64,000 nt of DNA from Chryseobacterium sp. Leaf404 (GTDB lineage Bacteria; Bacteroidota; Bacteroidia; Flavobacteriales; Weeksellaceae): contig NZ_LMQM01000010.1 of the NCBI RefSeq assembly GCF_001424145.1, forward strand, positions 72,833 through 136,832, written 5' to 3'. Below are positions 1-64,000 of the stretch, in pieces. The translations under genes and the position numbers were made by a program. The notes beneath the pieces were generated by a model. The model saw only the letters and a list, made by a program, of their open reading frames with translations. It made no database searches and was not told the DNA's origin. The number at the start of each line of letters is the position of its first letter. The stretch's first letter is position 1.

Positions 1-30
1 CAAAATAATATACATTTTACTGAAATAAAA

Positions 31-70
31 AATCCGCCTCAAATTTTGTTGTGAGACGGATTCTTTTGTT
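31..70 (+). terminator. Rho-independent terminator
   Basis: An 11-bp stem with one G-T wobble (31-41 with 52-62) encloses a 10-nt loop and is followed by a T-rich stretch. It ends a transcript entering from the left edge and lies just before the promoter of the next gene. Confidence 0.75.
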
Positions 71-101
71 TTGAGATTAAAAAATATAAGGTTTATATTT
101 G
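70..101 (+). promoter_or_regulatory. Bacteroidetes-type promoter
   Basis: TATATTTG at 94-101 matches the Bacteroidetes -7 consensus TAnnTTTG, with a TTTTG-like -33 element around 69-73. Transcription would start near 107. This excludes the TTG at 71 as a start codon for the following gene and favours ATG 119. Confidence 0.6.
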
Positions 102-118
102 CAGAAACAACGAACACG

Positions 119-1609
119 ATGACCGGATCCGGACAGGAAAAGCTTCCCATTTACGCATTTTTTATTGCCCTCATTGTCAAAATATTTTTTCTGCTCACGC
201 ACCACATTCAGGAAGATGCTTTTATCACATGGAGAGTTGCCCAAAATCTTATGAATTATGGCGTAATCGGCTTCAACGGAGCCACCAAAATTTCTGCTTC
301 TACTACGCATCTCTACGTTTTTGTTTCATATTTCTTCAATTTAATATTCGGTAAAGAAAATTTTATCGAACCTTTATTGATTTTCAATTCGATACTTTTT
401 ACGGTTGGAAGTGTTCTGCTTTCGCATCTTCTTTTTAGAGACAACAGACATAAAGCTTTATTCATCGTGCTTTTCGGTCTTTTACCTCCTTCAGTAAAAA
501 TATCAGTTCTTGGGATGGAATATGGAATTCTTTTCTTCCTGGAAATGGCTTTGCTGTATTATGGTTTCAAAAAAGAGAAAAAATGGGCTCTTTTGCTTTT
601 GCCGTTGCTCATTATGTTTACCAGAATAGATACCGTTATTTTCCTAGGGATTACGTTTATCGTAGATTTAATCTGGACCAGAAAGATAAGATGGAATTAT
701 ATTTTCGGAGGAATTTCAGCCTTTGCGGTTTCGGTTTCTTTCAATTGGTTTTACTTCGGCGAGTTTGTTAATAATACAATTGTTGCCAAAAAACTGATGT
801 ACGAAGGCAATTTTACCCTGAAGCAAAACTGGGAGTATTTTAACCTGAATTATGGTAATTTCTGGGGAATGATCAAGCTTCCCGCAGATTTTAATCCCAT
901 CACTGTTTTTGTAGCTGTTTTTGAATTGCTGTGTTTTATTTATCTGGTAAGACAGAGAAACAACAGAAACTTTTTTCTCTGGATTATTTTTCTTTTCGGA
1001 TGGATAAAGCAGATTGTTTTTCTCTCTCAGAAAAGTCTTTTTGATTGGTATTACTGGGTTCCGCAGATACTTTTATTTGTTCCGGTTATTATTTTTGTTC
1101 TGGAAGTTAAAGAGAAAAAAAACCTTTGGCTGTCTTTACTGATTTTGTTTTACATTGTACCGATGGCAGTTTTCCAAACCGTACATTCATTGGCAACAGG
1201 AAATGGCGAATGGAATTACAGAAGACACATCGGGCTTTATCTTGATATTTATGAAAAAGATAAAAACCAATGGATTTTGCTGGAGCCCGCAGGTTATGTG
1301 CCCTATTTTTCAGGTTTAAAAACTATTGACGAAGTAGGTTTGACAGATAAAAAAATTCAGAAAGAAATTGTAAAAGACAAAAAAAATTACTGGCTGAATA
1401 CTGTCATCAACAGAAGCCCGAAATACCTCCTTTCTTACAAAAATCTATTTGACGGAAAAGATTCAGCCTTTTATAAGCAAAATTATAAACTGATTAAAGA
1501 ATTTAGAATTAAAGATCATTTACACAGTGAGAATACGGTTTTACAAAAGATTTACCGTCTCAAGCCTTCAGGTACAGATTATAATCTTTACGAAAGAATT
1601 AAAAAATAA
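119..1609 (+). CDS. GT-C-like polytopic membrane glycosyltransferase
   Basis: Integral membrane protein of about 496 residues with roughly ten hydrophobic segments. After the first one it carries Glu32-Asp33 followed by AFITWRVAQNLMNYG. That layout resembles the first periplasmic loop of GT-C glycosyltransferases, where an acidic pair binds the metal and lipid-phosphate sugar donor. The C-terminal 150 residues are soluble and Lys-rich. The open frame extends up to a TTG at 71, but that codon lies between the promoter elements, so ATG 119 is the likely start. The acceptor and sugar cannot be told; a role in cell-envelope glycosylation is an inference. It is monocistronic. Confidence 0.6.
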   Translation: MTGSGQEKLPIYAFFIALIVKIFFLLTHHIQEDAFITWRVAQNLMNYGVIGFNGATKISASTTHLYVFVSYFFNLIFGKENFIEPLLIFNSILFTVGSVLLSHLLFRDNRHKALFIVLFGLLPPSVKISVLGMEYGILFFLEMALLYYGFKKEKKWALLLLPLLIMFTRIDTVIFLGITFIVDLIWTRKIRWNYIFGGISAFAVSVSFNWFYFGEFVNNTIVAKKLMYEGNFTLKQNWEYFNLNYGNFWGMIKLPADFNPITVFVAVFELLCFIYLVRQRNNRNFFLWIIFLFGWIKQIVFLSQKSLFDWYYWVPQILLFVPVIIFVLEVKEKKNLWLSLLILFYIVPMAVFQTVHSLATGNGEWNYRRHIGLYLDIYEKDKNQWILLEPAGYVPYFSGLKTIDEVGLTDKKIQKEIVKDKKNYWLNTVINRSPKYLLSYKNLFDGKDSAFYKQNYKLIKEFRIKDHLHSENTVLQKIYRLKPSGTDYNLYERIKK

Positions 1610-1678
1610 TTTCTGATGAACTTTTTAATCAATCGCTGTTAATCTTTTAAAATTAAAGCATATACATTCAATAATAAC

Positions 1679-1709
1679 TTTGCGTACATAAGAATTATTG
1701 TTAATTTTG
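1679..1709 (+). promoter_or_regulatory. Promoter of the decayed AraC gene
   Basis: TTTG at 1679-1682 and TAATTTTG at 1702-1709 are separated by 19 nt, a textbook Bacteroidetes -33/-7 pair. The promoter is intact although the gene behind it is broken. Confidence 0.6.
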
Positions 1710-1732
1710 CATCTTAAACTTTTCGTTAAATT

Positions 1733-2348
1733 ATGCAAGCCGCAGATGATCAGATAAAAAAAGTAGGTTTTTACATCAAACCCTTACCTGAATTCATTGC
1801 TCTTAACAACCATTCCCGTTTATTTGTAAAACATCAGTATTTTGGAATTATCATTTCTGCGGAAGACTTTATTTTAAAAACAGATGTGGGAGAAAGAGCG
1901 GTAAAAGCAAAATCGGTAATTTACATCGGCCCGGGGAAAACTTTTCAACTGCTCGGTAATGTATCAGAAAGGTCATCCTGTATTGTTTTCAGATCCTGTT
2001 TTTACGAAAAGACACCTCAGGACAGTTTTTCATCAACTCAAAAATTTTCTACAATACCAAATCAGATTTTTTTGTGGTTCCCATTTGCAAAAACTGCTTT
2101 TCTGAAAACAAATCTCTTGCAAAAAGGGTCAATGTTTTTAAAGCGAAAGAACCAAGCCTGTACATTTCTGCCGCTCATAATCTCATAGAATCTTTACTGC
2201 TGCATGCTTTTGAAAAGGAATAAGTTGAAATAATCATTGAAGACGAAAAATTTCATACAGTTTAGGCTTCAATGATGAAGGTAATTTTACCAATTTTCTT
2301 AAAAAACATACTGGCAAAATCCCCAGCGAAATGGGCGAAGTAGGATAG
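1733..2348 (+). pseudogene. AraC-family regulator, frameshifted and partly deleted
   Basis: The first open frame (1733-2188) encodes an AraC-like N-terminal sensor region (about 100 residues), then drifts out of frame near 2060-2130. In another frame the text continues as RVNVFKAKEPSLYISAAHNL and then SLLLHAFEKE before a stop near 2222. A third stretch, starting at 2259, reads SLGFNDEGNFTNFLKKHTGK and IPSEMG, the classic second helix-turn-helix of AraC proteins, ending at TAG 2346-2348. The first HTH helix pair is missing. So there is at least one frameshift plus an internal deletion of about 60-80 codons. It cannot make a working DNA-binding protein. The intact promoter suggests recent decay. 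Confidence 0.8.
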
Positions 2349-2402
2349 CAGGCAATTCTGCGGCTTGCTTTTTGAAGTTTTAATGTCTTTTAAAACTTTA
2401 CT

Positions 2403-3092
2403 ATGCAAATCGATTGGAATGAACTTTTTTTAGGTTCCGAAAGCTGGGACTTTCTTCTCCAGATTATCTTCCGTACAGCGGTGATGTTTCTCACTATTAT
2501 TTTTGGCATCAGACTTTTAGGGAAAAGGGGCGTCAAACAACTTTCTATATTTGAACTTGTGGTTATTATCGGATTAGGCTCTGCAGCAGGAGATCCGATG
2601 TTTTACCGTGAAGTGGGTCTGCTGTCTTCGATTGTTGTTTTTGCTGTAATCATTCTTTTTTATTCTTTCGTTGTCTATCTTATAGGAAAATCTAAAAAGA
2701 TTGAGATTCTGCTGGAAGGGAAACCTGTACTCTTGATCAAAAACGGGGTTTTTGCTATAGAAAATTTTAAGAAAGAAAAATTAGGCAGCGACGAATTTTT
2801 TGCTGAATTAAGAATGAAAAGTATTTCTCATCTGGGCCAGATAGAAACAGCAATAGAAGAAACTTCTGGCGAAATAAGTGTATTTTACTACGACGACGAA
2901 GATGTAAAGTACGGTCTTCCGGTGCTGCTACATTCGCTGGAGAAATCAACTACTGTTTTTTCAGAAGAAAGAAATTACTCCTGTACCTTCTGTGGCTTCA
3001 CGGAAATTAAAATACCCAATGCTGATAATACCTGTGAAAACTGCGGGAAACATCATTGGATACCTTCGATAAACCGACGCAGGATTACGTAA
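2403..3092 (+). CDS. DUF421 (YetF-like) membrane protein with C-terminal zinc ribbon
   Basis: Protein of 229 residues. Residues 1-95 hold about three membrane segments with the family motif GIRLLGKRGVKQLSIFELVV. Residues 98-175 form the cytosolic DUF421 beta domain containing FFAELRMKSISHLGQIETAI. The family (YetF/YdfS of Bacillus) has no firmly assigned function. At the C-terminus Cys194-x2-Cys197 and Cys211-x2-Cys214 form a zinc ribbon not present in the short family members. It is followed by a terminator shared with the converging gene. Confidence 0.85.
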   Translation: MQIDWNELFLGSESWDFLLQIIFRTAVMFLTIIFGIRLLGKRGVKQLSIFELVVIIGLGSAAGDPMFYREVGLLSSIVVFAVIILFYSFVVYLIGKSKKIEILLEGKPVLLIKNGVFAIENFKKEKLGSDEFFAELRMKSISHLGQIETAIEETSGEISVFYYDDEDVKYGLPVLLHSLEKSTTVFSEERNYSCTFCGFTEIKIPNADNTCENCGKHHWIPSINRRRIT

Positions 3093-3093
3093 A

Positions 3094-3130
3094 AAAAAAA
3101 GTTCTGACGTTAATCAGAACTTTTCGTTTT
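3094..3130. terminator. Bidirectional terminator
   Basis: The stem AAAAGTTCTGA/TCAGAACTTTT (3097-3107 with 3114-3124) is flanked by an A-run on the left and T-rich sequence on the right. It sits between converging genes and can stop both. Confidence 0.8.
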
Positions 3131-3145
3131 AAAACCTTTTAAATC

Positions 3146-3562
3146 TTAGGCAACAGCCGAATTGTCAAGTTTAATATTCTTGAAGATCGGCTTTCCGATA
3201 AGACTTGAGAAGATATTCTGTACCTCATGAATGTATCTGCATCTCACAGAGTTACCATAAATTTTCAGTCCTTCCAAAACTTTTTTTGCCGTAAGGTCAA
3301 AGTCGTATTTGATAAACTGTTCAGGTCTTTCATACCTGATTCTTTGTGCCGAGCTGTAAGTTTTCTGGAAACCAAGCTTCTGCAACCAGTCTTCGTCAAT
3401 CAGAATCGGATCAATGGATTCCGCCGGTACGGTAAAACTTTCTAAATCATTATCGATTTTAACGGAATACTGACCTTCTTTCGGCTGCAAAATTTCCTTC
3501 ACTGAATAAATTTGATTTTTATACTGAACCAAATTTGTAATTTTAAGATCTATTATATTCAT
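3146..3562 (-). CDS. Hypothetical protein of the phage/Bacteroidetes small-protein type
   Basis: 138 residues, no signal peptide or membrane segment. The N-terminal half is a beta-rich module (NLVQYKNQIYSVKEIL, then QYSVKIDNDL). The C-terminal part includes YIHEVQNIFSSLIGKPIF, a motif common in small proteins of Bacteroidetes genomes and their phages (Tyr-x-His-Glu-Leu/Val-Gln-Asn). I do not know a function. It has its own 5' region (3563-3673) downstream of the photolyase. Confidence 0.65.
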   Translation of the reverse strand: MNIIDLKITNLVQYKNQIYSVKEILQPKEGQYSVKIDNDLESFTVPAESIDPILIDEDWLQKLGFQKTYSSAQRIRYERPEQFIKYDFDLTAKKVLEGLKIYGNSVRCRYIHEVQNIFSSLIGKPIFKNIKLDNSAVA

Positions 3563-3673
3563 AATGATGATGTGTTAATGGTGTATGTAACAACCTTTAC
3601 AAAATATATGCCCCAAATAGTATCTGTGTGGTAGCTGTACAGATTTTAATCTCTTTTTAATATGAAATAAAGA

Positions 3674-4963
3674 TCAATCTTCTTTGACAGCAGTTTTATA
3701 AACTTCAAGTGCCCGTTCACGGGCTTTTTTATGATCCACCATCGGATCTTCACTGTAGTCTTTGGGAAGCCATTCTGCACGATATTTTCCGTCTTTGTCA
3801 AATTTTTTCTGCTGCTCTTCAGGATTGAAGATTCTGAAGTAAGGTGCTGCATCACAGCCGCAACCTGCAGCCCACTGCCAGTTTCCGTTGTTGGAAGAAA
3901 GTTCGTAGTCTAAAAGTTTTTCAGCAAAGTAAGCTTCTCCCCAGCGCCAGTCTATCAGCAAATGTTTGGTAAGAAAACTTGCTGTAACCATTCTCACTCT
4001 GTTGTGCATAAATCCGGTTTCATTAAGCTGTCTCATTCCTGCATCTACAATTGGGTAACCCGTTTTGCCTTCGCACCAGAGCTTAAATTCTTTTTCATTA
4101 TTCCGCCACTTAATGTTTTCATATTTTTCTTTAAAAGATTTGGTCACTACTTTTGGAAAATGATATAAAATCTGCATAAAAAATTCACGCCAGATCAATT
4201 CACTCAGCCAGACTTCGTTATGCAGGGTGGCAAAATCTACGCATTTTCTCACAGATACAGTTCCGAAGCGCAGGCCAACTCCCACTCTTGTAGTAGCGTC
4301 AAGACCGGGAAAATCTCTCATCTTATCGTAATCTTCGATGCTTTCTTTTGATAATTTCGGAACAGAAAATTCGATATCAGTTTTTTCAAAACCTATCTCT
4401 TTCAGACTGAGGATTTTAAAGGACTTATTTTGGTAAAATTTAGAAAAATCAGTTGTATTGTCCTGAATTTTTATCTGTTTAAAAGCTTCTTTCCATTTTC
4501 TGGAATAAGGTGTATAGACGGTATAAGGTAGGCCATCAGCTTTTACTACTTCATCTTTTTCAAAAATAATCTGATCTTTATAATCAGACATTTTGATATT
4601 TTTCTTTTCTAAAAACTTTATGATTTCAGAATCTCTCTCAATGGCCTGAGGTTCATAATCTCTGTTTACAAATACTGCTTCAACATCAAATTCCTGAGTT
4701 ATTTTTTTGAAAGCATCAATCGGTTTTTCAAAATAAGTTTTGATGCTGCTTCCATGTTTTTTAAGTTCATCATTCATCTGTTCTAATGCCTGATGGAAAT
4801 AATCTACCCGTTTATCTGCTTTGTTTTCCAGATGTGAAAGGATTTCTTTATCAAAAATAAATATCGGAAGTACAGGATTTTTCTGTTTTAAAGCTTCAGA
4901 AAGTGCCGTATTATCATCTAAACGCAAATCTCTCCTAAACCAGAATATATTTATTTTGCTCAT
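3674..4963 (-). CDS. phrB: Deoxyribodipyrimidine photolyase (cryptochrome/photolyase family)
   Basis: 429 residues. The Rossmann-like N-terminal antenna domain begins immediately (KINIFWFRRDLRLDDNTAL). The FAD-binding helical domain contains ELIWREFFMQILYHFP, TGYPIVDAGMRQL and SSNNGNWQWAAGCGCDAAPY, hallmarks of class I CPD photolyases. It repairs UV-induced pyrimidine dimers using blue light. Its start lies 29 nt inside the end of the lycopene cyclase gene, so it is the last gene of the carotenoid operon, which implies shared regulation of pigment and light repair. It could also repair (6-4) products; sequence alone cannot exclude that. Confidence 0.93.
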   Translation of the reverse strand: MSKINIFWFRRDLRLDDNTALSEALKQKNPVLPIFIFDKEILSHLENKADKRVDYFHQALEQMNDELKKHGSSIKTYFEKPIDAFKKITQEFDVEAVFVNRDYEPQAIERDSEIIKFLEKKNIKMSDYKDQIIFEKDEVVKADGLPYTVYTPYSRKWKEAFKQIKIQDNTTDFSKFYQNKSFKILSLKEIGFEKTDIEFSVPKLSKESIEDYDKMRDFPGLDATTRVGVGLRFGTVSVRKCVDFATLHNEVWLSELIWREFFMQILYHFPKVVTKSFKEKYENIKWRNNEKEFKLWCEGKTGYPIVDAGMRQLNETGFMHNRVRMVTASFLTKHLLIDWRWGEAYFAEKLLDYELSSNNGNWQWAAGCGCDAAPYFRIFNPEEQQKKFDKDGKYRAEWLPKDYSEDPMVDHKKARERALEVYKTAVKED

Positions 4964-5642
4964 ATTTTTTAAATTTTAAAAAGAAAAAGAGATTCCAGAG
5001 AATCATCTCCAGACCATAGAAAAAATCTTCTACGGGAATGGTAAGAATTCTGAATCCCATAAATTCGTCGGGATTATAATTCACAACAGGGGAGGGAAGC
5101 CCGGTTCCTGTGAGCAAACCATTGACAAGCAAGAAGCCGGGACTTAAAATCACATAAATAATTACCCCTTTGCCCAGCCAATCGACTTTAAGAAGATATT
5201 TTAAGACCAAAATACTCAGAGCGCAGGTCACAAATGCAGTGAACGTGTAAAGCTGCTCGTAGAAATAAATTGCCAGCGCCAGTAGGGCAAAAGTGATGAT
5301 ATGAAGAAGTGGATTTTCAATTTTTTTCACCCATTTGAATTCAAAAAATTTATCAAGACAGAAATACGTGAAGATACAGGCAAAAGGAATACAGATAAAA
5401 AAAAGTATTTCCTCAATGGGAAGATTGTAAACCAAAAGCCCTAAAGTATATTGATGGCTGAACCACCACACTCCATTGGCTGTAAATATCATATCCCAAA
5501 CCACAAAAAACATCGCCACAAAAAGCGATGAAAGTATGAACGCCCGAAAATATCTGTTGAATTTGATCTTGTGATGAAACGAAAAAATAAAACAGATAAA
5601 AACTGCAGAAAAGTTGATCAGCAAATAAGTAAACTGCATCAT
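4935..5642 (-). CDS. crtY: Lycopene beta-cyclase, fused CrtYc-CrtYd type
   Basis: 235 residues with about seven hydrophobic helices. It contains the two lycopene-cyclase-domain signatures, NLPIEEILFF near residue 78 and TIPVEDFFYG near residue 212, one in each half. It is therefore a fused form of the heterodimeric cyclases of actinobacteria. It converts lycopene to beta-carotene at the membrane. It overlaps crtZ by 4 nt and photolyase by 29 nt, showing translational coupling. Confidence 0.88.
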   Translation of the reverse strand: MMQFTYLLINFSAVFICFIFSFHHKIKFNRYFRAFILSSLFVAMFFVVWDMIFTANGVWWFSHQYTLGLLVYNLPIEEILFFICIPFACIFTYFCLDKFFEFKWVKKIENPLLHIITFALLALAIYFYEQLYTFTAFVTCALSILVLKYLLKVDWLGKGVIIYVILSPGFLLVNGLLTGTGLPSPVVNYNPDEFMGFRILTIPVEDFFYGLEMILWNLFFFLKFKKYEQNKYILV

Positions 5643-6097
5643 CTCAAATTTTTTTTGAAGAACATTTTAAAATATTTAACGGGTACCCAAAGAAATCCAA
5701 AGCATTCTCCATATTCTTTGCCCGTGTGTTTGTGATGCTGTTTGTGAGCCCTGCGGATGGCCAGCAGGTAAGGATTCTGGGTATTTCTCAAAATCTTGAA
5801 TCGCTGGTGTATAAAAATATCGTGTACAAAGAAGTACGCCATACCGTAAAGTGTGATTCCTAATGCAACGTAAAAATATGCGTTGAAGCCATTGATGGTG
5901 CCGAAATACATCAGAATAATGGTAGGAATGGCAAAAATCAGAAAAAAATAATCATTGCATTCTATGTGTCCTTCATTTGAATGATCGTGATGATCTCTGT
6001 GAAGAAACCACATAAAACCGTGCATCACGTATTTATGAATGCACCATGTAATTCCTTCCATTGTAAAAAATGTGATGATGACAATTAAAAAATTCAT
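5639..6097 (-). CDS. crtZ: Beta-carotene hydroxylase
   Basis: 152 residues, membrane fatty-acid-hydroxylase fold. The di-iron histidine motifs are visible: HKYVMHG, HRDHHDH, HDIFIHQR and RRAHKQHHKH. The enzyme hydroxylates the beta-ionone rings of beta-carotene at C3 to give zeaxanthin, which is probably the end product because no ketolase gene lies in the cluster. It overlaps its neighbours by 4 nt on both sides. Confidence 0.93.
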   Translation of the reverse strand: MNFLIVIITFFTMEGITWCIHKYVMHGFMWFLHRDHHDHSNEGHIECNDYFFLIFAIPTIILMYFGTINGFNAYFYVALGITLYGMAYFFVHDIFIHQRFKILRNTQNPYLLAIRRAHKQHHKHTGKEYGECFGFLWVPVKYFKMFFKKNLR

Positions 6098-6555
6098 CTT
6101 TTGTAAAATTTTGTTTCAAGAATTTTGTAACGGAAATTAAATATATTTTCGAGCTTGTTTTTCACAAGAATATTATGTGCGATTTCTCCTAAAAAGCCCA
6201 GTGGGAGTTCGTAGGTGACAATATCTGTCATTAAAACACCATTTTCATTTTCAGTGAACTCATGATGATGATTCCAAAGTTTGAAAGGCCCTTTCTTCTG
6301 AAAGTCTGTAAAGCTTTTATTTTTCTCAACCTGAGTAATTTCAGTCTGCCAGTCGAGTTTGATCCCGAAAAGTGGCGAGATGTAGTAATCAATTAGCATT
6401 CCTTCATAAATTTCGTCGTCATAAAGTTCTGTGCGAACAATGAAACTCATATCCTCCGGCGTGATATCTGAAAGATTTTTGGCAGCAGAGAAAAATTTCC
6501 AGGCGGTAGAAATATCACATTGTAGCTGCTGTTTGCGTTTAAGTGTGTGAACCAT
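6094..6555 (-). CDS. SRPBCC-family (cyclase/dehydrase-like) protein in carotenoid operon
   Basis: 153 residues with the START/SRPBCC helix-grip pattern: LKRKQQLQCDISTAWKFFSA, then SPLFGIKLDWQTEI, and a C-terminal long helix. Members bind hydrophobic ligands. It sits between crtB and crtZ with a 9-nt gap and a 4-nt overlap, so it is part of the pigment operon. A role in carrying or presenting carotenoid intermediates is an inference; no catalytic residue is evident. Confidence 0.8.
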   Translation of the reverse strand: MVHTLKRKQQLQCDISTAWKFFSAAKNLSDITPEDMSFIVRTELYDDEIYEGMLIDYYISPLFGIKLDWQTEITQVEKNKSFTDFQKKGPFKLWNHHHEFTENENGVLMTDIVTYELPLGFLGEIAHNILVKNKLENIFNFRYKILETKFYKR

Positions 6556-6564
6556 AAGACTTTA

Positions 6565-7401
6565 TTAAATAACTGCGATTTTATACTGAAGATAACTGGT
6601 CATCATAACAGAAATTTTTCTCCCGTTTGAAATCCTGATTCTCTTTTTTAAAATAGCTGTTGCCGGTGTTCTTCTTATTTTGTTGAATAAAGAAATGTAA
6701 TATCTGTAGGCCAGATATACACCAAATTTTGATGATTTGGGAAGCATTCTGATGCCCTCGAGCGCAAGTTTGAATTCATTTTGGATATCTTCCTCAATCT
6801 GTCTTTTCTCTTCCACATCAAAATTAAGAATATTGACTCCGGGGAAGTATGTTCGTCCCAGAATTTCAAAATCATCATTCATATCTCTCAGGAAATTCAC
6901 CTTTTGGAAAGCAGATCCCAGCTTCATTGCGAAGGGTTTAAGCTTTTCAAATGCGGCAGAATCTCCATCCACAAAAACATGCAGACACATTAGTCCCACT
7001 ACTTCTGCAGAGCCCAGAATATATTCGTTGTACAGTTCAGAATTATAATCAATCTTATCCAGATCCATTTCCATACTCCGGAGAAATTGGTGGATTAACT
7101 GTTGATCAATGTTGTACTTAACCACAGTTTCCTGAAAAGACTGCATCATCGGATTAAGTGATATCCTTTCAGATAAAGCTTCTTCGGTCTGTTTTTTAAA
7201 TCTTTCCAAAAGTATTCTTTTATCATAGCCATCAAAACTGTCTACGATTTCATCTGCAAGTCTTACGTATCCGTAAATTGCATAAATTGCATTTCTGATC
7301 TTCGGAGAAAGTGCTAAAATCCCGAGAGAAAAACTGGTGCTGTACTGCTGTGTAGTCTGTTTACTGATCTTAAAAGAAAGGTCATCAAATTTTTGTTTCA
7401 T
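6565..7401 (-). CDS. crtB: Phytoene synthase
   Basis: 278 residues, squalene/phytoene synthase fold. The two Asp-rich Mg-diphosphate motifs are Asp50-x3-Asp54 (in YVRLADEIVDSFD) and Asp173-x3-Asp177 (in NFLRDMNDDFEILGRTYFP). It condenses two geranylgeranyl diphosphates to phytoene, the committed step of carotenoid synthesis. It follows crtI after 9 nt. Confidence 0.95.
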   Translation of the reverse strand: MKQKFDDLSFKISKQTTQQYSTSFSLGILALSPKIRNAIYAIYGYVRLADEIVDSFDGYDKRILLERFKKQTEEALSERISLNPMMQSFQETVVKYNIDQQLIHQFLRSMEMDLDKIDYNSELYNEYILGSAEVVGLMCLHVFVDGDSAAFEKLKPFAMKLGSAFQKVNFLRDMNDDFEILGRTYFPGVNILNFDVEEKRQIEEDIQNEFKLALEGIRMLPKSSKFGVYLAYRYYISLFNKIRRTPATAILKKRIRISNGRKISVMMTSYLQYKIAVI

Positions 7402-7410
7402 AGTTTTTAA

Positions 7411-8874
7411 TTATAGGGTGGCTTGATGCGCTGCAATTTTTCCTGAAATAATAGAAGGCGGAACTCCAGGACCCGGAACAGTGAGCTGACCGGTGTAGAA
7501 AAGGTTCTTTATTTTTTTATTTTTTAAAGAAGGTTTCAAAACCGCAGTTTGATTCAGAGTATTGGCTAGTCCGTAAGCATTTCCTTCATAGGCATTATAA
7601 TTTTCTTTAAAATCATTAATGCAGAAGCTTTTATTATATATAATTTTTTGAGTCAAATCCTCAAAGCCCGTGTGTTTTTCGATTCTTTTGATCATTTGAG
7701 CGAAGTATTTTTCTCTCATATCTTCTGAATCTTCAATGCCTGTGGCTATGGGCATAAGCAGAAATAAATTTTCACATCCTTCCGGTGCTACTGATGGATC
7801 CGTCTGTGAGGGTGAGCATACATAAAACAACGGCTTTGAAGGCCATTTTTTATCCGTATAAATTTCGCTAGTGTGCAGATCCAAATCATTCTCAAAAAAT
7901 AAAGTGTGGTGTTTAATTTTCACCCTTTCACTTATTCCCAAGTAAAAAATCAGGCAGGAAGGTGCAAAGGTCTTTGATTTCCAGTATTCAGATTTATAAT
8001 TTTTTTCATCTTCAGAGAGGAGTTTGGTTTCTGTGTGATGATAATCGCAGGAAGCAATTACAGAATCAAATTCCAGCATTTTCCCGTTAACCAAAAGTGA
8101 TTGTACTTTACCATTTTCGTTAATAATCTTTTCTACCGGAGAATTATTGTGAAAAGTTACGCCTAAATCCTCACAAATCCTCATCATTCCATCAATAATT
8201 TTATAAAAACCACCCATTGGATAGTAAGTGCCGAGTTTGTAACCGCCATAGTTCATTAAACTGTACAGCGCAGGGATGTTTTCAGGCGAAGCTCCAAGAA
8301 ATATAACCGGAAATTCCATCAAAGTGCGGAGCTTATGATTTTTGAAATATTTTCCTACAAAACTTCTAAAATTGGAAAGCAGATCGAGTTTTACAGCACT
8401 TTTCAAAATTTTAAGAGAAAAAAATTCTGTCCATGAAAAGCAGGGTTTTGTAACGAAATCTTTCATTCCCACTTCATACTTATACTTTGCATCAGCCATA
8501 AACTTTTCGAGATTCTGGGCTGCTCCTGGCTCTATTGACTCAAAAAGGGTCTTCATCTCATCAAAATTTTCAGGCAAATTCAGATTACTGTCTGAAAAAA
8601 CCATTTCGAATTGAGGATTCAGAGAGATAAGTTCATAAAAATCTGATGTTTTTTTACCGAAATCAGCAAAATAATCATCAAAAATGTCTGGCATCCAATA
8701 CCAGCTTGGTCCCATATCAAAGACAAAACCGTTTACAGTCTCAAACTGACGTGCTCTGCCACCAAAAGTTTCGTTTTTTTCAAATATATGTACCTCATGA
8801 CCACTTTTTGCAGCATACGAAGCTGCAGACAGGCCTGAAAAGCCAGAGCCGATAACGGCAATTTTACGTTTCAT
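7411..8874 (-). CDS. crtI: Phytoene desaturase
   Basis: 487 residues. An N-terminal FAD-binding GSGFSGLSAASYAAKSGH and GGRAR motif, the MGPSWYWMP segment and the C-terminal carotenoid-desaturase signature FYTGQLTVPGPGVPPSIISG are all present. It desaturates phytoene to lycopene. It is the first gene of the crtI-crtB-SRPBCC-crtZ-crtY-photolyase operon. A weak -7-like element (TGAATTTG on the minus strand) lies at 8922-8929. Confidence 0.95.
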   Translation of the reverse strand: MKRKIAVIGSGFSGLSAASYAAKSGHEVHIFEKNETFGGRARQFETVNGFVFDMGPSWYWMPDIFDDYFADFGKKTSDFYELISLNPQFEMVFSDSNLNLPENFDEMKTLFESIEPGAAQNLEKFMADAKYKYEVGMKDFVTKPCFSWTEFFSLKILKSAVKLDLLSNFRSFVGKYFKNHKLRTLMEFPVIFLGASPENIPALYSLMNYGGYKLGTYYPMGGFYKIIDGMMRICEDLGVTFHNNSPVEKIINENGKVQSLLVNGKMLEFDSVIASCDYHHTETKLLSEDEKNYKSEYWKSKTFAPSCLIFYLGISERVKIKHHTLFFENDLDLHTSEIYTDKKWPSKPLFYVCSPSQTDPSVAPEGCENLFLLMPIATGIEDSEDMREKYFAQMIKRIEKHTGFEDLTQKIIYNKSFCINDFKENYNAYEGNAYGLANTLNQTAVLKPSLKNKKIKNLFYTGQLTVPGPGVPPSIISGKIAAHQATL

Positions 8875-9421
8875 CTCGATTTTGGGGAATTTCTTGTTTT
8901 TTTTACATTCAATATATCTGCCAAATTCATTTAATTATGGGCGTTCAGAAAAAAAATGTGGTATTTGATTAAAATATTTTGAAAAAATGAACCGTGCGTA
9001 TCAGAATTTTATATCTTTACAACATATTATTCACTGTCTCTTCAGATAACTTGGAACAGATTTTGGATAGCTTACTAAGCCAAACCTCACAAGATTTTAT
9101 TAGTTTTTTTAAACGAAAAATATAATTTAATTACAATACACAACGAAGGAGGATTATTTTAATTGGTGATTTCAAATTTCTTTACGGAACAAGGAAAAAT
9201 TATAATGAAATGAAGATTAAACGTATGTTTAAAATCATTTCAGACAAATGAGATTTTTATGTGCTGAGATGGTATTTTTACTGATGCAGGCAATCCATAA
9301 ATTTTTAAACACAGATAAAGAATAAAAATTATTATGCTCACTTTAAATTTAAAATAATAAGTAAGTCTTATAAATTTTAAAAATGAAAAATTGCAACATT
9401 GCATAAATAATAAACAAAAAA
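8875..9421. promoter_or_regulatory. 547-bp divergent control region between crtI and TetR gene
   Basis: No convincing gene is present. The region holds a weak crtI promoter on the minus strand near 8922 and a 16-bp palindrome TTAAACGTATGTTTAA at 9217-9232. A GGAGG-containing stretch near 9147 has no frame behind it. The palindrome is a candidate TetR operator. The long AT-rich spacer fits regulation of both directions, but no promoter for the TetR gene could be placed with confidence. Confidence 0.35.
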
Positions 9422-10060
9422 ATGCCAAGAAAAGTAGTACAGGGTCCTATCCGTGATAAGGAGAAGACCAAACAGAAGCTCCTGGGAGCTGTAGGAAAAA
9501 TCCTGAAAACCAAAGGATATTCAGGTTTAATGGTAAGTAAAATTGCTGCTGTAGCAGGATACGACAAGAAACTTATCTATGAATATTTTGGTAGCACAGA
9601 TAAACTGATTGACGAATATATTAAGTCTCAGGATTACTGGAGCAATTTTAACGGAGAGAAGGATATGGATCTTTCAGATGGTGGAAAAGAAATGTCTAAA
9701 ATGGCAATGATTAACCAATTTGAAAATCTTAAAAAGAATAAAGAGCTTCAGAAAATTTTAGTGTGGGAACTATCTGAAAACAGATCTGTACTGAAGAAAG
9801 TAATGGAAGAACGCGAAGTAATTGGCGAAGAACTCCTTAAAAATATTACAGATCCTCATTTTGGTGATGATGCAACGAGATATCGTGCCATGACTGCCCT
9901 TATGGTAGCCGGAATTTATCACCTTAATCTTTACACCGCATATAACGGAACCACTTTCTGCGGGATTGACCTGAAATCTGAAAGCGGAAGAAAAGAAATT
10001 GAAGGTGCTATTGAAGAGATGGTGGATTATGCCTACGCGAAAAAAGCAGGAAAAAAGTAA
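9422..10060 (+). CDS. TetR-family transcriptional regulator
   Basis: 212 residues. Residues 13-62 are a TetR helix-turn-helix: TKQKLLGAVGKILKTKGYSG, then VSKIAAVAGYDKKLIYEYFGS. The C-terminal ligand domain is helical and ends in KKAGKK. It is transcribed away from the carotenoid operon across a long spacer, so it may control that operon or itself; the ligand is unknown. A strong terminator overlaps its stop codon. Confidence 0.85.
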   Translation: MPRKVVQGPIRDKEKTKQKLLGAVGKILKTKGYSGLMVSKIAAVAGYDKKLIYEYFGSTDKLIDEYIKSQDYWSNFNGEKDMDLSDGGKEMSKMAMINQFENLKKNKELQKILVWELSENRSVLKKVMEEREVIGEELLKNITDPHFGDDATRYRAMTALMVAGIYHLNLYTAYNGTTFCGIDLKSESGRKEIEGAIEEMVDYAYAKKAGKK

Positions 10061-10090
10061 ATCTTCGTTACTGAAGATTTACTTTTTTGT
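10051..10090 (+). terminator. Strong rho-independent terminator
   Basis: A 16-bp perfect stem (10051-10066 with 10073-10088) with a 6-nt loop starts inside the last codons of the TetR gene and ends in a T-run. Confidence 0.85.
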
Positions 10091-10135
10091 CTAAAAATCT
10101 GAGGTATTTAATTTTCAGATTAAAACAATTATTCT

Positions 10136-10143
10136 TAATTTTG
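10136..10143 (+). promoter_or_regulatory. -7 element of dnaX
   Basis: TAATTTTG fits TAnnTTTG and lies only 4 nt before the dnaX ATG at 10148, so the transcript would be almost or fully leaderless. No clear -33 element was found. Confidence 0.45.
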
Positions 10144-10147
10144 GGCA

Positions 10148-11233
10148 ATGGAAAATTTTATAGTATCTGCAAGAAAATACCGCCCACAGCAGTTTGACAC
10201 TGTAGTAGGGCAGTCTCACATTACAGATACTCTGGAACACGCCATTGAAGAAAATCAGCTTGCTCAGGCTTTGTTGTTTTGTGGGCCAAGAGGTGTGGGT
10301 AAAACGACCTGTGCCAGAATTCTTGCCCGCAAAATCAATGAAAAGGATGGTTCCGTTTCAGAAGATGGTTTTGCTTACAATATTTATGAGCTCGATGCCG
10401 CTTCAAATAACTCTGTTGATGATATTCGGGAACTTATTGATCAGGTAAGATATGCACCGCAAGTCGGTAAATACAAGGTTTATATTATAGATGAGGTTCA
10501 CATGCTGTCTTCTGCAGCATTCAACGCATTTTTGAAAACTTTGGAAGAACCTCCTGCTCACGCCATTTTCATTTTGGCAACGACAGAAAAGCATAAGATT
10601 ATTCCAACTATTCTTTCCAGATGTCAGATTTATGATTTCAAGAGAATTACAATTCTTGATATTCAGGAACATTTAAGACAAATCGCCAAGAAAGAGTCTA
10701 TTCAGTATGAGGACGACGCACTATATCTTATCGCCCAGAAAGCTGATGGAGCTTTGAGAGATGCACTTTCTATTTTTGACAGACTTTCTACGTTTTCCCA
10801 TAAAAATATTACTCTGGCAAAAGCTGCTGAAGTGCTTAATATTTTAGATTACGATCAGTATCTGAATATCGTGGATTTGGCCAGAGAAAACAATATTCCA
10901 GCGGTGCTTTCAGCATTTAACGAGATTGTAAAAAGAGGATTCGACTCTCATACTTTTATAGCCGGTCTCGGTAATCATTTCAGGGATTTAATGATGGCAC
11001 AAAACGCGTCAACTATAGATTTAATTGAGGTTGGCGAGCAGACGAAATCCAAATTTGCAGAGCAGGCAAAAAGCTGGAGTCCGCAATTGCTGATCGATGG
11101 AATTGAAATCTGCAACCACGCAGATATCAACTACAAAAATTCTAAAAACCCAAGACTTACTGTTGAAATCGCTTTGATGCAGCTGTCTTCACTTACCGAT
11201 GGGGCAGATGTTCTTAAAAAAAAAAGTTCTTAA
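10148..11233 (+). CDS. dnaX: DnaX zero-frame, gamma-length product
   Basis: Reading the zero frame without a shift gives 361 residues ending LKKKSS and TAA immediately after the slip site. It keeps the complete AAA+ and collar domains and loses only the C-terminal tail. That is what a gamma subunit looks like: able to load clamps but unable to bind polymerase and helicase. It would be the default product here, the reverse of E. coli, where gamma needs the shift. Confidence 0.6.
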   Translation: MENFIVSARKYRPQQFDTVVGQSHITDTLEHAIEENQLAQALLFCGPRGVGKTTCARILARKINEKDGSVSEDGFAYNIYELDAASNNSVDDIRELIDQVRYAPQVGKYKVYIIDEVHMLSSAAFNAFLKTLEEPPAHAIFILATTEKHKIIPTILSRCQIYDFKRITILDIQEHLRQIAKKESIQYEDDALYLIAQKADGALRDALSIFDRLSTFSHKNITLAKAAEVLNILDYDQYLNIVDLARENNIPAVLSAFNEIVKRGFDSHTFIAGLGNHFRDLMMAQNASTIDLIEVGEQTKSKFAEQAKSWSPQLLIDGIEICNHADINYKNSKNPRLTVEIALMQLSSLTDGADVLKKKSS

Positions 11234-11847
11234 TACTGGCGCCTTTTCTGGATGAAAAACTGGAAATAAAAAAGCCAACCCCGGAAAAAAGGCCTGAACA
11301 GGTAAAAACAGAGATCCCTGAAGTAAAAATTCCTTCAGCGGAAATCAGTGTGCCAAAAAAAGTAGCAAAACCTTTGGCAAGACCTGCTTCGAAAGTTGGT
11401 TTGAGTATTTCTTCTTTTATGAATCAAACCGAAACTGTAAAGAAAGAAGAAGTTGTTGCTACTAAAAATGAAGATTTACCAAAAAATCATTTCACAGAAA
11501 CCGATCTCCAGGCGGAATGGAATCTTTTGTTAAAACAGTTACAGAACAAAAATGTCTTTGTCTTTAATGCAATAAAAGGTTTTAGACTTACAAAAAAGGA
11601 TGAGAATGTGATTGAAGTATTGTATCCTTCTGATTCTGCAAAAACTGAATTTGACAAAATCAGTGGTGAATTTTTTAATCATTTTAAAACGAAAGTTCAT
11701 AATTTTTCGATAGAAATCGAGTACAAAAGAGACTTTGAAAATCTTAAGGTTGAAGTTTTAACCAAAAGAAAGATTTACGAAAAATTTATAGAAAAAAATC
11801 CGCTTCTGAGAGACCTTGATGATCTGATGAGGTTTGATTTAACTTAA
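10148..11847 (+). CDS. dnaX: DNA polymerase III gamma/tau; tau requires a -1 shift at an A10 run
   Basis: Clamp-loader ATPase subunit. Walker A GPRGVGKTT is at residues 46-54, the DEVH Walker B near 115, and FLKTLEEPPAHAIFILATTE plus LSRCQIYDF follow, as in all DnaX. The four Cys of the usual zinc module after Walker A are absent. The zero frame stops at 11233, just after ten A (11216-11225). The -1 frame is open from the A-run to 11847 and reads FLILAPFLDEKLEIKKPTPE and onward to LLRDLDDLMRFDLT, the tau tail. Joined, they give about 566 residues. The site allows ribosomal -1 frameshifting or transcriptional slippage, known for dnaX of E. coli and Thermus. A homopolymer sequencing error is the alternative. 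Confidence 0.85.
11216..11225 (+). other. A10 slippery run in dnaX
   Basis: Codons run CTT AAA AAA AAA AGT TCT TAA. Ten A allow P- and A-site Lys-tRNA to slip by -1, or RNA polymerase to add an A. Either change puts the ribosome in the open tau frame (AAA AAG TTC TTA). With nine A the frame would stop after about ten codons. Confidence 0.65.
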
Positions 11848-11861
11848 ATTTTATATATTTG
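11833..11861 (+). promoter_or_regulatory. Promoter for leader peptide and DAHP synthase gene
   Basis: TTTG at 11833-11836 and TATATTTG at 11854-11861 are 17 nt apart, matching the Bacteroidetes consensus; both straddle the dnaX stop. Transcription would begin near 11868, giving an mRNA leader of about 360 nt before the DAHP synthase start. Confidence 0.6.
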
Positions 11862-11944
11862 TTGAACTATTTTCCTTACGGAGATAGATAAATTTAAAAA
11901 ATAAATCATAATAAACTGATTTACGGGTGTTATTAAAATTTTAA

Positions 11945-12088
11945 ATGAAAAATTTTTCAATTATAACTCTGTCTTCTAGCTCATCTTTTGGGTGTCAGGC
12001 TACTGAAATTATCAGTGGTTATTTTGGTTTGTTGGCAAATTATTATCGAAATTTAACTGGTTATTACCGTCATTATTGGTATAGCTAA
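11945..12088 (+). CDS. Tyr/Phe/Trp-rich leader peptide (candidate attenuator)
   Basis: 47 codons. After MKNFSIITLSSSSSFGCQAT the peptide continues through SGYFGLLANYYRNLTGYYRH to a final YWYS, so the last 22 residues include seven Tyr, one Phe and one Trp. It begins about 77 nt after the predicted transcription start and ends 141 nt before the first enzyme of aromatic amino-acid synthesis. This is the layout of amino-acid-sensing leader peptides such as pheL and trpL. A hairpin plus eight T follow. Function is inferred from composition and position. Confidence 0.65.
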   Translation: MKNFSIITLSSSSSFGCQATEIISGYFGLLANYYRNLTGYYRHYWYS

Positions 12089-12106
12089 ATAAATTTCTTT
12101 TCCTAA

Positions 12107-12153
12107 AAACAAAACTTATTCTACTGAGTTTTCTGTTTCCTTAAATTTTTTTT
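12107..12153 (+). terminator. Candidate attenuator hairpin
   Basis: AAACAAAAC (12107-12115) can pair with GTTTT-ct-GTTT (12128-12138). After seven more bases comes a run of eight T (12146-12153). The stem is AU-rich and weak. A second AT hairpin (AATTATAA/TTATAATT) lies near 12173-12192. Their position 19 nt after the leader stop suits ribosome-controlled attenuation. Confidence 0.35.
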
Positions 12154-12229
12154 AACGGCAATTTCGAAAAGAATTATAACGCATTTATAATTTGAATTTT
12201 CATGTATTTAAAACAAAAAAATAATTAAT

Positions 12230-13309
12230 ATGACACTTAAAGATTTAAACAGCAATTGGATCGAGGATCTGTCTCAACCGCTTATGATTGCAGGCCCCTG
12301 CAGTGCTGAAAGTGAAACGCAAATGCTGGAAACGGCAAGACGTATCAGAGAAACCAACGTTAATGTGCCAATCTTCAGAGCGGGAATCTGGAAGCCCCGC
12401 ACCAAACCAAACGGCTTTGAAGGGGTAGGGGTGATTGGTCTCAACTGGCTGAAAAAAGTAAAAGAAGAATACGGTTTTAAAACTGCAACAGAAGTGGCCA
12501 ATGCTCATCACGTTGCTGCAGCTTTGGAGGCTGATGTTGATATTCTCTGGATTGGAGCGCGTTCTACGGTAAATCCGTTTACGGTACAGGAAATTGCAGA
12601 AGCTTTAAAGGGAACTGAGAAAACAGTTTTGGTAAAAAATCCTGTAAATCCTGATCTAGCCCTTTGGATTGGTGCATTGGAAAGACTTTTAGGTCAGGAT
12701 ATTAAAAATCTTGGTGTTATTCACAGAGGTTTTTCAACCTACCAAAAAACGAAATACAGAAATAATCCCAACTGGCAGATTGCTTTGGATTTTAAAAGTC
12801 AATACCCAAAAATTCCGATGTTAATTGATCCTTCACACATTTGTGGAAACAGAACCGGCTTGGCAGATGTAACTCAGGAGGCATTAAATGTAGGTTACCA
12901 AGGTGCAATCATTGAAAGTCATTCTAATCCTGACGAAGCCTGGAGCGATGCCTCACAACAGATCACACCGGAAGTTTTGGCAGATTTAATCAACAATCTT
13001 AAGGTAAGAAATTCAGATTTTTCTGGTTTCGAAGGTGAAATGGGAAGGCACAGAACCTTAATTTCTGACCTGGATTTTCAGATTATTGAAATGCTTTCAC
13101 AGAGAATGAAAATTTCAGAGAAAATTGGTAAACTTAAGAAAGAGAATGACATCGCTATTTTTCAGCCCGCAAGATGGAAAGAAATTACAGAATATGCTAC
13201 TCAGAAAGCTACTGAGACTGGGATGTCTCCGGAATTTATAGAGAAAATTTTTAAATCTGTGCACGAAGAATCTATTGAAGTGCAAAACAAAGTGATGATT
13301 GACAAATAA
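12230..13309 (+). CDS. aroG: Bifunctional DAHP synthase / chorismate mutase
   Basis: 359 residues. Residues 1-260 are a KDO8P/DAHP-synthase barrel with MIAGPCSAESE, FRAGIWKPRTKPNGFEGVG, VLVKNPVNPD, IHRGFSTYQKTKYRNNPNW and LIDPSHICGNR. Residues 270-359 are an AroQ-type chorismate mutase: RTLISDLDFQIIEMLSQRMK through KIGKLKKEND to SVHEESIEVQNKV. The enzyme joins phosphoenolpyruvate and erythrose 4-phosphate and also converts chorismate to prephenate. Such fusions allow feedback control by the mutase domain. It is probably regulated by the leader peptide upstream. The symbol is approximate; type II fusion genes are also named aroA or aroF. Confidence 0.93.
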   Translation: MTLKDLNSNWIEDLSQPLMIAGPCSAESETQMLETARRIRETNVNVPIFRAGIWKPRTKPNGFEGVGVIGLNWLKKVKEEYGFKTATEVANAHHVAAALEADVDILWIGARSTVNPFTVQEIAEALKGTEKTVLVKNPVNPDLALWIGALERLLGQDIKNLGVIHRGFSTYQKTKYRNNPNWQIALDFKSQYPKIPMLIDPSHICGNRTGLADVTQEALNVGYQGAIIESHSNPDEAWSDASQQITPEVLADLINNLKVRNSDFSGFEGEMGRHRTLISDLDFQIIEMLSQRMKISEKIGKLKKENDIAIFQPARWKEITEYATQKATETGMSPEFIEKIFKSVHEESIEVQNKVMIDK

Positions 13310-13394
13310 AATTTTCATCACATAAAATTTGGGATTATAGGTCTGAAGAGCCAGTTAAAACAAAATGTTTTCTGCTTTTCAGACCTTAATTATT

Positions 13395-13402
13395 TATATT
13401 TG
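13395..13402 (+). promoter_or_regulatory. -7 element of rsgA
   Basis: TATATTTG matches TAnnTTTG. It covers the in-frame TTG at 13400, so that codon cannot be the start; GTG 13418 is the likely one. Confidence 0.55.
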
Positions 13403-13417
13403 CATCAATATAAAAAA

Positions 13418-14350
13418 GTGAAAGGAAAAATCATAAAATCCACAGGAAGCTGGTATCAGGTATTAGAGCTTGATACTGATAAAATCTTTGAAGCAAGAAT
13501 TAGAGGGAAGTTTAAACTGATTAAAACCCGCCTCACAAATCCCCTTGCTGTGGGCGATTATGTAGAATTTCAGCTCGAGCAGGATGATGTTGCATGGATT
13601 ACAAAGATTGAAACCAGACACAATTACCTGATCAGAAAATCTGTCAATCTGTCAAAAGAAGCGCACATTATTGCTTCAAATATTGATGTTGCCTGTTTTA
13701 TATTTACTTTAAAACATCCTGAAACGTCACTCGGTTTTCTGGATCGTTTCCTCGCCTGTTGCGAAGCTTACAATATTACACCGTTGATTTTATTCAACAA
13801 AATGGATGTTTTGAGTGAAGAAGAAGTGGAGGATGTAAAAGATATTGAGTTTCTGTACAATGAGATTGGCTACAACAGTCTTGAAATTTCTTCATATTCT
13901 AAACTAAATCTAGACGGTTTACAAAACTTATTGAAGCTCAAAACTTCCGTTTTTTTCGGTCATTCAGGATGTGGAAAGTCTACTTTGGTGAATGCTCTGC
14001 AACCTGATTTGAATCTAAAAACCTCAGAAATTTCTGATACGCATCTCAAAGGAAAACATACTACCACATTTGCCCAGATGCACTTCTGGCATTTTGGCGG
14101 AAATGTGATTGATACACCCGGTGTGCGCGAATTTGCGATGATTGATGTTCAGAAAGAAGAGATTCAACATTATTTTCCGGAAATCTTCAGGAAGAGAGAA
14201 GAGTGTAAATTTCACAATTGTCTGCACATTAATGAACCGAAGTGTGCTGTTTTAGCTTCATTAGAAACGGGCGAAATACAGCATTCCAGATATGCCAACT
14301 ACATTAAACTGATGGACGAGGCAGAAGAAGAGGAAGCAAACACCTACTGA
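13418..14350 (+). CDS. rsgA: Ribosome small-subunit-dependent GTPase A
   Basis: 310 residues from the GTG at 13418. The N-terminal OB fold (KGKIIKSTGSWYQVL) is followed by a circularly permuted GTPase: NKMD (G4) comes before GHSGCGKSTLVN (G1) and DTPGVREF (G3). A C-terminal zinc knuckle reads CKFHNCLHINEPKCAV. It acts late in 30S subunit maturation. The start is chosen because the longer TTG-initiated frame overlaps the -7 element. Confidence 0.92.
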   Translation: MKGKIIKSTGSWYQVLELDTDKIFEARIRGKFKLIKTRLTNPLAVGDYVEFQLEQDDVAWITKIETRHNYLIRKSVNLSKEAHIIASNIDVACFIFTLKHPETSLGFLDRFLACCEAYNITPLILFNKMDVLSEEEVEDVKDIEFLYNEIGYNSLEISSYSKLNLDGLQNLLKLKTSVFFGHSGCGKSTLVNALQPDLNLKTSEISDTHLKGKHTTTFAQMHFWHFGGNVIDTPGVREFAMIDVQKEEIQHYFPEIFRKREECKFHNCLHINEPKCAVLASLETGEIQHSRYANYIKLMDEAEEEEANTY

Positions 14351-14469
14351 TAGAGATTGGGTTTTTAACGGTTTTCTAATGTTTCATAAAGAAATGTTGA
14401 TATTTTGGCTTATTAATTATTTCCATTTGCTGATTTGATAAAAAAAAGCACAAATTAATGCAAATAAAA

Positions 14470-14567
14470 AACCCAGCCGAAGCTGGGTAAAAACTAATAA
14501 CCATGAAAACTCAAATTAAACATGAGAATCACAATCTAATAAACAATTACTGTGCCAAAGGATTGTG
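14470..14567 (+). ncRNA. Two-hairpin RNA-like element (possibly Flavo-1-like) with a 25-codon frame
   Basis: ACCCAGC-cgaa-GCTGGGT (14471-14488) is a GNRA-type hairpin. It is followed by AAAAACTAATAACCATGAAAAC and a second stem CACAATC/GATTGTG (14530-14536 with 14561-14567). From ATG 14503 a 25-codon frame runs to 14580. The hairpin plus ACTAATAACCATG arrangement resembles conserved flavobacterial RNA motifs such as Flavo-1, but I recall that consensus only loosely. No T-run follows, so it is not a plain terminator. Confidence 0.35.
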
Positions 14568-14636
14568 CTTAAAATCTTAAAAAAAGTTATTTTCCTGTTA
14601 AAAAAAACTTAAAAACAGATTTTTCATTTTTTTTCG

Positions 14637-14644
14637 TATTTTTG
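14637..14644 (+). promoter_or_regulatory. -7 element of ndk
   Basis: TATTTTTG matches TAnnTTTG, 24 nt before the ndk ATG. Confidence 0.55.
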
Positions 14645-14668
14645 TGCAAATAATTTAAAAATAATTTT

Positions 14669-15085
14669 ATGTCTAACATTACATTCACCATGATCAAGCC
14701 AGATGCAGTAGCAGACGGACATATTGGTGCAATTTTGGGGAAAATTTCTGAGGGAGGTTTCAAAATTAAAGCTTTAAAATTGACTCAGCTTACTGTGGCT
14801 GACGCTAAGAAATTCTATGAAGTTCATTCTGAAAGACCTTTCTACGGAGAGTTGGTAGAATTTATGAGTTCAGGGCCGATTGTAGCTGCGGTTTTAGAAA
14901 AAGATAATGCAGTTGAAGATTTCAGAACTTTGATTGGATCTACAAATCCTGCTGAAGCTGCTGAAGGAACTATCAGAAAAATGTTTGCAAGAAGCATCGG
15001 TGAAAATGCTGTACACGGTTCAGATTCTGATGAGAATGCTCTGATTGAAGCGCAGTTCCATTTTTCAGGAAGAGAGATTTTCTAA
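14669..15085 (+). CDS. ndk: Nucleoside diphosphate kinase
   Basis: 138 residues, the normal length. It starts with [12 protein letters not shown] and carries the active-site His116 in NAVHGSDS, which is phosphorylated during transfer of the gamma phosphate from ATP to nucleoside diphosphates. It has its own promoter and terminator, so it is monocistronic. Confidence 0.96.
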
Positions 15086-15107
15086 GAAAAATTGAATTTA
15101 AATAATA

Positions 15108-15137
15108 TTAATTCCGGGAATTTCCCGGAATTTTTTG
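15108..15137 (+). terminator. Terminator of ndk
   Basis: The stem AATTCCGGGAA/TTCCCGGAATT (15110-15131) with a very short loop is followed by a T-run. Confidence 0.85.
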
Positions 15138-15199
15138 TTATATGTGAAAAATAAATAATTATTTCTGAAAAAAATTTAATAGTACCGTATTTTTACGGA

Positions 15200-15352
15200 T
15201 TGACTTGTATCAAAAGTTTAAAGATATTTGTAATGAACAAAACGAAAGTTTTTTCACCAACTAAAAACTAAAGCACTAAACTAAAAACTGTAACCACAAG
15301 AATTCTCTTAACTTGAGATGAGAAAGGCTGCCAATTGGCAGCCTTTTTTGGC
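15200..15352 (+). ncRNA. Putative small RNA between ndk and rpe
   Basis: TTGACTTG at 15200-15207 and GATATTTG at 15223-15230 (one mismatch to TAnnTTTG, 19-20 nt apart) form a promoter-like pair. A strong terminator AGGCTGCC-aatt-GGCAGCCT plus six T ends at 15350. ndk already has its own terminator and rpe is on the other strand, so this makes a separate transcript of about 115 nt. A 12-codon frame starts at ATG 15233 but is unlikely to matter. Confidence 0.45.
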
Positions 15353-15372
15353 ATTTTAATGAAATAATTTTT

Positions 15373-16023
15373 TTAAACTTTCAGAAGTTCAATCATCTTT
15401 TCCGGGCTGTCTGCGGAGAAAACAGCATTTCCGGCAACCAGTACATCAGCGCCGGCATCAAAAAGTTTTGCAGCATTGTCAATATTCACACCACCATCAA
15501 TCTGAATGAGAGCTGTGGAGTTGTTGCTTACAATCAGATCTTTAGTTTCAGCGATTTTTTTGTAGGTATTGTCAATAAATTTCTGTCCGCCAAAACCTGG
15601 GTTTACACTCATCAGTAATACTAAATCTACATCTGCAATAATATCTTCAAGCATCAAAACCGGCGTGGAAGGATTTAAAACTACTCCCGCTTTTGCACCC
15701 AAACTCTGAATGTGATTAACCGTTCTGTGAAGATGAGTACATGCTTCATAATGTACAGAAACCAAATCGGCTCCGTGACTGATGAATTCTTCAACGTATT
15801 TTTCCGGCTCTACAATCATCAGATGTACATCTACAAATTTTTTGGCATGCTGCTGAATGGTTTTCATCACAGGAAATCCGAAAGAAATATTTGGGACAAA
15901 TCTTCCGTCCATCACATCCACATGCAACCAGTCTGCCTGCGAACTGTTAAGCATTTCGATGTCACGCTGTAAATTTCCAAAGTCCGCAGACAGAAGGGAG
16001 GGCGCTATAAGCTTAGTTTTCAT
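15373..16023 (-). CDS. rpe: Ribulose-phosphate 3-epimerase
   Basis: 216 residues, TIM barrel. Motifs: IAPSLLSADFGNL, WLHVDVMDGRFVPNISFG, VDVHLMI, LLMSVNPGFGGQKF and IQIDGGVN. The catalytic Asp pair and metal-binding His residues are intact. It interconverts ribulose 5-phosphate and xylulose 5-phosphate in the pentose phosphate pathway. It lies downstream of the M42 peptidase gene, separated by a short spacer with repeats. Confidence 0.96.
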   Translation of the reverse strand: MKTKLIAPSLLSADFGNLQRDIEMLNSSQADWLHVDVMDGRFVPNISFGFPVMKTIQQHAKKFVDVHLMIVEPEKYVEEFISHGADLVSVHYEACTHLHRTVNHIQSLGAKAGVVLNPSTPVLMLEDIIADVDLVLLMSVNPGFGGQKFIDNTYKKIAETKDLIVSNNSTALIQIDGGVNIDNAAKLFDAGADVLVAGNAVFSADSPEKMIELLKV

Positions 16024-16071
16024 TTTTACTTTCTATTTACTTTTATCTTTTACTTTCACCTTTATTCTTTT

Positions 16072-16103
16072 TTACCTGGCTCTTATTATATTACCTGGCT
16101 CTT
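16072..16103. repeat. Direct repeat, two copies of TTACCTGGCTCTT
   Basis: The 13-mer occurs at 16072-16084 and 16091-16103 in a pyrimidine-rich spacer that also has ACTTTxxTTTAC-like repeats. It is a simple spacer repeat with no evident function. Confidence 0.5.
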
Positions 16104-16109
16104 TTACCC

Positions 16110-17186
16110 TTAATGATACTTCAGTTTCATCTCAGGTTTAATTTCCAGAAGAGTTTCGTAGATTAATTTAATGACATTGCCGACGTCTTCTTTAGAAACC
16201 ATTTCTACTGTTGTATGCATGTAACGCAGAGGCAGAGAAATCAATGCGCTCGGAACTCCACCGTTTGAATGGGCAAAAGCGTCTGTATCTGTTCCTGTGG
16301 CCCGGCTTGCAGCAGCTCTCTGATAAGGAATATTTTTAGATTTAGCCGTTTCAATAATTAATTCCCTTATTTTATGATGCACGCTCGGAGCAAAGAAAAC
16401 TACCGGGCCGTCTCCACATTTCTGATCGCCTTCTTTCTTTTTTTCAATCATGGGCGTTGTGGTGTCGTGTGTAACATCGGTTACGATGGCAATATTTGGT
16501 TTAATTGTATCAGCAATCATATCTGCACCGTACAAACCAACTTCTTCCTGCACAGAATTGGTAATATACAATCCAAACGGAAGTGCTTTTTTATTATCTT
16601 TCAGAAGTCTGGCAACTTCGGCGATCATAAAACCACCGATTCTGTTGTCTAATGCACGGCAGACAAAATAACGGTCATTCATTTCGAAAAATTCATCAGG
16701 ATAAGTGATCATACAGCCTACATGAATTCCAAGACCTTCAACTTCTTCTTTTGATATGGCACCGCAATCGATAAAAATGTTTTCTATTTTAGGTGTAGGT
16801 TCGTTTTGGTTGGTACTTCTTGTGTGAATAGCCGGCCATCCGAAAACGCCTTTCACAATACCTTTTTCGCCGTGAATATGCACAACTTTTGAAGGTGCAA
16901 TGGTTTGGTCTGAACCCCCGTTTCTGATTACATAAATTAGTCCGTCATCTGTGATATAATTTACATACCATGAGATTTCATCAGCGTGAGCTTCAATCAC
17001 TACTTTGAATTCTGCATCAGGATTAATGATTCCGTAGCAGGTTCCGTAATGATCCACTTCAATTTTATCTACGTAGGGTTTGATGTAATTCATCCAGACT
17101 TCCTGGCCTTTTTGTTCGTAGCCTGTAGGTGATGATGTATTGAGATACTGTTCTAAAAACTTTAGAGATTTCTTTTCGAATTTCAT
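16110..17186 (-). CDS. M42 family metallopeptidase (glutamyl/leucyl aminopeptidase type)
   Basis: 358 residues. The M42 fold is shown by VVIEAHADEISWYVNYI (first metal His and Asp), CRALDNRIGGF, NSVQEEVGLYGA (catalytic Glu pair) and DVTHDTTTP. Members are large cobalt- or zinc-dependent aminopeptidase complexes in the cytoplasm; some are annotated as endoglucanases without support. No signal peptide is present, which fits peptide turnover. Confidence 0.9.
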   Translation of the reverse strand: MKFEKKSLKFLEQYLNTSSPTGYEQKGQEVWMNYIKPYVDKIEVDHYGTCYGIINPDAEFKVVIEAHADEISWYVNYITDDGLIYVIRNGGSDQTIAPSKVVHIHGEKGIVKGVFGWPAIHTRSTNQNEPTPKIENIFIDCGAISKEEVEGLGIHVGCMITYPDEFFEMNDRYFVCRALDNRIGGFMIAEVARLLKDNKKALPFGLYITNSVQEEVGLYGADMIADTIKPNIAIVTDVTHDTTTPMIEKKKEGDQKCGDGPVVFFAPSVHHKIRELIIETAKSKNIPYQRAAASRATGTDTDAFAHSNGGVPSALISLPLRYMHTTVEMVSKEDVGNVIKLIYETLLEIKPEMKLKYH

Positions 17187-17239
17187 ATAGAAAGGAATGA
17201 TTTTTGCGTTGATTTTCTTTGATACGAAGTGTAAAAATA

Positions 17240-17947
17240 ATGATTTTAAATAAAATTTTCTTCCCTTTTTTTGTTTTTTTTGCGATAACTGTTCATGCTC
17301 AAATCGGTGATACTCTTGGAATAAGACCTTTGAGTAAGTATCCCCAAGATCAGCTTAAAACGGACGAATACGGCCAAAAGTACTTCTACGACGAAAGACA
17401 AAAAGCAAGAATTTACGACATCAATGGGGAAACTGTGGTGGTAATGGATGAGTTGCGTCTGGTAAATAAACCGAAATTTAATAATCAACTTGACAAAAAC
17501 TTCTATCTTTTCTTAAATAAGAAACTTTACAGGGTGTATCCGCTATTTCTTACAGCGCTGCAGCAGTACAGAGACATTCAGGCTGATATGCAGGATATGG
17601 ATTCTGCTGCCAAGAAAAAGTTTGTAAAAGACCGGCAGAATATATTGGCAGACCAATATGAAAAACAGCTCAGAGATTTAACTACCACTGAAGGTCAGGT
17701 TTTTGCCAAACTAATGAACCGTGCTACAGGCAAAAATGTTTTTGAAATCATCAAAGAGATGAGAGGTGGCTGGAGCGCTTTCTGGTGGAATGTGAAAGGT
17801 AAAGTTGCAGACATTGATTTGAAAGCTCAATACAATCCGAGAGTTAACCGGACGGACGAATTTTTAGAATCCCTACTGCAGTCGAACTGGAATTCTGGAT
17901 ATCTGCAGCCCTACGCAGGCGCGAAGGATTTCAGATCACCAAGATAA
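17240..17947 (+). CDS. DUF4294 family secreted protein
   Basis: About 235 residues from ATG 17240, which gives a clean signal peptide (MILNKIFFPFFVFFAITVHAQ); the longer TTG-initiated frame at 17219 adds seven charged residues and is unlikely. The mature part has the DUF4294 pattern with EYGQKYFYDERQKARIYDIN, KLYRVYPLFLTALQQYRDIQ and GGWSAFWWNVKGKVADIDLK. Found across Bacteroidetes; the function is unknown. It is exported to the periplasm. Confidence 0.85.
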   Translation: MILNKIFFPFFVFFAITVHAQIGDTLGIRPLSKYPQDQLKTDEYGQKYFYDERQKARIYDINGETVVVMDELRLVNKPKFNNQLDKNFYLFLNKKLYRVYPLFLTALQQYRDIQADMQDMDSAAKKKFVKDRQNILADQYEKQLRDLTTTEGQVFAKLMNRATGKNVFEIIKEMRGGWSAFWWNVKGKVADIDLKAQYNPRVNRTDEFLESLLQSNWNSGYLQPYAGAKDFRSPR

Positions 17948-17985
17948 AAAAATTCCTGTAACTGATTTTACAGGAATTTTTCTTT
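17945..17985. terminator. Bidirectional terminator
   Basis: AAATTCCTGTAA/TTACAGGAATTT with A-run on one side and T-run on the other separates the converging DUF4294 and NUDIX genes. Confidence 0.8.
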
Positions 17986-18384
17986 TAATTTATCGAAAAC
18001 TATTTTGTCTACCGGAAGTGGGAAAGGGTTATCTGGTGTGTCAATATCAATCCACTCTGTGCGTTCAATACAGGGATCCATGATCAGAAAATCTTCCTCG
18101 TTGATTATTTTTACCAGATAATAAACAGTAAGAAGCTGCTCATTTTCTCTAAAGCGGGAGGTTAAAAAATGTTCCTGCGTGTAAAAATGTTCAAGGACTT
18201 CAATTTTTACATTCAGTTCTTCATCAAATTCTCTGTGAAGGCAGTCGGTGAGTCCCTCACCTAATTCAAGTCCACCTCCGGGAAGTTTCATCAACGGCTC
18301 GCCGGCATATTCTTCAAATAATGTAAGTACTTTTTTATCTTTCACGGCACAGGCGTACACCCGCACATTGATTTTATCTACCAT
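17968..18384 (-). CDS. NUDIX hydrolase
   Basis: 138 residues. The Nudix box is complete in GGGLELGEGLTDCLHREFDE followed by EL (G-x5-E-x7-RE-x2-EE). It hydrolyses a nucleoside-diphosphate-linked substrate that cannot be named from sequence. The final 15 codons overlap the bidirectional terminator. Confidence 0.88.
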   Translation of the reverse strand: MVDKINVRVYACAVKDKKVLTLFEEYAGEPLMKLPGGGLELGEGLTDCLHREFDEELNVKIEVLEHFYTQEHFLTSRFRENEQLLTVYYLVKIINEEDFLIMDPCIERTEWIDIDTPDNPFPLPVDKIVFDKLKEKFL

Positions 18385-18505
18385 ATATTAATATTTGTAT
18401 TGCTAATTTAAAGATTTTGTTTCGTATTAAACCTCATAAAATCCAATTAATCACCGGTAAATCTGAAACATCTAAATTTTAAATCTTAAATATTGAATTT
18501 TAAAT

Positions 18506-19180
18506 CTAAAGCTTCCACGCGTTAATCATTTCGCGTTTTCCTGGAGGTCCCTGTTTCTTTTCCACATTAAAATTGAGTTCTTTCAGAATCCTCCTCACAC
18601 TTCCTTTCGAGGAATAGGTTGTTAACAGTCCGTTCACATTCATTTTCTCTGAAACCATTTCAAATAAAGGCTTTTCCCAAAGATCTGGCTGTACTCTCGC
18701 ACCAAAGCAGTCAAAATAAACAAGATTAATTTTGGGTAAGTCTATGTCTTTCAGAGTGAAAAAGTCGCATTTTATTTTTTTTAAATTAAAACCAGGTACA
18801 ATTTCAATCAAATTATCCCAGTTTGACTGATGAATTTTCTGATAAATATTTTTTAATTCATCGTTATCAAAAAGTTCGAAGTAGGCCAAATCATTAATTT
18901 CAGATTCATTAATCGGATATTTTTCAAGAGTATAATAATTGATCTTATGATTTTTATCAGTTTTTAAATATTCATTAATACTTACCAAAACATTCAAACC
19001 TGTGCCAAAACCGAGTTCTAAAATATTAATTTCGCAATCATTTATTAAATTCAATCCATTTTTAATAAAGACGTGTTCTGCTTCCTGAAGAGCACCGTGG
19101 TGTGAATGGTAGTTTTCGTTTAAACCATTGATATATAATGTTTTACTACCATCGTTCGTGGTTTTTATTTCCCTTTTCAC
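18506..19180 (-). CDS. mnmD: tRNA (mnm5s2U34) methyltransferase, stand-alone MnmD
   Basis: 224 residues. The N-terminal TTNDGSKTLYINGLNENYHS and the SAM site ILELGFGTGLNVLVS match the DUF752 methyltransferase domain of MnmC. The conserved VYFDCFGARVQPDLWEKPLF and LTTYSSKGSVRRIL follow. It adds the final methyl group of 5-methylaminomethyl-2-thiouridine at the tRNA wobble base. The FAD-dependent MnmC oxidase half is absent, so this is the single-domain form common in Bacteroidetes. Confidence 0.9.
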   Translation of the reverse strand: MKREIKTTNDGSKTLYINGLNENYHSHHGALQEAEHVFIKNGLNLINDCEINILELGFGTGLNVLVSINEYLKTDKNHKINYYTLEKYPINESEINDLAYFELFDNDELKNIYQKIHQSNWDNLIEIVPGFNLKKIKCDFFTLKDIDLPKINLVYFDCFGARVQPDLWEKPLFEMVSEKMNVNGLLTTYSSKGSVRRILKELNFNVEKKQGPPGKREMINAWKL

Positions 19181-19230
19181 GCTTTTTTTGTCAAATTTAA
19201 TGTAAAATTTTTATATTTAAAAAATTATAT

Positions 19231-19238
19231 TAAATTTG
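19231..19238 (+). promoter_or_regulatory. -7 element of ilvE
   Basis: TAAATTTG fits TAnnTTTG, 25 nt before the ATG. Confidence 0.5.
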
Positions 19239-19263
19239 TAGAACATCATAAAAAATTTAAGAA

Positions 19264-20337
19264 ATGATAATTCAAAAAACAGAAAACTCCAGAATTTCTA
19301 CATTCGACCCTAACAATTTTTCTTTCGGAAATGTTTTTGCTGATCACATGGTGATATGTGAGTACGAGAATGGAAAATGGGGCGATGTGAAAGTGGTTCC
19401 TTACGGTCCGATACCTTTTACTCCGGCGATGATGGGAGTAAATTACGGACAGGCTTGTTTTGAAGGCATGAAAGCCTATAAAGACAAAGACGGACAGGTT
19501 TTCCTTTTCAGGCCTGAAAAGAATTTTGAGCGTATCAATAAATCTGCGAAGCGTCTTGCAATGCCGGAAGTAACAGAAGAAATGTTCCTTGACGGGTTGA
19601 AAGCTTTGGTAAATATAGACAGAGAATGGATTCCTCAGGGTGAAGGTAATTCTTTATATATCAGACCGCTGATTTTCGCTACAGAGGAAGCTTTAAAAGC
19701 GAGAGTTGCCAATAAATATATGTTTGCAATCGTGGCTACACCGGCAAAAATGTATTACACAGAACCTATTTCAGTTAAAATTTCAGATCACTATTCAAGA
19801 GCGGCAAGCGGTGGTGTAGGTTCTGCAAAAGCGGCAGGAAACTATGCAGCATCTTTCTATCCAACTCAGTTGGCGATTGAAGAAGGTTACGACCAAATCA
19901 TCTGGACAGACGATGCTACTCACGAATACTTTGAGGAAAGCGGAACGATGAATGTTTTTGTAAGAATCAACGACACAATTTATACACCACCTACATCAGA
20001 GAAAATTCTGGATGGTGTTACCAGAGACAGTTTCATTCAGTTGGCTAAAAAGAGAGGTTTTGAAGTTAAAGTTGAGCCTATCAAAGTAAAAGATGTGGTA
20101 GAAGCTCAGAAATACGGAACTTTAAAAGAAGTTTGGGGCGTTGGTACCGCCGTGGTAACTACAGTTTTCCAGGCTTTAGGTTATAAAGGTGAAAAATTAG
20201 AGCTTCCGAGACTTTCAGATGAAGAAAGTTTTGCTGTTACTTTAAAAAATGATCTTGTAAGTTTACAGACCAATTTAACCGAAGATCCTTTCGGATGGAG
20301 AGTTTTAGTGGAAAAAAATGTGTTAGAAACAGTTTAA
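19264..20337 (+). CDS. ilvE: Branched-chain amino-acid aminotransferase
   Basis: 357 residues, fold-type IV PLP enzyme. The PLP lysine is Lys189 in GSAKAAGNYAAS; YGQACFEGMKAYK and the EESGTMNVFV segment are typical. It transfers the amino group between glutamate and the branched-chain 2-oxo acids. It is monocistronic with its own promoter and terminator. Confidence 0.95.
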   Translation: MIIQKTENSRISTFDPNNFSFGNVFADHMVICEYENGKWGDVKVVPYGPIPFTPAMMGVNYGQACFEGMKAYKDKDGQVFLFRPEKNFERINKSAKRLAMPEVTEEMFLDGLKALVNIDREWIPQGEGNSLYIRPLIFATEEALKARVANKYMFAIVATPAKMYYTEPISVKISDHYSRAASGGVGSAKAAGNYAASFYPTQLAIEEGYDQIIWTDDATHEYFEESGTMNVFVRINDTIYTPPTSEKILDGVTRDSFIQLAKKRGFEVKVEPIKVKDVVEAQKYGTLKEVWGVGTAVVTTVFQALGYKGEKLELPRLSDEESFAVTLKNDLVSLQTNLTEDPFGWRVLVEKNVLETV

Positions 20338-20355
20338 TTCATTTAGCATAAAATA

Positions 20356-20386
20356 TAAAGCCGGGATTTTTCTTGGCTTTTTTTGT
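20356..20386 (+). terminator. Terminator of ilvE
   Basis: AAAGCC/GGCTTT stem with a 12-nt loop followed by a T-run. Confidence 0.6.
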
Positions 20387-20409
20387 TTTTATATGTTCTC
20401 ATAATTGCG

Positions 20410-20417
20410 TATTTTCG
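20410..20417 (+). promoter_or_regulatory. -7 element of the GldI-like operon
   Basis: TATTTTCG matches TAnnTTTG with one change, 37 nt before the TTG start. Confidence 0.4.
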
Positions 20418-20454
20418 CATCGGTTTATATAAAATCATTACTAAATAATCTGCA

Positions 20455-20964
20455 TTGAAAAAAATAGTTTTTTTATTAATTATCATTTTGGTGGGCTGTA
20501 AAAGAAATACAACGGTCTATCCCCCTGTGGGTGGCGTTTTAAGCCAATCTGATCTTAAAACTTCTAAAGAGAGAACCAAAAATCTCAATACTTTGGAAAG
20601 ACAGCAGATTCAGGATTGGATGGGTAGTCAAAAAACCAGGTATTATCCTACAAAACTCAATTACTGGACTGATGTGGAAGGGTTTGACAGCAGAGAAAAG
20701 AAAGCAGATGATGTGGAAGTATCTTATTCGTATGAGCTGTATGATTTTGACATGACAAAAATTTACGAGAAACCTTTTGCCCGTAATCATGCAAGATTTG
20801 GCCACTTTGATGAAATTAAAGCCGTTGAAAATGCTTTGAGATATATGAAAGCGGGAGAGGAAGTTACTCTTCTGGTGCCTTCGTCACTGGCTTACGGTAC
20901 TTTTGGTGATCAGAATAAAATAGACAATGATGTACCTTTAATTATAAAACTGAAATCAATATAA
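20455..20964 (+). CDS. GldI-like FKBP peptidyl-prolyl isomerase lipoprotein
   Basis: 169 residues with a TTG start; the signal MKKIVFLLIIILVGC has a lipobox, and no better start lies downstream. Residues 75-169 are FKBP-like (KADDVEVSYSYELYDFD, ALRYMKAGEEVTLLVPSSLA, NDVPLIIKLKSI). It resembles GldI, the PPIase required for gliding in Flavobacterium johnsoniae. Several catalytic aromatic residues are not obvious, so activity is uncertain. The next gene starts after no gap. Confidence 0.75.
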   Translation: MKKIVFLLIIILVGCKRNTTVYPPVGGVLSQSDLKTSKERTKNLNTLERQQIQDWMGSQKTRYYPTKLNYWTDVEGFDSREKKADDVEVSYSYELYDFDMTKIYEKPFARNHARFGHFDEIKAVENALRYMKAGEEVTLLVPSSLAYGTFGDQNKIDNDVPLIIKLKSI

Positions 20965-22047
20965 ATGAAACTTCTAAATAAAAATATAATACTTGCAGCG
21001 GCAAGCATTTCGCTGATGAGCTGTACTCCAATCTATAAAAAAATGAACGTAGAAAAAGAAACTTACGAAAGTCTTGACAACGGACTTTATGCTAATCTTC
21101 AGACAACGAAAGGAAACATGATCGTGAAGTTGGAAGATAAAAAAGCACCGGTAACTGTAGCCAATTTCGTTGGTCTTGCAGAGGGAAAAATTGATAACAA
21201 AGCAAAAGGGAAAGGCGTTCCTTACTATGACGGAACTATTTTTCACAGAGTGATCAAAGATTTTATGATCCAGGGCGGTGATCCTAAGGGAACTGGCGCC
21301 GGAGATCCTGGTTATAAATTTGAAGACGAAAAAAATGACCTTAAGCATACAGGAAAAGGAGTGCTTTCTATGGCGAACTCTGGACCAAACACCAATGGTT
21401 CTCAGTTTTTCATTACTGAAGTGGCGACACCGTGGTTAGACGGGAAACACACCATTTTTGGTAAAGTGGTAAAAGGTCTTGAAACGGTTGACGCAATTGC
21501 AAATGTGGAAAAAGGTCCTCAGGATAAACCAAAAACTGATGTAGTACTTGAAAAAGTAGGAATTTTCAGCAAAGGGGATGAGTACAAAAATTACGACGCT
21601 GCGAAAACTTTCAGCGAAGGTAAATCTAAAATTGCTGCCAACAACAAAGCAATGGCTGAAAAAGCTGAAGCAGAAGCCAATAAAAATCTGGAAGCTCTGA
21701 AGGCAGGAATGCAGAAAACTGAATCTGGTTTGTATTACAAAATTACGAAAACAACAACAGGAGCAAGCCCTAAAGTAGGTGACAATGTTTCTGTGCATTA
21801 CGCAGGAAAACTGGTTAACGGTACTGAATTCGATTCGTCATTCAAAAGAAATGAACCTATCGAAATTCCTATCGGGATGGGTAGAGTAATTAAAGGTTGG
21901 GACGAAGGAATTCTTTTACTGAAAGAAGGTGAAAACGCTACACTATTGATTCCGCCAGCGATGGGTTACGGTGCAAATGGTGCAGGAGGTGTTATTCCGC
22001 CAAATGCATGGTTGATTTTCGACGTTGAATTGGTTAAAATTAAATAA
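20965..22047 (+). CDS. Dual-family immunophilin lipoprotein (cyclophilin-FKBP fusion)
   Basis: 360 residues. Lipoprotein signal with lipobox LMSC at residues 17-20. Residues 45-195 are a cyclophilin: FHRVIKDFMIQGGDPKGTG, GVLSMANSGPNTNGSQFFIT and WLDGKHTIFGKVVKG. A charged Ala/Lys-rich helix (205-250) links it to an FKBP domain (255-360) with VHYAGKLVNGTEFDSSF and ATLLIPPAMGYGANGAGGVI. Both PPIase types are fused in one envelope protein. Such dual-family immunophilins are known from Flavobacterium and some protozoa. It follows the GldI-like gene directly and is probably co-translated, acting in folding of exported proteins. Confidence 0.88.
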   Translation: MKLLNKNIILAAASISLMSCTPIYKKMNVEKETYESLDNGLYANLQTTKGNMIVKLEDKKAPVTVANFVGLAEGKIDNKAKGKGVPYYDGTIFHRVIKDFMIQGGDPKGTGAGDPGYKFEDEKNDLKHTGKGVLSMANSGPNTNGSQFFITEVATPWLDGKHTIFGKVVKGLETVDAIANVEKGPQDKPKTDVVLEKVGIFSKGDEYKNYDAAKTFSEGKSKIAANNKAMAEKAEAEANKNLEALKAGMQKTESGLYYKITKTTTGASPKVGDNVSVHYAGKLVNGTEFDSSFKRNEPIEIPIGMGRVIKGWDEGILLLKEGENATLLIPPAMGYGANGAGGVIPPNAWLIFDVELVKIK

Positions 22048-22063
22048 TCAGACAATAAAATTC

Positions 22064-22093
22064 ATAAAGCCATTCGTAAGGATGGCTTTTTTT
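22064..22093 (+). terminator. Terminator of the PPIase operon
   Basis: AAAGCCAT (22066-22073) pairs with ATGGCTTT (22082-22089), followed by a T-run. Confidence 0.75.
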
Positions 22094-22114
22094 ATATTTT
22101 TACTGAAAAAAATT

Positions 22115-22681
22115 ATGAAGACAAAACTTTTAATGAGCCTTTTTGTATTGATGAGCCTGCTTTTTTCTGCTCAAAACACTGATCAGAAAATGATTTCAAA
22201 GTCATTTTCGTCTTTTCTGGAAACTTTAAAATCTAAAGATATTGATAAGGCTGTTGACAATATATATCCTAAATTTTTCACTTTCTTTCCAAAAGATCAG
22301 ATGAAAATGATTCTGAATATGACCTACAACAACCCGATTATGAAGGTTGAAATCATGAATTATAAAGTCACACAGGTGGGCAGTCCTGAACTGATAAACG
22401 GAGAATATTTTTCTATTGTGGATTATTCTACAAGAATCCGTTGTAACGCTGAAGGCATGCAGGAGGAAATGAGAAATAAGATCAAAGATGTACTGGTTCA
22501 GAAATACGGAAAAGGAAGTGTGGTCTACTATCCCAATGAAATGGCTTATTACATCAACGCAAAAACAAAAGCCTGTGCCATCTCAAAAGACAGAAAAAAC
22601 TGGAAATATATTTTGGTGGAAAGGGAAATGAAGCAACAATTAAACAAAATTCTTCCAAAGAAGATTTTGGATAAGATTTAA
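22115..22681 (+). CDS. Secreted hypothetical protein
   Basis: 188 residues from ATG 22115, which opens a good signal peptide (MKTKLLMSLFVLMSLLFSAQ); the longer frame from 22025 overlaps the upstream gene and terminator. The mature part has KSKDIDKAVDNIYPKFFTFF and NPIMKVEIMNYKVTQVGSPE. The fold may be NTF2-like, but this is a guess. Function unknown; periplasmic. Confidence 0.7.
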   Translation: MKTKLLMSLFVLMSLLFSAQNTDQKMISKSFSSFLETLKSKDIDKAVDNIYPKFFTFFPKDQMKMILNMTYNNPIMKVEIMNYKVTQVGSPELINGEYFSIVDYSTRIRCNAEGMQEEMRNKIKDVLVQKYGKGSVVYYPNEMAYYINAKTKACAISKDRKNWKYILVEREMKQQLNKILPKKILDKI

Positions 22682-22732
22682 ATTAATTTATCTAGTTTGT
22701 AGGAAATTAGATTTGGTTTAAAGAAATTTTAA

Positions 22733-23350
22733 ATGAATTTAAAAAGCCGGTTTTTAGTTGAAACCAAAATGTTGAGTTTTCTCACAGTCGGAATTATCAT
22801 TTTGGTTATTCTTTGTGTCTGGATTTCTGGTATACAGTCTCACAGAACTTTGTTTCAGAATTCGATTATCTCAACTTCTGTTTTGGCTGTAGCTTTTTTT
22901 CTTTTTGTAAGTTTAGGATTGTATTTTGGTTTAAAATTGAAAGAAAATGTTGGTGCTATCGTCAGTAGAGAAAAGCTGAAAAGCCTTGCCGCCAAAAGAC
23001 CTAAGCTTGAAGCTATCGATGGAGATTTTCCCGATATCGGCGATGGAGACGGCTGTGCCGGAGTTATTTTATCAGTTATTTTATGGTTTTTTATAGGTTT
23101 GGTTGCTGTATTTCTTCTTTATTTTCTGGGGATTTTCATTTGGGCTACAGTGCTTATCTTGATTGCAATGCTCTACTGGATTTTCTTCCGTGCGTTACGT
23201 TTGGTCTTTAAAAATTCAAAACATTGTAAAGATGATTTATTGAAAAGTTTTGGATTTGGTATTTTTTATTCATTCTTATATATATCATGGATCTATGGAA
23301 TAATTTTCCTCCTTAATTTTTTACAGCATTCTGAAAAAGTAACTTTTTAA
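22733..23350 (+). CDS. Hypothetical polytopic membrane protein
   Basis: 205 residues with about five hydrophobic segments (near 13-32, 40-63, 103-130, 132-155 and 178-198). A charged loop (75-95) precedes DFPDIGDGDGCAG. I do not recognise the family. A 51-nt gap separates it from the secreted protein upstream, so the two may be co-transcribed. Confidence 0.6.
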   Translation: MNLKSRFLVETKMLSFLTVGIIILVILCVWISGIQSHRTLFQNSIISTSVLAVAFFLFVSLGLYFGLKLKENVGAIVSREKLKSLAAKRPKLEAIDGDFPDIGDGDGCAGVILSVILWFFIGLVAVFLLYFLGIFIWATVLILIAMLYWIFFRALRLVFKNSKHCKDDLLKSFGFGIFYSFLYISWIYGIIFLLNFLQHSEKVTF

Positions 23351-23442
23351 ATTAATCATTCCACCTGCAGACAAATTCTCTCGTTTGCAACGTCATCTCA
23401 AAAACTTTTGCGACTTTTGTGTCTGAATTTTAAAGAAGATTT

Positions 23443-24165
23443 ATGAAAATTATTGCAGTCATTCCCGCTCGCTACGAAGCTAGCCGTTTTCCCGCAAAAC
23501 TGATGCAGATTTTAGGAGAAAAAACCGTGATCACAACAACGTATCAAAATGTGGTGGAAACAGGTTTGTTTGATGAAGTTTTTGTGGCAACAGATTCTGA
23601 ATTAATTTTTAATGAGATCGAAAAAAACGGCGGAAAAGCAGTAATAACGGGACAACACGAAACAGGAAGCGACAGAATTGCAGAAGCCGTTCAAAACATA
23701 GACTGTGACATCGTTATCAATGTTCAGGGGGACGAACCTTTTTTAAAGCTTGAACCTTTACAGCAATTAATTGAAGTGTTTAAAGAAGATGAAAATCAGG
23801 AAATTTCTTTAGCTTCATTAAAAATAAAACTTCACGAAAAAGAAGAAATCGAAAATCCGAATAACGTAAAAGTGATTACGGACAATAATGGTTTTGCCCT
23901 GTATTTCAGCCGTTCTGTAATTCCTTTTCATCGGGAAATTTCGTACGATGTAGATTATTTCAAGCACATCGGAGTTTATGCTTTCAGAAAACATGCGTTA
24001 ATTCAATTCTCAAAACTCGAAATGAAACCTCTGGAAATCTCCGAAAAAATAGAATGCATCCGCTATCTCGAATATGGAATGAAAATTAAATTGATCGAAA
24101 CCAATTTCGTTGGAGTAGGCATTGACACGCCGGAAGATCTGGAGAAAGCAAGGAAATTAATTTGA
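23443..24165 (+). CDS. kdsB: 3-deoxy-manno-octulosonate cytidylyltransferase
   Basis: 240 residues. The nucleotidyltransferase signature is at the N-terminus ([17 protein letters not shown]), followed by [29 protein letters not shown] and the C-terminal [13 protein letters not shown]. It activates KDO with CTP for lipopolysaccharide inner-core synthesis. Confidence 0.96.
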
Positions 24166-24180
24166 AAATGTATCAATTAG

Positions 24181-24224
24181 ATAATTTGAAAATGCTGTTG
24201 TTAATTTTTGCATTTTCAAATTAT
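24181..24224. terminator. Inverted repeat after kdsB, terminator-like
   Basis: A 15-bp perfect inverted repeat, ATAATTTGAAAATGC at 24181-24195 with its complement at 24210-24224, encloses a 14-nt loop. A T-rich but impure stretch follows. It could end kdsB transcription or be a spacer repeat. Confidence 0.5.
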
Positions 24225-24255
24225 TTCATTCTCAAATTTTCAAATTAAAAAGACT

Positions 24256-24263
24256 TATATTTG
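24256..24263 (+). promoter_or_regulatory. -7 element of the LolA-like gene
   Basis: TATATTTG matches TAnnTTTG, 20 nt before ATG 24283. Confidence 0.55.
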
Positions 24264-24282
24264 ACTTGATAAAAATGATTTA

Positions 24283-24945
24283 ATGAAGAGAATTCTTTTA
24301 ATATTCGTCCTTATATTTTCACAAAACATTTTCGCTCAGACTGCTAAGGAGATTATCGATAAAAATATCGAACTGTCGGGTGGTTTAACGCAGTGGAAAC
24401 TTCTGAACTCTGTTTTACTTCAGGGGAAAGTGATTTTGGGTGTGAAAGATGAATATCCTATAAAAATCTATCAGTCACGTCCCAATTTAACTAAAACTGC
24501 CATCACCATTGGCGGCAAGGAGACGGCGATTGAAGGCTACGACGGCACTAAAGGTTACGCCATGAATTACGCTGCAAACAAGCTTCAGGAGTACAAAGAA
24601 TATGTTTCCGAGAGTTTTGACAACGATTTTATTGATTGGGAAAATAAAGGTTTTGAGGCAAAATATTTAGGAAAGGAAAAAATCGGGAATATCTACTGCC
24701 ACAAAGTGGAACTGACCAAAAATGTGAACAAAAACATCTATTTTTTTGATACCAAAAACTTCATGCTTTTGAAAGAAATAAAAAAAGATGATACTTTAGT
24801 GTATTCAGACTATAAAAGGGTAGGGAATTTGATGATGCCTTTCAGGATTGAATCTTCCAGCGCCAAAAAAGACGGCGACTACGTGATGATTCTCAACAAG
24901 GTGGAAATCAATAAAGTGTTTCCTGCCAGTACTTTTAAATTTTAA
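24283..24945 (+). CDS. Periplasmic LolA/outer-membrane-lipoprotein-sorting-like protein
   Basis: 220 residues with signal peptide MKRILLIFVLIFSQNIFAQ. The mature chain opens TAKEIIDKNIELSGGLTQWK and has the curved beta-sheet pattern seen in LolA/MucE-type proteins (QSRPNLTKTAITIGGKETAI, GTKGYAMN, KVELTKNVNKNIYFFDTKNF). Bacteroidetes encode many such proteins of unknown role. It is followed after 12 nt by the glutathione peroxidase gene, probably one operon. Confidence 0.65.
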   Translation: MKRILLIFVLIFSQNIFAQTAKEIIDKNIELSGGLTQWKLLNSVLLQGKVILGVKDEYPIKIYQSRPNLTKTAITIGGKETAIEGYDGTKGYAMNYAANKLQEYKEYVSESFDNDFIDWENKGFEAKYLGKEKIGNIYCHKVELTKNVNKNIYFFDTKNFMLLKEIKKDDTLVYSDYKRVGNLMMPFRIESSSAKKDGDYVMILNKVEINKVFPASTFKF

Positions 24946-24957
24946 TACAATTTTAAT

Positions 24958-25536
24958 ATGAAAAAGATGTTCATTCTGCTGCTTTCTTTTGTAGCATTCG
25001 TCAACAGTTTCGCTCAGAAAAAATCTGAAGCTTTGAAAACCAAAACCAAAGAACTTATGGGAAAATCAATTTACGATTACAAAGTAAATGCCCTTGAAGA
25101 AGGCAAAACCATTAATTTCGCTGACTTTAAAGGAAAGAAAATCCTAATCGTCAACACGGCCTCAGAATGTGGATTCACGCCTCAGTACAAAGATCTGGAG
25201 CAGATTTCAAAAGAATATGGAGATAAATTGGTCGTAGTAGGATTTCCTGCCAACAATTTTGGAGGACAGGAACCAGGAACTAACGTTGAAATCGGTGCTT
25301 TCTGTGAGAAAAACTATGGTGTAACTTTTCCTTTGGCAGCAAAAGTTTCTGTTAAAGGTGACGACATAGCTCCCATCTTTAAGTTCCTTACAGAAAAAGA
25401 TTTAAACGGTGTAAAAGACAGTGACATCCTCTGGAACTTCACCAAGTTTCTTGTGGACGAAAACGGTAATCTTATCGGTTCTTTTAAAAGTGATGTGAAG
25501 CCTACTGATGAGGCAATTGTAAAGTATTTGAAATAA
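24958..25536 (+). CDS. Glutathione-peroxidase-family thiol peroxidase, exported
   Basis: 192 residues with an N-terminal signal (MKKMFILLLSFVAFVNSFAQ). The peroxidatic residue is Cys71 in NTASECGFTPQY, encoded as cysteine not selenocysteine. Gln104 in FGGQEPG and the Trp in DSDILWNFTKF complete the catalytic site. Such enzymes usually use thioredoxin, and here act in the periplasm. It is followed by a strong terminator. Confidence 0.92.
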   Translation: MKKMFILLLSFVAFVNSFAQKKSEALKTKTKELMGKSIYDYKVNALEEGKTINFADFKGKKILIVNTASECGFTPQYKDLEQISKEYGDKLVVVGFPANNFGGQEPGTNVEIGAFCEKNYGVTFPLAAKVSVKGDDIAPIFKFLTEKDLNGVKDSDILWNFTKFLVDENGNLIGSFKSDVKPTDEAIVKYLK

Positions 25537-25555
25537 AATTCTTTTGGATTATAAA

Positions 25556-25588
25556 TGAAAGCAACCTGATTTGGGTTGCTTTTTTTGT
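25556..25588 (+). terminator. Terminator
   Basis: AAGCAACC/GGTTGCTT stem with a T-run of eight ends the LolA-like/peroxidase operon. Confidence 0.8.
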
Positions 25589-25607
25589 GGTAATATCAAT
25601 ATTCTAA

Positions 25608-25792
25608 GGGTCTGTTTAAATTTTTATTAAATCAATAAATATGGTTCAAAAACTCTTCGGCAAGTTCAGAGTGACACCATTAAATTGAGCGGTTAGTCTT
25701 AGTTTTGTCAGTCTAAACCTGTCGAAGACTCAATAAATCAAACTAGTAAAAATCAATATATTCAAACTGTTTTAATAGTTTTAAACAGGCTC
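25608..25792. mobile_element. 185-bp inverted-repeat-bounded element, MITE-like
   Basis: GGGTCTGTTTAAA (25608-25620) and TTTAAACAGGCTC (25780-25792) are imperfect terminal inverted repeats, 11 of 13 matching. The inside contains CTTCGGCAAGTTCAGAGTGAC and TGTCGAAGACTC, related to spacer repeats widespread in Flavobacteria. There is no coding frame. No clear target duplication was found. Confidence 0.4.
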
Positions 25793-25912
25793 TCATACGG
25801 AATTCAGGGCTTTGATGGGACCAAATTCCCTAAGAAAGAGGCGAGGGGTTTCCAAAATTTTTTTCATGGATTTAAAGTTAAAGATTTTAAAGATCAGACC
25901 CATGAAAATATT

Positions 25913-25920
25913 TAATTTTG
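25913..25920 (+). promoter_or_regulatory. -7 element of the TPR gene
   Basis: TAATTTTG fits TAnnTTTG and covers the in-frame TTG at 25918, so ATG 25960 is the start. Confidence 0.5.
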
Positions 25921-25959
25921 AAAATCATTTTCAAATATATCTTTTCATTATTTTTGGGT

Positions 25960-26748
25960 ATGAAAAAACTGATAATGATTTTGATGTTGATTTCTTCTAT
26001 GAAATCATTTGCGCAGGATTCTTATTTTCTGGGAAAGACCAATTACTGCACTCCCGAGAAAGAAGATTCTAAAAAGAAATTTGATGCTGCTATTTTAGCA
26101 TTGAATTCTCCCAAATATTACAATGGTGTAACGCAGATGTTACTGAAAGCCGTTAAAGAAGATCCCACCTATTGTGACGCACATTTTCTGGCAGGTTATT
26201 ATTTCCGTTTACAGGATATGCAAAAAGAAGCTACTGTTTTGTATTACATTGCAGACAGTCTTTCGCAGAATAAAGCTCCCATTTTTAAGCAAAATCTTGC
26301 CATTCAGTTTATGAGGCTGGGTCAGGTAGAAAGAGCACGTGAAAAATATGAAGAAATGATCAGGTACTTTCCGGAAAATCCTGAAGGATATTACGGGAAA
26401 GCCAATACCTCCGTTGTAATAGGTGACTACGAAGCTGGGATTACCAATCTGAAAAAAGCCGAACAGCTTTACAGAGGAAGCATGAAGGACGACGGTAAAT
26501 ACATGTATGGAATTCTTTACGCTCTTAACGAAAAATATAAAGATGGACTTCTGTATCTGGAAGACGTGTACAGCAGTTATAAGAACGATGATAATTATGT
26601 TGCCCTGTATGCGCTTTCACAGATTAAGGTAGGGAAAAGTAACAATGATGAGAAGCTGATAAAAAAAGCCAGAAAAAATTACGATAAAATAAAAGGAAAA
26701 CCGGTTACCGAAGATGTGATAAAGAAGCTCCAGGCGGAATTTCCGTAA
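25960..26748 (+). CDS. Exported TPR-repeat protein
   Basis: About 262 residues from ATG 25960, giving the signal peptide MKKLIMILMLISSMKSFAQ. The mature part is helical with tetratricopeptide-like repeats: VTQMLLKAVKEDPTYCDAHF, FMRLGQVERAREKYEEMIRY, FPENPEGYYGKANTSVVIGD and YEAGITNLKKAEQLYRGSMK. It is probably a periplasmic scaffold; the partner is unknown. Confidence 0.75.
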   Translation: MKKLIMILMLISSMKSFAQDSYFLGKTNYCTPEKEDSKKKFDAAILALNSPKYYNGVTQMLLKAVKEDPTYCDAHFLAGYYFRLQDMQKEATVLYYIADSLSQNKAPIFKQNLAIQFMRLGQVERAREKYEEMIRYFPENPEGYYGKANTSVVIGDYEAGITNLKKAEQLYRGSMKDDGKYMYGILYALNEKYKDGLLYLEDVYSSYKNDDNYVALYALSQIKVGKSNNDEKLIKKARKNYDKIKGKPVTEDVIKKLQAEFP

Positions 26749-26761
26749 AAGCTAAGATAAT

Positions 26762-26796
26762 AAAAGCGGACAAATTTTGTCCGCTTTCTTTTATAA
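26762..26796. terminator. Bidirectional terminator
   Basis: AAAGCGGACA-aatt-TTGTCCGCTTT between the converging TPR and MATE genes, with a T-rich right flank. Confidence 0.8.
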
Positions 26797-28155
26797 TTTA
26801 TTCGATTCAATTCTTTTTGATGATAAATTCAGGAAGCGTCTGACGAGCATACACGCAGAAATTGTCAATCCTAAACCAAGCGCAATCCACATTCCGAAAG
26901 CACCCATTTTCATCGTAACGCAAAGCACATATCCTAACGGAATTGTAATCAGCCAGTAAGCGATGAAAGTGTAGATAGAAGGAACTTTCACATCCTGCAA
27001 ACCTCTCAGTATTCCCAGAGTCGTTACCTGAATTCCGTCTGAAAGCTGGAATAATGCCGCAATGATCATCAGTTTTGATGCGAGCATGATGACTTCCGTT
27101 TCTTCCGGTTTTGTGAAAAATGTGGGCAGAATATTTCTTCCTAAAACAAATACCAAACCACAGAAACACATGAAAAGGAAAGCGATTTTAAGATTATTGA
27201 TTCCTATTTTTCTTAATTCTATGAAGTTCTGTTCGCCCAGTTTTCTTCCAATCATCACTGTTGATGCTACACTGAAACCTATACACAGATTAAAAGTAAA
27301 GGATGCCATGCTTAATGCAATTTGATGTGAAGCAATATCGTGAGCAGAAACCAGTCCACAGATGAACGCTGCCGCTGCGAAAGCCGTCACTTCAAAAAAC
27401 ATCTGTAAAGCAGTAGGGAAGCCTAATCTCAGCATTTTTTCAAACATTTCTTTAGAAAAGACCTGCATTTTCAGTGAAAAATCTTTGATGTACCGTCTCG
27501 TTTTCGGTTCTTTAATTAAAACGAAATAAAGGAAAACAACCATGAAAATTCTCGCAATCAAACTCGCTGTGGCAGAACCTTTCACGCCCATTTCGGGGAA
27601 AATCCAAATACCTTCTATTAAGACATAATTTAAAACAATATTAATCACATTCGCAATAATCGTTGCTTTTGTAACCCCAATCGTAAACGACAAACCCTCT
27701 GAAACTTCTCTTAAAGTCTGAAATGCCATAAATGGAACAATGCTGATGGCCATAATCCAAAGAAAACCCACTGTGTCGGGAATAATTTTTTCTGGCTGAC
27801 CGGAGTGATAGAGCAGTGGTAACCCCGCAAAAAGAACAAGCATCAAGATAATCCCAACGGTCATATTAATCACAAATCCATGACTGAAAACTGAGTTAAT
27901 CGTTTTATGATCATGCTGAGAATGTGCCTCAGAAACCAATGGCGGAATGGCAAACGAAAAACCCAATGCCAGAACAAACATCGAGAAAAATACGGCATTA
28001 CCCAGTGAAACTGAAGCCAGCGCGTCGGCTCCTAAAAGTCTTCCTACAATAATATTGTCGAAGAGGTTTACAGAAACCTGCCCCACCTGTGTAAGCATTA
28101 CAGGAAGAGCCAGAGTAAGGGCTTCTTTCGTGTAATTTTTATTTAAAAAGTTCAT
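26791..28155 (-). CDS. MATE-family efflux transporter
   Basis: About 454 residues from the ATG at 28155 (MNFLNKNYTKEALTLALP); the frame extends nine codons further, but that part overlaps promoter-like sequence. Twelve hydrophobic helices arise from two repeats, each beginning ALTLALPVMLTQVGQVSVNL FDNI-like and LRLGFPTALQMFFEVTAFAA. It uses an Na+ or H+ gradient to export drugs or metabolites. The substrate is unknown. Confidence 0.92.
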   Translation of the reverse strand: MNFLNKNYTKEALTLALPVMLTQVGQVSVNLFDNIIVGRLLGADALASVSLGNAVFFSMFVLALGFSFAIPPLVSEAHSQHDHKTINSVFSHGFVINMTVGIILMLVLFAGLPLLYHSGQPEKIIPDTVGFLWIMAISIVPFMAFQTLREVSEGLSFTIGVTKATIIANVINIVLNYVLIEGIWIFPEMGVKGSATASLIARIFMVVFLYFVLIKEPKTRRYIKDFSLKMQVFSKEMFEKMLRLGFPTALQMFFEVTAFAAAAFICGLVSAHDIASHQIALSMASFTFNLCIGFSVASTVMIGRKLGEQNFIELRKIGINNLKIAFLFMCFCGLVFVLGRNILPTFFTKPEETEVIMLASKLMIIAALFQLSDGIQVTTLGILRGLQDVKVPSIYTFIAYWLITIPLGYVLCVTMKMGAFGMWIALGLGLTISACMLVRRFLNLSSKRIESNKL

Positions 28156-28224
28156 AATAATAACAAAAAAAATCTGCAGCATAAATACTGCAAATTTTTA
28201 TTATTTAAGAGAATTAAGTATTAA

Positions 28225-29409
28225 TTATTTTCTCACAAAACTTGCAACATCTTCCTGCGAAACTGTTGTTCCACCAAGAATGATTAATCTCTCCACCACG
28301 TTTCTCAGCTCACGGATGTTTCCTGTCCAGGAAAGTTCTTCCAAAGCTTTAATAGCTGAATCATCAAATTTTTTCAGAGCAGTTCCATGTTCGTCAGAGA
28401 TCATTCCGGCAAAATGCTCAACGAGTAATTTGATGTCCTGTTTTCTCTCATCCAAAGGCGGTACATAGATTTCAATTACTGAAAGTCTGTGGTACAAATC
28501 TTCTCTGAATCTTCCGGCTTCGATTTCCTTTGCCATATTTTTGTTGGTTGCAGCCAAAACTCTTACGTCAACCTTAATTTCTTTGTCGCTTCCCACAGGA
28601 GAAACTTTACTTTCCTGCAGAGCCCTCAAAACTTTAGCCTGAGCAATTAAACTCATATCACCAATTTCATCCAAAAAGATAGTTCCGTTATTGGCCTGCT
28701 CAAATTTACCTTGTTTGTCTTTAATAGCTCCTGTAAATGAACCTTTTACGTGACCGAAAAGTTCAGATTCAATAAGTTCAGAAGGTATTGCCGCACAGTT
28801 TACTTCTATCATAGGACCCCTGTTTCTTTCACTCAAATTGTGAATAGCATGAGCCACCAGCTCCTTACCGGCACCGTTAGGTCCTGTAATTAAAACTCTT
28901 GCATCAGAAACAGCCACCTTGCCAATCATCTCCTGAATCTTTTTTAAAGGCTCAGATTCACCAATCATCTGGTATTTTTTGTTGACTTTCTTTTTAAGCG
29001 TTTTATTTTCGTTCTGAAGGTTTTTATTTTCTTTTTTAAGTGTTTCTTTAACCAACGCATTTTTTACGCTTGTAATCAGCCTGTTGATATCGATAGGTTT
29101 TGAAATAAAATCGTAAGCTCCGTCTTTAAGACATGAAACGGCAGAATCGATATCGGCATGACCGGAAATCATGATGAAAGTGCTCTCAGGTTTCAGCGCC
29201 ATACTTTGTTTCAAAAGTTCTGTACCCGATAATTTAGGCATCTTAATATCAGAAATGATTAAGGCGAAATCTTCTTTTTCAATATGCTTGAGACCTTCCA
29301 GGCCGTCTTCGGCAACAATAAATTCGTAATCTGTAAGTTCATCAGAAAGAATACTGTGGAGTACTCCGGAAATAGCTTTTTCGTCTTCTACGATAAGGAT
29401 TTTTTGCAT
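28225..29409 (-). CDS. NtrC-type response regulator lacking a DNA-binding domain
   Basis: 394 residues. Residues 1-120 are a receiver with phospho-acceptor Asp54 (IISDIKMP) and Lys104. A short coiled coil (120-146) leads to a sigma-54 AAA+ domain: Walker A GPNGAGKE at 176-183, GSFTGA at 223-228 (the sigma-54-contact loop, usually GAFTGA), LDEIGD Walker B and the arginine finger region RFREDLYHRL. The chain ends at RNVVERLIILGGTTVSQEDV plus ASFVRK, without the Fis-type helix-turn-helix. It should activate sigma-54 promoters when phosphorylated, but how it is targeted is unclear. No histidine kinase gene is adjacent. Confidence 0.9.
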   Translation of the reverse strand: MQKILIVEDEKAISGVLHSILSDELTDYEFIVAEDGLEGLKHIEKEDFALIISDIKMPKLSGTELLKQSMALKPESTFIMISGHADIDSAVSCLKDGAYDFISKPIDINRLITSVKNALVKETLKKENKNLQNENKTLKKKVNKKYQMIGESEPLKKIQEMIGKVAVSDARVLITGPNGAGKELVAHAIHNLSERNRGPMIEVNCAAIPSELIESELFGHVKGSFTGAIKDKQGKFEQANNGTIFLDEIGDMSLIAQAKVLRALQESKVSPVGSDKEIKVDVRVLAATNKNMAKEIEAGRFREDLYHRLSVIEIYVPPLDERKQDIKLLVEHFAGMISDEHGTALKKFDDSAIKALEELSWTGNIRELRNVVERLIILGGTTVSQEDVASFVRK

Positions 29410-29755
29410 AGTCGCAATTTAATTAAATTTTCGCTGATAATTAGCAAATATTATTCCTAAAAATATATTAACTACTATTAAACGAAAATGTTTTGATAGT
29501 TCTTTTGTCTTGAAACAAAAGAACCAAAAGTTCAAGACTTGGAAATTTCGGCTAAAATTTTAAAGTATTTTCTAAAATTTCCAAAACTCGGGCGGAAATA
29601 GTAATTTGTGCTTTTAAGAATAATTTTTGCTGCCACTCAAACAGTGGAGATTTCTTAACGAAAATAATTTAAAATTGCTTAACGCCTCCAATTCCTATGT
29701 CACAAATGAAATTCAAGTCATGTGCGGATACTAATTATTAAAGAGTGATTTAAAT
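29410..29755. repeat. Spacer with nested inverted repeats
   Basis: No gene. GTTCTTTTG-tcttgaaa-CAAAAGAAC (29499-29524) is a perfect 9-bp hairpin, followed by GGAAATTT (29541-29548) and AAATTTCC (29576-29583). The text CAAAAGAACCAAAAGTTCAA resembles an interspersed spacer repeat I associate with Chryseobacterium genomes. The rest is plain AT-rich sequence. Confidence 0.45.
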
Positions 29756-30415
29756 TTATTTCGTATAATCCCTTCTTCCAAAAATAGCAGAACCAACGCG
29801 CACTGAATTGGCACCGCACTCAACCGCAATCGGAAAATCATCGCTCATTCCCATAGACAGGGTTTTTAATGGATGTTTACCGTTAAGTTTATCGAAAAGA
29901 TTTTTTAAAACTGAAAATTCATTTTTAATTTGATTTTCATCTTCCGTGAAAGTCGCCATGCCCATCAAACCGTTGATTTCCACATTTGAAAAATCTCCAC
30001 CGATAAACTTTTCAAATAAGTTTTCAGCTTCCGAAACTTCAAGTCCGAATTTTGAGTCTTCCTCAGCGATTTTCACCTGCAGCAAAACCTTTATTTTACG
30101 GTTGTTTTTTGCAGCTTCTTTGTTGATTTCATTTAAAAGTTTCTCAGAATCCACACTTTGAATGGTGTCTACAAATTCAGCGATGTATTTTACCTTGTTG
30201 GTCTGCAAATGCCCAATGATATGCCACTGGATGTCTTTGGGAAGCAGAGGATATTTTTCTGTCAGTTCCTGCACTTTATTTTCGCCAAAAACCTTTTGTC
30301 CGAAATCATAAACCTCCTGAATTGCCGAAATGGGATGCGTCTTTGAAACCGCTACAAGCTCCACATTTTCCGGAAGCTGTTTTTTTATATCGTTGTAATT
30401 TTCCTGTAAACTCAT
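29756..30415 (-). CDS. YggS-family PLP homeostasis protein
   Basis: 219 residues, alanine-racemase-like barrel. The PLP lysine lies in VELVAVSKTHP; FGENKVQELTEKY, WHIIGHLQTNKVKYI, and LSMGMSDDFPIAVECGANSV plus RVGSAIFG are family hallmarks. The protein binds pyridoxal phosphate and balances vitamin B6 and amino-acid pools without a known enzymatic reaction. Confidence 0.94.
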   Translation of the reverse strand: MSLQENYNDIKKQLPENVELVAVSKTHPISAIQEVYDFGQKVFGENKVQELTEKYPLLPKDIQWHIIGHLQTNKVKYIAEFVDTIQSVDSEKLLNEINKEAAKNNRKIKVLLQVKIAEEDSKFGLEVSEAENLFEKFIGGDFSNVEINGLMGMATFTEDENQIKNEFSVLKNLFDKLNGKHPLKTLSMGMSDDFPIAVECGANSVRVGSAIFGRRDYTK

Positions 30416-30460
30416 GAGGGCAAATTTCTGAAATTTTAATTAAAAAAAACAATTGTGATT

Positions 30461-30506
30461 AACTTTGTCAAAGCTTTTTGCGGGTAGAAACTGCTTTGAC
30501 AAAGTT
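30461..30506. repeat. REP hairpin copy 1
   Basis: AACTTTGTCAAAGC (30461-30474) and GCTTTGACAAAGTT (30493-30506) are 14-bp perfect arms with an 18-nt loop. The same hairpin flanks the RAYT gene near 52.4-53.1 kb. A T-run after it would also let it act as a terminator. Confidence 0.75.
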
Positions 30507-30530
30507 TTTTTTGGAATTTTCTCGATTATA

Positions 30531-30576
30531 AAACTTTGTCAAAGTAAAAAGTTTGAAAACATAACTTTGACAAAGT
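30531..30576. repeat. REP hairpin copy 2
   Basis: ACTTTGTCAAAGT (30533-30545) and ACTTTGACAAAGT (30564-30576) form a second REP-like hairpin 25 nt after the first. The pair makes a BIME-like doublet just after the YggS/CopA gene boundary. Confidence 0.7.
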
Positions 30577-30578
30577 AT

Positions 30579-33101
30579 CTACACCTTCAAATCAACAGAA
30601 TTTAAGCGTAAAGAGTTTAGAATTACTGATAATGAGCTGAAACTCATCGCAGCTGCAGCAATCATTGGTGAAAGGAGAATTCCAAAAAACGGATACAGTA
30701 ATCCGGCGGCAATCGGGATGCCTAAAACGTTGTAGAAGAAAGCAAAGAACAGATTTTCTTTAATATTTTTCAGCAGTTTTTCGCTTAGAATTTTTGCTTT
30801 TGCGATACCGGAAATATCGCCTTTCAGTAATATGATTTCAGCAGTTTCAATGGCAACATCAGTTCCGGTTCCCATGGCAATACCGATATTGGCTCGGGCG
30901 AGGGCAGGAGAATCGTTGATGCCGTCACCTGTCATTGCGACAATTTTTCCCTGTAGCTGAAGTTTTTTTACCTCATTCAGTTTATCTTCGGGAAGGCAAT
31001 TGGCTTTAAAATTTTTTATTCCTAACTCCTGGGCAACGGCTTTCGCTGTATTTTCGTTGTCGCCCGTCATCATGATAATTCCAATACCTTCATCTAGCAG
31101 ATGTTGAACAGCTTTTCGCGAACTTTCTTTAATTTTATCGGTAAAACTGATAAATCCTAAAACCTCATTTTCCTGAGCGATGTATGAAATTGTATGTGCT
31201 TGAGATTGAATTTCGGCTGCTTTCAATTTCAAATCTTCAGAGATCTGAATTTGATTGGATGCTAAAAGATTTTCATTTCCTAAATTAACCATTTTCCCGT
31301 TGATGATTCCTTTAATTCCTTTCCCTGAAATATTTTCGAAACTGCTCACTTTTTCCGCGGAAATATTTTCTGATTGAGCATTAATAACAACCGCATTTGA
31401 AAGTGGATGTTCAGAATTTTGATTTAACGAAAATGCAAGTTTTAAAATTAAGTTTTGATTGCCGTCTGCAGATTCAATGTGTTCCAGAGAGGGCTTTCCT
31501 TCGGTTAAAGTTCCTGTTTTGTCGGTAATTAAAAAATTTACTTTATTCATTTGTTCAAGAGCTTCTGCATTTTTAATGAGGATGCCGTTTTTTGCGCCTT
31601 TGCCGATTCCTACCATCAAAGACATCGGCGTTGCCAGGCCTAAAGCACATGGACAGGCAACAATCAATACCGCAACTGCGTTCACAAAAGCAAAAAGAGT
31701 TTTTTGGTTTTCAGGACCGAAAATCTGCCATAAAATAAATGTTAAAACTGAAATTAAAATGACAACAGGAACAAAAACTTTAGCCACTTTATCCGTCAGT
31801 TTTTGTATTGGTGCGCGGCTTCGGCTGGCATCATTGACCATTTTAATAATCTTTGCCAACAAGGTTTCATCGCCCACTTTTTCAGCTTTCATCACGAAGA
31901 CTTGATTTCCGTTGATGGTTCCGGCACTCACTTTAGAATCAACATTCTTCTCTACGGGAATTGGCTCGCCGGTAATCATGCTTTCATCAATCACGGAATT
32001 GCCTTCGATAATTTTTCCGTCGACAGGAATTTTTTCGCCGGGTTTTACTTTTAACAGATCTCCAATTTTTACTTCAGACAAAGGAACTTTTTTTTCTTCA
32101 CCATTAATCATCAGATTGGCTTCATCAGGAGAAAGATTCATTAATTCTTTAATTGAATTTCCTGTTTTTTTGTGCGCTAAAGCTTCCATGAGCTGTCCTA
32201 AAATTACCAAAGTGAGAATCACGCAAACTGCCTCAAAGTAGAGAGGAATTTCATGGTTGTGACCACGGATTTCGTGTGGAATAGAATTTGGAAAAATCAA
32301 AGCGACGATGCTGAAAATGAATGCAGCTGTAACGCCCAGAGATATTAAACTGAACATGTTTAAAGTCAGCGTTTTGAACGAGATCCAGCCTCTTTTCATC
32401 AGAAACCATCCCGAATACAGCAGAACAGGAAGTGTAAGAATTAATTCAAAAATGCCCTGAATTTGATGGGAAATAGGAAAATTAATAAACATTCCGCCCA
32501 TCGAAAGAATAAAAACAGGAATGGTAAATGCCAGAGAAATAAGTAATTTCCGTCTCAAAACAGAGTAAGTCTCATCAGAATCATCACCGTTTTTATCAGG
32601 ATATTTTACGAGATCCATACCGCAAACCGGACAGCCAACATTGGAATCATAGACTTTATCACCTTCACAAAACATGGGGCAGTAGTATTTTCCAGCCATT
32701 TCATCAGTAATGGGCGATGAGTAATCAGTAATATTTTCAGATTGGTTATTGCTTATTACCAATTTCTCATCAATTATTTCAAGATGCATGTGGCAGACAG
32801 GGCAACCAACGTTGGCCTCATAGACTTTATCACCTTCACAGAACATCGGACAATAATATTTTCCAATATTGTCTTTAAAATTTTCGGGAAGATTTGTTGA
32901 TGAAAATTTAGGCTTATAATTGGGATCTTTTTCCAATTTTTCCTCAATGGGAATGAGAAACATGTTGCAGGTGGGGCATCTTTTACCCTGTTGAAAATAC
33001 ACTTTTTCGCCCTCACATTCCATCGGGCAGTAGTAGACCGAACTTGGGGAGATTCTTTCGCTTGGATGCGGTTTTTTATGTTGATGAGATTTGTTTTCCA
33101 T
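30579..33101 (-). CDS. copA: Copper-type P1B ATPase with three N-terminal metal-binding modules
   Basis: 840 residues. Three copies of a heavy-metal-binding domain lie at residues 23-50, 82-108 and 139-165; each has the form YYCPMxCEGxKVY followed by GCPxCxM. The ATPase core has CPC at 483-485 (VACPCALGLATP), the phosphorylated Asp527 in DKTGTLTEGKPS, the SEHPLSNA motif at 563-570, TGEP at 377-380 and MTGDGINDSPAL. It exports Cu(I) or a similar soft metal across the inner membrane. It follows an HMA-AraC regulator gene by 89 nt. The usual ferredoxin-like HMA domain is replaced by the Cys-rich triplet. Silver is an alternative substrate. Confidence 0.9.
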   Translation of the reverse strand: MENKSHQHKKPHPSERISPSSVYYCPMECEGEKVYFQQGKRCPTCNMFLIPIEEKLEKDPNYKPKFSSTNLPENFKDNIGKYYCPMFCEGDKVYEANVGCPVCHMHLEIIDEKLVISNNQSENITDYSSPITDEMAGKYYCPMFCEGDKVYDSNVGCPVCGMDLVKYPDKNGDDSDETYSVLRRKLLISLAFTIPVFILSMGGMFINFPISHQIQGIFELILTLPVLLYSGWFLMKRGWISFKTLTLNMFSLISLGVTAAFIFSIVALIFPNSIPHEIRGHNHEIPLYFEAVCVILTLVILGQLMEALAHKKTGNSIKELMNLSPDEANLMINGEEKKVPLSEVKIGDLLKVKPGEKIPVDGKIIEGNSVIDESMITGEPIPVEKNVDSKVSAGTINGNQVFVMKAEKVGDETLLAKIIKMVNDASRSRAPIQKLTDKVAKVFVPVVILISVLTFILWQIFGPENQKTLFAFVNAVAVLIVACPCALGLATPMSLMVGIGKGAKNGILIKNAEALEQMNKVNFLITDKTGTLTEGKPSLEHIESADGNQNLILKLAFSLNQNSEHPLSNAVVINAQSENISAEKVSSFENISGKGIKGIINGKMVNLGNENLLASNQIQISEDLKLKAAEIQSQAHTISYIAQENEVLGFISFTDKIKESSRKAVQHLLDEGIGIIMMTGDNENTAKAVAQELGIKNFKANCLPEDKLNEVKKLQLQGKIVAMTGDGINDSPALARANIGIAMGTGTDVAIETAEIILLKGDISGIAKAKILSEKLLKNIKENLFFAFFYNVLGIPIAAGLLYPFFGILLSPMIAAAAMSFSSLSVILNSLRLNSVDLKV

Positions 33102-33190
33102 TGTTTGAATTTACGATACAAATTTCAGGAAAGCAAACGGGAATCTGTTATAGATTTAAGGATTATGTTTACAGAATTGAGGTTTTAAGT

Positions 33191-33751
33191 TTAAATTAAA
33201 TCTAAAGCTCTACGGTTATTGATTTTAAGTTTTTTAAATTCGGTCGGGGTAAAACCAGTGATTGACCGGAACTGGGCAGACAGATGCTGAACGCTTTTGT
33301 AGCCAAGCATTCCTGCAATTTCGGTAAGGGTAAATTCATTGTAGAGCAGAAGTTCCTTCACTTTTTCAATCTTTTGGAGAATGAAAAACTGTTCAAGAGT
33401 TACAATTTCATTTTGTGAAAACATTTTCGAAATACTGCTGTACTCTTTATGTAAATTAAAACTTAAAAATTCTGAAAGAACAAAGTTTTCGGAAATATTT
33501 AATTCACTTATTTTATTGATAATCAGATTTTTAATTTTCTCTACAAGTTGATGAGTGGAATCTTTAATTCGTTTAAAACCAGTTTGTATCAGTGACTTTT
33601 CAATTTTATCTAAAACCTCCTCCGGGATTTCTTCCACAGTTTCAACTTCACCTAAATGAATGGATTGAATATCTGTTTTTTCACTCTCGAAAATTTTTGC
33701 TACTGCCGAAATGCAGCGGTTGCACACCATATTTTTAATGAAAATCTTCAT
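33191..33751 (-). CDS. AraC-type regulator with N-terminal HMA-like metal domain
   Basis: 186 residues. The first 65 residues have a heavy-metal-associated ferredoxin-like pattern with Met8-x-Cys10-x2-Cys13 (MKIFIKNMVCNRCISAVAKI). Residues 95-180 form an AraC helix-turn-helix pair, ending in FTLTEIAGMLGYKSVQHLSA and QFRSITGFTPTEFKKL. The fusion suggests direct sensing of Cu(I) through the cysteine pair. It is immediately upstream of the copper ATPase gene and overlaps the thioesterase gene by 17 nt. The sensing role is an inference from domain fusion and context. Confidence 0.82.
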   Translation of the reverse strand: MKIFIKNMVCNRCISAVAKIFESEKTDIQSIHLGEVETVEEIPEEVLDKIEKSLIQTGFKRIKDSTHQLVEKIKNLIINKISELNISENFVLSEFLSFNLHKEYSSISKMFSQNEIVTLEQFFILQKIEKVKELLLYNEFTLTEIAGMLGYKSVQHLSAQFRSITGFTPTEFKKLKINNRRALDLI

Positions 33752-34148
33752 CGTTGTCTTTTGATTTTAGCCTGTCTTTTACAAACTCTACTTTTGTTTT
33801 GCCATGCGGCTTGGGGTTTCCGTCTTCATCAAGGTTTACCATCACGATTCTGTCGACTGTAATGATCGTTTGGTGCGTCATTTTATTTCTTACCTGACAG
33901 GCCAAAGTTACAGATGTAGAGCCGAATTTTGTCACTTCAATACCAATTTCAATAATATCTCCCTGCTTGGCAGAACTCACAAAATTAATTTCTGATATAA
34001 ATTTAGTGACGATTTTTTTATTTTCAAGCTGAATGACGGCGTAAAGAGCAGCTTCCTCGTCAATCCACTGCAGTAAACGTCCTCCAAATAGTGACTGATT
34101 TGGATTTAAATCTTCAGGTTTTACCCATTTTCTCGTGTGATAATTCAT
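33735..34148 (-). CDS. Acyl-CoA thioesterase, hotdog fold
   Basis: 137 residues. The motifs NPNQSLFGGRLLQWIDEEAA and SEINFVSSAKQGDIIEIGIE match the YciA/BACH hotdog family, with the catalytic Asp in WIDEEAA. It hydrolyses acyl-CoA. The product and physiological substrate are unknown. It is the first gene ahead of the AraC-HMA and CopA genes and may share their mRNA. Confidence 0.88.
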   Translation of the reverse strand: MNYHTRKWVKPEDLNPNQSLFGGRLLQWIDEEAALYAVIQLENKKIVTKFISEINFVSSAKQGDIIEIGIEVTKFGSTSVTLACQVRNKMTHQTIITVDRIVMVNLDEDGNPKPHGKTKVEFVKDRLKSKDNDEDFH

Positions 34149-34231
34149 TGAATGTAAGTCTAATTTAGTGGGTTAGTTGATGAATGGATGTATGGATGAG
34201 TCATTTAGATTATATACTAATTGATATCGCT

Positions 34232-34645
34232 TTAATTTCTTTTTGAACGCATAGCTTTTACTTTGTGAACAGAATCGTCTTTTAGAAATTGGGTGTATTC
34301 TTCAGATTCCGTGCTGAAAATTGCAATTTTACTTTCGTGGTTATGATGAATTCCGAAGCCATATCTTTTGCAGAGAACTGAAGAGCGTAGGCAGGGTTGT
34401 CCCTTTGAGAAAAATTTTGCCCTTTCATTATCTCTTTCCTCATCCGTTAAGTCTTTTTTTCTGGCGAAAACTTCAAAGACTACATCATCAGAACTGTAGT
34501 GATAAGGTTTACTACGGATCATTTCGTACTGAATTTCTCCAGCGGTTGCCGTTTTTCTGCTCGGAGGTGCCTCTGAGAACTTGACCGGGCAGTCTGCAGC
34601 TACTTCAATAAATGTATTCTGATAATCTGTTGTATGGATTTTCAT
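34232..34645 (-). CDS. DUF6157 family protein
   Basis: 137 residues, cytoplasmic. MKIHTTDYQNTFIEVAADCP and EIQYEMIRSKPYHYSSDDVV, then FFSKGQPCLRSSVLCKRYGF, are typical of this small family of unknown function. It has no signal peptide, and its neighbours on both sides are transcribed separately. Confidence 0.75.
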   Translation of the reverse strand: MKIHTTDYQNTFIEVAADCPVKFSEAPPSRKTATAGEIQYEMIRSKPYHYSSDDVVFEVFARKKDLTDEERDNERAKFFSKGQPCLRSSVLCKRYGFGIHHNHESKIAIFSTESEEYTQFLKDDSVHKVKAMRSKRN

Positions 34646-34797
34646 CTGTAAAACTCAATTATGACCTCTAATTTATGAAAAAAAACAATTAAAAACTACA
34701 CAAGATGGTTATATAAAGTGCGGATTCATCAGTAATTAAAGATTATTTTAATATTTATGCAAATGATTAAAAAAAAACTTGATTTTGAAATTTTTAA

Positions 34798-34823
34798 TTG
34801 TATCTTGCAGACGTTTATATTTG
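34798..34823 (+). promoter_or_regulatory. Promoter of the RRM gene
   Basis: TATATTTG at 34816-34823 is a perfect TAnnTTTG, with TTG at 34798-34800 upstream. It gives a 5' untranslated region of about 70 nt, which could serve cold or growth regulation. Confidence 0.5.
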
Positions 34824-34899
34824 GAATCAATATTTGTTCATTACTGTATGTTGTTTTTCTTTTATATACCAAATCTTTACTAATTTAATTTTTTTTACA

Positions 34900-35298
34900 A
34901 TGAACATTTTTGTTTCAAACATCAATTACGCAACTAAAGAACATGAGTTGCAAGACCTATTTTCAGAGTTTGGAGAAGTTTCTTCAGCTAAAATCATTAC
35001 AGACAGAGAAACTGGTCGTTCAAGAGGTTTCGGATTTATCGAAATGGGCGACGAGGAAGGACAACAGGCTATCGAAGCTTTGCATGAGAAAGAATTTAAC
35101 GGAAAAGCGTTAAACGTTTCTGAGGCTAAGCCAAGAGAAGATAAACCAAGAAGAAGTTTTGACAATAACAGAAGCGGTGGCGGTGGCTACGGTGGCGGTA
35201 ACAGAAGCGGCGGTGGCAGCGGTTACGGAGGAAATAACAGAGGCAACGGTGGAGGAAGTTACGGTGGTGGAAACGACCGTGGCGGAAATCGTTGGTAA
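34900..35298 (+). CDS. Glycine-rich RRM RNA-binding protein
   Basis: 132 residues from ATG 34900; the longer frame from 34798 lies upstream of the promoter. Residues 1-78 are an RNA recognition motif with RNP2 (NIFVSNI) and RNP1 (RSRGFGFIEM). Residues 79-132 are Gly/Arg/Asn-rich repeats (GGGYGGGN-type). It resembles plant and cyanobacterial cold-induced RNA-binding proteins and probably acts as an RNA chaperone. A strong terminator follows. Confidence 0.93.
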   Translation: MNIFVSNINYATKEHELQDLFSEFGEVSSAKIITDRETGRSRGFGFIEMGDEEGQQAIEALHEKEFNGKALNVSEAKPREDKPRRSFDNNRSGGGGYGGGNRSGGGSGYGGNNRGNGGGSYGGGNDRGGNRW

Positions 35299-35302
35299 AA
35301 AT

Positions 35303-35334
35303 TAAGGCGGCTTTTTTAAAGCCGCTTTTTTTGT
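35303..35334 (+). terminator. Terminator of the RRM gene
   Basis: AAGGCGGCTT/AAAGCCGCTT stem and T-run. A second palindrome ATCTGAGAATATTCTCAGAT with a T-run lies at 35340-35366 and may serve both strands. Confidence 0.8.
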
Positions 35335-35376
35335 ATAATGATCTGAGAATATTCTCAGATTTTTTTGTTTGACAGA

Positions 35377-35844
35377 TTAATCTTTTTTCTTTTTCTTCTT
35401 TTTATCCTTTGCCTTCTTATCTTTTTTAGGATTCAGAATTTCATCAGCAATTTCTAATCTTGGAGCCTTCATTTTCGGAGCTTTTAAGTCTAAATCGTGA
35501 TCGAAATATTCATTCAGATCTTCTTTTACAACCAGATTTTCCCTTAGCAGAAAAGCAATAATCTCTTTGCCCGAATTATCAAAAAAGTTTTCCGATATTT
35601 CTTTCAACAGAAAATTTCTGTAATCTTCAACGGGAACCAAAACACTGTATCTGAAAATCCTTCCTTCTTTTTCGGTTTTTAAATATCCTTTTTCAACCAG
35701 AATTTTAAGATACGTTGAAACTGTATTCTGGTGCGGTTTCGGATCAGAATGTTGCTCCATAACATCTTTAAGATAGAATGAATGAAGCTTCCAGAAAAGT
35801 CTCATCAGATTTTCTTCTGCAGAAGTAAGGTGATTGATCTTCAT
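35377..35844 (-). CDS. BlaI/MecI/CopY-type repressor
   Basis: 155 residues. Winged helix at 5-75 (LTSAEENLMRLFWKLHSFYL, then KDVMEQHSDPKPHQNTVSTY plus LKILVEKGYLKTEKEGRIFRY) and a dimerisation helix segment (83-115). The C-terminus is a Lys-rich tail (KDKKAKDKKKKKKKD) not usual in the family. BlaI repressors are normally cleaved by a BlaR1 sensor; no such gene is next to it. It lies 9 nt downstream of the PAP2-like gene. Confidence 0.8.
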   Translation of the reverse strand: MKINHLTSAEENLMRLFWKLHSFYLKDVMEQHSDPKPHQNTVSTYLKILVEKGYLKTEKEGRIFRYSVLVPVEDYRNFLLKEISENFFDNSGKEIIAFLLRENLVVKEDLNEYFDHDLDLKAPKMKAPRLEIADEILNPKKDKKAKDKKKKKKKD

Positions 35845-35853
35845 ATAAATAAT

Positions 35854-36456
35854 TTAATTCCTGTATTGTATATCGCAATAAAGATAGAAAAAAGAAACTG
35901 AAAAAGCTATAAATGCCCCTAAAATAACCTCTTTCGGCGTGTGTCTCTTCAAAATAACCCTCGTTAAACCCACCAGAACTGCTATAAAAAGCCATAGGAA
36001 TCCCATGTAAGGTTCGATGTTATAAAATAATGCAGCCACAAAGACATTGAAAGCAGTGTGCATCGAACTTTTAATAAAATAATTGCTGATCTGCAATGCC
36101 AGCAGCAGAATCAAAATAAAAAGCATCACAAAATCCACCTGATTGTACATCAGATAGGCAATAAGGATATAAAATACAACACAGAATCCTATAAAGAAAT
36201 AAAGCGTTTTTCTCTGCGTGCGGTTTGAAACATCCATATTGGTGTAGAGCCCTGTTTTTACATGATAATAAATCCAGCCTACTACAGGCAGGATAATCAT
36301 CAGCAGAATCGGTAAAAAATGGGTGAGAGACTGTTTGATGTTATATTCATGCACGCTCATATACACGAAAAAAAGGACAAGAGAAACCAAAGGGTTAAAA
36401 AAATCTGATATAATTCTCGAAATTTTGTGTAAAGATGATGTCTGTTTTTCTTCCAT
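35854..36456 (-). CDS. PAP2-superfamily-like membrane protein
   Basis: 200 residues with five or six membrane helices. The second and third phosphatase motifs are recognisable (SSMHTAFN and TRVILKRHTPKEVILGAFIA), while the first (KxxxxxxRP) is weak. The family dephosphorylates lipid phosphates in the membrane. The missing first motif makes activity uncertain. It appears co-transcribed with the BlaI-type gene. Confidence 0.7.
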   Translation of the reverse strand: MEEKQTSSLHKISRIISDFFNPLVSLVLFFVYMSVHEYNIKQSLTHFLPILLMIILPVVGWIYYHVKTGLYTNMDVSNRTQRKTLYFFIGFCVVFYILIAYLMYNQVDFVMLFILILLLALQISNYFIKSSMHTAFNVFVAALFYNIEPYMGFLWLFIAVLVGLTRVILKRHTPKEVILGAFIAFSVSFFYLYCDIQYRN

Positions 36457-36535
36457 TTTAATTTTAATGATGTAAATATAATATTATACGGAAAAAAACA
36501 GTTGCTTCATATATAATAAAACAAAGTTTTTTTTA

Positions 36536-36543
36536 TATTTTTG
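36536..36543 (+). promoter_or_regulatory. -7 element of pdhA
   Basis: TATTTTTG fits TAnnTTTG, 38 nt before the ATG. Confidence 0.5.
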
Positions 36544-36581
36544 CTCAACTATTTCATAATAAATAAGCAAGAAGCTAGCAC

Positions 36582-37586
36582 ATGAAAGAATTTTCTAAAG
36601 AGGTGTACCTAAAGTGGTATGAAGATATGACTATGTGGAGAAGGTTTGAAGACAAATGCCGTTCTCTCTATCTAAAACAAAAAATAAGAGGTTTTTTACA
36701 TTTGTACAACGGTCAGGAGGCTATTCCTGCTGGTTTTACGCATGCAATGGATTTAACAAAAGACAGTATGATCACTGCATACAGATGTCATATCCATCCA
36801 ATGGCAATGGGCGTTGATCCTAAAAGAATCATGGCAGAACTTTGTGGTAAAGCTACAGGTACTTCCGGTGGTATGGGTGGTTCTATGCATATTTTCAGTA
36901 AAGAACACAGATTCTACGGTGGTCACGGTATCGTAGGAGGTCAGATTCCTTTAGGAGCAGGTATTGCTTTCGCAGATCAGTATTTTGACAGAAAAGCAGT
37001 AAACATCTGTTTCTTCGGAGACGGTGCTGCAAGACAGGGATCTCTTCACGAAACTTTCAACATGGCGATGAACTGGAAACTTCCTGTAATTTTCGTTGTT
37101 GAAAACAATCAATACGCGATGGGAACTTCTGTAAAAAGAACAGCCAATCACGAAGATATCTATAAATTAGGTTTAGGTTACGAAATGCCATGTCTTGCTG
37201 TAGACGCAATGGATCCTGAGAAAGTGGCTGAAGCTGCTTACGAAGCTATTGAAAGAGCAAGAAGAGGTGACGGGCCAACTTTCATCGAAGCAAGAACTTA
37301 CCGTTTCAGAGGTCACTCTATGTCTGATGCTGAGCCTTACAGATCTAAGGAAGAAGTGGCAATCGCTAAAAATGACGACCCTATAGAACTGATCAAATCA
37401 AGAATCCTTTCTAACAGCTGGGCTACAGAAGAAGAACTGGAAGCTTTGGATAACAAATCAAGAGATTTCGTTGAAGAATGTATTGAGTTTATGGAAAACT
37501 CTCCATATCCTGATACTGAGAAAATCTACGAGTACGTTTACGCTCAGGAAAACTATCCGTTCTTAGATAAATTTGAAAATCAATAA
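36582..37586 (+). CDS. pdhA: Pyruvate dehydrogenase E1 alpha subunit
   Basis: 334 residues. The thiamine-diphosphate site is GDGAARQGSLHETFNMAMNW followed by VVENNQYAMGTSVKR. The phospho-loop region YRFRGHSMSDAEPYR is present. It decarboxylates pyruvate with the E1 beta subunit, whose gene is not in this window. It is followed by the E2 gene 80 nt later. Confidence 0.96.
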   Translation: MKEFSKEVYLKWYEDMTMWRRFEDKCRSLYLKQKIRGFLHLYNGQEAIPAGFTHAMDLTKDSMITAYRCHIHPMAMGVDPKRIMAELCGKATGTSGGMGGSMHIFSKEHRFYGGHGIVGGQIPLGAGIAFADQYFDRKAVNICFFGDGAARQGSLHETFNMAMNWKLPVIFVVENNQYAMGTSVKRTANHEDIYKLGLGYEMPCLAVDAMDPEKVAEAAYEAIERARRGDGPTFIEARTYRFRGHSMSDAEPYRSKEEVAIAKNDDPIELIKSRILSNSWATEEELEALDNKSRDFVEECIEFMENSPYPDTEKIYEYVYAQENYPFLDKFENQ

Positions 37587-37625
37587 AATTAAATTAATTT
37601 GAAATTTGGCATTTGAGTTTCCCTA

Positions 37626-37657
37626 ATCTCAAATCTCGAATCTCAAAATTCAAATCA
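37626..37657. repeat. Short tandem AATCTCAA-like repeat
   Basis: The 80-bp spacer between pdhA and pdhC contains CTAATCTCAAATCTCGAATCTC and related 8-mers. A similar stretch lies at 41874-41923. Confidence 0.35.
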
Positions 37658-37666
37658 ATATAAATT

Positions 37667-39292
37667 ATGGCAGAAGTAATTACAATGCCACGTCTTTCCG
37701 ATACAATGACGGAAGGAAAAGTGGCTAAGTGGCATAAAAAAGTAGGAGATAAGGTGAAAGAAGGAGATATCTTAGCCGAAATCGAAACCGACAAAGCAGT
37801 ACAGGATTTTGAATCTGAAATTGAAGGAACACTCTTATTTGTAGGTGTAGAAGAAGGAAATGCAGCAGCTGTAGATTCTGTTTTAGCCATTATCGGTAAA
37901 GAAGGTGAAGATATTTCTTCATTAACAGGAGGAAGTGCTCCTGCAGCTGAAGGTTCTTCTGAAGAGAAAAAATCTGCGGAAGAATCTAAAACTGAAAACG
38001 AAGCTACAAGTGTAGAACAGACTTCAGCAGAAGTTCCTGCCGGTGTGGAAGTAATCACAATGCCGAGACTTTCAGATACAATGACTGAAGGTAAAGTGGC
38101 TAAATGGCATAAAAACGTTGGAGATACCGTAAAAGAAGGAGATCTTCTTGCTGAAATCGAAACAGATAAAGCCGTTCAGGATTTTGAATCTGAATTTAAC
38201 GGCGTTTTATTAAAGCAGGGCGTTGAAGAAGGTGGTGCTGCTCCTGTTGATACCGTTTTGGCAATCATCGGCCCTGAAGGTACTGATGTTTCTGCTGTAG
38301 GATCATCAAAGCCGGCGGAAAAATCATCAGAAAAATCTTCCGACAAACCAGCAGAACAGAAATCTGAAACAAAAACTGAAGAAAAACCGGCTGCACAGGC
38401 GTCTGCTTCTTCTTCAGACAGAGTGGCAATTTCTCCTTTGGCTAAAAAAATGGCTCAGGATAAAGGAGTTGACATTCATTCAGTACAGGGTTCCGGTGAA
38501 AACGGAAGAATCGTTAAGAAAGATATTGAAAACTACAAGCCTTCTGAAAAAGCTGCTGCAACAGCATCTGCGCCAAGTGCATCTGCTCAGGTTGCTGTGA
38601 ATTTTGTACAGGGTGAAGATACTGAAACTCCAAACTCTCAGGTAAGAAATATTATCGCAAAACGTCTTTCTGAAAGCAAATTTACTGCTCCTCACTATTA
38701 CCTGATGGTGGAGATCAATATGGATAAAGCGATTGAAGCAAGAAAAGAAATCAACACACTTCCGGATACGAAAATTTCTTTCAATGATATGATTATTAAA
38801 GCGACTGCAATTGCTTTAAGAAAACATCCGCAGGTAAATTCAAGCTGGGCAGGAGACAAAGTAATCCACAGAGGAAATATCAACATCGGTGTTGCGGTGG
38901 CAATTCCAGACGGATTGGTAGTTCCGGTGCTGAAGAATACAGATCATATGTCTTACACTCAAATTTCTGCTGGCGTAAAAGATATGGCTGGAAGAGCGAA
39001 GAGCAAAGGTCTTAAGGCAAACGAAATGGAAGGTTCTACTTTCTCAATTTCGAACCTTGGAATGTTTGGTATCGAAACTTTCACAAGTATCATCAACCAA
39101 CCAAACTCTGCAATTCTTTCTGTAGGTGCGATTATTGAAAAACCTATCGTAAAAGACGGTCAGATTGTAGTAGGAAATACAATGAAGCTTTCACTGGCAT
39201 GTGACCACAGAGTAGTGGACGGTGCTACCGGAGCTCAATTCTTACAGACTTTAAGAACTTATTTAGAAAGCCCGTTATCTTTATTGGTATAA
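37667..39292 (+). CDS. pdhC: Dihydrolipoamide acetyltransferase (pyruvate dehydrogenase E2)
   Basis: 541 residues. Two lipoyl domains (1-77 and 127-204), each with the lipoyl lysine in EIETDKAVQDFESE. A peripheral-subunit-binding domain follows (about 252-290; ISPLAKKMAQDKGVDIHSVQ, GSGENGRIVKKDI), then the catalytic domain (310-541), with the active His in CDHRVVDGATGAQFL. Linkers are Ala/Glu/Ser-rich. Two lipoyl domains are usual in this phylum. The E3 gene is not nearby. Confidence 0.96.
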   Translation: MAEVITMPRLSDTMTEGKVAKWHKKVGDKVKEGDILAEIETDKAVQDFESEIEGTLLFVGVEEGNAAAVDSVLAIIGKEGEDISSLTGGSAPAAEGSSEEKKSAEESKTENEATSVEQTSAEVPAGVEVITMPRLSDTMTEGKVAKWHKNVGDTVKEGDLLAEIETDKAVQDFESEFNGVLLKQGVEEGGAAPVDTVLAIIGPEGTDVSAVGSSKPAEKSSEKSSDKPAEQKSETKTEEKPAAQASASSSDRVAISPLAKKMAQDKGVDIHSVQGSGENGRIVKKDIENYKPSEKAAATASAPSASAQVAVNFVQGEDTETPNSQVRNIIAKRLSESKFTAPHYYLMVEINMDKAIEARKEINTLPDTKISFNDMIIKATAIALRKHPQVNSSWAGDKVIHRGNINIGVAVAIPDGLVVPVLKNTDHMSYTQISAGVKDMAGRAKSKGLKANEMEGSTFSISNLGMFGIETFTSIINQPNSAILSVGAIIEKPIVKDGQIVVGNTMKLSLACDHRVVDGATGAQFLQTLRTYLESPLSLLV

Positions 39293-39314
39293 CATCTTTT
39301 TAGATTTATGAATA

Positions 39315-39345
39315 CAAACCTCTCAATTTTGGGAGGTTTTTTTTG
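39315..39345 (+). terminator. Terminator of pdhA-pdhC
   Basis: AACCTC/GAGGTT stem with a T-run of eight. Confidence 0.7.
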
Positions 39346-39441
39346 TTTTAAATAAGATTGTCACCAGTTCAATTTTACATTTAGAAATTAAAATTATTTT
39401 GCAGGAAAAAAATAATATCCTATTTTAGTGAAAAAATATAA

Positions 39442-40302
39442 ATGAAAAAAATAATTCTTGCAACAGTTTCGTTTTTATGCATTTTCAGTTACGCCCAGAA
39501 TCAGCGTTTTTCGTATGAATATAAATTCGTGGTAGATTCATTGGAAAAAGATAAAGTAGAAACAGAAATAATGCTTCTGAAAGTCTATTCCAAAGGATCA
39601 CAGTTTTACAGTAAAGCGACAGCAGAGGCAGATTCTACAAGGCTTGCTGAGATTTCAAAACAGATAAGTTCCGGAATTATAAATATGAAAGGTATGGCAA
39701 CCGGCGGAAAAGTAAGGCATCACGTAGAAAAAAACTATCCGGATTATCAGATCAGTTACTTTATAAAATTAGGGGGCGAAGAATACATGATGGCTGAAAC
39801 CAGAAAACAGGAATGGAAAATCTCACCCGAAAAACAGAAAACAGGAGAGCTGATGACACATAAGGCCACCTGTAATTTTGCCGGAAGAAACTGGACTGCA
39901 TAGTTCGCAGCAGACATTCCGATACAGGATGGCCTTTACAAATTTCATGGTCTTCCAGGGCTGATTGTTAAAATTGAAGATGAGACAAAATCACATTTCT
40001 ACGAATTAAAAGGAATTCAGAAGATGAATACTGATACTGCTTTCAAAAGTTTTAAGGATAAAAAAAGATTTAACGCTTTGATTGTCTTAGATCACAAAAA
40101 ATTTAAAAAAGCATATCTGGATTACAGAGCAGACCCAAACAAAGGAACCAGGCAGATGATGGCGTCAGGAGTTATCTACCGCGTGACCGATGCATCAGGA
40201 AATCCTGTAGACATGAATAAAATAATGAAAGATCGCGAGAAAAAGCAGATTGAATCCAATAAAAAGAATAATAACCTTTTAGAAGTAGATCTGCTGAAAT
40301 AA
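39442..40302 (+). pseudogene. GLPGLI-family protein interrupted by an in-frame TAG
   Basis: A signal peptide (MKKIILATVSFLCIFSYAQ) and the GLPGLI-family body run to GRNWTA, then a TAG at 39901-39903. The same frame continues through FAADIPIQDGLYKFHGLPGL and IVKIEDETKSHFYELKGIQK to 40302. The signature GLPGLI lies after the stop. In the family the interrupted position is usually Trp, so TGG to TAG is the simplest explanation. Total length without the stop would be about 286 residues, normal for the family. Function of the family is unknown. Confidence 0.8.
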
Positions 40303-40304
40303 TA

Positions 40305-40340
40305 ACATAATGCCCGGAATTAAATTTCGGGTATTTTGTT
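40305..40340 (+). terminator. Terminator-like hairpin
   Basis: TGCCCGGAA/TTTCGGGTA hairpin followed by a moderately T-rich segment, after the GLPGLI pseudogene. Confidence 0.55.
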
Positions 40341-40415
40341 TGGCCAATCAGAGAATGGATGGCTTGCATTTTGTTGCTGTGTAAAATACTTTCACCAGCA
40401 CAAAAAAAATATTTT

Positions 40416-41651
40416 ATGAAATTACAAAAGACTTATCTACTGCTTGCAGCTGCATTTTTCACTTTCAGCTGCACCGCAGAAATGGAAGAAAATCTACCTT
40501 CTCCACCGGACGAGGCACTTCTTGCTCCTGTAGAAACCAATCCTGCAAATACATCGTATGCTCCCGCTTTTCCAGGCCAGACAAGAGCAGGGGGAGTAAA
40601 AACCGTAACACCCATTAAAACTGAAGTCATTGCCACCACTTTATCTTCACCCTGGGGCATAACATCAATGCCCGACGGCAGATTACTCGTGACCCAAAAA
40701 ACAGGCGCAATGAAAATTGTTACAGCCACAGGAGCGGTGGGAGCGGCTATCACAGGAATTCCGGCAGTCAATTCAAATGGGCAGGGCGGTCTTTTAGGGT
40801 TGTGCCTCGATCCTCAATTTGTAACAAACAGAATGATCTACTGGGTCTTTTCTGAAAATGTAGCAGGAGGAACAGTAACTTCAGTTGCTAAAGGAAAACT
40901 TTCCACAAGTGAAACAGCAATCGAAAACGCAACAGTAATTTACAGAGCAGCTCCATCAGCATCAGTCGGAAATCTGCATTACGGAGGACGAATTTTATTC
41001 GATTCCACCGGAAACCTTCTGGTAAGCACCGGAGAGCGTTCAGATATTACTACCAGACCCCTCGCACAGTCTGTGAGTGCGGCCTTAGGTAAAATTATCA
41101 GAATTACAAAAGACGGTCAGCCGGGACCCGGTAATCCAACTTTCGCAGGAAGCGGTTCTCTGCCAGAATTATACAGCATTGGCCACAGAAATCCTCAGGG
41201 AATGGCAATTCATCCTACAACCGGTGAGCTTTTTCAAAGCGAGCACGGCCCGAGAGGAGGTGATGAAATCAATAAAGTAACCGCCGGAGCCAACTACGGA
41301 TGGCCAACGATCACTTATGGAATAGAATATGACGGCGCAACGATTGGTTCGGGAATTCAGCAGCAGGCAGGCATGCAGCAGCCGGTTTATTATTGGGATC
41401 CTGTGATTTCACCAAGCGGAATGACCTTCTACAGGGGAAACAATATTCCAGAATGGCAGAACAATCTCTTCGTAGCGGCCTTATCCGGTAAACATATCGT
41501 AAGACTTGTGATTAAAGACAGTAAAGTTTACGGTGAAGAAAGACTTCTGGCAACAGAAGACCAACGTTTCAGAGACATTACACAAGGCATTGACGGTGCT
41601 TTATATGCAGTCACAGACGGAGGCAGACTCTACAAAATATCAAAACAGTAA
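40416..41651 (+). CDS. PQQ-dependent sugar dehydrogenase lipoprotein (glucose/sorbosone type)
   Basis: About 411 residues from ATG 40416 (MKLQKTYLLLAAAFFTFSC, a lipobox signal); the upstream in-frame start at 40359 is not needed. The beta-propeller motifs include LSSPWGITSMPDGRLLVTQK, NLHYGGRILFDSTGNLLVST, SIGHRNPQGMAIHPTTGELF and QSEHGPRGGDEINKVTAGAN. It oxidises an aldose sugar in the periplasm using pyrroloquinoline quinone. No PQQ synthesis genes are nearby, so the cofactor may be taken up. Confidence 0.9.
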   Translation: MKLQKTYLLLAAAFFTFSCTAEMEENLPSPPDEALLAPVETNPANTSYAPAFPGQTRAGGVKTVTPIKTEVIATTLSSPWGITSMPDGRLLVTQKTGAMKIVTATGAVGAAITGIPAVNSNGQGGLLGLCLDPQFVTNRMIYWVFSENVAGGTVTSVAKGKLSTSETAIENATVIYRAAPSASVGNLHYGGRILFDSTGNLLVSTGERSDITTRPLAQSVSAALGKIIRITKDGQPGPGNPTFAGSGSLPELYSIGHRNPQGMAIHPTTGELFQSEHGPRGGDEINKVTAGANYGWPTITYGIEYDGATIGSGIQQQAGMQQPVYYWDPVISPSGMTFYRGNNIPEWQNNLFVAALSGKHIVRLVIKDSKVYGEERLLATEDQRFRDITQGIDGALYAVTDGGRLYKISKQ

Positions 41652-41654
41652 ACA

Positions 41655-41682
41655 CAAAATCTCCGTAATGGAGATTTTTTTA
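41655..41682 (+). terminator. Terminator
   Basis: AAATCTCC-gtaat-GGAGATTT plus T-run directly after the sugar dehydrogenase gene. Confidence 0.8.
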
Positions 41683-41730
41683 TGTTCCTTACTGTGAAAC
41701 TGAAAATTGATTCTGTAATTTTATTTTTTT

Positions 41731-41993
41731 AGGAGCCGGGAACCTGCTTTCCGCTACTACTCCTCACGCCACCACTTTTCCCCTCGCCAGTTGCGGGGTA
41801 ACCGCTGCAATCAGGGCTAGTTACGATTCGTAATTAAAACCACTTGATATGCCGAAACACCTTAATTTGCACCCCAAATCCCAAATCACAAATCACAAAT
41901 CTCAAACCTCAAACCTCAAATCAGCAAATGTCATTCTGAGCGAAGCCGAAGGCCCGAATCTTGCACCCCGAAGCCCGCCTCCAGCACCCAAAA
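41731..41993. repeat. Cluster of spacer repeats
   Basis: The 342-bp gap has no gene. It contains an element starting AGGAGCCGGGAACCTGCTTT (41731-41827) of a kind I associate with Chryseobacterium spacers, a tandem array of AAATCAC/AAACCTC 7-mers (41874-41923), and TGTCATTCTGAGCGAAGCCG (from 41929), a common flavobacterial interspersed repeat. The base composition is visibly richer in GC than its neighbours. Confidence 0.45.
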
Positions 41994-42599
41994 TCACCCT
42001 AAAACCGTAACCCCTTTCTGAAGCAATTCAAAAATCGCGTCTTTACCATTATCAGGTTTTACATTTACTGCCCGTGTTCCGTTGAAGTGAACGCAGGTAA
42101 CATATCCGTTGGCAACGGCATCTGTAGCCGTAAATTTCACACAGTAATCCAAGGCCAAACCAACGATTTCAACCAGTTGGATGTCGTGGTATTTTAAAAA
42201 ATCGTCAAGCCCCGTTTTCATAAAATGATTATTATCCTGGAAACCGCTGTAGCTGTCAATTTCAGAATTTGTTCCTTTCTGAACCGTGTGCGTGGCTTTT
42301 TCAATATTCAAATCAGGATGAAACTCTGCACCTTTTGTTCCCTGTACGCAGTGGTCTGGCCACATAAACTGCGGAACTCCGTTCAGAATGATGCTTTCAC
42401 CCACTTTTCTGTTGTTGTTGGAGGCAAAACTTTTGTGATTGGCAGGATGAAAATCCTGAGTAAAAACAATCTGGTCATACTGGTTTTCTTCCATTAAAAG
42501 ATTGATGTAGGGAATAATTTCTTTAGCATTGGGAACCGCAAGAGAGCCGCCTTCACAGAAATCATTCTGTACATCTACAACGATAAGAGCTTTTTTCAT
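41994..42599 (-). CDS. pncA: Nicotinamidase
   Basis: 201 residues, isochorismatase-like fold. Catalytic Asp9 (VVDVQNDF), metal site QDFHPANHKSFASNN with MWPDHCVQGT, and the nucleophilic Cys in GLALDYCVKFTA are all present. It converts nicotinamide to nicotinate for NAD salvage. Confidence 0.95.
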   Translation of the reverse strand: MKKALIVVDVQNDFCEGGSLAVPNAKEIIPYINLLMEENQYDQIVFTQDFHPANHKSFASNNNRKVGESIILNGVPQFMWPDHCVQGTKGAEFHPDLNIEKATHTVQKGTNSEIDSYSGFQDNNHFMKTGLDDFLKYHDIQLVEIVGLALDYCVKFTATDAVANGYVTCVHFNGTRAVNVKPDNGKDAIFELLQKGVTVLG

Positions 42600-42746
42600 A
42601 TATAATTTTTTTAATTGAGAGCCTTAAAATTTAACTTTAAAAATACTGTAAAATCATTTTAAAACTCTTCTTATTTTCGATAAATTTACAGCAGACTAAA
42701 CTCAAATATTTGTCCAAAATAAAATTATCGGACAAATAGACACGCT

Positions 42747-43292
42747 ATGGAAAACTTACAAAATCTCAGCAGTAGACAATATCCAATCGGTCATTTTAAC
42801 GAACCGCAGGACATCACAGATATTCAGTTAGATGAATACATAAAAGTCATTAAAAACTTTCCCGGAAAACTGAAAACTTTAATTGAAAACTTCTCAGACG
42901 AACAGCTCGATACACCATACCGTGAAAAAGGCTGGACGGTGAGACAGCTCGTCAATCATCTTGCAGACAGCCATTCCAACAGTTTTATCAGATTTAAATT
43001 AGCCCTTACTGAAGAAAACCCAGTGATAAAGCCCTATGAGGAAGCCAAATGGGCAGAATTGCAGGACAGTGCATCGATCAGCATCAAACCTGCAATGAAA
43101 ATGCTGAAAGGAATCCATCAAAGATGGTCTCATCTGCTGAAATCGCTTACAAACAGACAGTTTGACCGCACTTTTCATCATCCCGAGCAGGGCAGGAACT
43201 ATAATTTGAGAATCTGTCTTGCACTTTACGTCTGGCATTGCAACCATCACTTTGCCCACATAGAAAATCTGAAAAACGAACAGGGTTGGTAA
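42747..43292 (+). CDS. YfiT/BstA-type DinB-fold thiol transferase or hydrolase
   Basis: 181 residues, four-helix DinB fold. The metal-binding His are in LVNHLADSHSN and WHCNHHFAHIENL. It matches Bacillus YfiT and related bacillithiol S-transferases, including the N-terminal RQYPIGHFNEPQDIT. It heads a four-gene operon that includes a YtxJ-type bacilliredoxin, supporting a link to bacillithiol chemistry. Confidence 0.85.
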   Translation: MENLQNLSSRQYPIGHFNEPQDITDIQLDEYIKVIKNFPGKLKTLIENFSDEQLDTPYREKGWTVRQLVNHLADSHSNSFIRFKLALTEENPVIKPYEEAKWAELQDSASISIKPAMKMLKGIHQRWSHLLKSLTNRQFDRTFHHPEQGRNYNLRICLALYVWHCNHHFAHIENLKNEQGW

Positions 43293-43297
43293 GAAAA

Positions 43298-43747
43298 AGT
43301 TTGCATACAACAGCCGATTTTCTTGAGATAAAGCAGAGAATATCAAATTTAAAACCTGAAGCAGAAAGGAAATGGGGTAGGATGAATGTAGCACAGATGC
43401 TTACACACTGCAGTAAAGTTTTAAAAGTTCCAATGAAAAAAACAGTGCTGCCCAAAACATTTTTCCTTTTCAGATGGATAGGCATTTTCACGAAATACGA
43501 AATGAAAACCTTCAATAACGGAATTCCGCCAAATATGCCTACTTTTAAAAAACTAATCATTAATTTTGACTGTGATTTTGATGTTTCGAAAAAAGAGCTT
43601 CTGAAAACCCTTGATGAGTATGCAGAATTCAGAAAAAACGATAAATTTCTTTCTGAGCACCAGTTATTCGGAAAAATGACAGACGAAAACTGGGGTTTTA
43701 TGGAGTACAAACATCTTGAACATCACTTAAAACAATTTAGCGTATGA
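43298..43747 (+). CDS. DUF1569 (DinB-like) protein
   Basis: About 149 residues if translation starts at the TTG at 43298, 6 nt after the stop of the YfiT gene; the longer frame from 43238 would overlap that gene by 55 nt. ERKWGRMNVAQMLTHCSKVL and KMTDENWGFMEYKHLEHHLK carry the family His residues. The function is unknown; the operon suggests thiol or stress metabolism. It overlaps the next gene by 4 nt. Confidence 0.75.
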   Translation, partial: SLHTTADFLEIKQRISNLKPEAERKWGRMNVAQMLTHCSKVLKVPMKKTVLPKTFFLFRWIGIFTKYEMKTFNNGIPPNMPTFKKLIINFDCDFDVSKKELLKTLDEYAEFRKNDKFLSEHQLFGKMTDENWGFMEYKHLEHHLKQFSV

Positions 43748-44130
43748 GTTTATTTGGAAAAATATTTGGCGATAAAAAGGAAGAAAACGACAGCAGTCTG
43801 CCTTTATGGAAACTGATTGAAAGCGAAAATGATCTGGCAAAAGCGGTAGAAGCTTCTGAAAATAAAAAAGTGGCCATTTTTAAGCATTCCACAAGATGTT
43901 TCATCAGCAAAACGGTACTTAAAAATTTTGAAGCAGAACTTCATGACAGCGAGAATAACGATGCGGAATTCTATTTTTTAGACCTGATCGCCTACCGAGC
44001 AGTTTCCAATAAAATTGCCGAAGATTTCAATGTAAGACATGAAAGCCCGCAGCTCATTGTATTTGAAAACGGAGCAGTAAAAAATTCAGCATCACATCAG
44101 GATATTTCTTTAAGCCAGATTACAGAATGA
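43744..44130 (+). CDS. ytxJ: YtxJ-type bacillithiol-system redox protein
   Basis: 128 residues, thioredoxin-like fold. IFKHSTRCFISKTVLKNFEA carries the single active Cys of monothiol bacilliredoxin-like YtxJ proteins; RHESPQLIVFENG is the cis-Pro region. It probably removes bacillithiol from protein thiols. The start overlaps the DUF1569 stop by 4 nt. Confidence 0.88.
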   Translation: MSLFGKIFGDKKEENDSSLPLWKLIESENDLAKAVEASENKKVAIFKHSTRCFISKTVLKNFEAELHDSENNDAEFYFLDLIAYRAVSNKIAEDFNVRHESPQLIVFENGAVKNSASHQDISLSQITE

Positions 44131-44717
44131 GCAACATACAGAATTATTTAGCCAACGTATTTGAAGTTCCCGCAGAGAAGCTTAATCTTTGCAGCATCCA
44201 GTACGAATCGAGAAAAGTGAGTAAGCACGAGTTTCTTTTACAGCAGGGCGAGATTTGCCGCAACACTTTTTTTGTGGAAAAAGGTCTCCTCAGAATGTAT
44301 TCTATCGACAAAAACGGGAAAGAGCACATCATACAGTTTGCCCCGGAAAACTGGCTGATGGGCGACAGAAGCAGCCTGTATTTTAATGAAAAATCCAAAT
44401 ATTTTATAGAAGCTGTTGAAGATTCTGAGATTTTATTTCTGAATCCCGATTTCTTCAGCAAACTTTTGGAGGAATTCCCGAACAGCATCGAAAGAAATGA
44501 TCTGATTATACAGAAACATGTGCGGAGTCTTCAGGATAGAATCAATTCTTTGCTCGGCGAGACAGCAGAGGAACGTTACATGAAATTCACAAAAATGTAT
44601 CCCGATCTCATGATGAGAGTGCCTCAATGGATGATTGCATCGTATCTTGGGATTACTCCTGAGAGTTTGAGCCGTGTGAGAAAAGAACTGGCAAGGAAGA
44701 ATTTTATTACAGATTAG
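44127..44717 (+). CDS. Crp/Fnr-family transcriptional regulator
   Basis: 196 residues. An N-terminal cyclic-nucleotide-binding-like beta-roll (VSKHEFLLQQGEICRNTFFV, EKGLLRMYS) and a C-terminal winged helix (MRVPQWMIASYLGITPESLS, RVRKELARKNF). It is the last gene of the bacillithiol-type operon and may control it. Ligand unknown. The start overlaps ytxJ by 4 nt. Confidence 0.88.
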   Translation: MSNIQNYLANVFEVPAEKLNLCSIQYESRKVSKHEFLLQQGEICRNTFFVEKGLLRMYSIDKNGKEHIIQFAPENWLMGDRSSLYFNEKSKYFIEAVEDSEILFLNPDFFSKLLEEFPNSIERNDLIIQKHVRSLQDRINSLLGETAEERYMKFTKMYPDLMMRVPQWMIASYLGITPESLSRVRKELARKNFITD

Positions 44718-44811
44718 GATAGGAATGTATCTAATCTTTTTTAAAGAAACTGAATTTGCAATAAAATTCATTTTATAATTATCACAGAAAGACAGATACT
44801 ATTTACTGTAT

Positions 44812-44850
44812 ACAATCCCTTTTATTTAATCATGAAAGGGATTTTTTATT
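44812..44850 (+). terminator. Terminator
   Basis: AATCCCTTT (44814-44822) pairs with AAAGGGATT (44835-44843), followed by a T-run. It ends the yfiT operon. Confidence 0.75.
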
Positions 44851-44928
44851 GTAAAATACCACAAAATGACGATTGTCTGGAGGTTTAAAATTATGTAAAT
44901 TTGATAAATACCTCAAAAACTAATATCT

Positions 44929-45729
44929 ATGAAAACTTTAATTGGCTTAACCTGTAAAGTGCTTTCTGTAGTTCTAATTATTTTAGCGTTCCTTGAATGT
45001 AAAAATGGTGATAAAGAAAGCATGTCTTCAGATTCTGTGGAATCTTCTAAAGACTCTACTCAGAGTAGTGGAATAGATTCAACACAGACAAGTCTGGATA
45101 CCTTATCAATAAAACCTGATTCTTTAATTACAAATAAAAGTATTGAGAACAATATATCTTTAGCAGATGATATTAGAGCAAACACAGCAGTTTATGCTCC
45201 GCAGGAAATGACAAAAAATCAAACTTACACCGTGTTTGCAATGGTAAGTCTAAAAGAAATTGCGTTAGTTAAGAAACGTTTAATCGAACATGCAGACAAG
45301 TTAAATGATCAAAAAATTTTAGAGACTGATATAAAGTACGCAAAAACAACATTTTCGACTAATAAAATCAAGGTTTCATTAAAATGTGATGATGAAGTTT
45401 TTAAAATTATAGATTCAGATGACGGAATCATTAAGGCAATTGATGATAAAAATGATGAGATTTTTTGGAAATGGCACATTAAAGCAAAAAACTACACTTC
45501 CAAATCACCTCTAATTTTTATTTTTCAGTCAGTAGATAATGACGAAGTGCTATTTGAACAACAGTTTGATGTAGATGTGAATGTGTCTGTCAAAAATACT
45601 TTTGGGGGATATTTTCAGTATTTAGCAGACGAGCTTAAATATACGATACCGTCAATCATTCTTCCTCTGATAACATTTGTATACGGAGTGTTTTTAAGAA
45701 AAAGAAAGAGTGCAAAGAAAGAAGTTTAA
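44929..45729 (+). CDS. Hypothetical protein, N-terminal lipobox-like signal and C-terminal TM anchor
   Basis: 266 residues. Residues 1-24 are hydrophobic and end in AFLEC, a possible lipobox at Cys24. A Ser/Thr-rich linker (31-75) leads to a soluble domain (80-215: ANTAVYAPQEMTKNQTYTVF, AMVSLKEIALVKKRLIEHAD, KWHIKAKNYTSKSPLIFIF). A transmembrane helix (about 238-256) and a basic tail follow. The soluble core looks beta-rich. I do not recognise the family. Its codon use is AT-rich like the surroundings. Confidence 0.6.
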   Translation: MKTLIGLTCKVLSVVLIILAFLECKNGDKESMSSDSVESSKDSTQSSGIDSTQTSLDTLSIKPDSLITNKSIENNISLADDIRANTAVYAPQEMTKNQTYTVFAMVSLKEIALVKKRLIEHADKLNDQKILETDIKYAKTTFSTNKIKVSLKCDDEVFKIIDSDDGIIKAIDDKNDEIFWKWHIKAKNYTSKSPLIFIFQSVDNDEVLFEQQFDVDVNVSVKNTFGGYFQYLADELKYTIPSIILPLITFVYGVFLRKRKSAKKEV

Positions 45730-45925
45730 GGTAAATTAAACGTTGTCAAGGTTAATATTCAGAATTTAAATAACCTTACAAGGATTATCGGGAAGCAAAA
45801 ATTTTACTAACTGTTTAATTTTTTTCTGCTATGTAGTGCTATTTGTTTAGGATGTACCGATGATACACCGATGATATTCCCAAAAATGGCGAAATGATGA
45901 CAGAATTTTCAGACTGTTTAATTTT

Positions 45926-46639
45926 TTAGGGTAAAATATACTGACCAAATTTAATCAGCCAGAGATAAAATCCTAAACATCCACCTAACAAGCCTGCGCA
46001 GAGAAAGGTTAAAACCTGATTTTTAGGTAGCAGACGGAGAACGGTAAACAAAACGATTAAACCAATAATCCCTGTAATGCTGTGAATTGTCCAGATGTTG
46101 AGGTCTAAAAACCGTGCAAGTCTCAGCTCATCACCTCTCATTGATTTTTCGCCTGTAAAAATGTAATTAAGAGTCCATCCAAAGGAATTTGCGCTCTGCC
46201 TTAACCAAAATAATGAGCAGAATACCAGAATCCATCCTGTAAAAGTAGTTTTGTTGAAAGAGAAAAGTTTTTTACGGTAGATCAGCAGCAAAACAAACCC
46301 AAAAGTTCCGGTAATCATTGTTTGAAGAGGTCCGCCAGCGAGGATTTTAATTCTGTCATTTCTGAATTCTTTTCTTTTAATATCAAACTCCTCTTTTTCT
46401 GGAAAATTCAGATTGTTCTTAATTTCGTAAGCGTATTTTTGATAGATAGAATTCAAATAGCTTATTTTTTTATCACTCTCAAAATGTGTGCTTTGGTAAT
46501 CGATTGTTGCATCATAACCCAAATATTCAGCAACAGCGTAATGTCCCAGTTCATGGCTTAAAGTTCCCACCACTGTCATGATGATAAACGTGAAGATGAG
46601 GATTAAAAATAATTTAAAATCAAAATAAAAATATTTCAT
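45926..46639 (-). CDS. Membrane zinc-metallopeptidase-like protein (M50-like)
   Basis: 237 residues, five or six membrane segments. The zinc motif HELGH lies in the first helix (VVGTLSHELGHYAVAEYLGY), as in site-2 proteases. A soluble loop (45-90) and LAGGPLQTMITG follow, like the second M50 motif; the usual NPDG/D is not clear. It could be an intramembrane protease or an inactive relative. Substrate unknown. Confidence 0.7.
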   Translation of the reverse strand: MKYFYFDFKLFLILIFTFIIMTVVGTLSHELGHYAVAEYLGYDATIDYQSTHFESDKKISYLNSIYQKYAYEIKNNLNFPEKEEFDIKRKEFRNDRIKILAGGPLQTMITGTFGFVLLLIYRKKLFSFNKTTFTGWILVFCSLFWLRQSANSFGWTLNYIFTGEKSMRGDELRLARFLDLNIWTIHSITGIIGLIVLFTVLRLLPKNQVLTFLCAGLLGGCLGFYLWLIKFGQYILP

Positions 46640-46810
46640 CGAATATGTTTTACTTACGAATATAGTTAATTTGAAATTGATTCCATTTGTTAATAACCAT
46701 ATTCGGACAAGGAGTAATTTGGCTACAAAATCCGTTGAATCGGTTTAATTTTTCTATGCTTATAATCACAACTTTGTCCTGTAAATAATTAACAACAAAA
46801 ACAAATTATT

Positions 46811-47647
46811 ATGAGCACAAAAAAAGTATGGTTCGTTACAGGAGCCTCGAAAGGATTAGGTTTGGCATTGGTTCAGAAACTTTTAGCTGAAGGTTACAGC
46901 GTTGCAGCAACCTCAAGATCATTGAAAAGTTTTGAAGGAAGTATTGAATCTTCACAGAATTTTCTTCCTCTGGAAATGGATCTTCTGGATGAAAACAATG
47001 TGAAAAAAGCGATCACGGCAACAGTGAAAAAATTTGGAAGGGTAGATGTCATCGTCAATAACGCCGGGTACGGGCAGCTTGGAACTCTGGAAGAACTTTC
47101 CGATGAAGAAAGCCGCAAAAATTTTGACACCAACGTTTTCGGTTCGCTGAATGTCATCCGTCAGGCAATGCCTTTTCTTAGAAATCAAAAGTCAGGTTAC
47201 ATTATGAATGTAGCATCGATTGGAGGGATTACGGGAGCTTTTCCGGGGTGGGGCGTGTATTGTGCAACTAAATTTGCTGTGGCTGGTTTTACAGAATCGC
47301 TTGCGTATGAGGTTGCAGAATTTGGAATCTATGCAACGGTGGTTTATCCGGGGTATTTCAGAACTAACTTCCTTGATTCGGGATCAATGACGGTTCCTGA
47401 AAATCCGATTGCTGAATATTCGGCTGCAAGAGCTGTGGAGGCAAAACATAAAGAAGAAATAAACGGTAATCAGCCGGGAGATCCTGATAAAGCAGCTTCA
47501 GCTTTTATTCAATTGGCGGAAATGCAGAAGCCGCCGATTCATTTTGTGATGGGGACTGATGCTGTAGGTTTAGCCAAAGATAAAATGAAAACGCTGAATG
47601 CAGATATCGATTCAGCTTTGGAACTGAGTACTTCAACTGATTTTTAA
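46811..47647 (+). CDS. Short-chain dehydrogenase/reductase
   Basis: 278 residues. The NAD(P) site is VTGASKGLGLALVQKLL; catalytic Ser-Tyr-Lys appear as NVASIGG and YCATKFA. NNAGYGQLGTLEELS is typical of the classical SDR group. It reduces or oxidises an unknown carbonyl or alcohol. It sits upstream of an AraC gene read in the same direction and may be its target. Confidence 0.9.
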   Translation: MSTKKVWFVTGASKGLGLALVQKLLAEGYSVAATSRSLKSFEGSIESSQNFLPLEMDLLDENNVKKAITATVKKFGRVDVIVNNAGYGQLGTLEELSDEESRKNFDTNVFGSLNVIRQAMPFLRNQKSGYIMNVASIGGITGAFPGWGVYCATKFAVAGFTESLAYEVAEFGIYATVVYPGYFRTNFLDSGSMTVPENPIAEYSAARAVEAKHKEEINGNQPGDPDKAASAFIQLAEMQKPPIHFVMGTDAVGLAKDKMKTLNADIDSALELSTSTDF

Positions 47648-47668
47648 AGTTTTAATTTTAACCCAAGA

Positions 47669-47703
47669 GATAGAGCGGTCTGAAAAGATTTGCTCTATCT
47701 TTG
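47669..47703 (+). promoter_or_regulatory. Inverted repeat overlapping the AraC -7 element
   Basis: GATAGAGC (47669-47676) and GCTCTATC (47692-47699) form an 8-bp inverted repeat whose right arm overlaps TATCTTTG (47696-47703), a TAnnTTTG element 14 nt before ATG 47717. It may be an operator for autoregulation, or a weak terminator for the SDR gene. Confidence 0.45.
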
Positions 47704-47716
47704 ATATTATTTTATC

Positions 47717-48637
47717 ATGAAAAATAAGAAAATTCTTACCCTCAATACCATCGCAGAATTTCACGCGATTGCCGGTCTTCCAAAACCTGAACATCCTTTG
47801 ATCAGCGTGTTTGATTATGTTGATGTCACGTATCAGACTGATGAAAAAAGCATTACATGGCTGCAGCATTTTTACTGCATTGGTTTAAAAAGGGATCTTT
47901 CAGGAAAATTCAGGTATGGTCAGCAGCAGTATGATTTTGATTCGGGGATTGCTTCTATGGTTTCGCCGGGGCAGATTGTTGAGATTAAAGTTCCTGCAAA
48001 AAATGAAGATAAACCAACAGGAATTATCATGTGTATTCACCCTGATTTTCTGTGGAACACTTCTCTGGCCAGGAAAATTAAAGAATATGTTTTCTTTGGA
48101 TATGCAGTGAACGAGGCACTTTTTGTTTCTGAAAAAGAGGAAGAAATTATTTTAAGTATTTTTAAAAATATCCAAAGGGAATATCACAACAATATTGATG
48201 ATTTTACCCAGAATATCATCGTTTCGCAGATTGAGGTGATGCTTAATTATTTTGAAAGGTTTTACCAGAGACAGTTTATCACAAGAAAAAAAGGAAATCA
48301 CCAGATTCTCGAACGTTTTGAATCTGAAATTGAAAAATATTTCAATGACGGAAAACTGCTGGAAAACGGACTTCCGTCAGCAAAGGAAATTGCCGAATCG
48401 CTCAACATGTCGTCGAACTATCTTGGGAGTCTTCTAAAATCTCTTACCGGACAAAGCACGCAACAACATATTCATCAAAAACTAATTGATAAGGCAAAGG
48501 AAAGGCTTTCTACCACACAACTTTCTGTAAGCGAGATTGCCTACGAACTGGGCTTTGAACATCCGCAGTCTTTCAGTAAACTTTTTAAAAGTAAAACCAG
48601 TCAGACTCCTTTAGAATTCAGAACTTCTTTTAATTAA
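47717..48637 (+). CDS. AraC-family regulator
   Basis: 306 residues. A cupin-like N-terminal sensor (about 20-130) and a C-terminal AraC HTH pair: GLPSAKEIAESLNMSSNYLG, SLLKSLTGQS and LSVSEIAYELGFEHPQSFSK, LFKSKTSQTPLEFR. This type often activates adjacent SDR and redox genes in Bacteroidetes. Effector unknown. Confidence 0.9.
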   Translation: MKNKKILTLNTIAEFHAIAGLPKPEHPLISVFDYVDVTYQTDEKSITWLQHFYCIGLKRDLSGKFRYGQQQYDFDSGIASMVSPGQIVEIKVPAKNEDKPTGIIMCIHPDFLWNTSLARKIKEYVFFGYAVNEALFVSEKEEEIILSIFKNIQREYHNNIDDFTQNIIVSQIEVMLNYFERFYQRQFITRKKGNHQILERFESEIEKYFNDGKLLENGLPSAKEIAESLNMSSNYLGSLLKSLTGQSTQQHIHQKLIDKAKERLSTTQLSVSEIAYELGFEHPQSFSKLFKSKTSQTPLEFRTSFN

Positions 48638-48647
48638 ATTAGAAATT

Positions 48648-49004
48648 ATGCTTACTCAAATCCACCCAAAGCTTCCAATGCGGAACAAAGCTGAAACCAA
48701 AAAATATTATATTGAAAAGCTTGGTTTCGAGCAGTTGGGTTCTGATGATTTTCCGGATTATTTAATGCTTAAAAAAGATGAAATCGAAATTCACTTTTTT
48801 CTATTTACTGATCTGAATCCAAAAGAAAACTATGGTATGGTTTACATCAGAGTTTCAGGTATTGATGCTTTTTACCATTCGCTGGTTGATGAAAGAGTAG
48901 AGATTCATCCTAATGGAAGCCTACAGACAAAATCTTGGGGACAAAAAGAATTTTCGCTTTTGGATCCTGATTCTAATCTGTTGACTTTTGGGGAAAGTTT
49001 CTGA
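48648..49004 (+). CDS. VOC-family (glyoxalase/bleomycin-resistance-like) protein
   Basis: 118 residues. PKLPMRNKAETKKYYIEKLG and the C-terminal FSLLDPDSNLLTFGES show the paired beta-alpha-beta3 fold. It resembles bleomycin-binding proteins, which sequester the drug, but may serve another function. It follows the AraC gene after 10 nt, so the two are likely one transcript. Confidence 0.82.
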   Translation: MLTQIHPKLPMRNKAETKKYYIEKLGFEQLGSDDFPDYLMLKKDEIEIHFFLFTDLNPKENYGMVYIRVSGIDAFYHSLVDERVEIHPNGSLQTKSWGQKEFSLLDPDSNLLTFGESF

Positions 49005-49058
49005 ATAATATTTGTGTTCCTACCTTTAATTAAATGTAGTCAAGTAATTTCAGCAAAT

Positions 49059-50654
49059 TTATTCCTTCAAAAACTTCCCATAAAAAACATCATCCTTTGT
49101 CTGAATCTTCAGATAATAAGTTCCTTTCGCAAAATCAGAAACTTTAAAAGATTTTTTGTTTTTTTCTGTTGTAATTATTCTGCCTAAATTATCGTAAATC
49201 TGGACAGAAAGAATCTCTTTTTCAGAAACAATATTCAGAATGTCTTTTACAGGATTTGGGAAAATTGAAATTTTGTTTTTCTGAACCAGTTCCGAGGTAT
49301 TCAAAACCGCATTAAACAAGCTACCGAAATTTAAAATTCCGTAACCCATCTGATCGGTGTGGCTGGGTGCCAGTGAAGCAGATGAACGTAAAGAATTTCT
49401 CATTGTATCCCTGTTCATCGCAGGGAATGCCTGAATAAGACATGCAACGCCACCGGCAGCCACAGGTGCGGCAATTGATGTTCCTGTCACAGTGATGGTT
49501 GAGCTTCCGTTAACGGTAACGGCGGCCGTTCCTCTTGCTGAAGCATCAGGTTTTACAACGCCTGCCGAATTGGGTCCGTATGATGAAAATGGTGATGAAT
49601 TTCCCGCTCCGTCCACACTTCCAATGGTGAAAACTTTGGAGTTATCTGCCGGAGTCACGATGTAATGCCACGGCTGTTCGCCAGAGTTTCCTGCTGCAAA
49701 CAGCACAAAAATACCTTTATTCACTGCAATTTCTGCTCCCCGCGCAATGAAAGAAGTAATACCATTCATCTGAGAATAGGTATAACTGTATTTCGGATCA
49801 TCAAAGATGGCGTAACCTAAAGAAGTTGTTATTAAATCCACTCCCTGTCTGTCGGCTTCTTCCGCAGCTTCAATCCAGTACATTTCTTCCTCGGGAACTT
49901 CTGCTGTTGCATCTTCACTTCGGTAGAGATAGAAATTGGCATCGGGTGCAGAGCCAACAAACTGATCCTGAACAAAGCCGCCAATCGCTCCTAAAACAGC
50001 CGTTCCGTGGGCATTCAGATTGTGTTCATAAATATTTGAAGTTTTGGTTACAAAATCATAACCTGCTTTTATCTGGTTATTTGCCCAAAGTCTTGAAAAC
50101 GTCATCCCGTTATCTACGCTCGGAAAACCGGAATCAATGACTGCTACCGCGATTCCAGTTCCTGTGTAGCCCGCAAGGTGAAGGGGTTTCAGATTGATCT
50201 GATCAATCTGATCCAATCCGGAACCATAATTAAAAACCGTATTAATATTTTGAAATTCCTGAAATTTATTCTGATTTTGAACCTTCAGAGTAAGAGAAGA
50301 ATTTTTAGCAAAACTTTCCACCGACTGTACGAATGGTAATGCTTTGATTTGATTAACTTGTGCCTGATTTACAGTGACAGCAACACCATTCAGCCATTTT
50401 GATTTATCAGCAACCGTGAGTCCGAGATTCTGGACGGCCTGCACGTAAGAGGTTTCCAAAGGTGCGTCCTGATCATTCAATGCAATCCCCAAAGACGTTC
50501 TTCTGTTGAGTGATTTTTGAGTGAGTTCAGAAAGTGGATTGGCATAAAATGCCGCCTTATTCGGCTTTCCGTTAAAATACACAAAAACAAGCTCGGTCTG
50601 TGCCGAAACTGAAACCGAAAGTCCTAAAACAAAAGCGAGTATAGATTTTTTCAT
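49059..50654 (-). CDS. Secreted S8 subtilisin-like peptidase with T9SS signal
   Basis: 531 residues. Signal peptide (MKKSILAFVLGLSVSVSA), prodomain (to about 130), catalytic triad Asp (VAVIDSGFPSVD), His (NAHGTAVLGAIGG) and Ser (TGTSIAAPVAAGG). The C-terminal 75 residues are a type IX secretion sorting domain (ISIFPNPVKDILNIVSEKEI to GTYYLKIQTKDD). It is exported to the surface or medium by the T9SS. Confidence 0.93.
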   Translation of the reverse strand: MKKSILAFVLGLSVSVSAQTELVFVYFNGKPNKAAFYANPLSELTQKSLNRRTSLGIALNDQDAPLETSYVQAVQNLGLTVADKSKWLNGVAVTVNQAQVNQIKALPFVQSVESFAKNSSLTLKVQNQNKFQEFQNINTVFNYGSGLDQIDQINLKPLHLAGYTGTGIAVAVIDSGFPSVDNGMTFSRLWANNQIKAGYDFVTKTSNIYEHNLNAHGTAVLGAIGGFVQDQFVGSAPDANFYLYRSEDATAEVPEEEMYWIEAAEEADRQGVDLITTSLGYAIFDDPKYSYTYSQMNGITSFIARGAEIAVNKGIFVLFAAGNSGEQPWHYIVTPADNSKVFTIGSVDGAGNSSPFSSYGPNSAGVVKPDASARGTAAVTVNGSSTITVTGTSIAAPVAAGGVACLIQAFPAMNRDTMRNSLRSSASLAPSHTDQMGYGILNFGSLFNAVLNTSELVQKNKISIFPNPVKDILNIVSEKEILSVQIYDNLGRIITTEKNKKSFKVSDFAKGTYYLKIQTKDDVFYGKFLKE

Positions 50655-50819
50655 GTATTTATTTTTAGTAAAGATAAAACAAAATGAATAAAATTTTTGG
50701 CAGGATTTTAAAATCCGTATTTTTACGGAAATATTTATTTTTAAAGTCGCCGGATTTAGAATTAATCATAATTTGATGATTGGGCGATTACAAAATTTTA
50801 AAAACAAAAAAATCTACAT

Positions 50820-51944
50820 ATGAAAAAGATTCAGATGGTTGATCTGCAAAGTCAATATTATAAAATAAAAAACGAGGTAGACAATGCTGTACTTAATGTA
50901 ATGGATTCTGCGGCTTTCATCAACGGCCCGGAAGTAAAATCTTTCCAATCTGAACTGGAATCTTATCTGGATGTAAAACACGTCATCCCATGTGCCAACG
51001 GAACTGATGCTCTTCAGATTGCACTGATGGCATTAGACCTTCAGGAAGGCGATGAAATCATCACTGCAGATTTTACTTTTGCCGCAACGGTGGAAGTTAT
51101 TCATCTTTTAAAACTGAAATCTGTTTTGGTAGATGTAGATTATGATACTTTTACTATTTCTCCCGATGCAGTAAGAAAAGCAATTACTCCCAAAACAAAG
51201 GCAATTATCCCCGTTCATATTTTCGGGCAGGCATCCAATATGGAAGAGATTCTGAAAATTGCTGAAGAAAATAACCTTTTCGTCATCGAAGACAACGCGC
51301 AGGCTATAGGCTCAGAATTTACTTTTGCTGACGGTTCTACTAAGAAAACCGGAACAATGTCAACTGTGGGTACAACTTCTTTCTTTCCGTCTAAAAATCT
51401 GGGTTGCTACGGCGACGGTGGCGCGATCTTTACCAATAATGACGAGCTCGCTCACCGATTGAGAGGTATTGTAAACCACGGAATGTACGAGAGATATTAT
51501 CACGATGAGGTAGGCGTAAATTCAAGATTAGACAGCGTGCAGGCAGCAATTTTAAGAAAAAAACTTCCTCACCTTGATTCTTACAACGATGCCAGAAGAA
51601 AGGCCGCTGACTATTACGACGAAGCTTTTGCCGGAAATGAAAATATTCTAACCCCAAAAAGAGCAGAAAATTCTACTCACGTTTTTCACCAATATACTTT
51701 GAGAATTCTGAACGGAAAAAGAAACGACCTTCAGAAATTTTTAACTGAAAAGGAAATTCCTGCAATGATCTATTATCCTGTAGCTTTAAGAAAACAAAAA
51801 GCGTATTATCAGGAATCCAACGACGCAGATTTTGTAAATACAGACAGACTTCTGGATCAGGTAATCTCTCTTCCAATGCATACAGAACTGGATGATGAAC
51901 AACTGAAATATATTACGGACGCTGTTTTGGAGTTTATGAATTAA
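50820..51944 (+). CDS. DegT/DnrJ/EryC1/StrS sugar aminotransferase
   Basis: 374 residues. The PLP lysine lies in TTSFFPSKNLGCYGDGGAIF, with CANGTDALQIALMAL, IIPVHIFGQASNMEEI and VIEDNAQAIGSEF. It transaminates a nucleotide-linked keto sugar for surface polysaccharide. Its stop codon overlaps the next ATG. Confidence 0.93.
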   Translation: MKKIQMVDLQSQYYKIKNEVDNAVLNVMDSAAFINGPEVKSFQSELESYLDVKHVIPCANGTDALQIALMALDLQEGDEIITADFTFAATVEVIHLLKLKSVLVDVDYDTFTISPDAVRKAITPKTKAIIPVHIFGQASNMEEILKIAEENNLFVIEDNAQAIGSEFTFADGSTKKTGTMSTVGTTSFFPSKNLGCYGDGGAIFTNNDELAHRLRGIVNHGMYERYYHDEVGVNSRLDSVQAAILRKKLPHLDSYNDARRKAADYYDEAFAGNENILTPKRAENSTHVFHQYTLRILNGKRNDLQKFLTEKEIPAMIYYPVALRKQKAYYQESNDADFVNTDRLLDQVISLPMHTELDDEQLKYITDAVLEFMN

Positions 51945-52378
51945 TGAAAAAGAGAATTTTCAGATACAGAGCAGTAGGTATAATCTTATTTTTAACCGAA
52001 CTTTTTATTTTGCTGTTATTCGGTGAAGGTACAATGATCAGTTTTGAAGAACTGAAAAACTCCGAAAGTTTAACCTGGGAGAACATTAATCTACCCTTCG
52101 CTTTCGCAACATCTCTTACAGCCCTCACCTGCTTGATCGCTATCTGCATCAAAGATAAAAGAAGCATAAAACTTTTTAATATCCACTACACCATCATAGC
52201 GGTCTTCTTTGTCTGCGGATATCTTAAACAGATTTTTGAAGGAGCAGATCCTGACGAAGATATTTTTAAATTTACAGCTGTATTCGCCGTTCTTGCCATA
52301 CTTTTTTTGGTAGTGAATCTATTGAAACAAAAGGATGTAAATTTTGTTGATATAGAGGATATCGGAAGTAATGCGTAG
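51944..52378 (+). CDS. Hypothetical four-helix membrane protein
   Basis: 144 residues. Hydrophobic segments lie near 9-28, 48-66, 79-97 and 110-127. A charged loop (98-108, EGADPDEDIFK) and tail follow. Translation begins at the aminotransferase stop (TAATG), so it is coupled to that gene. Function unknown. Confidence 0.65.
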   Translation: MKKRIFRYRAVGIILFLTELFILLLFGEGTMISFEELKNSESLTWENINLPFAFATSLTALTCLIAICIKDKRSIKLFNIHYTIIAVFFVCGYLKQIFEGADPDEDIFKFTAVFAVLAILFLVVNLLKQKDVNFVDIEDIGSNA

Positions 52379-52381
52379 TTT

Positions 52382-52426
52382 ACTTTGTCAAAGCTTTTGG
52401 GCATGAGGTGTTGCTTTGACAAAGTT
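52382..52426. repeat. REP hairpin upstream of the RAYT gene
   Basis: ACTTTGTCAAAGC (52382-52394) and GCTTTGACAAAGTT (52413-52426) form a 13-14 bp stem with an 18-nt loop, 37 nt before the RAYT start. Confidence 0.8.
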
Positions 52427-52463
52427 TTCAGATAAAAAAATGAACATACACAAATGTTGAACA

Positions 52464-53045
52464 ATGGAAATCAGAGAACAAAATCTGGAACCGGATAGTT
52501 TTTATCACATCTATAACAAAGGAGTCAATGGCGAAAGAACTTTTTTGTCAGATGAAAATTATAGATTTTTCCTTTCGAAGGTTAAGCTTTTTCTCAGTCC
52601 GGTATGCGATATTTATGCGTACAGTTTGATGCCTAACTATTTTGATCTTTTGGTAAAGATAAAATCCGAAGATGAATTTCCTGATGAGCTGAAAATTAAG
52701 AATTTTCACACTACCGGTTTACATTCTTATGATTCTGTGATTAGCAAACAGTTCAGTAAATTGATAAGTTCCTACTCACAGGCTTTTAACAGATTTAATA
52801 AAGTCCGGACAGGTAATTTATTTGAGTCACACTTTAAGAGACTGAAAATAGAAAGTGAGGAAAATTTGAGAAATACAGTCGTTTCAATTCATAAAAATTC
52901 TCTCAAAATTAGCGCAGATTATGAGAATTATACATATTCATCTTATAAAGATATTCTGCTTAACGAAAACTTTACAGTGAAGGCAAATCTTGTGATAACG
53001 ATATTTGGAGATTTGGAAAATTTCAAATTAAATCACAGTAAATAA
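52464..53045 (+). CDS. REP-associated tyrosine transposase (RAYT) with altered HUH motif
   Basis: 193 residues, Y1/HUH-transposase fold. FYHIYNKGVNGERTFLSDENYRFF, SKQFSKLISSYSQAFNRFNK, RTGNLFESHFKRLKI and SIHKNSLKI match RAYT proteins. The expected His-x-His in LMPNHFHLLVK reads LMPNYFDLLVK (Tyr59-Phe60-Asp61), so both metal-binding His are lost. Candidate nucleophile Tyr104 is kept. REP hairpins flank it within 40 nt upstream and 4 nt downstream. It is probably domesticated or decaying. Confidence 0.82.
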   Translation: MEIREQNLEPDSFYHIYNKGVNGERTFLSDENYRFFLSKVKLFLSPVCDIYAYSLMPNYFDLLVKIKSEDEFPDELKIKNFHTTGLHSYDSVISKQFSKLISSYSQAFNRFNKVRTGNLFESHFKRLKIESEENLRNTVVSIHKNSLKISADYENYTYSSYKDILLNENFTVKANLVITIFGDLENFKLNHSK

Positions 53046-53048
53046 AAA

Positions 53049-53094
53049 AACTTTGTCAAAGCACAAAAAAACATCTTTAAAGCTTTGACAAAGT
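53049..53094. repeat. REP hairpin downstream of the RAYT gene
   Basis: AACTTTGTCAAAGC (53049-53062) and GCTTTGACAAAGT (53082-53094), 19-nt loop. It begins 3 nt after the RAYT stop. Confidence 0.8.
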
Positions 53095-53121
53095 ATCAAA
53101 AATTATACATTAAACAAAGAC

Positions 53122-54144
53122 ATGGCAATATTAGTAACAGGAGGTCTTGGATACATTGGTTCGCACACGGTTGTAGAATTGATTAGTAATAATTATGAGG
53201 TGATCATCGTTGATGATCTTTCGCATTCAGAAAAATTCATTTTAAATAATATTGAAGAGATTACGGGTAAGAGGCCGATTTTTTATCCATTTGATTTAAA
53301 GAGGAAAGAACTTCTGAATCAGGTTTTTGATGCCCATATAATTGATGGGTGCATCAATTTTGCTGCGTTTAAGGCGGTAGGAGAGAGCCAGGTAAAACCT
53401 GTTGATTATTACGAAAACAATTTATTTTCATTAATCAATATCCTTCAGGAATTTAAGGAGAGAAATCTTTCGAATTTCATCTTCAGCTCATCATGTACGG
53501 TTTATGGGCAGGCGGATGAAATGCCGATTAATGAAAATACGCCGCTGAAAATGCCGGAAAGTGTTTACGGTAAAACCAAACAGATGGGAGAGGAAATCTT
53601 AATTGATTTTGCAAAAGCGTACAATAGAAAGATCAGTCTTCTTAGATATTTCAACCCAATTGGTGCTCATGAAAGTGGTATTCTAGGTGAATTGCCTATA
53701 GGAGTACCCAATAATCTTGTCCCTTACGTAATGCAGACGGCATCTGGTATCAGAGAAAAACTGAGCATTTGGGGAGATGATTATCCTACAGACGATGGCA
53801 CGGCGGTGAGAGATTATATTCATATTACTGATTTGGCAAAAGCACACGTGGCGGCATTAAAAAAACTTATAAATGATAATTCTGATGGTTCGGTTATTGA
53901 TATATTTAATTTGGGAACCGGAAAAGGATCGTCTGTCTTGGAAGTGGTGAAAGCATTTGAAAAAGCAAATGATGTTTCAGTACCTTATCAGATTTGTGAC
54001 AGGAGAGAGGGCGACATTACAATCGCTTATGCCAACGCTGACAAAGCCGAAGAGATACTCAACTGGAAAGCCCAGACATCGCTTGAAGAATCTTTAAAAA
54101 CGGTTTGGGAATGGCAGAAATATTTAGAAACAAAAACAAATTAA
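53122..54144 (+). CDS. galE: UDP-glucose 4-epimerase
   Basis: 340 residues, extended SDR. NAD site TGGLGYIGSHTVVEL, catalytic FSSSCTVYG and YGKTKQMGEE (Tyr-x3-Lys), PIGAHESGILGE and GTAVRDYIHITDLA. It interconverts UDP-glucose and UDP-galactose for surface sugars. It is followed by a cytidylyltransferase gene after 15 nt. Confidence 0.95.
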   Translation: MAILVTGGLGYIGSHTVVELISNNYEVIIVDDLSHSEKFILNNIEEITGKRPIFYPFDLKRKELLNQVFDAHIIDGCINFAAFKAVGESQVKPVDYYENNLFSLINILQEFKERNLSNFIFSSSCTVYGQADEMPINENTPLKMPESVYGKTKQMGEEILIDFAKAYNRKISLLRYFNPIGAHESGILGELPIGVPNNLVPYVMQTASGIREKLSIWGDDYPTDDGTAVRDYIHITDLAKAHVAALKKLINDNSDGSVIDIFNLGTGKGSSVLEVVKAFEKANDVSVPYQICDRREGDITIAYANADKAEEILNWKAQTSLEESLKTVWEWQKYLETKTN

Positions 54145-54159
54145 ATTATAGATCGATAC

Positions 54160-54615
54160 ATGAAAACTGAAAGAATAGGCATTACATTTTCCTCATTTGA
54201 TTTACTGCATGCAGGACACATCAAGATGCTTGAAGAAGCAAAAACGGTTTGCGACTACCTGATTGTGGGCCTTCAGATTGACCCGTCACACGACAGACCA
54301 AACAAAAACAAACCTACGCAGACAATTGTTGAAAGATATATTCAGTTAAAGGGTGTGAGTGCTGTAGATGAAATTATACCGTACTACACCGAGCAGGATT
54401 TGGAAGATATTTTAAAATCTTTTGTAATTGATGTAAGAATCATTGGAGATGACTATGCCGACAGAGATTTCACAGGAAAGCAATACTGTAATGATAACGG
54501 AATTGAGATTTTCTATAATAAAAGAGACCACAGATTTTCAACGAGTGATTTAAGAAAAAGAATCTACGAAGCTGAAAAAGCAAAAGCAGAAGGCGTGGAA
54601 GTAGCAGAAAAATAA
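54160..54615 (+). CDS. Adenylyl/cytidylyltransferase (TagD/RfaE-like)
   Basis: 151 residues. The nucleotide-binding HAGH motif is in TFSSFDLLHAGHIKML, and the C-terminal HRFSTSDLRKRIYE is typical of this family. It activates a sugar phosphate or polyol phosphate with CTP or ATP. Paired with galE and DegT it belongs to a polysaccharide-precursor set. The exact substrate, for example glycerol 3-phosphate, is uncertain. Confidence 0.85.
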   Translation: MKTERIGITFSSFDLLHAGHIKMLEEAKTVCDYLIVGLQIDPSHDRPNKNKPTQTIVERYIQLKGVSAVDEIIPYYTEQDLEDILKSFVIDVRIIGDDYADRDFTGKQYCNDNGIEIFYNKRDHRFSTSDLRKRIYEAEKAKAEGVEVAEK

Positions 54616-54632
54616 TACTGTTATTTTATACA

Positions 54633-54677
54633 AAAAAAGAGTTCGGTAAATATAATTACTGAACTCTTTTTGTTTTT
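54633..54677. terminator. Bidirectional terminator
   Basis: AAAGAGTTCGGTAA/TTACTGAACTCTTT stem between the converging cytidylyltransferase and TonB-family genes. Confidence 0.8.
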
Positions 54678-54691
54678 GTCAACATTCAAAT

Positions 54692-57205
54692 TTACATTGG
54701 TCCCTGTTGGTCGTCGCCGCTTGCATTTGAGTTGATATCTTTTTTACGTTTTGGCTGATCCACTTTTTCGTTTCCTTGCTTAAATCTGTAGGTAAGAGAA
54801 ACAGAAAACTGTCTTGGCTGCCACTGCATATATGAATCTCTTGTGAAACCGGATCCGTATGTGGTAGATCTCATTGCCCGGGTATTAAAGATATCCTGGA
54901 TGTTGAAAGATAAAGTTCCGTCGCCCTTCCAGATTGTTTTTGAAGCTCCGAAGCTCAATGCATACATATCTTTTCTGTCTAAACTCTCAGTTTTCTGACC
55001 ACCTCTGTAGAATCCCTGAAGCTGGAAATTTAAAGTCTTGTCAATTTTCACTGTTGAAGTAAGCCTTGCTCTTGCTGCAAAACCACTTCCGTTAAAGTTT
55101 TGCGATTCAGACATGAGTGAAGGGTCAAAGTAAACTCCTTTGGTATTGTATCCAAAAAGATCCACATTTCCTAAGAACTTAAGCCATTTGGTAGCATCCC
55201 AGTTAAAATTTAAGTCTAATCCATATCTGTCATCACTACCAACATTTACAGGTTTAGTATGAAAAACTGTAGTTGGAACATTATTAATATCCTCCTGCTT
55301 ATTGTAAGTGATGATTTTTACATCAGCTGTCTGATGTCTGTAGTAGAGCGTAGGATTGATCGTAAATTTACTTTTTGAAATGCTGTATCCTAATTCGTAC
55401 GAGTCAACGTAAGAAGGATTGAGGTCAATATTACCGTCAAAAATATTCTGGTTATCGCTGTAACTTGGATTTGGAATCAGAAAGTAAGATCTTGGTCTGT
55501 CAATTCTTCGTGAATAATTTAAAAGGAACTGATTGTCTTTAGCAACTTCGTAGCTCAGGAAAACGCTTGGGAAAAGATTATTGTAATTTTTTACGTTCTG
55601 CTGACCCATTCCCGCTAAATTCCGGTAATTAATATCAATTCTTGAATTTTCATTTCTCACACCTAATTGATATCCCAGTTTACCTATTTTGCTTCTGAAC
55701 TGAACATATCCTGCATTAAACATCTCCTCATATTTTGCATTATAAGTATAATCATCAAGATAAAGGGTGAATGGTAATGAGGAAGTATTCTGCGTTACAA
55801 TATTCTGATAATTGTTTGCATTCACATCTATTCTGTACCCAGCTTCCAGTTTAGAATTTTCACCAATTGGCAATTCATAGTCTGCTTTACCAATCAAGGT
55901 TTTATTTCTTGTTTTCTGCCCTATGATGTTCTGAAGATCAAAACTGTTGTTCTGCGTCTGAAAGATATCACTGTCATTATTGGAGCGGTTGCTTTGGAGA
56001 CTTACTGAAAGAGATAAATTCTGTCCTTTATCATTAAATTTATGATCTACGCCAAAATCACCCTGAAATGCGAGGTTATTATTAGTACCGGTACTCGTTC
56101 TGTTTCGGGTAGTGATGGCATTGTTAAAACCATAATTTACATAATCAATATTTCCTATATTGCTTCCGTCAAAAGTTCTTACGGTACCTGAAGCATTGAT
56201 GGATGTTTTTTCAGTAACATCTAAAACCACACCACCGGTAGCATTATAGTTGTCGTTTTTACTTTTTGAAATCGATTCATTATGCGTTTCTCTGAAATCC
56301 CCTGATGTAAGATAAGCATTGTTACGGCTGGTATTTTTGGACTCTCTGTAACCACCGCCACCATTCAGAAACCATGTAACGTTTCCTTTTCTCCAGCTTA
56401 GATTGGTATTTAAATTTGTTTGAGGCAAATACCCCAAAGTTCCAATTACACTACCGTTAAAACCGGTTTTTTTTGATTTCTTTAAAATAATATTTAAAAT
56501 ACCTGCTGTTCCGCTGGCTTCAAACTTCGAAGATGGGTTGGTAATCACCTCAATTCTTTCAATTTGGTCTGCAGGAATACTCTGTAATGCATTCGCACCA
56601 TCATCAATTCCCAGAAGGGCAGAAGGTTTTCCGTTAATTAAAAAACGGACGTTAGAACTTCCTCTCATAGAAACTGTACCGTCTGTATCCACAGAAACTG
56701 AGGGAACATTGGATAAAACATCCTGCAAACTTCCTCCTTTACTCACAATATCCTGAGATGGGTCGTAAGTTCTTTTATCAAGTTCCACCTTGTAGGGTTT
56801 GGTAGTTGCGGTAATTACAACACCTTTAATTTCCTGAGTTTTCTCGGAGGCAGCAGCTGCTTCAGGCTGAATCGTGAGTGCTCCAACGTTTCCTGCGGTT
56901 GCAATCTGTTTATTGAAAGTAGCCTTTTTATAGTCAATTGCCTCAATGGTAATATCGTAGTTTCCGGGCGATAAGGGCATTGTGTACTGTCCTTTTTCAT
57001 CCGTTAATGCACCTTCACTCAGGGCTTTGTTGGTTTTGTTTACATACGTCACAGAGGCGTATGGGACGGGCTGATTATAACTGTTTACTACAGACCCTGT
57101 AACATTTACTTTATCCTGCGCAAAAGCAAATGCCGCTGCTGATAAAACAAAAGTCAATCCTAAAGTCTTTTTGGTAAACAGACTGATGATTTCAGTTTGA
57201 TTCAT
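54692..57205 (-). CDS. TonB-dependent-receptor-like outer-membrane beta-barrel protein
   Basis: 837 residues. Signal peptide, then a carboxypeptidase-regulatory-like domain (32-110, VNVTGSVVNSYNQPVPYASV), a plug domain (140-245, GGSLQDVLSNVPSVSVDTDG and IPADQIERIEVITNPSSKFE) and an outer-membrane barrel with NYSRRIDRPRSYFLIPNPSY, ending in FSVSLTYRFKQGNEKV. No SusD gene follows, so it belongs to the stand-alone beta-barrel receptor group. Substrate unknown. The C-terminus has a disordered tail. Confidence 0.9.
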   Translation of the reverse strand: MNQTEIISLFTKKTLGLTFVLSAAAFAFAQDKVNVTGSVVNSYNQPVPYASVTYVNKTNKALSEGALTDEKGQYTMPLSPGNYDITIEAIDYKKATFNKQIATAGNVGALTIQPEAAAASEKTQEIKGVVITATTKPYKVELDKRTYDPSQDIVSKGGSLQDVLSNVPSVSVDTDGTVSMRGSSNVRFLINGKPSALLGIDDGANALQSIPADQIERIEVITNPSSKFEASGTAGILNIILKKSKKTGFNGSVIGTLGYLPQTNLNTNLSWRKGNVTWFLNGGGGYRESKNTSRNNAYLTSGDFRETHNESISKSKNDNYNATGGVVLDVTEKTSINASGTVRTFDGSNIGNIDYVNYGFNNAITTRNRTSTGTNNNLAFQGDFGVDHKFNDKGQNLSLSVSLQSNRSNNDSDIFQTQNNSFDLQNIIGQKTRNKTLIGKADYELPIGENSKLEAGYRIDVNANNYQNIVTQNTSSLPFTLYLDDYTYNAKYEEMFNAGYVQFRSKIGKLGYQLGVRNENSRIDINYRNLAGMGQQNVKNYNNLFPSVFLSYEVAKDNQFLLNYSRRIDRPRSYFLIPNPSYSDNQNIFDGNIDLNPSYVDSYELGYSISKSKFTINPTLYYRHQTADVKIITYNKQEDINNVPTTVFHTKPVNVGSDDRYGLDLNFNWDATKWLKFLGNVDLFGYNTKGVYFDPSLMSESQNFNGSGFAARARLTSTVKIDKTLNFQLQGFYRGGQKTESLDRKDMYALSFGASKTIWKGDGTLSFNIQDIFNTRAMRSTTYGSGFTRDSYMQWQPRQFSVSLTYRFKQGNEKVDQPKRKKDINSNASGDDQQGPM

Positions 57206-57372
57206 AAGTTCTTAATTGTATACAGAATGCAAAAAAAATAAAAAATAAGACTGTTTCTTATGATTTAAATTGTTGCAGACAAGTTAGTTTGTTTATTATT
57301 TATGCTTAATTAGACGGTTTTTAACCTGATTTGTTAAATTTTAAATTGTTAAAAAAAGGTTAAATATTTTTA

Positions 57373-58398
57373 TTATTTTATATTTCGCGAGTTAAGCCAC
57401 TCCTGATATACTTTTGCATTGGCAGCATGCTCCTCTGCGTTGTCTGTGAATTTGTGAAACCCCGGTCTGGAAGGATCTGCACACATAAAAATAAAATTGT
57501 TTTTTGCTGCATTCAGCACCGCATCTACAGAGTTTTTATCTGTGATACAAATCGGTCCCGGCGGAATTCCTTTATTGGCATATGTATTAAAGGGTGATGG
57601 CGTAGAAAGATGTTTGTACAGAACTCTTTTTATAGATTCTTTAAAGTTTGTCTGCTTGTTGATTGCGTAAATCACTGTAGGATCACTCTGAAGTTTCATA
57701 TCCTTTTTGTAACGGTTCAGATAAAGTCCGGCAATGGTTTTCATCTCATCCGGTTTACCTCCGGATTCCTTAAAAACAATAGATGCCAAAGCGTAAATCT
57801 GATCTCTGCTTAAACCGGATTGAGCTTCTTTTGCTTTCCTGTCGGCATTCCAGAATTCGGTATACTGATCATTAAATTTTTTAAAAAATTCGGAAGGAGT
57901 TACCGTCCAGTAAAAATTATACGTGTCGATAAAAAAATATTTTTTTAAATCTTCCGCAGAAGTGTAGCCTTTCTCATTTGCAATCTTATTCAGGTCGCTT
58001 ACAAATTTCAGAGAATCAATTTCAGTTTTTCTGGTTACTTTTCCCACCATTTGGTACACATCACCAAAATCACCAATCCTGAACGAATTTTCACTTTGAT
58101 TTCCAGCCTTTATCATATTCACAAGATCAGAATTTCCCATTCCTTTCTTAAAATGATACCTTCCCGGTTTAAAGTTTTCAGGCAGATTTTTTTCCTGTGC
58201 AATATCTTCAAAAGACGCTTTATCATCTACAAACTTTGCAGCAGAATCTATAATCTGTTTAAACTCTGCACCATGAGGTATTAAAACATAGCCATCTTTT
58301 TGGATATTGTTTCCGTAATTTTTTTTGTAAAACTTAAAACCGAAAAATCCACCGATAGCAATCAGCAGAACTACGATAATCAGAGCTGTTTTTTTCAT
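57373..58398 (-). CDS. mltG: Endolytic transglycosylase MltG
   Basis: 341 residues. N-terminal TM (7-23), then a LysM-like N-lobe and the YceG domain. The catalytic Glu is in LASIVFKESGGKPDEMKTIA, and GLYLNRYKKDMKLQSDPTVI plus PFNTYANKGIPPGPICITDK are diagnostic. It cleaves nascent peptidoglycan and terminates glycan chains. Confidence 0.94.
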   Translation of the reverse strand: MKKTALIIVVLLIAIGGFFGFKFYKKNYGNNIQKDGYVLIPHGAEFKQIIDSAAKFVDDKASFEDIAQEKNLPENFKPGRYHFKKGMGNSDLVNMIKAGNQSENSFRIGDFGDVYQMVGKVTRKTEIDSLKFVSDLNKIANEKGYTSAEDLKKYFFIDTYNFYWTVTPSEFFKKFNDQYTEFWNADRKAKEAQSGLSRDQIYALASIVFKESGGKPDEMKTIAGLYLNRYKKDMKLQSDPTVIYAINKQTNFKESIKRVLYKHLSTPSPFNTYANKGIPPGPICITDKNSVDAVLNAAKNNFIFMCADPSRPGFHKFTDNAEEHAANAKVYQEWLNSRNIK

Positions 58399-58434
58399 AA
58401 TTTATAAAAACCGATATGTGTTTTGTTATTTTAT

Positions 58435-59202
58435 CTAAATCTCAATTTCTCCGTTGAAAACCTGACGGGCAGGACCTTCTAACCAGATGTTCTCAAAAGA
58501 TCCCTTATTTTTATCTGCATAAACTTTCAGGTCTCCGCCTAAAGTTTTTACAGCGATCTCCATGGCAGAGTTTTTCTCAAGATAGGTGAGCGCAGCGGCA
58601 GTAACTCCCGTTCCACAGCTGTATGTTTCATCTTCAACGCCACGTTCGTAAGTCCGCACAAAAATCTTTTCATCAGAAAGTACTTCCACAAAATTCACGT
58701 TGATACCTTCATCTTTGTAATCAGGGGAGTATCTGATATTTTTTCCTTCTTCAAAAACGTTTACATCAGCAATTTCTGTAACATATTTAATGTAGTGTGG
58801 CGACCCGGTATTTAAAACAGAATCTTCACCGTCTTTTAAAATGTCTTTTACATCACTCATCTTCAGTTTTACAATATCACCACTGATTTCAGCTTGATGA
58901 AGACCGTCGATGGCTGTAAAGGTAGTTTCAGATTCTTTAAAAATCCCTAAAAAATGGGCAAATGCCACAGAACAGCGCGCTCCGTTTCCGCAAAAACTTT
59001 TTGAGCCGTCAGAATTATAATAATCAACTTCAAAATCTACACCTTCTGCAGAATTTATTTTTATCAATCCGTCTGCGCCAATTCCAAATCGTCGGTCGCA
59101 AAGCATTTTGATTGCTGAAATTTCTAAAGTATTCCATTCTCCGGCACGGTTATCAAGCATGATAAAATCATTTCCTGTTCCCTGATATTTATAAAAATTC
59201 AT
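58435..59202 (-). CDS. dapF: Diaminopimelate epimerase
   Basis: About 255 residues from the ATG at 59202 (MNFYKYQGTGNDFIMLDN); the frame runs ten codons further upstream but homologues begin here. The two catalytic Cys lie in FCGNGARCSVAFAH and ETYSCGTGVTAAA. It converts LL- to meso-diaminopimelate for lysine and peptidoglycan synthesis. It lies just upstream of mltG. Confidence 0.95.
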   Translation of the reverse strand: MNFYKYQGTGNDFIMLDNRAGEWNTLEISAIKMLCDRRFGIGADGLIKINSAEGVDFEVDYYNSDGSKSFCGNGARCSVAFAHFLGIFKESETTFTAIDGLHQAEISGDIVKLKMSDVKDILKDGEDSVLNTGSPHYIKYVTEIADVNVFEEGKNIRYSPDYKDEGINVNFVEVLSDEKIFVRTYERGVEDETYSCGTGVTAAALTYLEKNSAMEIAVKTLGGDLKVYADKNKGSFENIWLEGPARQVFNGEIEI

Positions 59203-59295
59203 GATGAGATATCTCTTTTTAATGGCCTGCAAAATTACGCATTATTAAACAAAAAAGCGAACGGCCAAAAACCGCTCGCAAGATATTTGTGATGA

Positions 59296-59907
59296 TTACC
59301 TTCTGAAACCGGATCCATTAGTACTTCCGTTGTTTGGGGCAGTATTCTGTCGGTTGGTATCCGTGCCGTTTCTGAAGCCTCCCGAATTTTGATTGGTATT
59401 GGTATTCGGCGTTGGTGAAGGAGTAGTGTTATTCCTGAAACCTCCGTTATTTCTCTGCTGAGACTGCTGGTTCTGCTGATTATTTCTAAACCCGCCATTA
59501 TTACGGGACTGGGAATTCTGGTTAGACTGAGTGTTTCTGAAACCATTATTCCTTCTCGTACCATTATTGGTATTTGTATTGGTGGGAGGAGTTGTAAAGC
59601 CATAATTTCCGGATCTCACTCCGCCACTGCTAGCGTCCGAACGTCGTTCTATATAAACCTTCTGTCTGTTGTTTCCGTATAAATAATAAGGAACTCCCTG
59701 GTCATAATAATAGTTGATATCATTTCTGTAATAGTATCCGTCGTTTCCGTAATATCCGCCGTTTCCGTAGTAATTGCTCGGCGCATAGTAAGCTCCGTTA
59801 TTCATATATGGATCTCCATATCCCGCACCCTGATCAGAATATACGGTACATGAAGAAAGACTCATAAAAGCGAAAATGCTTAGCGAAATTTTTATTAAAT
59901 TTTTCAT
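59296..59907 (-). CDS. Low-complexity Asn/Gly/Tyr-rich lipoprotein
   Basis: 203 residues. Lipoprotein signal MKNLIKISLSIFAFMSLSSC (lipobox Cys20). After a Tyr/Gly-rich region (NYYGNGGYYGNDGYYYRND) comes a stretch of about 100 residues of repeating RNNGGFRNN, NQQNQQSQQ and NTNTN units. It is likely disordered and surface-exposed. Function unknown; repeats may vary in number between strains. An opposite-frame open stretch inside it is a shadow of the repeats. Confidence 0.8.
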   Translation of the reverse strand: MKNLIKISLSIFAFMSLSSCTVYSDQGAGYGDPYMNNGAYYAPSNYYGNGGYYGNDGYYYRNDINYYYDQGVPYYLYGNNRQKVYIERRSDASSGGVRSGNYGFTTPPTNTNTNNGTRRNNGFRNTQSNQNSQSRNNGGFRNNQQNQQSQQRNNGGFRNNTTPSPTPNTNTNQNSGGFRNGTDTNRQNTAPNNGSTNGSGFRR

Positions 59908-59920
59908 CGTATTTTAAATT

Positions 59921-60580
59921 TTACTGTTTTAAACTTTTTTTCCAGGCAGTAAGTCCGTTAATTGCCATGAAGGTAAATACCAAATATTGCACCGAAGTAA
60001 TTCCCAGCTCTTTATAAAGCATCATGGGAACACAAATCACGTCGCCCAAAATCCAGAAATACCAGCTTTCCAGGCGTCTTTTGGCCATGAGCCACATTCC
60101 AACTAAAAAAACAGAGGTGGTAATGACGTCCAGCCAGTTTCCCCAGTCAAGATGGTATAAACCAAAACTGATTCCATCTGAGGAGAAATTATTGTCTATA
60201 AATGGCTTGTAATAATAAATAACTGTTACCAGAATCATGCTCACTGCAAACAGAATGATACTGTAAAACCAATCTTTCCTGGTTGCCTTTTGAACATCCA
60301 CATGAATATGATCTTCAGAGTTTTTAGACCACAGAATCCATCCGTAAATACTCATTACCGTATAATAAATATTGATCATACAGTCGCCCAGCAGCCCAAA
60401 GTTAAAGAGAATATAAACATAAAGTACCGTCGAGATAATTCCCGTAGGGTAGAGCCAGATATTCTTTTTAACAGACAGATATACACTAATGATTCCAAAT
60501 ATACAGGCCACAGCTTCTACAGCTATTTGTAAAGAAGTATATGTCTCATAGGGTTTTATGAAGAGATCGTAGAAATTCAT
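59921..60580 (-). CDS. pnuC: PnuC-family vitamin-B3-type transporter
   Basis: About 219 residues from the ATG at 60580 (MNFYDLFIKPYETYTS); the longer frame upstream is hydrophilic and unlikely. Seven hydrophobic helices with SVYLSVKKNIWLYPTGIIST, SIYGWILWSK, DWGNWLDVITTSVFLVGMWL and ESWYFWILGDVICVPMMLYK, the SWEET-like PnuC pattern. It transports nicotinamide riboside or, in some relatives, thiamine. No TPP riboswitch was seen upstream. Confidence 0.88.
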   Translation of the reverse strand: MNFYDLFIKPYETYTSLQIAVEAVACIFGIISVYLSVKKNIWLYPTGIISTVLYVYILFNFGLLGDCMINIYYTVMSIYGWILWSKNSEDHIHVDVQKATRKDWFYSIILFAVSMILVTVIYYYKPFIDNNFSSDGISFGLYHLDWGNWLDVITTSVFLVGMWLMAKRRLESWYFWILGDVICVPMMLYKELGITSVQYLVFTFMAINGLTAWKKSLKQ

Positions 60581-60712
60581 CGGTGCAAAAATAATCAATT
60601 TTATGGTAGGTAATAATTTTCTAAAAGTTGTGAAAATCAGATTTTTATCATTGATACTTAAAGTTTTTGTTCTAAATATGAGCAATAAACGTTAATATTT
60701 CTAAATTTTTTA

Positions 60713-60720
60713 TATTTTCG
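60713..60720 (+). promoter_or_regulatory. -7 element of the permease gene
   Basis: TATTTTCG, one base off TAnnTTTG, 24 nt before the ATG. Confidence 0.4.
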
Positions 60721-60744
60721 TAAATCTTAATTAAATTAAATTAT

Positions 60745-62388
60745 ATGTCTAAAATTTGGGCTAAAAAGCCAATGAGTGCTTACGAAGCCGATATTCAGAA
60801 GAGCGAGCTCAAGCGTGTCTTGGGGAAATGGAGCCTTACTGCCATCGGAATCGGGGCGATTATCGGAGGAGGAATTTTTGTACTTACGGGTACTGGTGCT
60901 TACTATAATGCCGGACCGGCTTTAGCACTGTCATTCGTAATCGCAGGTATTGCCTGTGTTTTTGCTGCTTTGTGCTATGCTGAATTCGCATCTATTTTAC
61001 CCGTTGAAGGTTCTGCTTATGCCTATGCGTACGGAACTGTAGGAGAAATTTTTGCGTGGATCATCGGCTGGGGTTTGATACTTGAGTACGCCATGGGATC
61101 AATGACGGTTGCTGTTTCCTGGTCAGGATACTTCGGTAAACTGCTGAAAATGTTCGGGCTTCATCTGCCATACTGGATGACCACAGATCCCGGAACTGCC
61201 CACAAAGCCTTTGGTGAAGCTACAAAACAGCTTGCTGACGCAAAATTACCTGCGGATAAGTTATTAGGATTTCAGGAAACCATTGCTAATTTTAATGCAG
61301 CGCCAGAAATCGCAAATTTCAAATTATTTTTAAATCTTCCGGCTTTACTTATTGTATTATTTGTAATCTGGATTTTATTGAGAGGAACAAAAGGGGCGGC
61401 AAAAGCAAATAACTTCATTGTTATATTAAAGGTTTCTGCCATCATCTTCGTGATTATTGCCGGAATATTTTTTATTAATGTAGACAACTGGTCTCCGTTT
61501 ATCCCTGAAGCTACAACTATCACAGAAAACGGGGTTTCCCACAAAGCCTACGGTCTTGCCGGGGTTGTTGCCGGAGCATCTGCAATTTTCTTTGCGTATG
61601 TAGGTTTTGATGCGGTTTCTACGCAGGCTGGTGAGGCGATTAATCCTAAAAAAGATGTACCTTTTGCCATCATCACTTCACTGATTATCTGTACAGTTTT
61701 ATACATTTTGGTATCACTTGTTCTTACAGGGATGATGCATTACACAGATTTTAATCCACTTGGAAAATATCCGGATGCAATCAAGGCTCCGGTAGCGTAT
61801 GCATTTGATATTGCAGGGCAGGCTTGGGCTGGATACATTATCACCATTGCTGCAACCGTAGGTTTAATTTCTGTATTGATGGTAATGATTATGGGGCAGT
61901 CCAGAATTTTCCTGGGAATGTCTAAAGATGGATTAATTCCTGCCACTTTTTCTAAAGTAAATCCTGCTTCAGGAGTACCAAGAAAAAACCTGATGATTTT
62001 AGGAACCGTGATCGCAATTGTTGCATCACTTACTCCAATCAATGATTTGGCACACATGACAAGTTTCGGAACTCTTTTCGCTTTCACAATGGTGTGTGTA
62101 GCAGTTTGGGTTTTGAGAGTAAAAGAACCGAATATGGTAAGAAGCTTCAAAGTGCCTGCATTACCACTTATCGCATGTTTAGGAATCGCAATCAATGTTT
62201 ACCTCATTTTTAACCTGAGCAAAGAAGCACAGAAGTATTCTTTCGGATGGTTGATTATCGGTTTTATCATTTACTTCCTTTACAGTAAACGAAATTCAAA
62301 ACTGCAGAACGGCGGTTATGGAGAAACTTTCAAGGCTGAGCAGAAGCCTTTGGAGGATGTAGATATCGATATTGACAATAAAAAATAA
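60745..62388 (+). CDS. APC-family amino-acid permease (CAT type)
   Basis: 547 residues with 12 or more hydrophobic helices. The first helix motif is IGIGAIIGGGIFVLTG, and AYVGFDAVSTQAGEAINPKK is typical of cationic amino-acid transporters. The C-terminal tail is charged. It imports amino acids; the specific one is unknown. A terminator lies directly after it. Confidence 0.93.
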   Translation: MSKIWAKKPMSAYEADIQKSELKRVLGKWSLTAIGIGAIIGGGIFVLTGTGAYYNAGPALALSFVIAGIACVFAALCYAEFASILPVEGSAYAYAYGTVGEIFAWIIGWGLILEYAMGSMTVAVSWSGYFGKLLKMFGLHLPYWMTTDPGTAHKAFGEATKQLADAKLPADKLLGFQETIANFNAAPEIANFKLFLNLPALLIVLFVIWILLRGTKGAAKANNFIVILKVSAIIFVIIAGIFFINVDNWSPFIPEATTITENGVSHKAYGLAGVVAGASAIFFAYVGFDAVSTQAGEAINPKKDVPFAIITSLIICTVLYILVSLVLTGMMHYTDFNPLGKYPDAIKAPVAYAFDIAGQAWAGYIITIAATVGLISVLMVMIMGQSRIFLGMSKDGLIPATFSKVNPASGVPRKNLMILGTVIAIVASLTPINDLAHMTSFGTLFAFTMVCVAVWVLRVKEPNMVRSFKVPALPLIACLGIAINVYLIFNLSKEAQKYSFGWLIIGFIIYFLYSKRNSKLQNGGYGETFKAEQKPLEDVDIDIDNKK

Positions 62389-62392
62389 ATTT

Positions 62393-62424
62393 TAAATTCC
62401 GCACTGGGCGGAATTTTTTTTTGA
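62393..62424 (+). terminator. Terminator of the permease gene
   Basis: AAATTCCGC (62394-62402) pairs with GCGGAATTT (62408-62416), followed by a T-run. Confidence 0.8.
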
Positions 62425-62425
62425 C

Positions 62426-62433
62426 TAAATTTG
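62426..62433 (+). promoter_or_regulatory. -7 element giving a near-leaderless transcript
   Basis: TAAATTTG matches TAnnTTTG. The next gene's ATG is at 62440, only 6 nt after it, so the mRNA would have no leader. A TTG at 62431 inside the element is not the start. Confidence 0.45.
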
Positions 62434-62439
62434 ATTATT

Positions 62440-63459
62440 ATGAAAAAACTGTTCACCACCACCATCATCACATTTTCTCTGTTTTCATCAGCTCAGAAAA
62501 TCGAAAGCTTTACCAATATTCTTTCCGATCAGATCAGCATCAGAGCGATAGAAATTTACGACAATAAAGTCTGGTACAGCGGTACTGGATCTATATTCGG
62601 TTATGTTGATCTGAAGAATTCTGAAAACAAAAAACAAATGGTTCTTTCAGAAAAAAAGCTGCAGTTTCGAACTCTGGCGCAGGATCAGAATTCTTTTTAC
62701 ACTATTAATATAGAAAGCCCTGCACAGTTTTTTAAAATCGATAAAAAGACTTTGAAATATCAGGTAGTTTATAAAGATACAGCCAAAACTGCTTTTTATG
62801 ATGCTTTGTATTTTCATAAAAATAAGTTCTTTGCATTTTCAGATCCTTCAGAAGATTCAAATTTAAAACTGATTGATTTTACCTTTGCAAAAGGAAAATT
62901 TCTTACTAAAAAATACGCTCACTTAAAAATGAAAACCGGTGAAGCTGGTTTTGCCGCAAGCAATACCAATATCGCTGCCGGAGATAATTATCTTTATGTG
63001 GCAACGGGCGGAAATTCTTCAAGAATTTTCAGACTGAATCTTAAAAATGATAAACTTGAAGCTTTTGAAACTCCTTTTGTACAGGGAATTTCTTCTCAGG
63101 GAATTTACTCAATAGATTTTTCGGGAGACAAATTCGGGATTGCAGTGGGCGGGGATTACACGAAGCAGAACGAAAATATAAACAACATTGCCACGTCCAC
63201 AGATGTCGGGAAAACATGGCAGATTCAGGCATCGGGAAATAATGCCGGTTATACGACATGCGTTAAAATAAAGCCTGGCTCGAAAGGAAAAGAGATAATT
63301 TCGGTAGGAGATCAGCATATTTCATACTCTTCAGATTTCGGGAAAACATGGAAGAAAATTTCTGACGAAAAAGGCTTGTTTGTCTGTAAATGGATTGATC
63401 AGAATACTGTAGTTTTCGCAGGAAAAGATAAAATTCTAAAAGCAAAAATTGTCTTTTAA
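62440..63459 (+). CDS. Exported BNR/photosystem-stability-like beta-propeller protein
   Basis: About 339 residues from ATG 62440 with a signal peptide (MKKLFTTTIITFSLFSSAQ). The body has repeated strands ending in Asp-box-like motifs (STDVGKTWQIQ near 250, SSDFGKTWKKI near 305). Such domains are found in sialidase-like and photosystem-assembly proteins. The exact role is unknown. Confidence 0.8.
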   Translation: MKKLFTTTIITFSLFSSAQKIESFTNILSDQISIRAIEIYDNKVWYSGTGSIFGYVDLKNSENKKQMVLSEKKLQFRTLAQDQNSFYTINIESPAQFFKIDKKTLKYQVVYKDTAKTAFYDALYFHKNKFFAFSDPSEDSNLKLIDFTFAKGKFLTKKYAHLKMKTGEAGFAASNTNIAAGDNYLYVATGGNSSRIFRLNLKNDKLEAFETPFVQGISSQGIYSIDFSGDKFGIAVGGDYTKQNENINNIATSTDVGKTWQIQASGNNAGYTTCVKIKPGSKGKEIISVGDQHISYSSDFGKTWKKISDEKGLFVCKWIDQNTVVFAGKDKILKAKIVF

Positions 63460-63584
63460 TTTGAAGTAATTGATCTCTGAAATCGCAAATGATCTTATAT
63501 CAGTCGATGAATTTTATTTCGACGAAATCAAAGTACGACTTTTCAAAAGCTATAGGTCGTTTCTTTCTTAAAGAGGTTAAAGAT

Positions 63585-63690
63585 GTTAAATTTCAGCACT
63601 GAAAGAGCGATTTTTCATTAGCCATGGGTGAAGCCCACGGAATCAGTATTTTCACAATGTTAAAGAGCCCTGAAAGGGCAAAATCCTATC
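63585..63690. repeat. Spacer repeat with hairpins
   Basis: The 242-bp gap contains CAGCACTGAAAGAGCG, CCATGGGTGAAGCCCACGG (a small hairpin) and GAGCCCTGAAAGGGC. This pattern of short hairpins around GTGAAGCCC is common between genes of Bacteroidetes. No gene is present. Confidence 0.4.
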
Positions 63691-63701
63691 TAAAATTGAT
63701 A

Positions 63702-64000
63702 ATGAAAAAAATGAAAATAATAATTCTAAGTCTAATGCCATTTCTCTTTTCTGCCCAGAAAATGAGAGTTTTTATGTTAGCTGGTCAGTCAAATATGAAC
63801 GGTTTCGGTTACACAAAAGATTTACCGAAAGATTTAAAAGAATTCAAGGACGTCTACATTTTTCAGGGAAACACTGCTGATGACGGCGACAAAAACGGTG
63901 GCGTCGGAAAATGGGATATTCTCAAACCCGGTCACGGAACAGGTTTTAAAACTGATGGTAGAAACAATATGCTTTCAGATAGATTCGGGCTTGAACTTTC
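63702..64000 (+). CDS. Sialate O-acetylesterase-like protein, truncated by window end
   Basis: The first 99 codons run from ATG 63702 to the window edge with no stop. A signal peptide (MKKMKIIILSLMPFLFSAQ) is followed by FMLAGQSNMNGFGYTKDL, the block-I GxSNM motif of SASA/carbohydrate-esterase-6 enzymes, where the Ser is the nucleophile. It should deacetylate a sugar or polysaccharide. The rest lies beyond the window. Confidence 0.8.
   Translation, partial: MKKMKIIILSLMPFLFSAQKMRVFMLAGQSNMNGFGYTKDLPKDLKEFKDVYIFQGNTADDGDKNGGVGKWDILKPGHGTGFKTDGRNNMLSDRFGLEL

Follow-up and report, generated by a model that had tools for sequence, protein, structure and literature searches.

We identified a putative attenuator, a leader sensed by the ribosome, ahead of the DAHP synthase gene in Chryseobacterium sp. 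Leaf404. Comparison of related genomes establishes a translated, conserved peptide, conserved aromatic codons and promoter, and covariation in helices H12, P1, P3 and P5; we put the probability of the attenuator reading at about 0.8. DAHP synthase catalyses the first step towards phenylalanine, tyrosine and tryptophan. The window, the whole 64,000-nt stretch of DNA that was analysed, contains the following features, given by window position:

11833–11861, + strand: Bacteroidota-type promoter with TTTG at 11833–11836, 17 nt, and the −7 box TATATTTG at 11854–11861 (TAnnTTTG conservation; consensus as quoted in PMC7366714).
11945–12088, + strand: leader peptide ORF of 47 codons with an aromatic-rich 3' third (conservation; pN/pS).
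11998–12020, + strand: hairpin P1 inside the ORF (11998–12006 with 12012–12020), a possible pause hairpin (−10.0 kcal/mol, z −4.5).
12048–12055, + strand: arm 1 of helix H12, codons Arg-Asn-Leu here and Arg-Asn-Phe in relatives (H12 −15.2 kcal/mol, z −4.6).
12066–12081, + strand: inner hairpin P2 (ACC..GGU), nested in H12 over the codons Tyr-Arg-His-Tyr-Trp (95.8% of cells paired).
12090–12097, + strand: arm 2 of H12, just past the stop codon, the switch segment common to H12 and P4 (pairing tests; folding).
12107–12138, + strand: predicted hairpin P3, the AT hairpin of an earlier sequence-only reading (cognate arms pair better).
12139–12158, + strand: weak hairpin P6, a candidate terminator, followed in relatives by CA and T6 (−1.6 kcal/mol here; 76% of cells paired).
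12166–12175, + strand: region 3, the complement of the post-stop segment 12092–12102 (helix P4, candidate antiterminator; complementarity).
12171–12193, + strand: AU hairpin P5, overlapping region 3 (z −3.5 here; 90% of cells paired).
12230–13309, + strand: DAHP synthase with C-terminal chorismate mutase, the putatively regulated gene (Pfam DAHP_synth_1, PF00793, 2.3e-37; CM_2, PF01817, 2.5e-23).

The leader ORF runs from ATG to TAA and encodes the 47-residue peptide MKNFSIITLSSSSSFGCQATEIISGYFGLLANYYRNLTGYYRHYWYS. As the sequence-only reading had noted, its last 22 codons hold seven Tyr, one Phe and one Trp, including two Tyr-Tyr pairs and Tyr-Trp-Tyr at the end. When the intergenic region was shuffled by dinucleotide, 37 of 5,000 shuffles gave an ATG frame of at least 30 codons with at least nine aromatic residues in the last 22; judged on sequence the frame is beyond chance, and its conservation across species is decisive. 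The −33 TTTG and the −7 box predict a transcription start at about 11867, in agreement with the mRNA leader of some 360 nt proposed earlier. The TAnnTTTG box, which is the Bacteroidota −7 consensus as given in PMC7366714, lies upstream of 114/114 leaders, with TTTG 15–23 nt before the box in 79 of them. A second, proximal promoter in TTTTTTG..TATAAT was rejected by eye, as it has no TAnnTTTG and its spacing to P5 varies. The two Pfam matches confirm the earlier assignment of the next gene as a DAHP synthase joined to a chorismate mutase. This gene is the single match of its type in the genome (class II enzymes left out), and its product is 95% identical to those of C. piscicola and C. caseinilyticum.

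Among 59 related genomes searched, the peptide occurs ahead of the DAHP synthase gene within the same genus, and the named loci with the leader are Chryseobacterium. We collected 118 distinct leaders in Chryseobacterium and two sister genera, nearly all of them about 140–175 nt from the DAHP synthase-chorismate mutase gene. In an even sample of 148 genomes of the taxonomic family searched with a leader HMM (cut-off E < 1e-9), all matches fell in three genera (coded g1, g28 and g51) and were just upstream of DAHP synthase wherever the place of that gene is known. Weak matches above 1e-4 in other genera, many with internal stops, look like chance on sequence grounds. Most other genera of the family lack the leader, and none was found before DAHP synthase in the other genera of the family and order that were looked at. 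The leader is missing in several of these because the upstream gene abuts DAHP synthase; in genus g45 the upstream gene ends about 20–50 nt before it, which leaves no room for a leader. Rfam covariance models gave no match of interest in the window and none in four relatives at the gathering score, and the literature on Chryseobacterium leader peptides yielded no relevant report.

The pN/pS ratio is 0.28 in the leader frame, as compared to 1.09 and 0.66 in the other two frames, and 0.22 in its last codons. By this comparison the leader frame is real and translated, under purifying selection in its own frame only. The start column reads ATG in 61 leaders, GTG in 25 and TTG in 6, and the consensus C-terminus is YYRNFRxYYRFYWYC. 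One Tyr column is conserved in 117/117 leaders (TAC 69, TAT 48), as is the Trp column (117/117), and Phe and Tyr interchange at several others. The common leader has 9–11 conserved aromatic codons, for Phe, Tyr and Trp. The sequence-only reading had called the leader Tyr-rich; this is true of the window leader, but its Tyr-richness is derived. As in an attenuator, a short translated ORF lies between promoter and gene (pN/pS, start column and promoter box), and its conserved control codons specify end products of the pathway that would be regulated. Alignment among Chryseobacterium and relatives, proposed earlier as a check, found the frame, the aromatic codons and the promoter conserved and covarying stems present, and the core proposal of a translated aromatic-codon leader that would control DAHP synthase survives this conservation test. 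Purifying selection on the peptide would also suit an ordinary small protein that has its own function and sits before the gene incidentally. We regard this as very improbable given its position just upstream of DAHP synthase wherever that place is known, its absence in most other genera of the family, the way its residues track the RNA helices and the alteration of the leader where prephenate dehydratase is gone.

An R-scape-style GT-APC covariation scan with a tree-based null found no pair at E < 0.5 and was swamped by genus-level signal; cognate/non-cognate arm tests and pair counts were used in its place. Pairing was better between cognate arms than between arms exchanged across species, with p = 0.0002 for P1, H12, P3, P5 and P6 (relatedness not controlled) and p = 0.003 for P2. 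With all helices taken together, 87% of cells pair, as compared to 35–53% when the partners were slid. Mean folding z over 54 leaders was −3.95 for P1, −3.46 for H12, −2.5 for P3, −4.3 for P5 and −0.7 for P6. Double changes were seen at 5 of 6 counted pairs of P1 (53 leaders) and at four pairs of P6. In H12 the Arg-Asn-Phe codons AGAAAUUUCAG pair with CUGAAUUUCU just 3' of the stop codon (93% of cells paired). A C-G pair is replaced by U-A in 16/53 sequences via the third base of the Phe codon, the synonymous Phe codons TTC and TTT being matched to post-stop G and A. RNSEKK variants have the peptide frame-shifted in this stretch and keep both AGAARUUCAG and the H12 pairing.

The same variants bear on an alternative in which the leader is a TnaC-like arrest peptide, whose nascent chain would stall the ribosome on free aromatic ligand rather than its codons reading tRNA charging. 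The length of the conserved motif, with its non-aromatic Arg and Asn, speaks for such a peptide. However, the pairing of H12 and P2 explains the conserved Arg and Asn codons, Phe and Tyr interchange at several columns, the RNSEKK variants alter residues while keeping the RNA pairing, and the Phe codons are gone in five genomes without prephenate dehydratase. An arrest peptide therefore seems improbable, and we prefer a leader read through the charging of tRNAs.

The control codons lie in or next to the 5' arm of H12, a conserved helix that covaries, and the 3' arm of H12 can pair alternatively in P4, which is invariant; such an arrangement is the other mark of an attenuator. The duplex of region 2 with region 3 that forms P4 has a mean energy of −10.3 kcal/mol, as compared to −3.4 kcal/mol for shuffled sequence. 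Its invariance rules out P4 as a directly covarying helix, and it is proposed on complementarity. H12 and P4 are mutually exclusive, as the 1:2 and 2:3 pairings are in a ribosome-stalling attenuator. We infer the stalling, the H12/P4 switch, which way control runs, and what the output step is and where it lies. The RNA would start near 11867 and the ribosome would translate the leader. A shortage of charged Phe-, Tyr- or Trp-tRNA would make the ribosome stall in the aromatic run, which forms arm 1 and the loop of H12. H12 would then be blocked, and the post-stop segment would be free to pair with region 3 as P4, allowing expression of the downstream gene. When all three are plentiful the ribosome would finish and leave, H12 would form, P4 would be blocked and expression would be cut, most likely by an early stop of transcription around P6 and the T tract. 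Folding of partial transcripts predicted P3 and P6 in both the stalled and the unstalled state for most leaders, a point against this explanation.

Two further aromatic leaders were seen in the same genome outside the window. Before trpE lies the leader peptide MINSVNRNWWWHSNSSSGLKLLSFC (L227:1279–1356), directly followed by a strong terminator; this WWW leader was found in 7/8 relatives examined, with a conserved SNSSSGL tail. Before tyrA lies the leader peptide MKVAAQNYYYPSEKFFG (L230:1329–1382), with a GC-rich terminator just before the gene, and this YYY leader was found in 10/12 relatives examined. No Phe leader was seen before pheA in 12 loci. With WWW at trpE and YYY at tyrA, sensing of Phe thus appears to sit at DAHP synthase. 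The trpE and tyrA leaders resemble the DAHP synthase (aroF) leader in being short control-codon ORFs just before a gene of the same pathway and genome, and differ from it in their single-amino-acid runs and canonical strong terminators.

Downstream of the trpE and tyrA leaders the terminators reach −14.2 and −18.4 kcal/mol, as compared to −1.6 kcal/mol for P6. The sequence-only reading correctly placed an AU hairpin (12107–12138) beginning 19 nt past the stop codon and a T8 at 12146–12153. Its proposal that this hairpin (P3) and the T8 form a terminator ending near 12153 did not stand, as the pair is not a conserved element and the T8 sits in the loop and 3' arm of P6. The T6 that follows P6, further 3' than the T8, hardly varies across Chryseobacterium except in the window clade. 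Within that clade it is degraded, reading CAATTTCG or CAATTTTG; the leader is nonetheless kept. The interval from leader to gene has no strong intrinsic terminator, P6 being weak and neither the T8 nor the T6 site strong. A role for P4 as a classical antiterminator before the T tract is ruled out by the order of transcription, the 3' half of P4 being downstream of that tract. We give a classical terminator-based output of the aroF leader no better than even odds.

The same sensor might instead act through an output without an intrinsic terminator, for example Rho-dependent termination of RNA free of ribosomes after the leader stop, RNA stability, or translation control by a P4/P5 switch near the gene start. 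Such an output would fit the weak terminator hairpin in a genome whose trpE and tyrA leaders have strong ones. It would also fit P5, which is among the best supported hairpins yet has no T tract behind it, and the AAUU that P4 and P5 have in common. The near-invariant T6 after P6 outside the window clade is what a terminator would need, however, and no pairing to the gene start region was seen. We consider this a credible, if less probable, alternative to a terminator-type attenuator.

Prephenate dehydratase (PF00800) was present in 163 of 173 Chryseobacterium genomes and not found in 10, among them the genome of the window. Its absence suggests, on gene content, either phenylalanine auxotrophy or an unrecognised enzyme. 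The ten dehydratase-minus genomes have the tryptophan enzyme IGPS (10/10) and TyrA (9/10). In five of them, a single clade to which the window belongs, the last 16 codons of the leader contain no Phe, with Tyr and Trp kept. The window lineage has lost two conserved Phe codons with the Tyr and Trp codons and H12 kept, and as read from these codons its sensor is narrowed to Tyr and Trp. One dehydratase-minus genome, also without TyrA, has no leader, and two have leaders that are remodelled or scrambled and without Trp. A broken promoter box with loss of a conserved Tyr was seen in one dehydratase-minus leader and loss of a single Phe in one. G031, which is among the ten, keeps both Phe codons, a point against the association. 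In total, the leader had lost its terminal Phe codons, been remodelled or disappeared in 8/10 dehydratase-minus genomes. All 49 dehydratase-plus leaders examined were intact, keeping at least one Phe and the Trp, and 0/49 had lost both Phe codons. The leader of genome G325 (L238) has been recast as a peptide rich in Tyr, ..TYYCKNINDYCYQ, and behind it comes AAAGATATTCAATATCTTTTT, which is a hairpin plus T tract. The stretches of this genome looked at showed neither a trp nor a tyrA leader.

The association between dehydratase and leader has a Fisher p of 2e-8, but the tree needs only about four changes (losses). Among independent pairs, two went in the same direction, none in the opposite direction and two were undecided. 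That leader alteration tracks prephenate dehydratase loss is only suggestive from these sequences, because the losses are so few. Loss of the Phe codons and of the dehydratase in the window clade could be a coincidence of one branch combined with general decay. The small number of independent losses favours such a coincidence, as do G416 and G031, which keep Phe codons, and the missing trp and tyrA leaders of G325. Against it, no dehydratase-plus leader had lost both Phe codons, and the window clade has dropped the two Phe codons yet retained H12 and its codons for Tyr and Trp. We consider coincidence rather unlikely. We raise only tentatively the fuller reading that one leader acts as an OR gate for three aromatic amino acids, with its output set by an H12/P4/P5 switch rather than a canonical terminator and its codons tracking the end products that the species still makes. 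If true, pathway loss could be traced in the codons of the leader.

To our knowledge, leader-peptide control is little described in Bacteroidota. The enterobacterial attenuators pheL, trpL and others likewise have control codons for an amino acid of their own pathway in the 5' partner of a 1:2 helix, with an alternative 2:3 pairing. They differ in having a GC-rich 3:4 terminator and U tract before the gene; the Chryseobacterium counterpart is a weak candidate, and one leader would serve three amino acids. In Corynebacterium glutamicum, aroR is a leader with a Phe-Tyr-Phe run before the operon of the DAHP synthase gene aroF, for which ribosome-mediated attenuation was reported (Neshat et al. 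2014; PMC11802643, PMC4046766), and AroR answers to Phe only according to a review (PMC11802643). Both leaders place Phe and Tyr codons ahead of a gene for DAHP synthase. In contrast to the one run of aroR, as those sources describe it, the Chryseobacterium leader has 9–11 aromatic codons including Trp, has overlapping helices and belongs to another phylum; a sequence relation is not expected. In the same phylum, leader-peptide attenuation was inferred for 5' RNAs upstream of amino acid operons in Flavobacterium psychrophilum (PMC9723704), and sORFs were described in long 5' UTRs of Bacteroides thetaiotaomicron (PMC7366714); the passages of these two papers drawn on here give no DAHP synthase leader. 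The aroF leader is ordinary in kind, as the comparison with aroR indicates, and new in family and anatomy. It offers a family of 118 leaders with natural sensor variants following loss of one pathway branch, next to the trp and tyr leaders that the genome also carries. That the sensed amino acid is determined by codon content is a directly testable prediction, and the weak terminator raises the question of how the output is set.

Elsewhere in the window, dnaX contains an A10 run at 11216–11225, at which its frame stops (..LKKKSS*); the remainder of the protein is encoded in the −1 frame (KKKFLILAPF..). The same arrangement occurs in six relatives, and for this reason it is probably a programmed slippage that would give two forms of the clamp-loader subunit.
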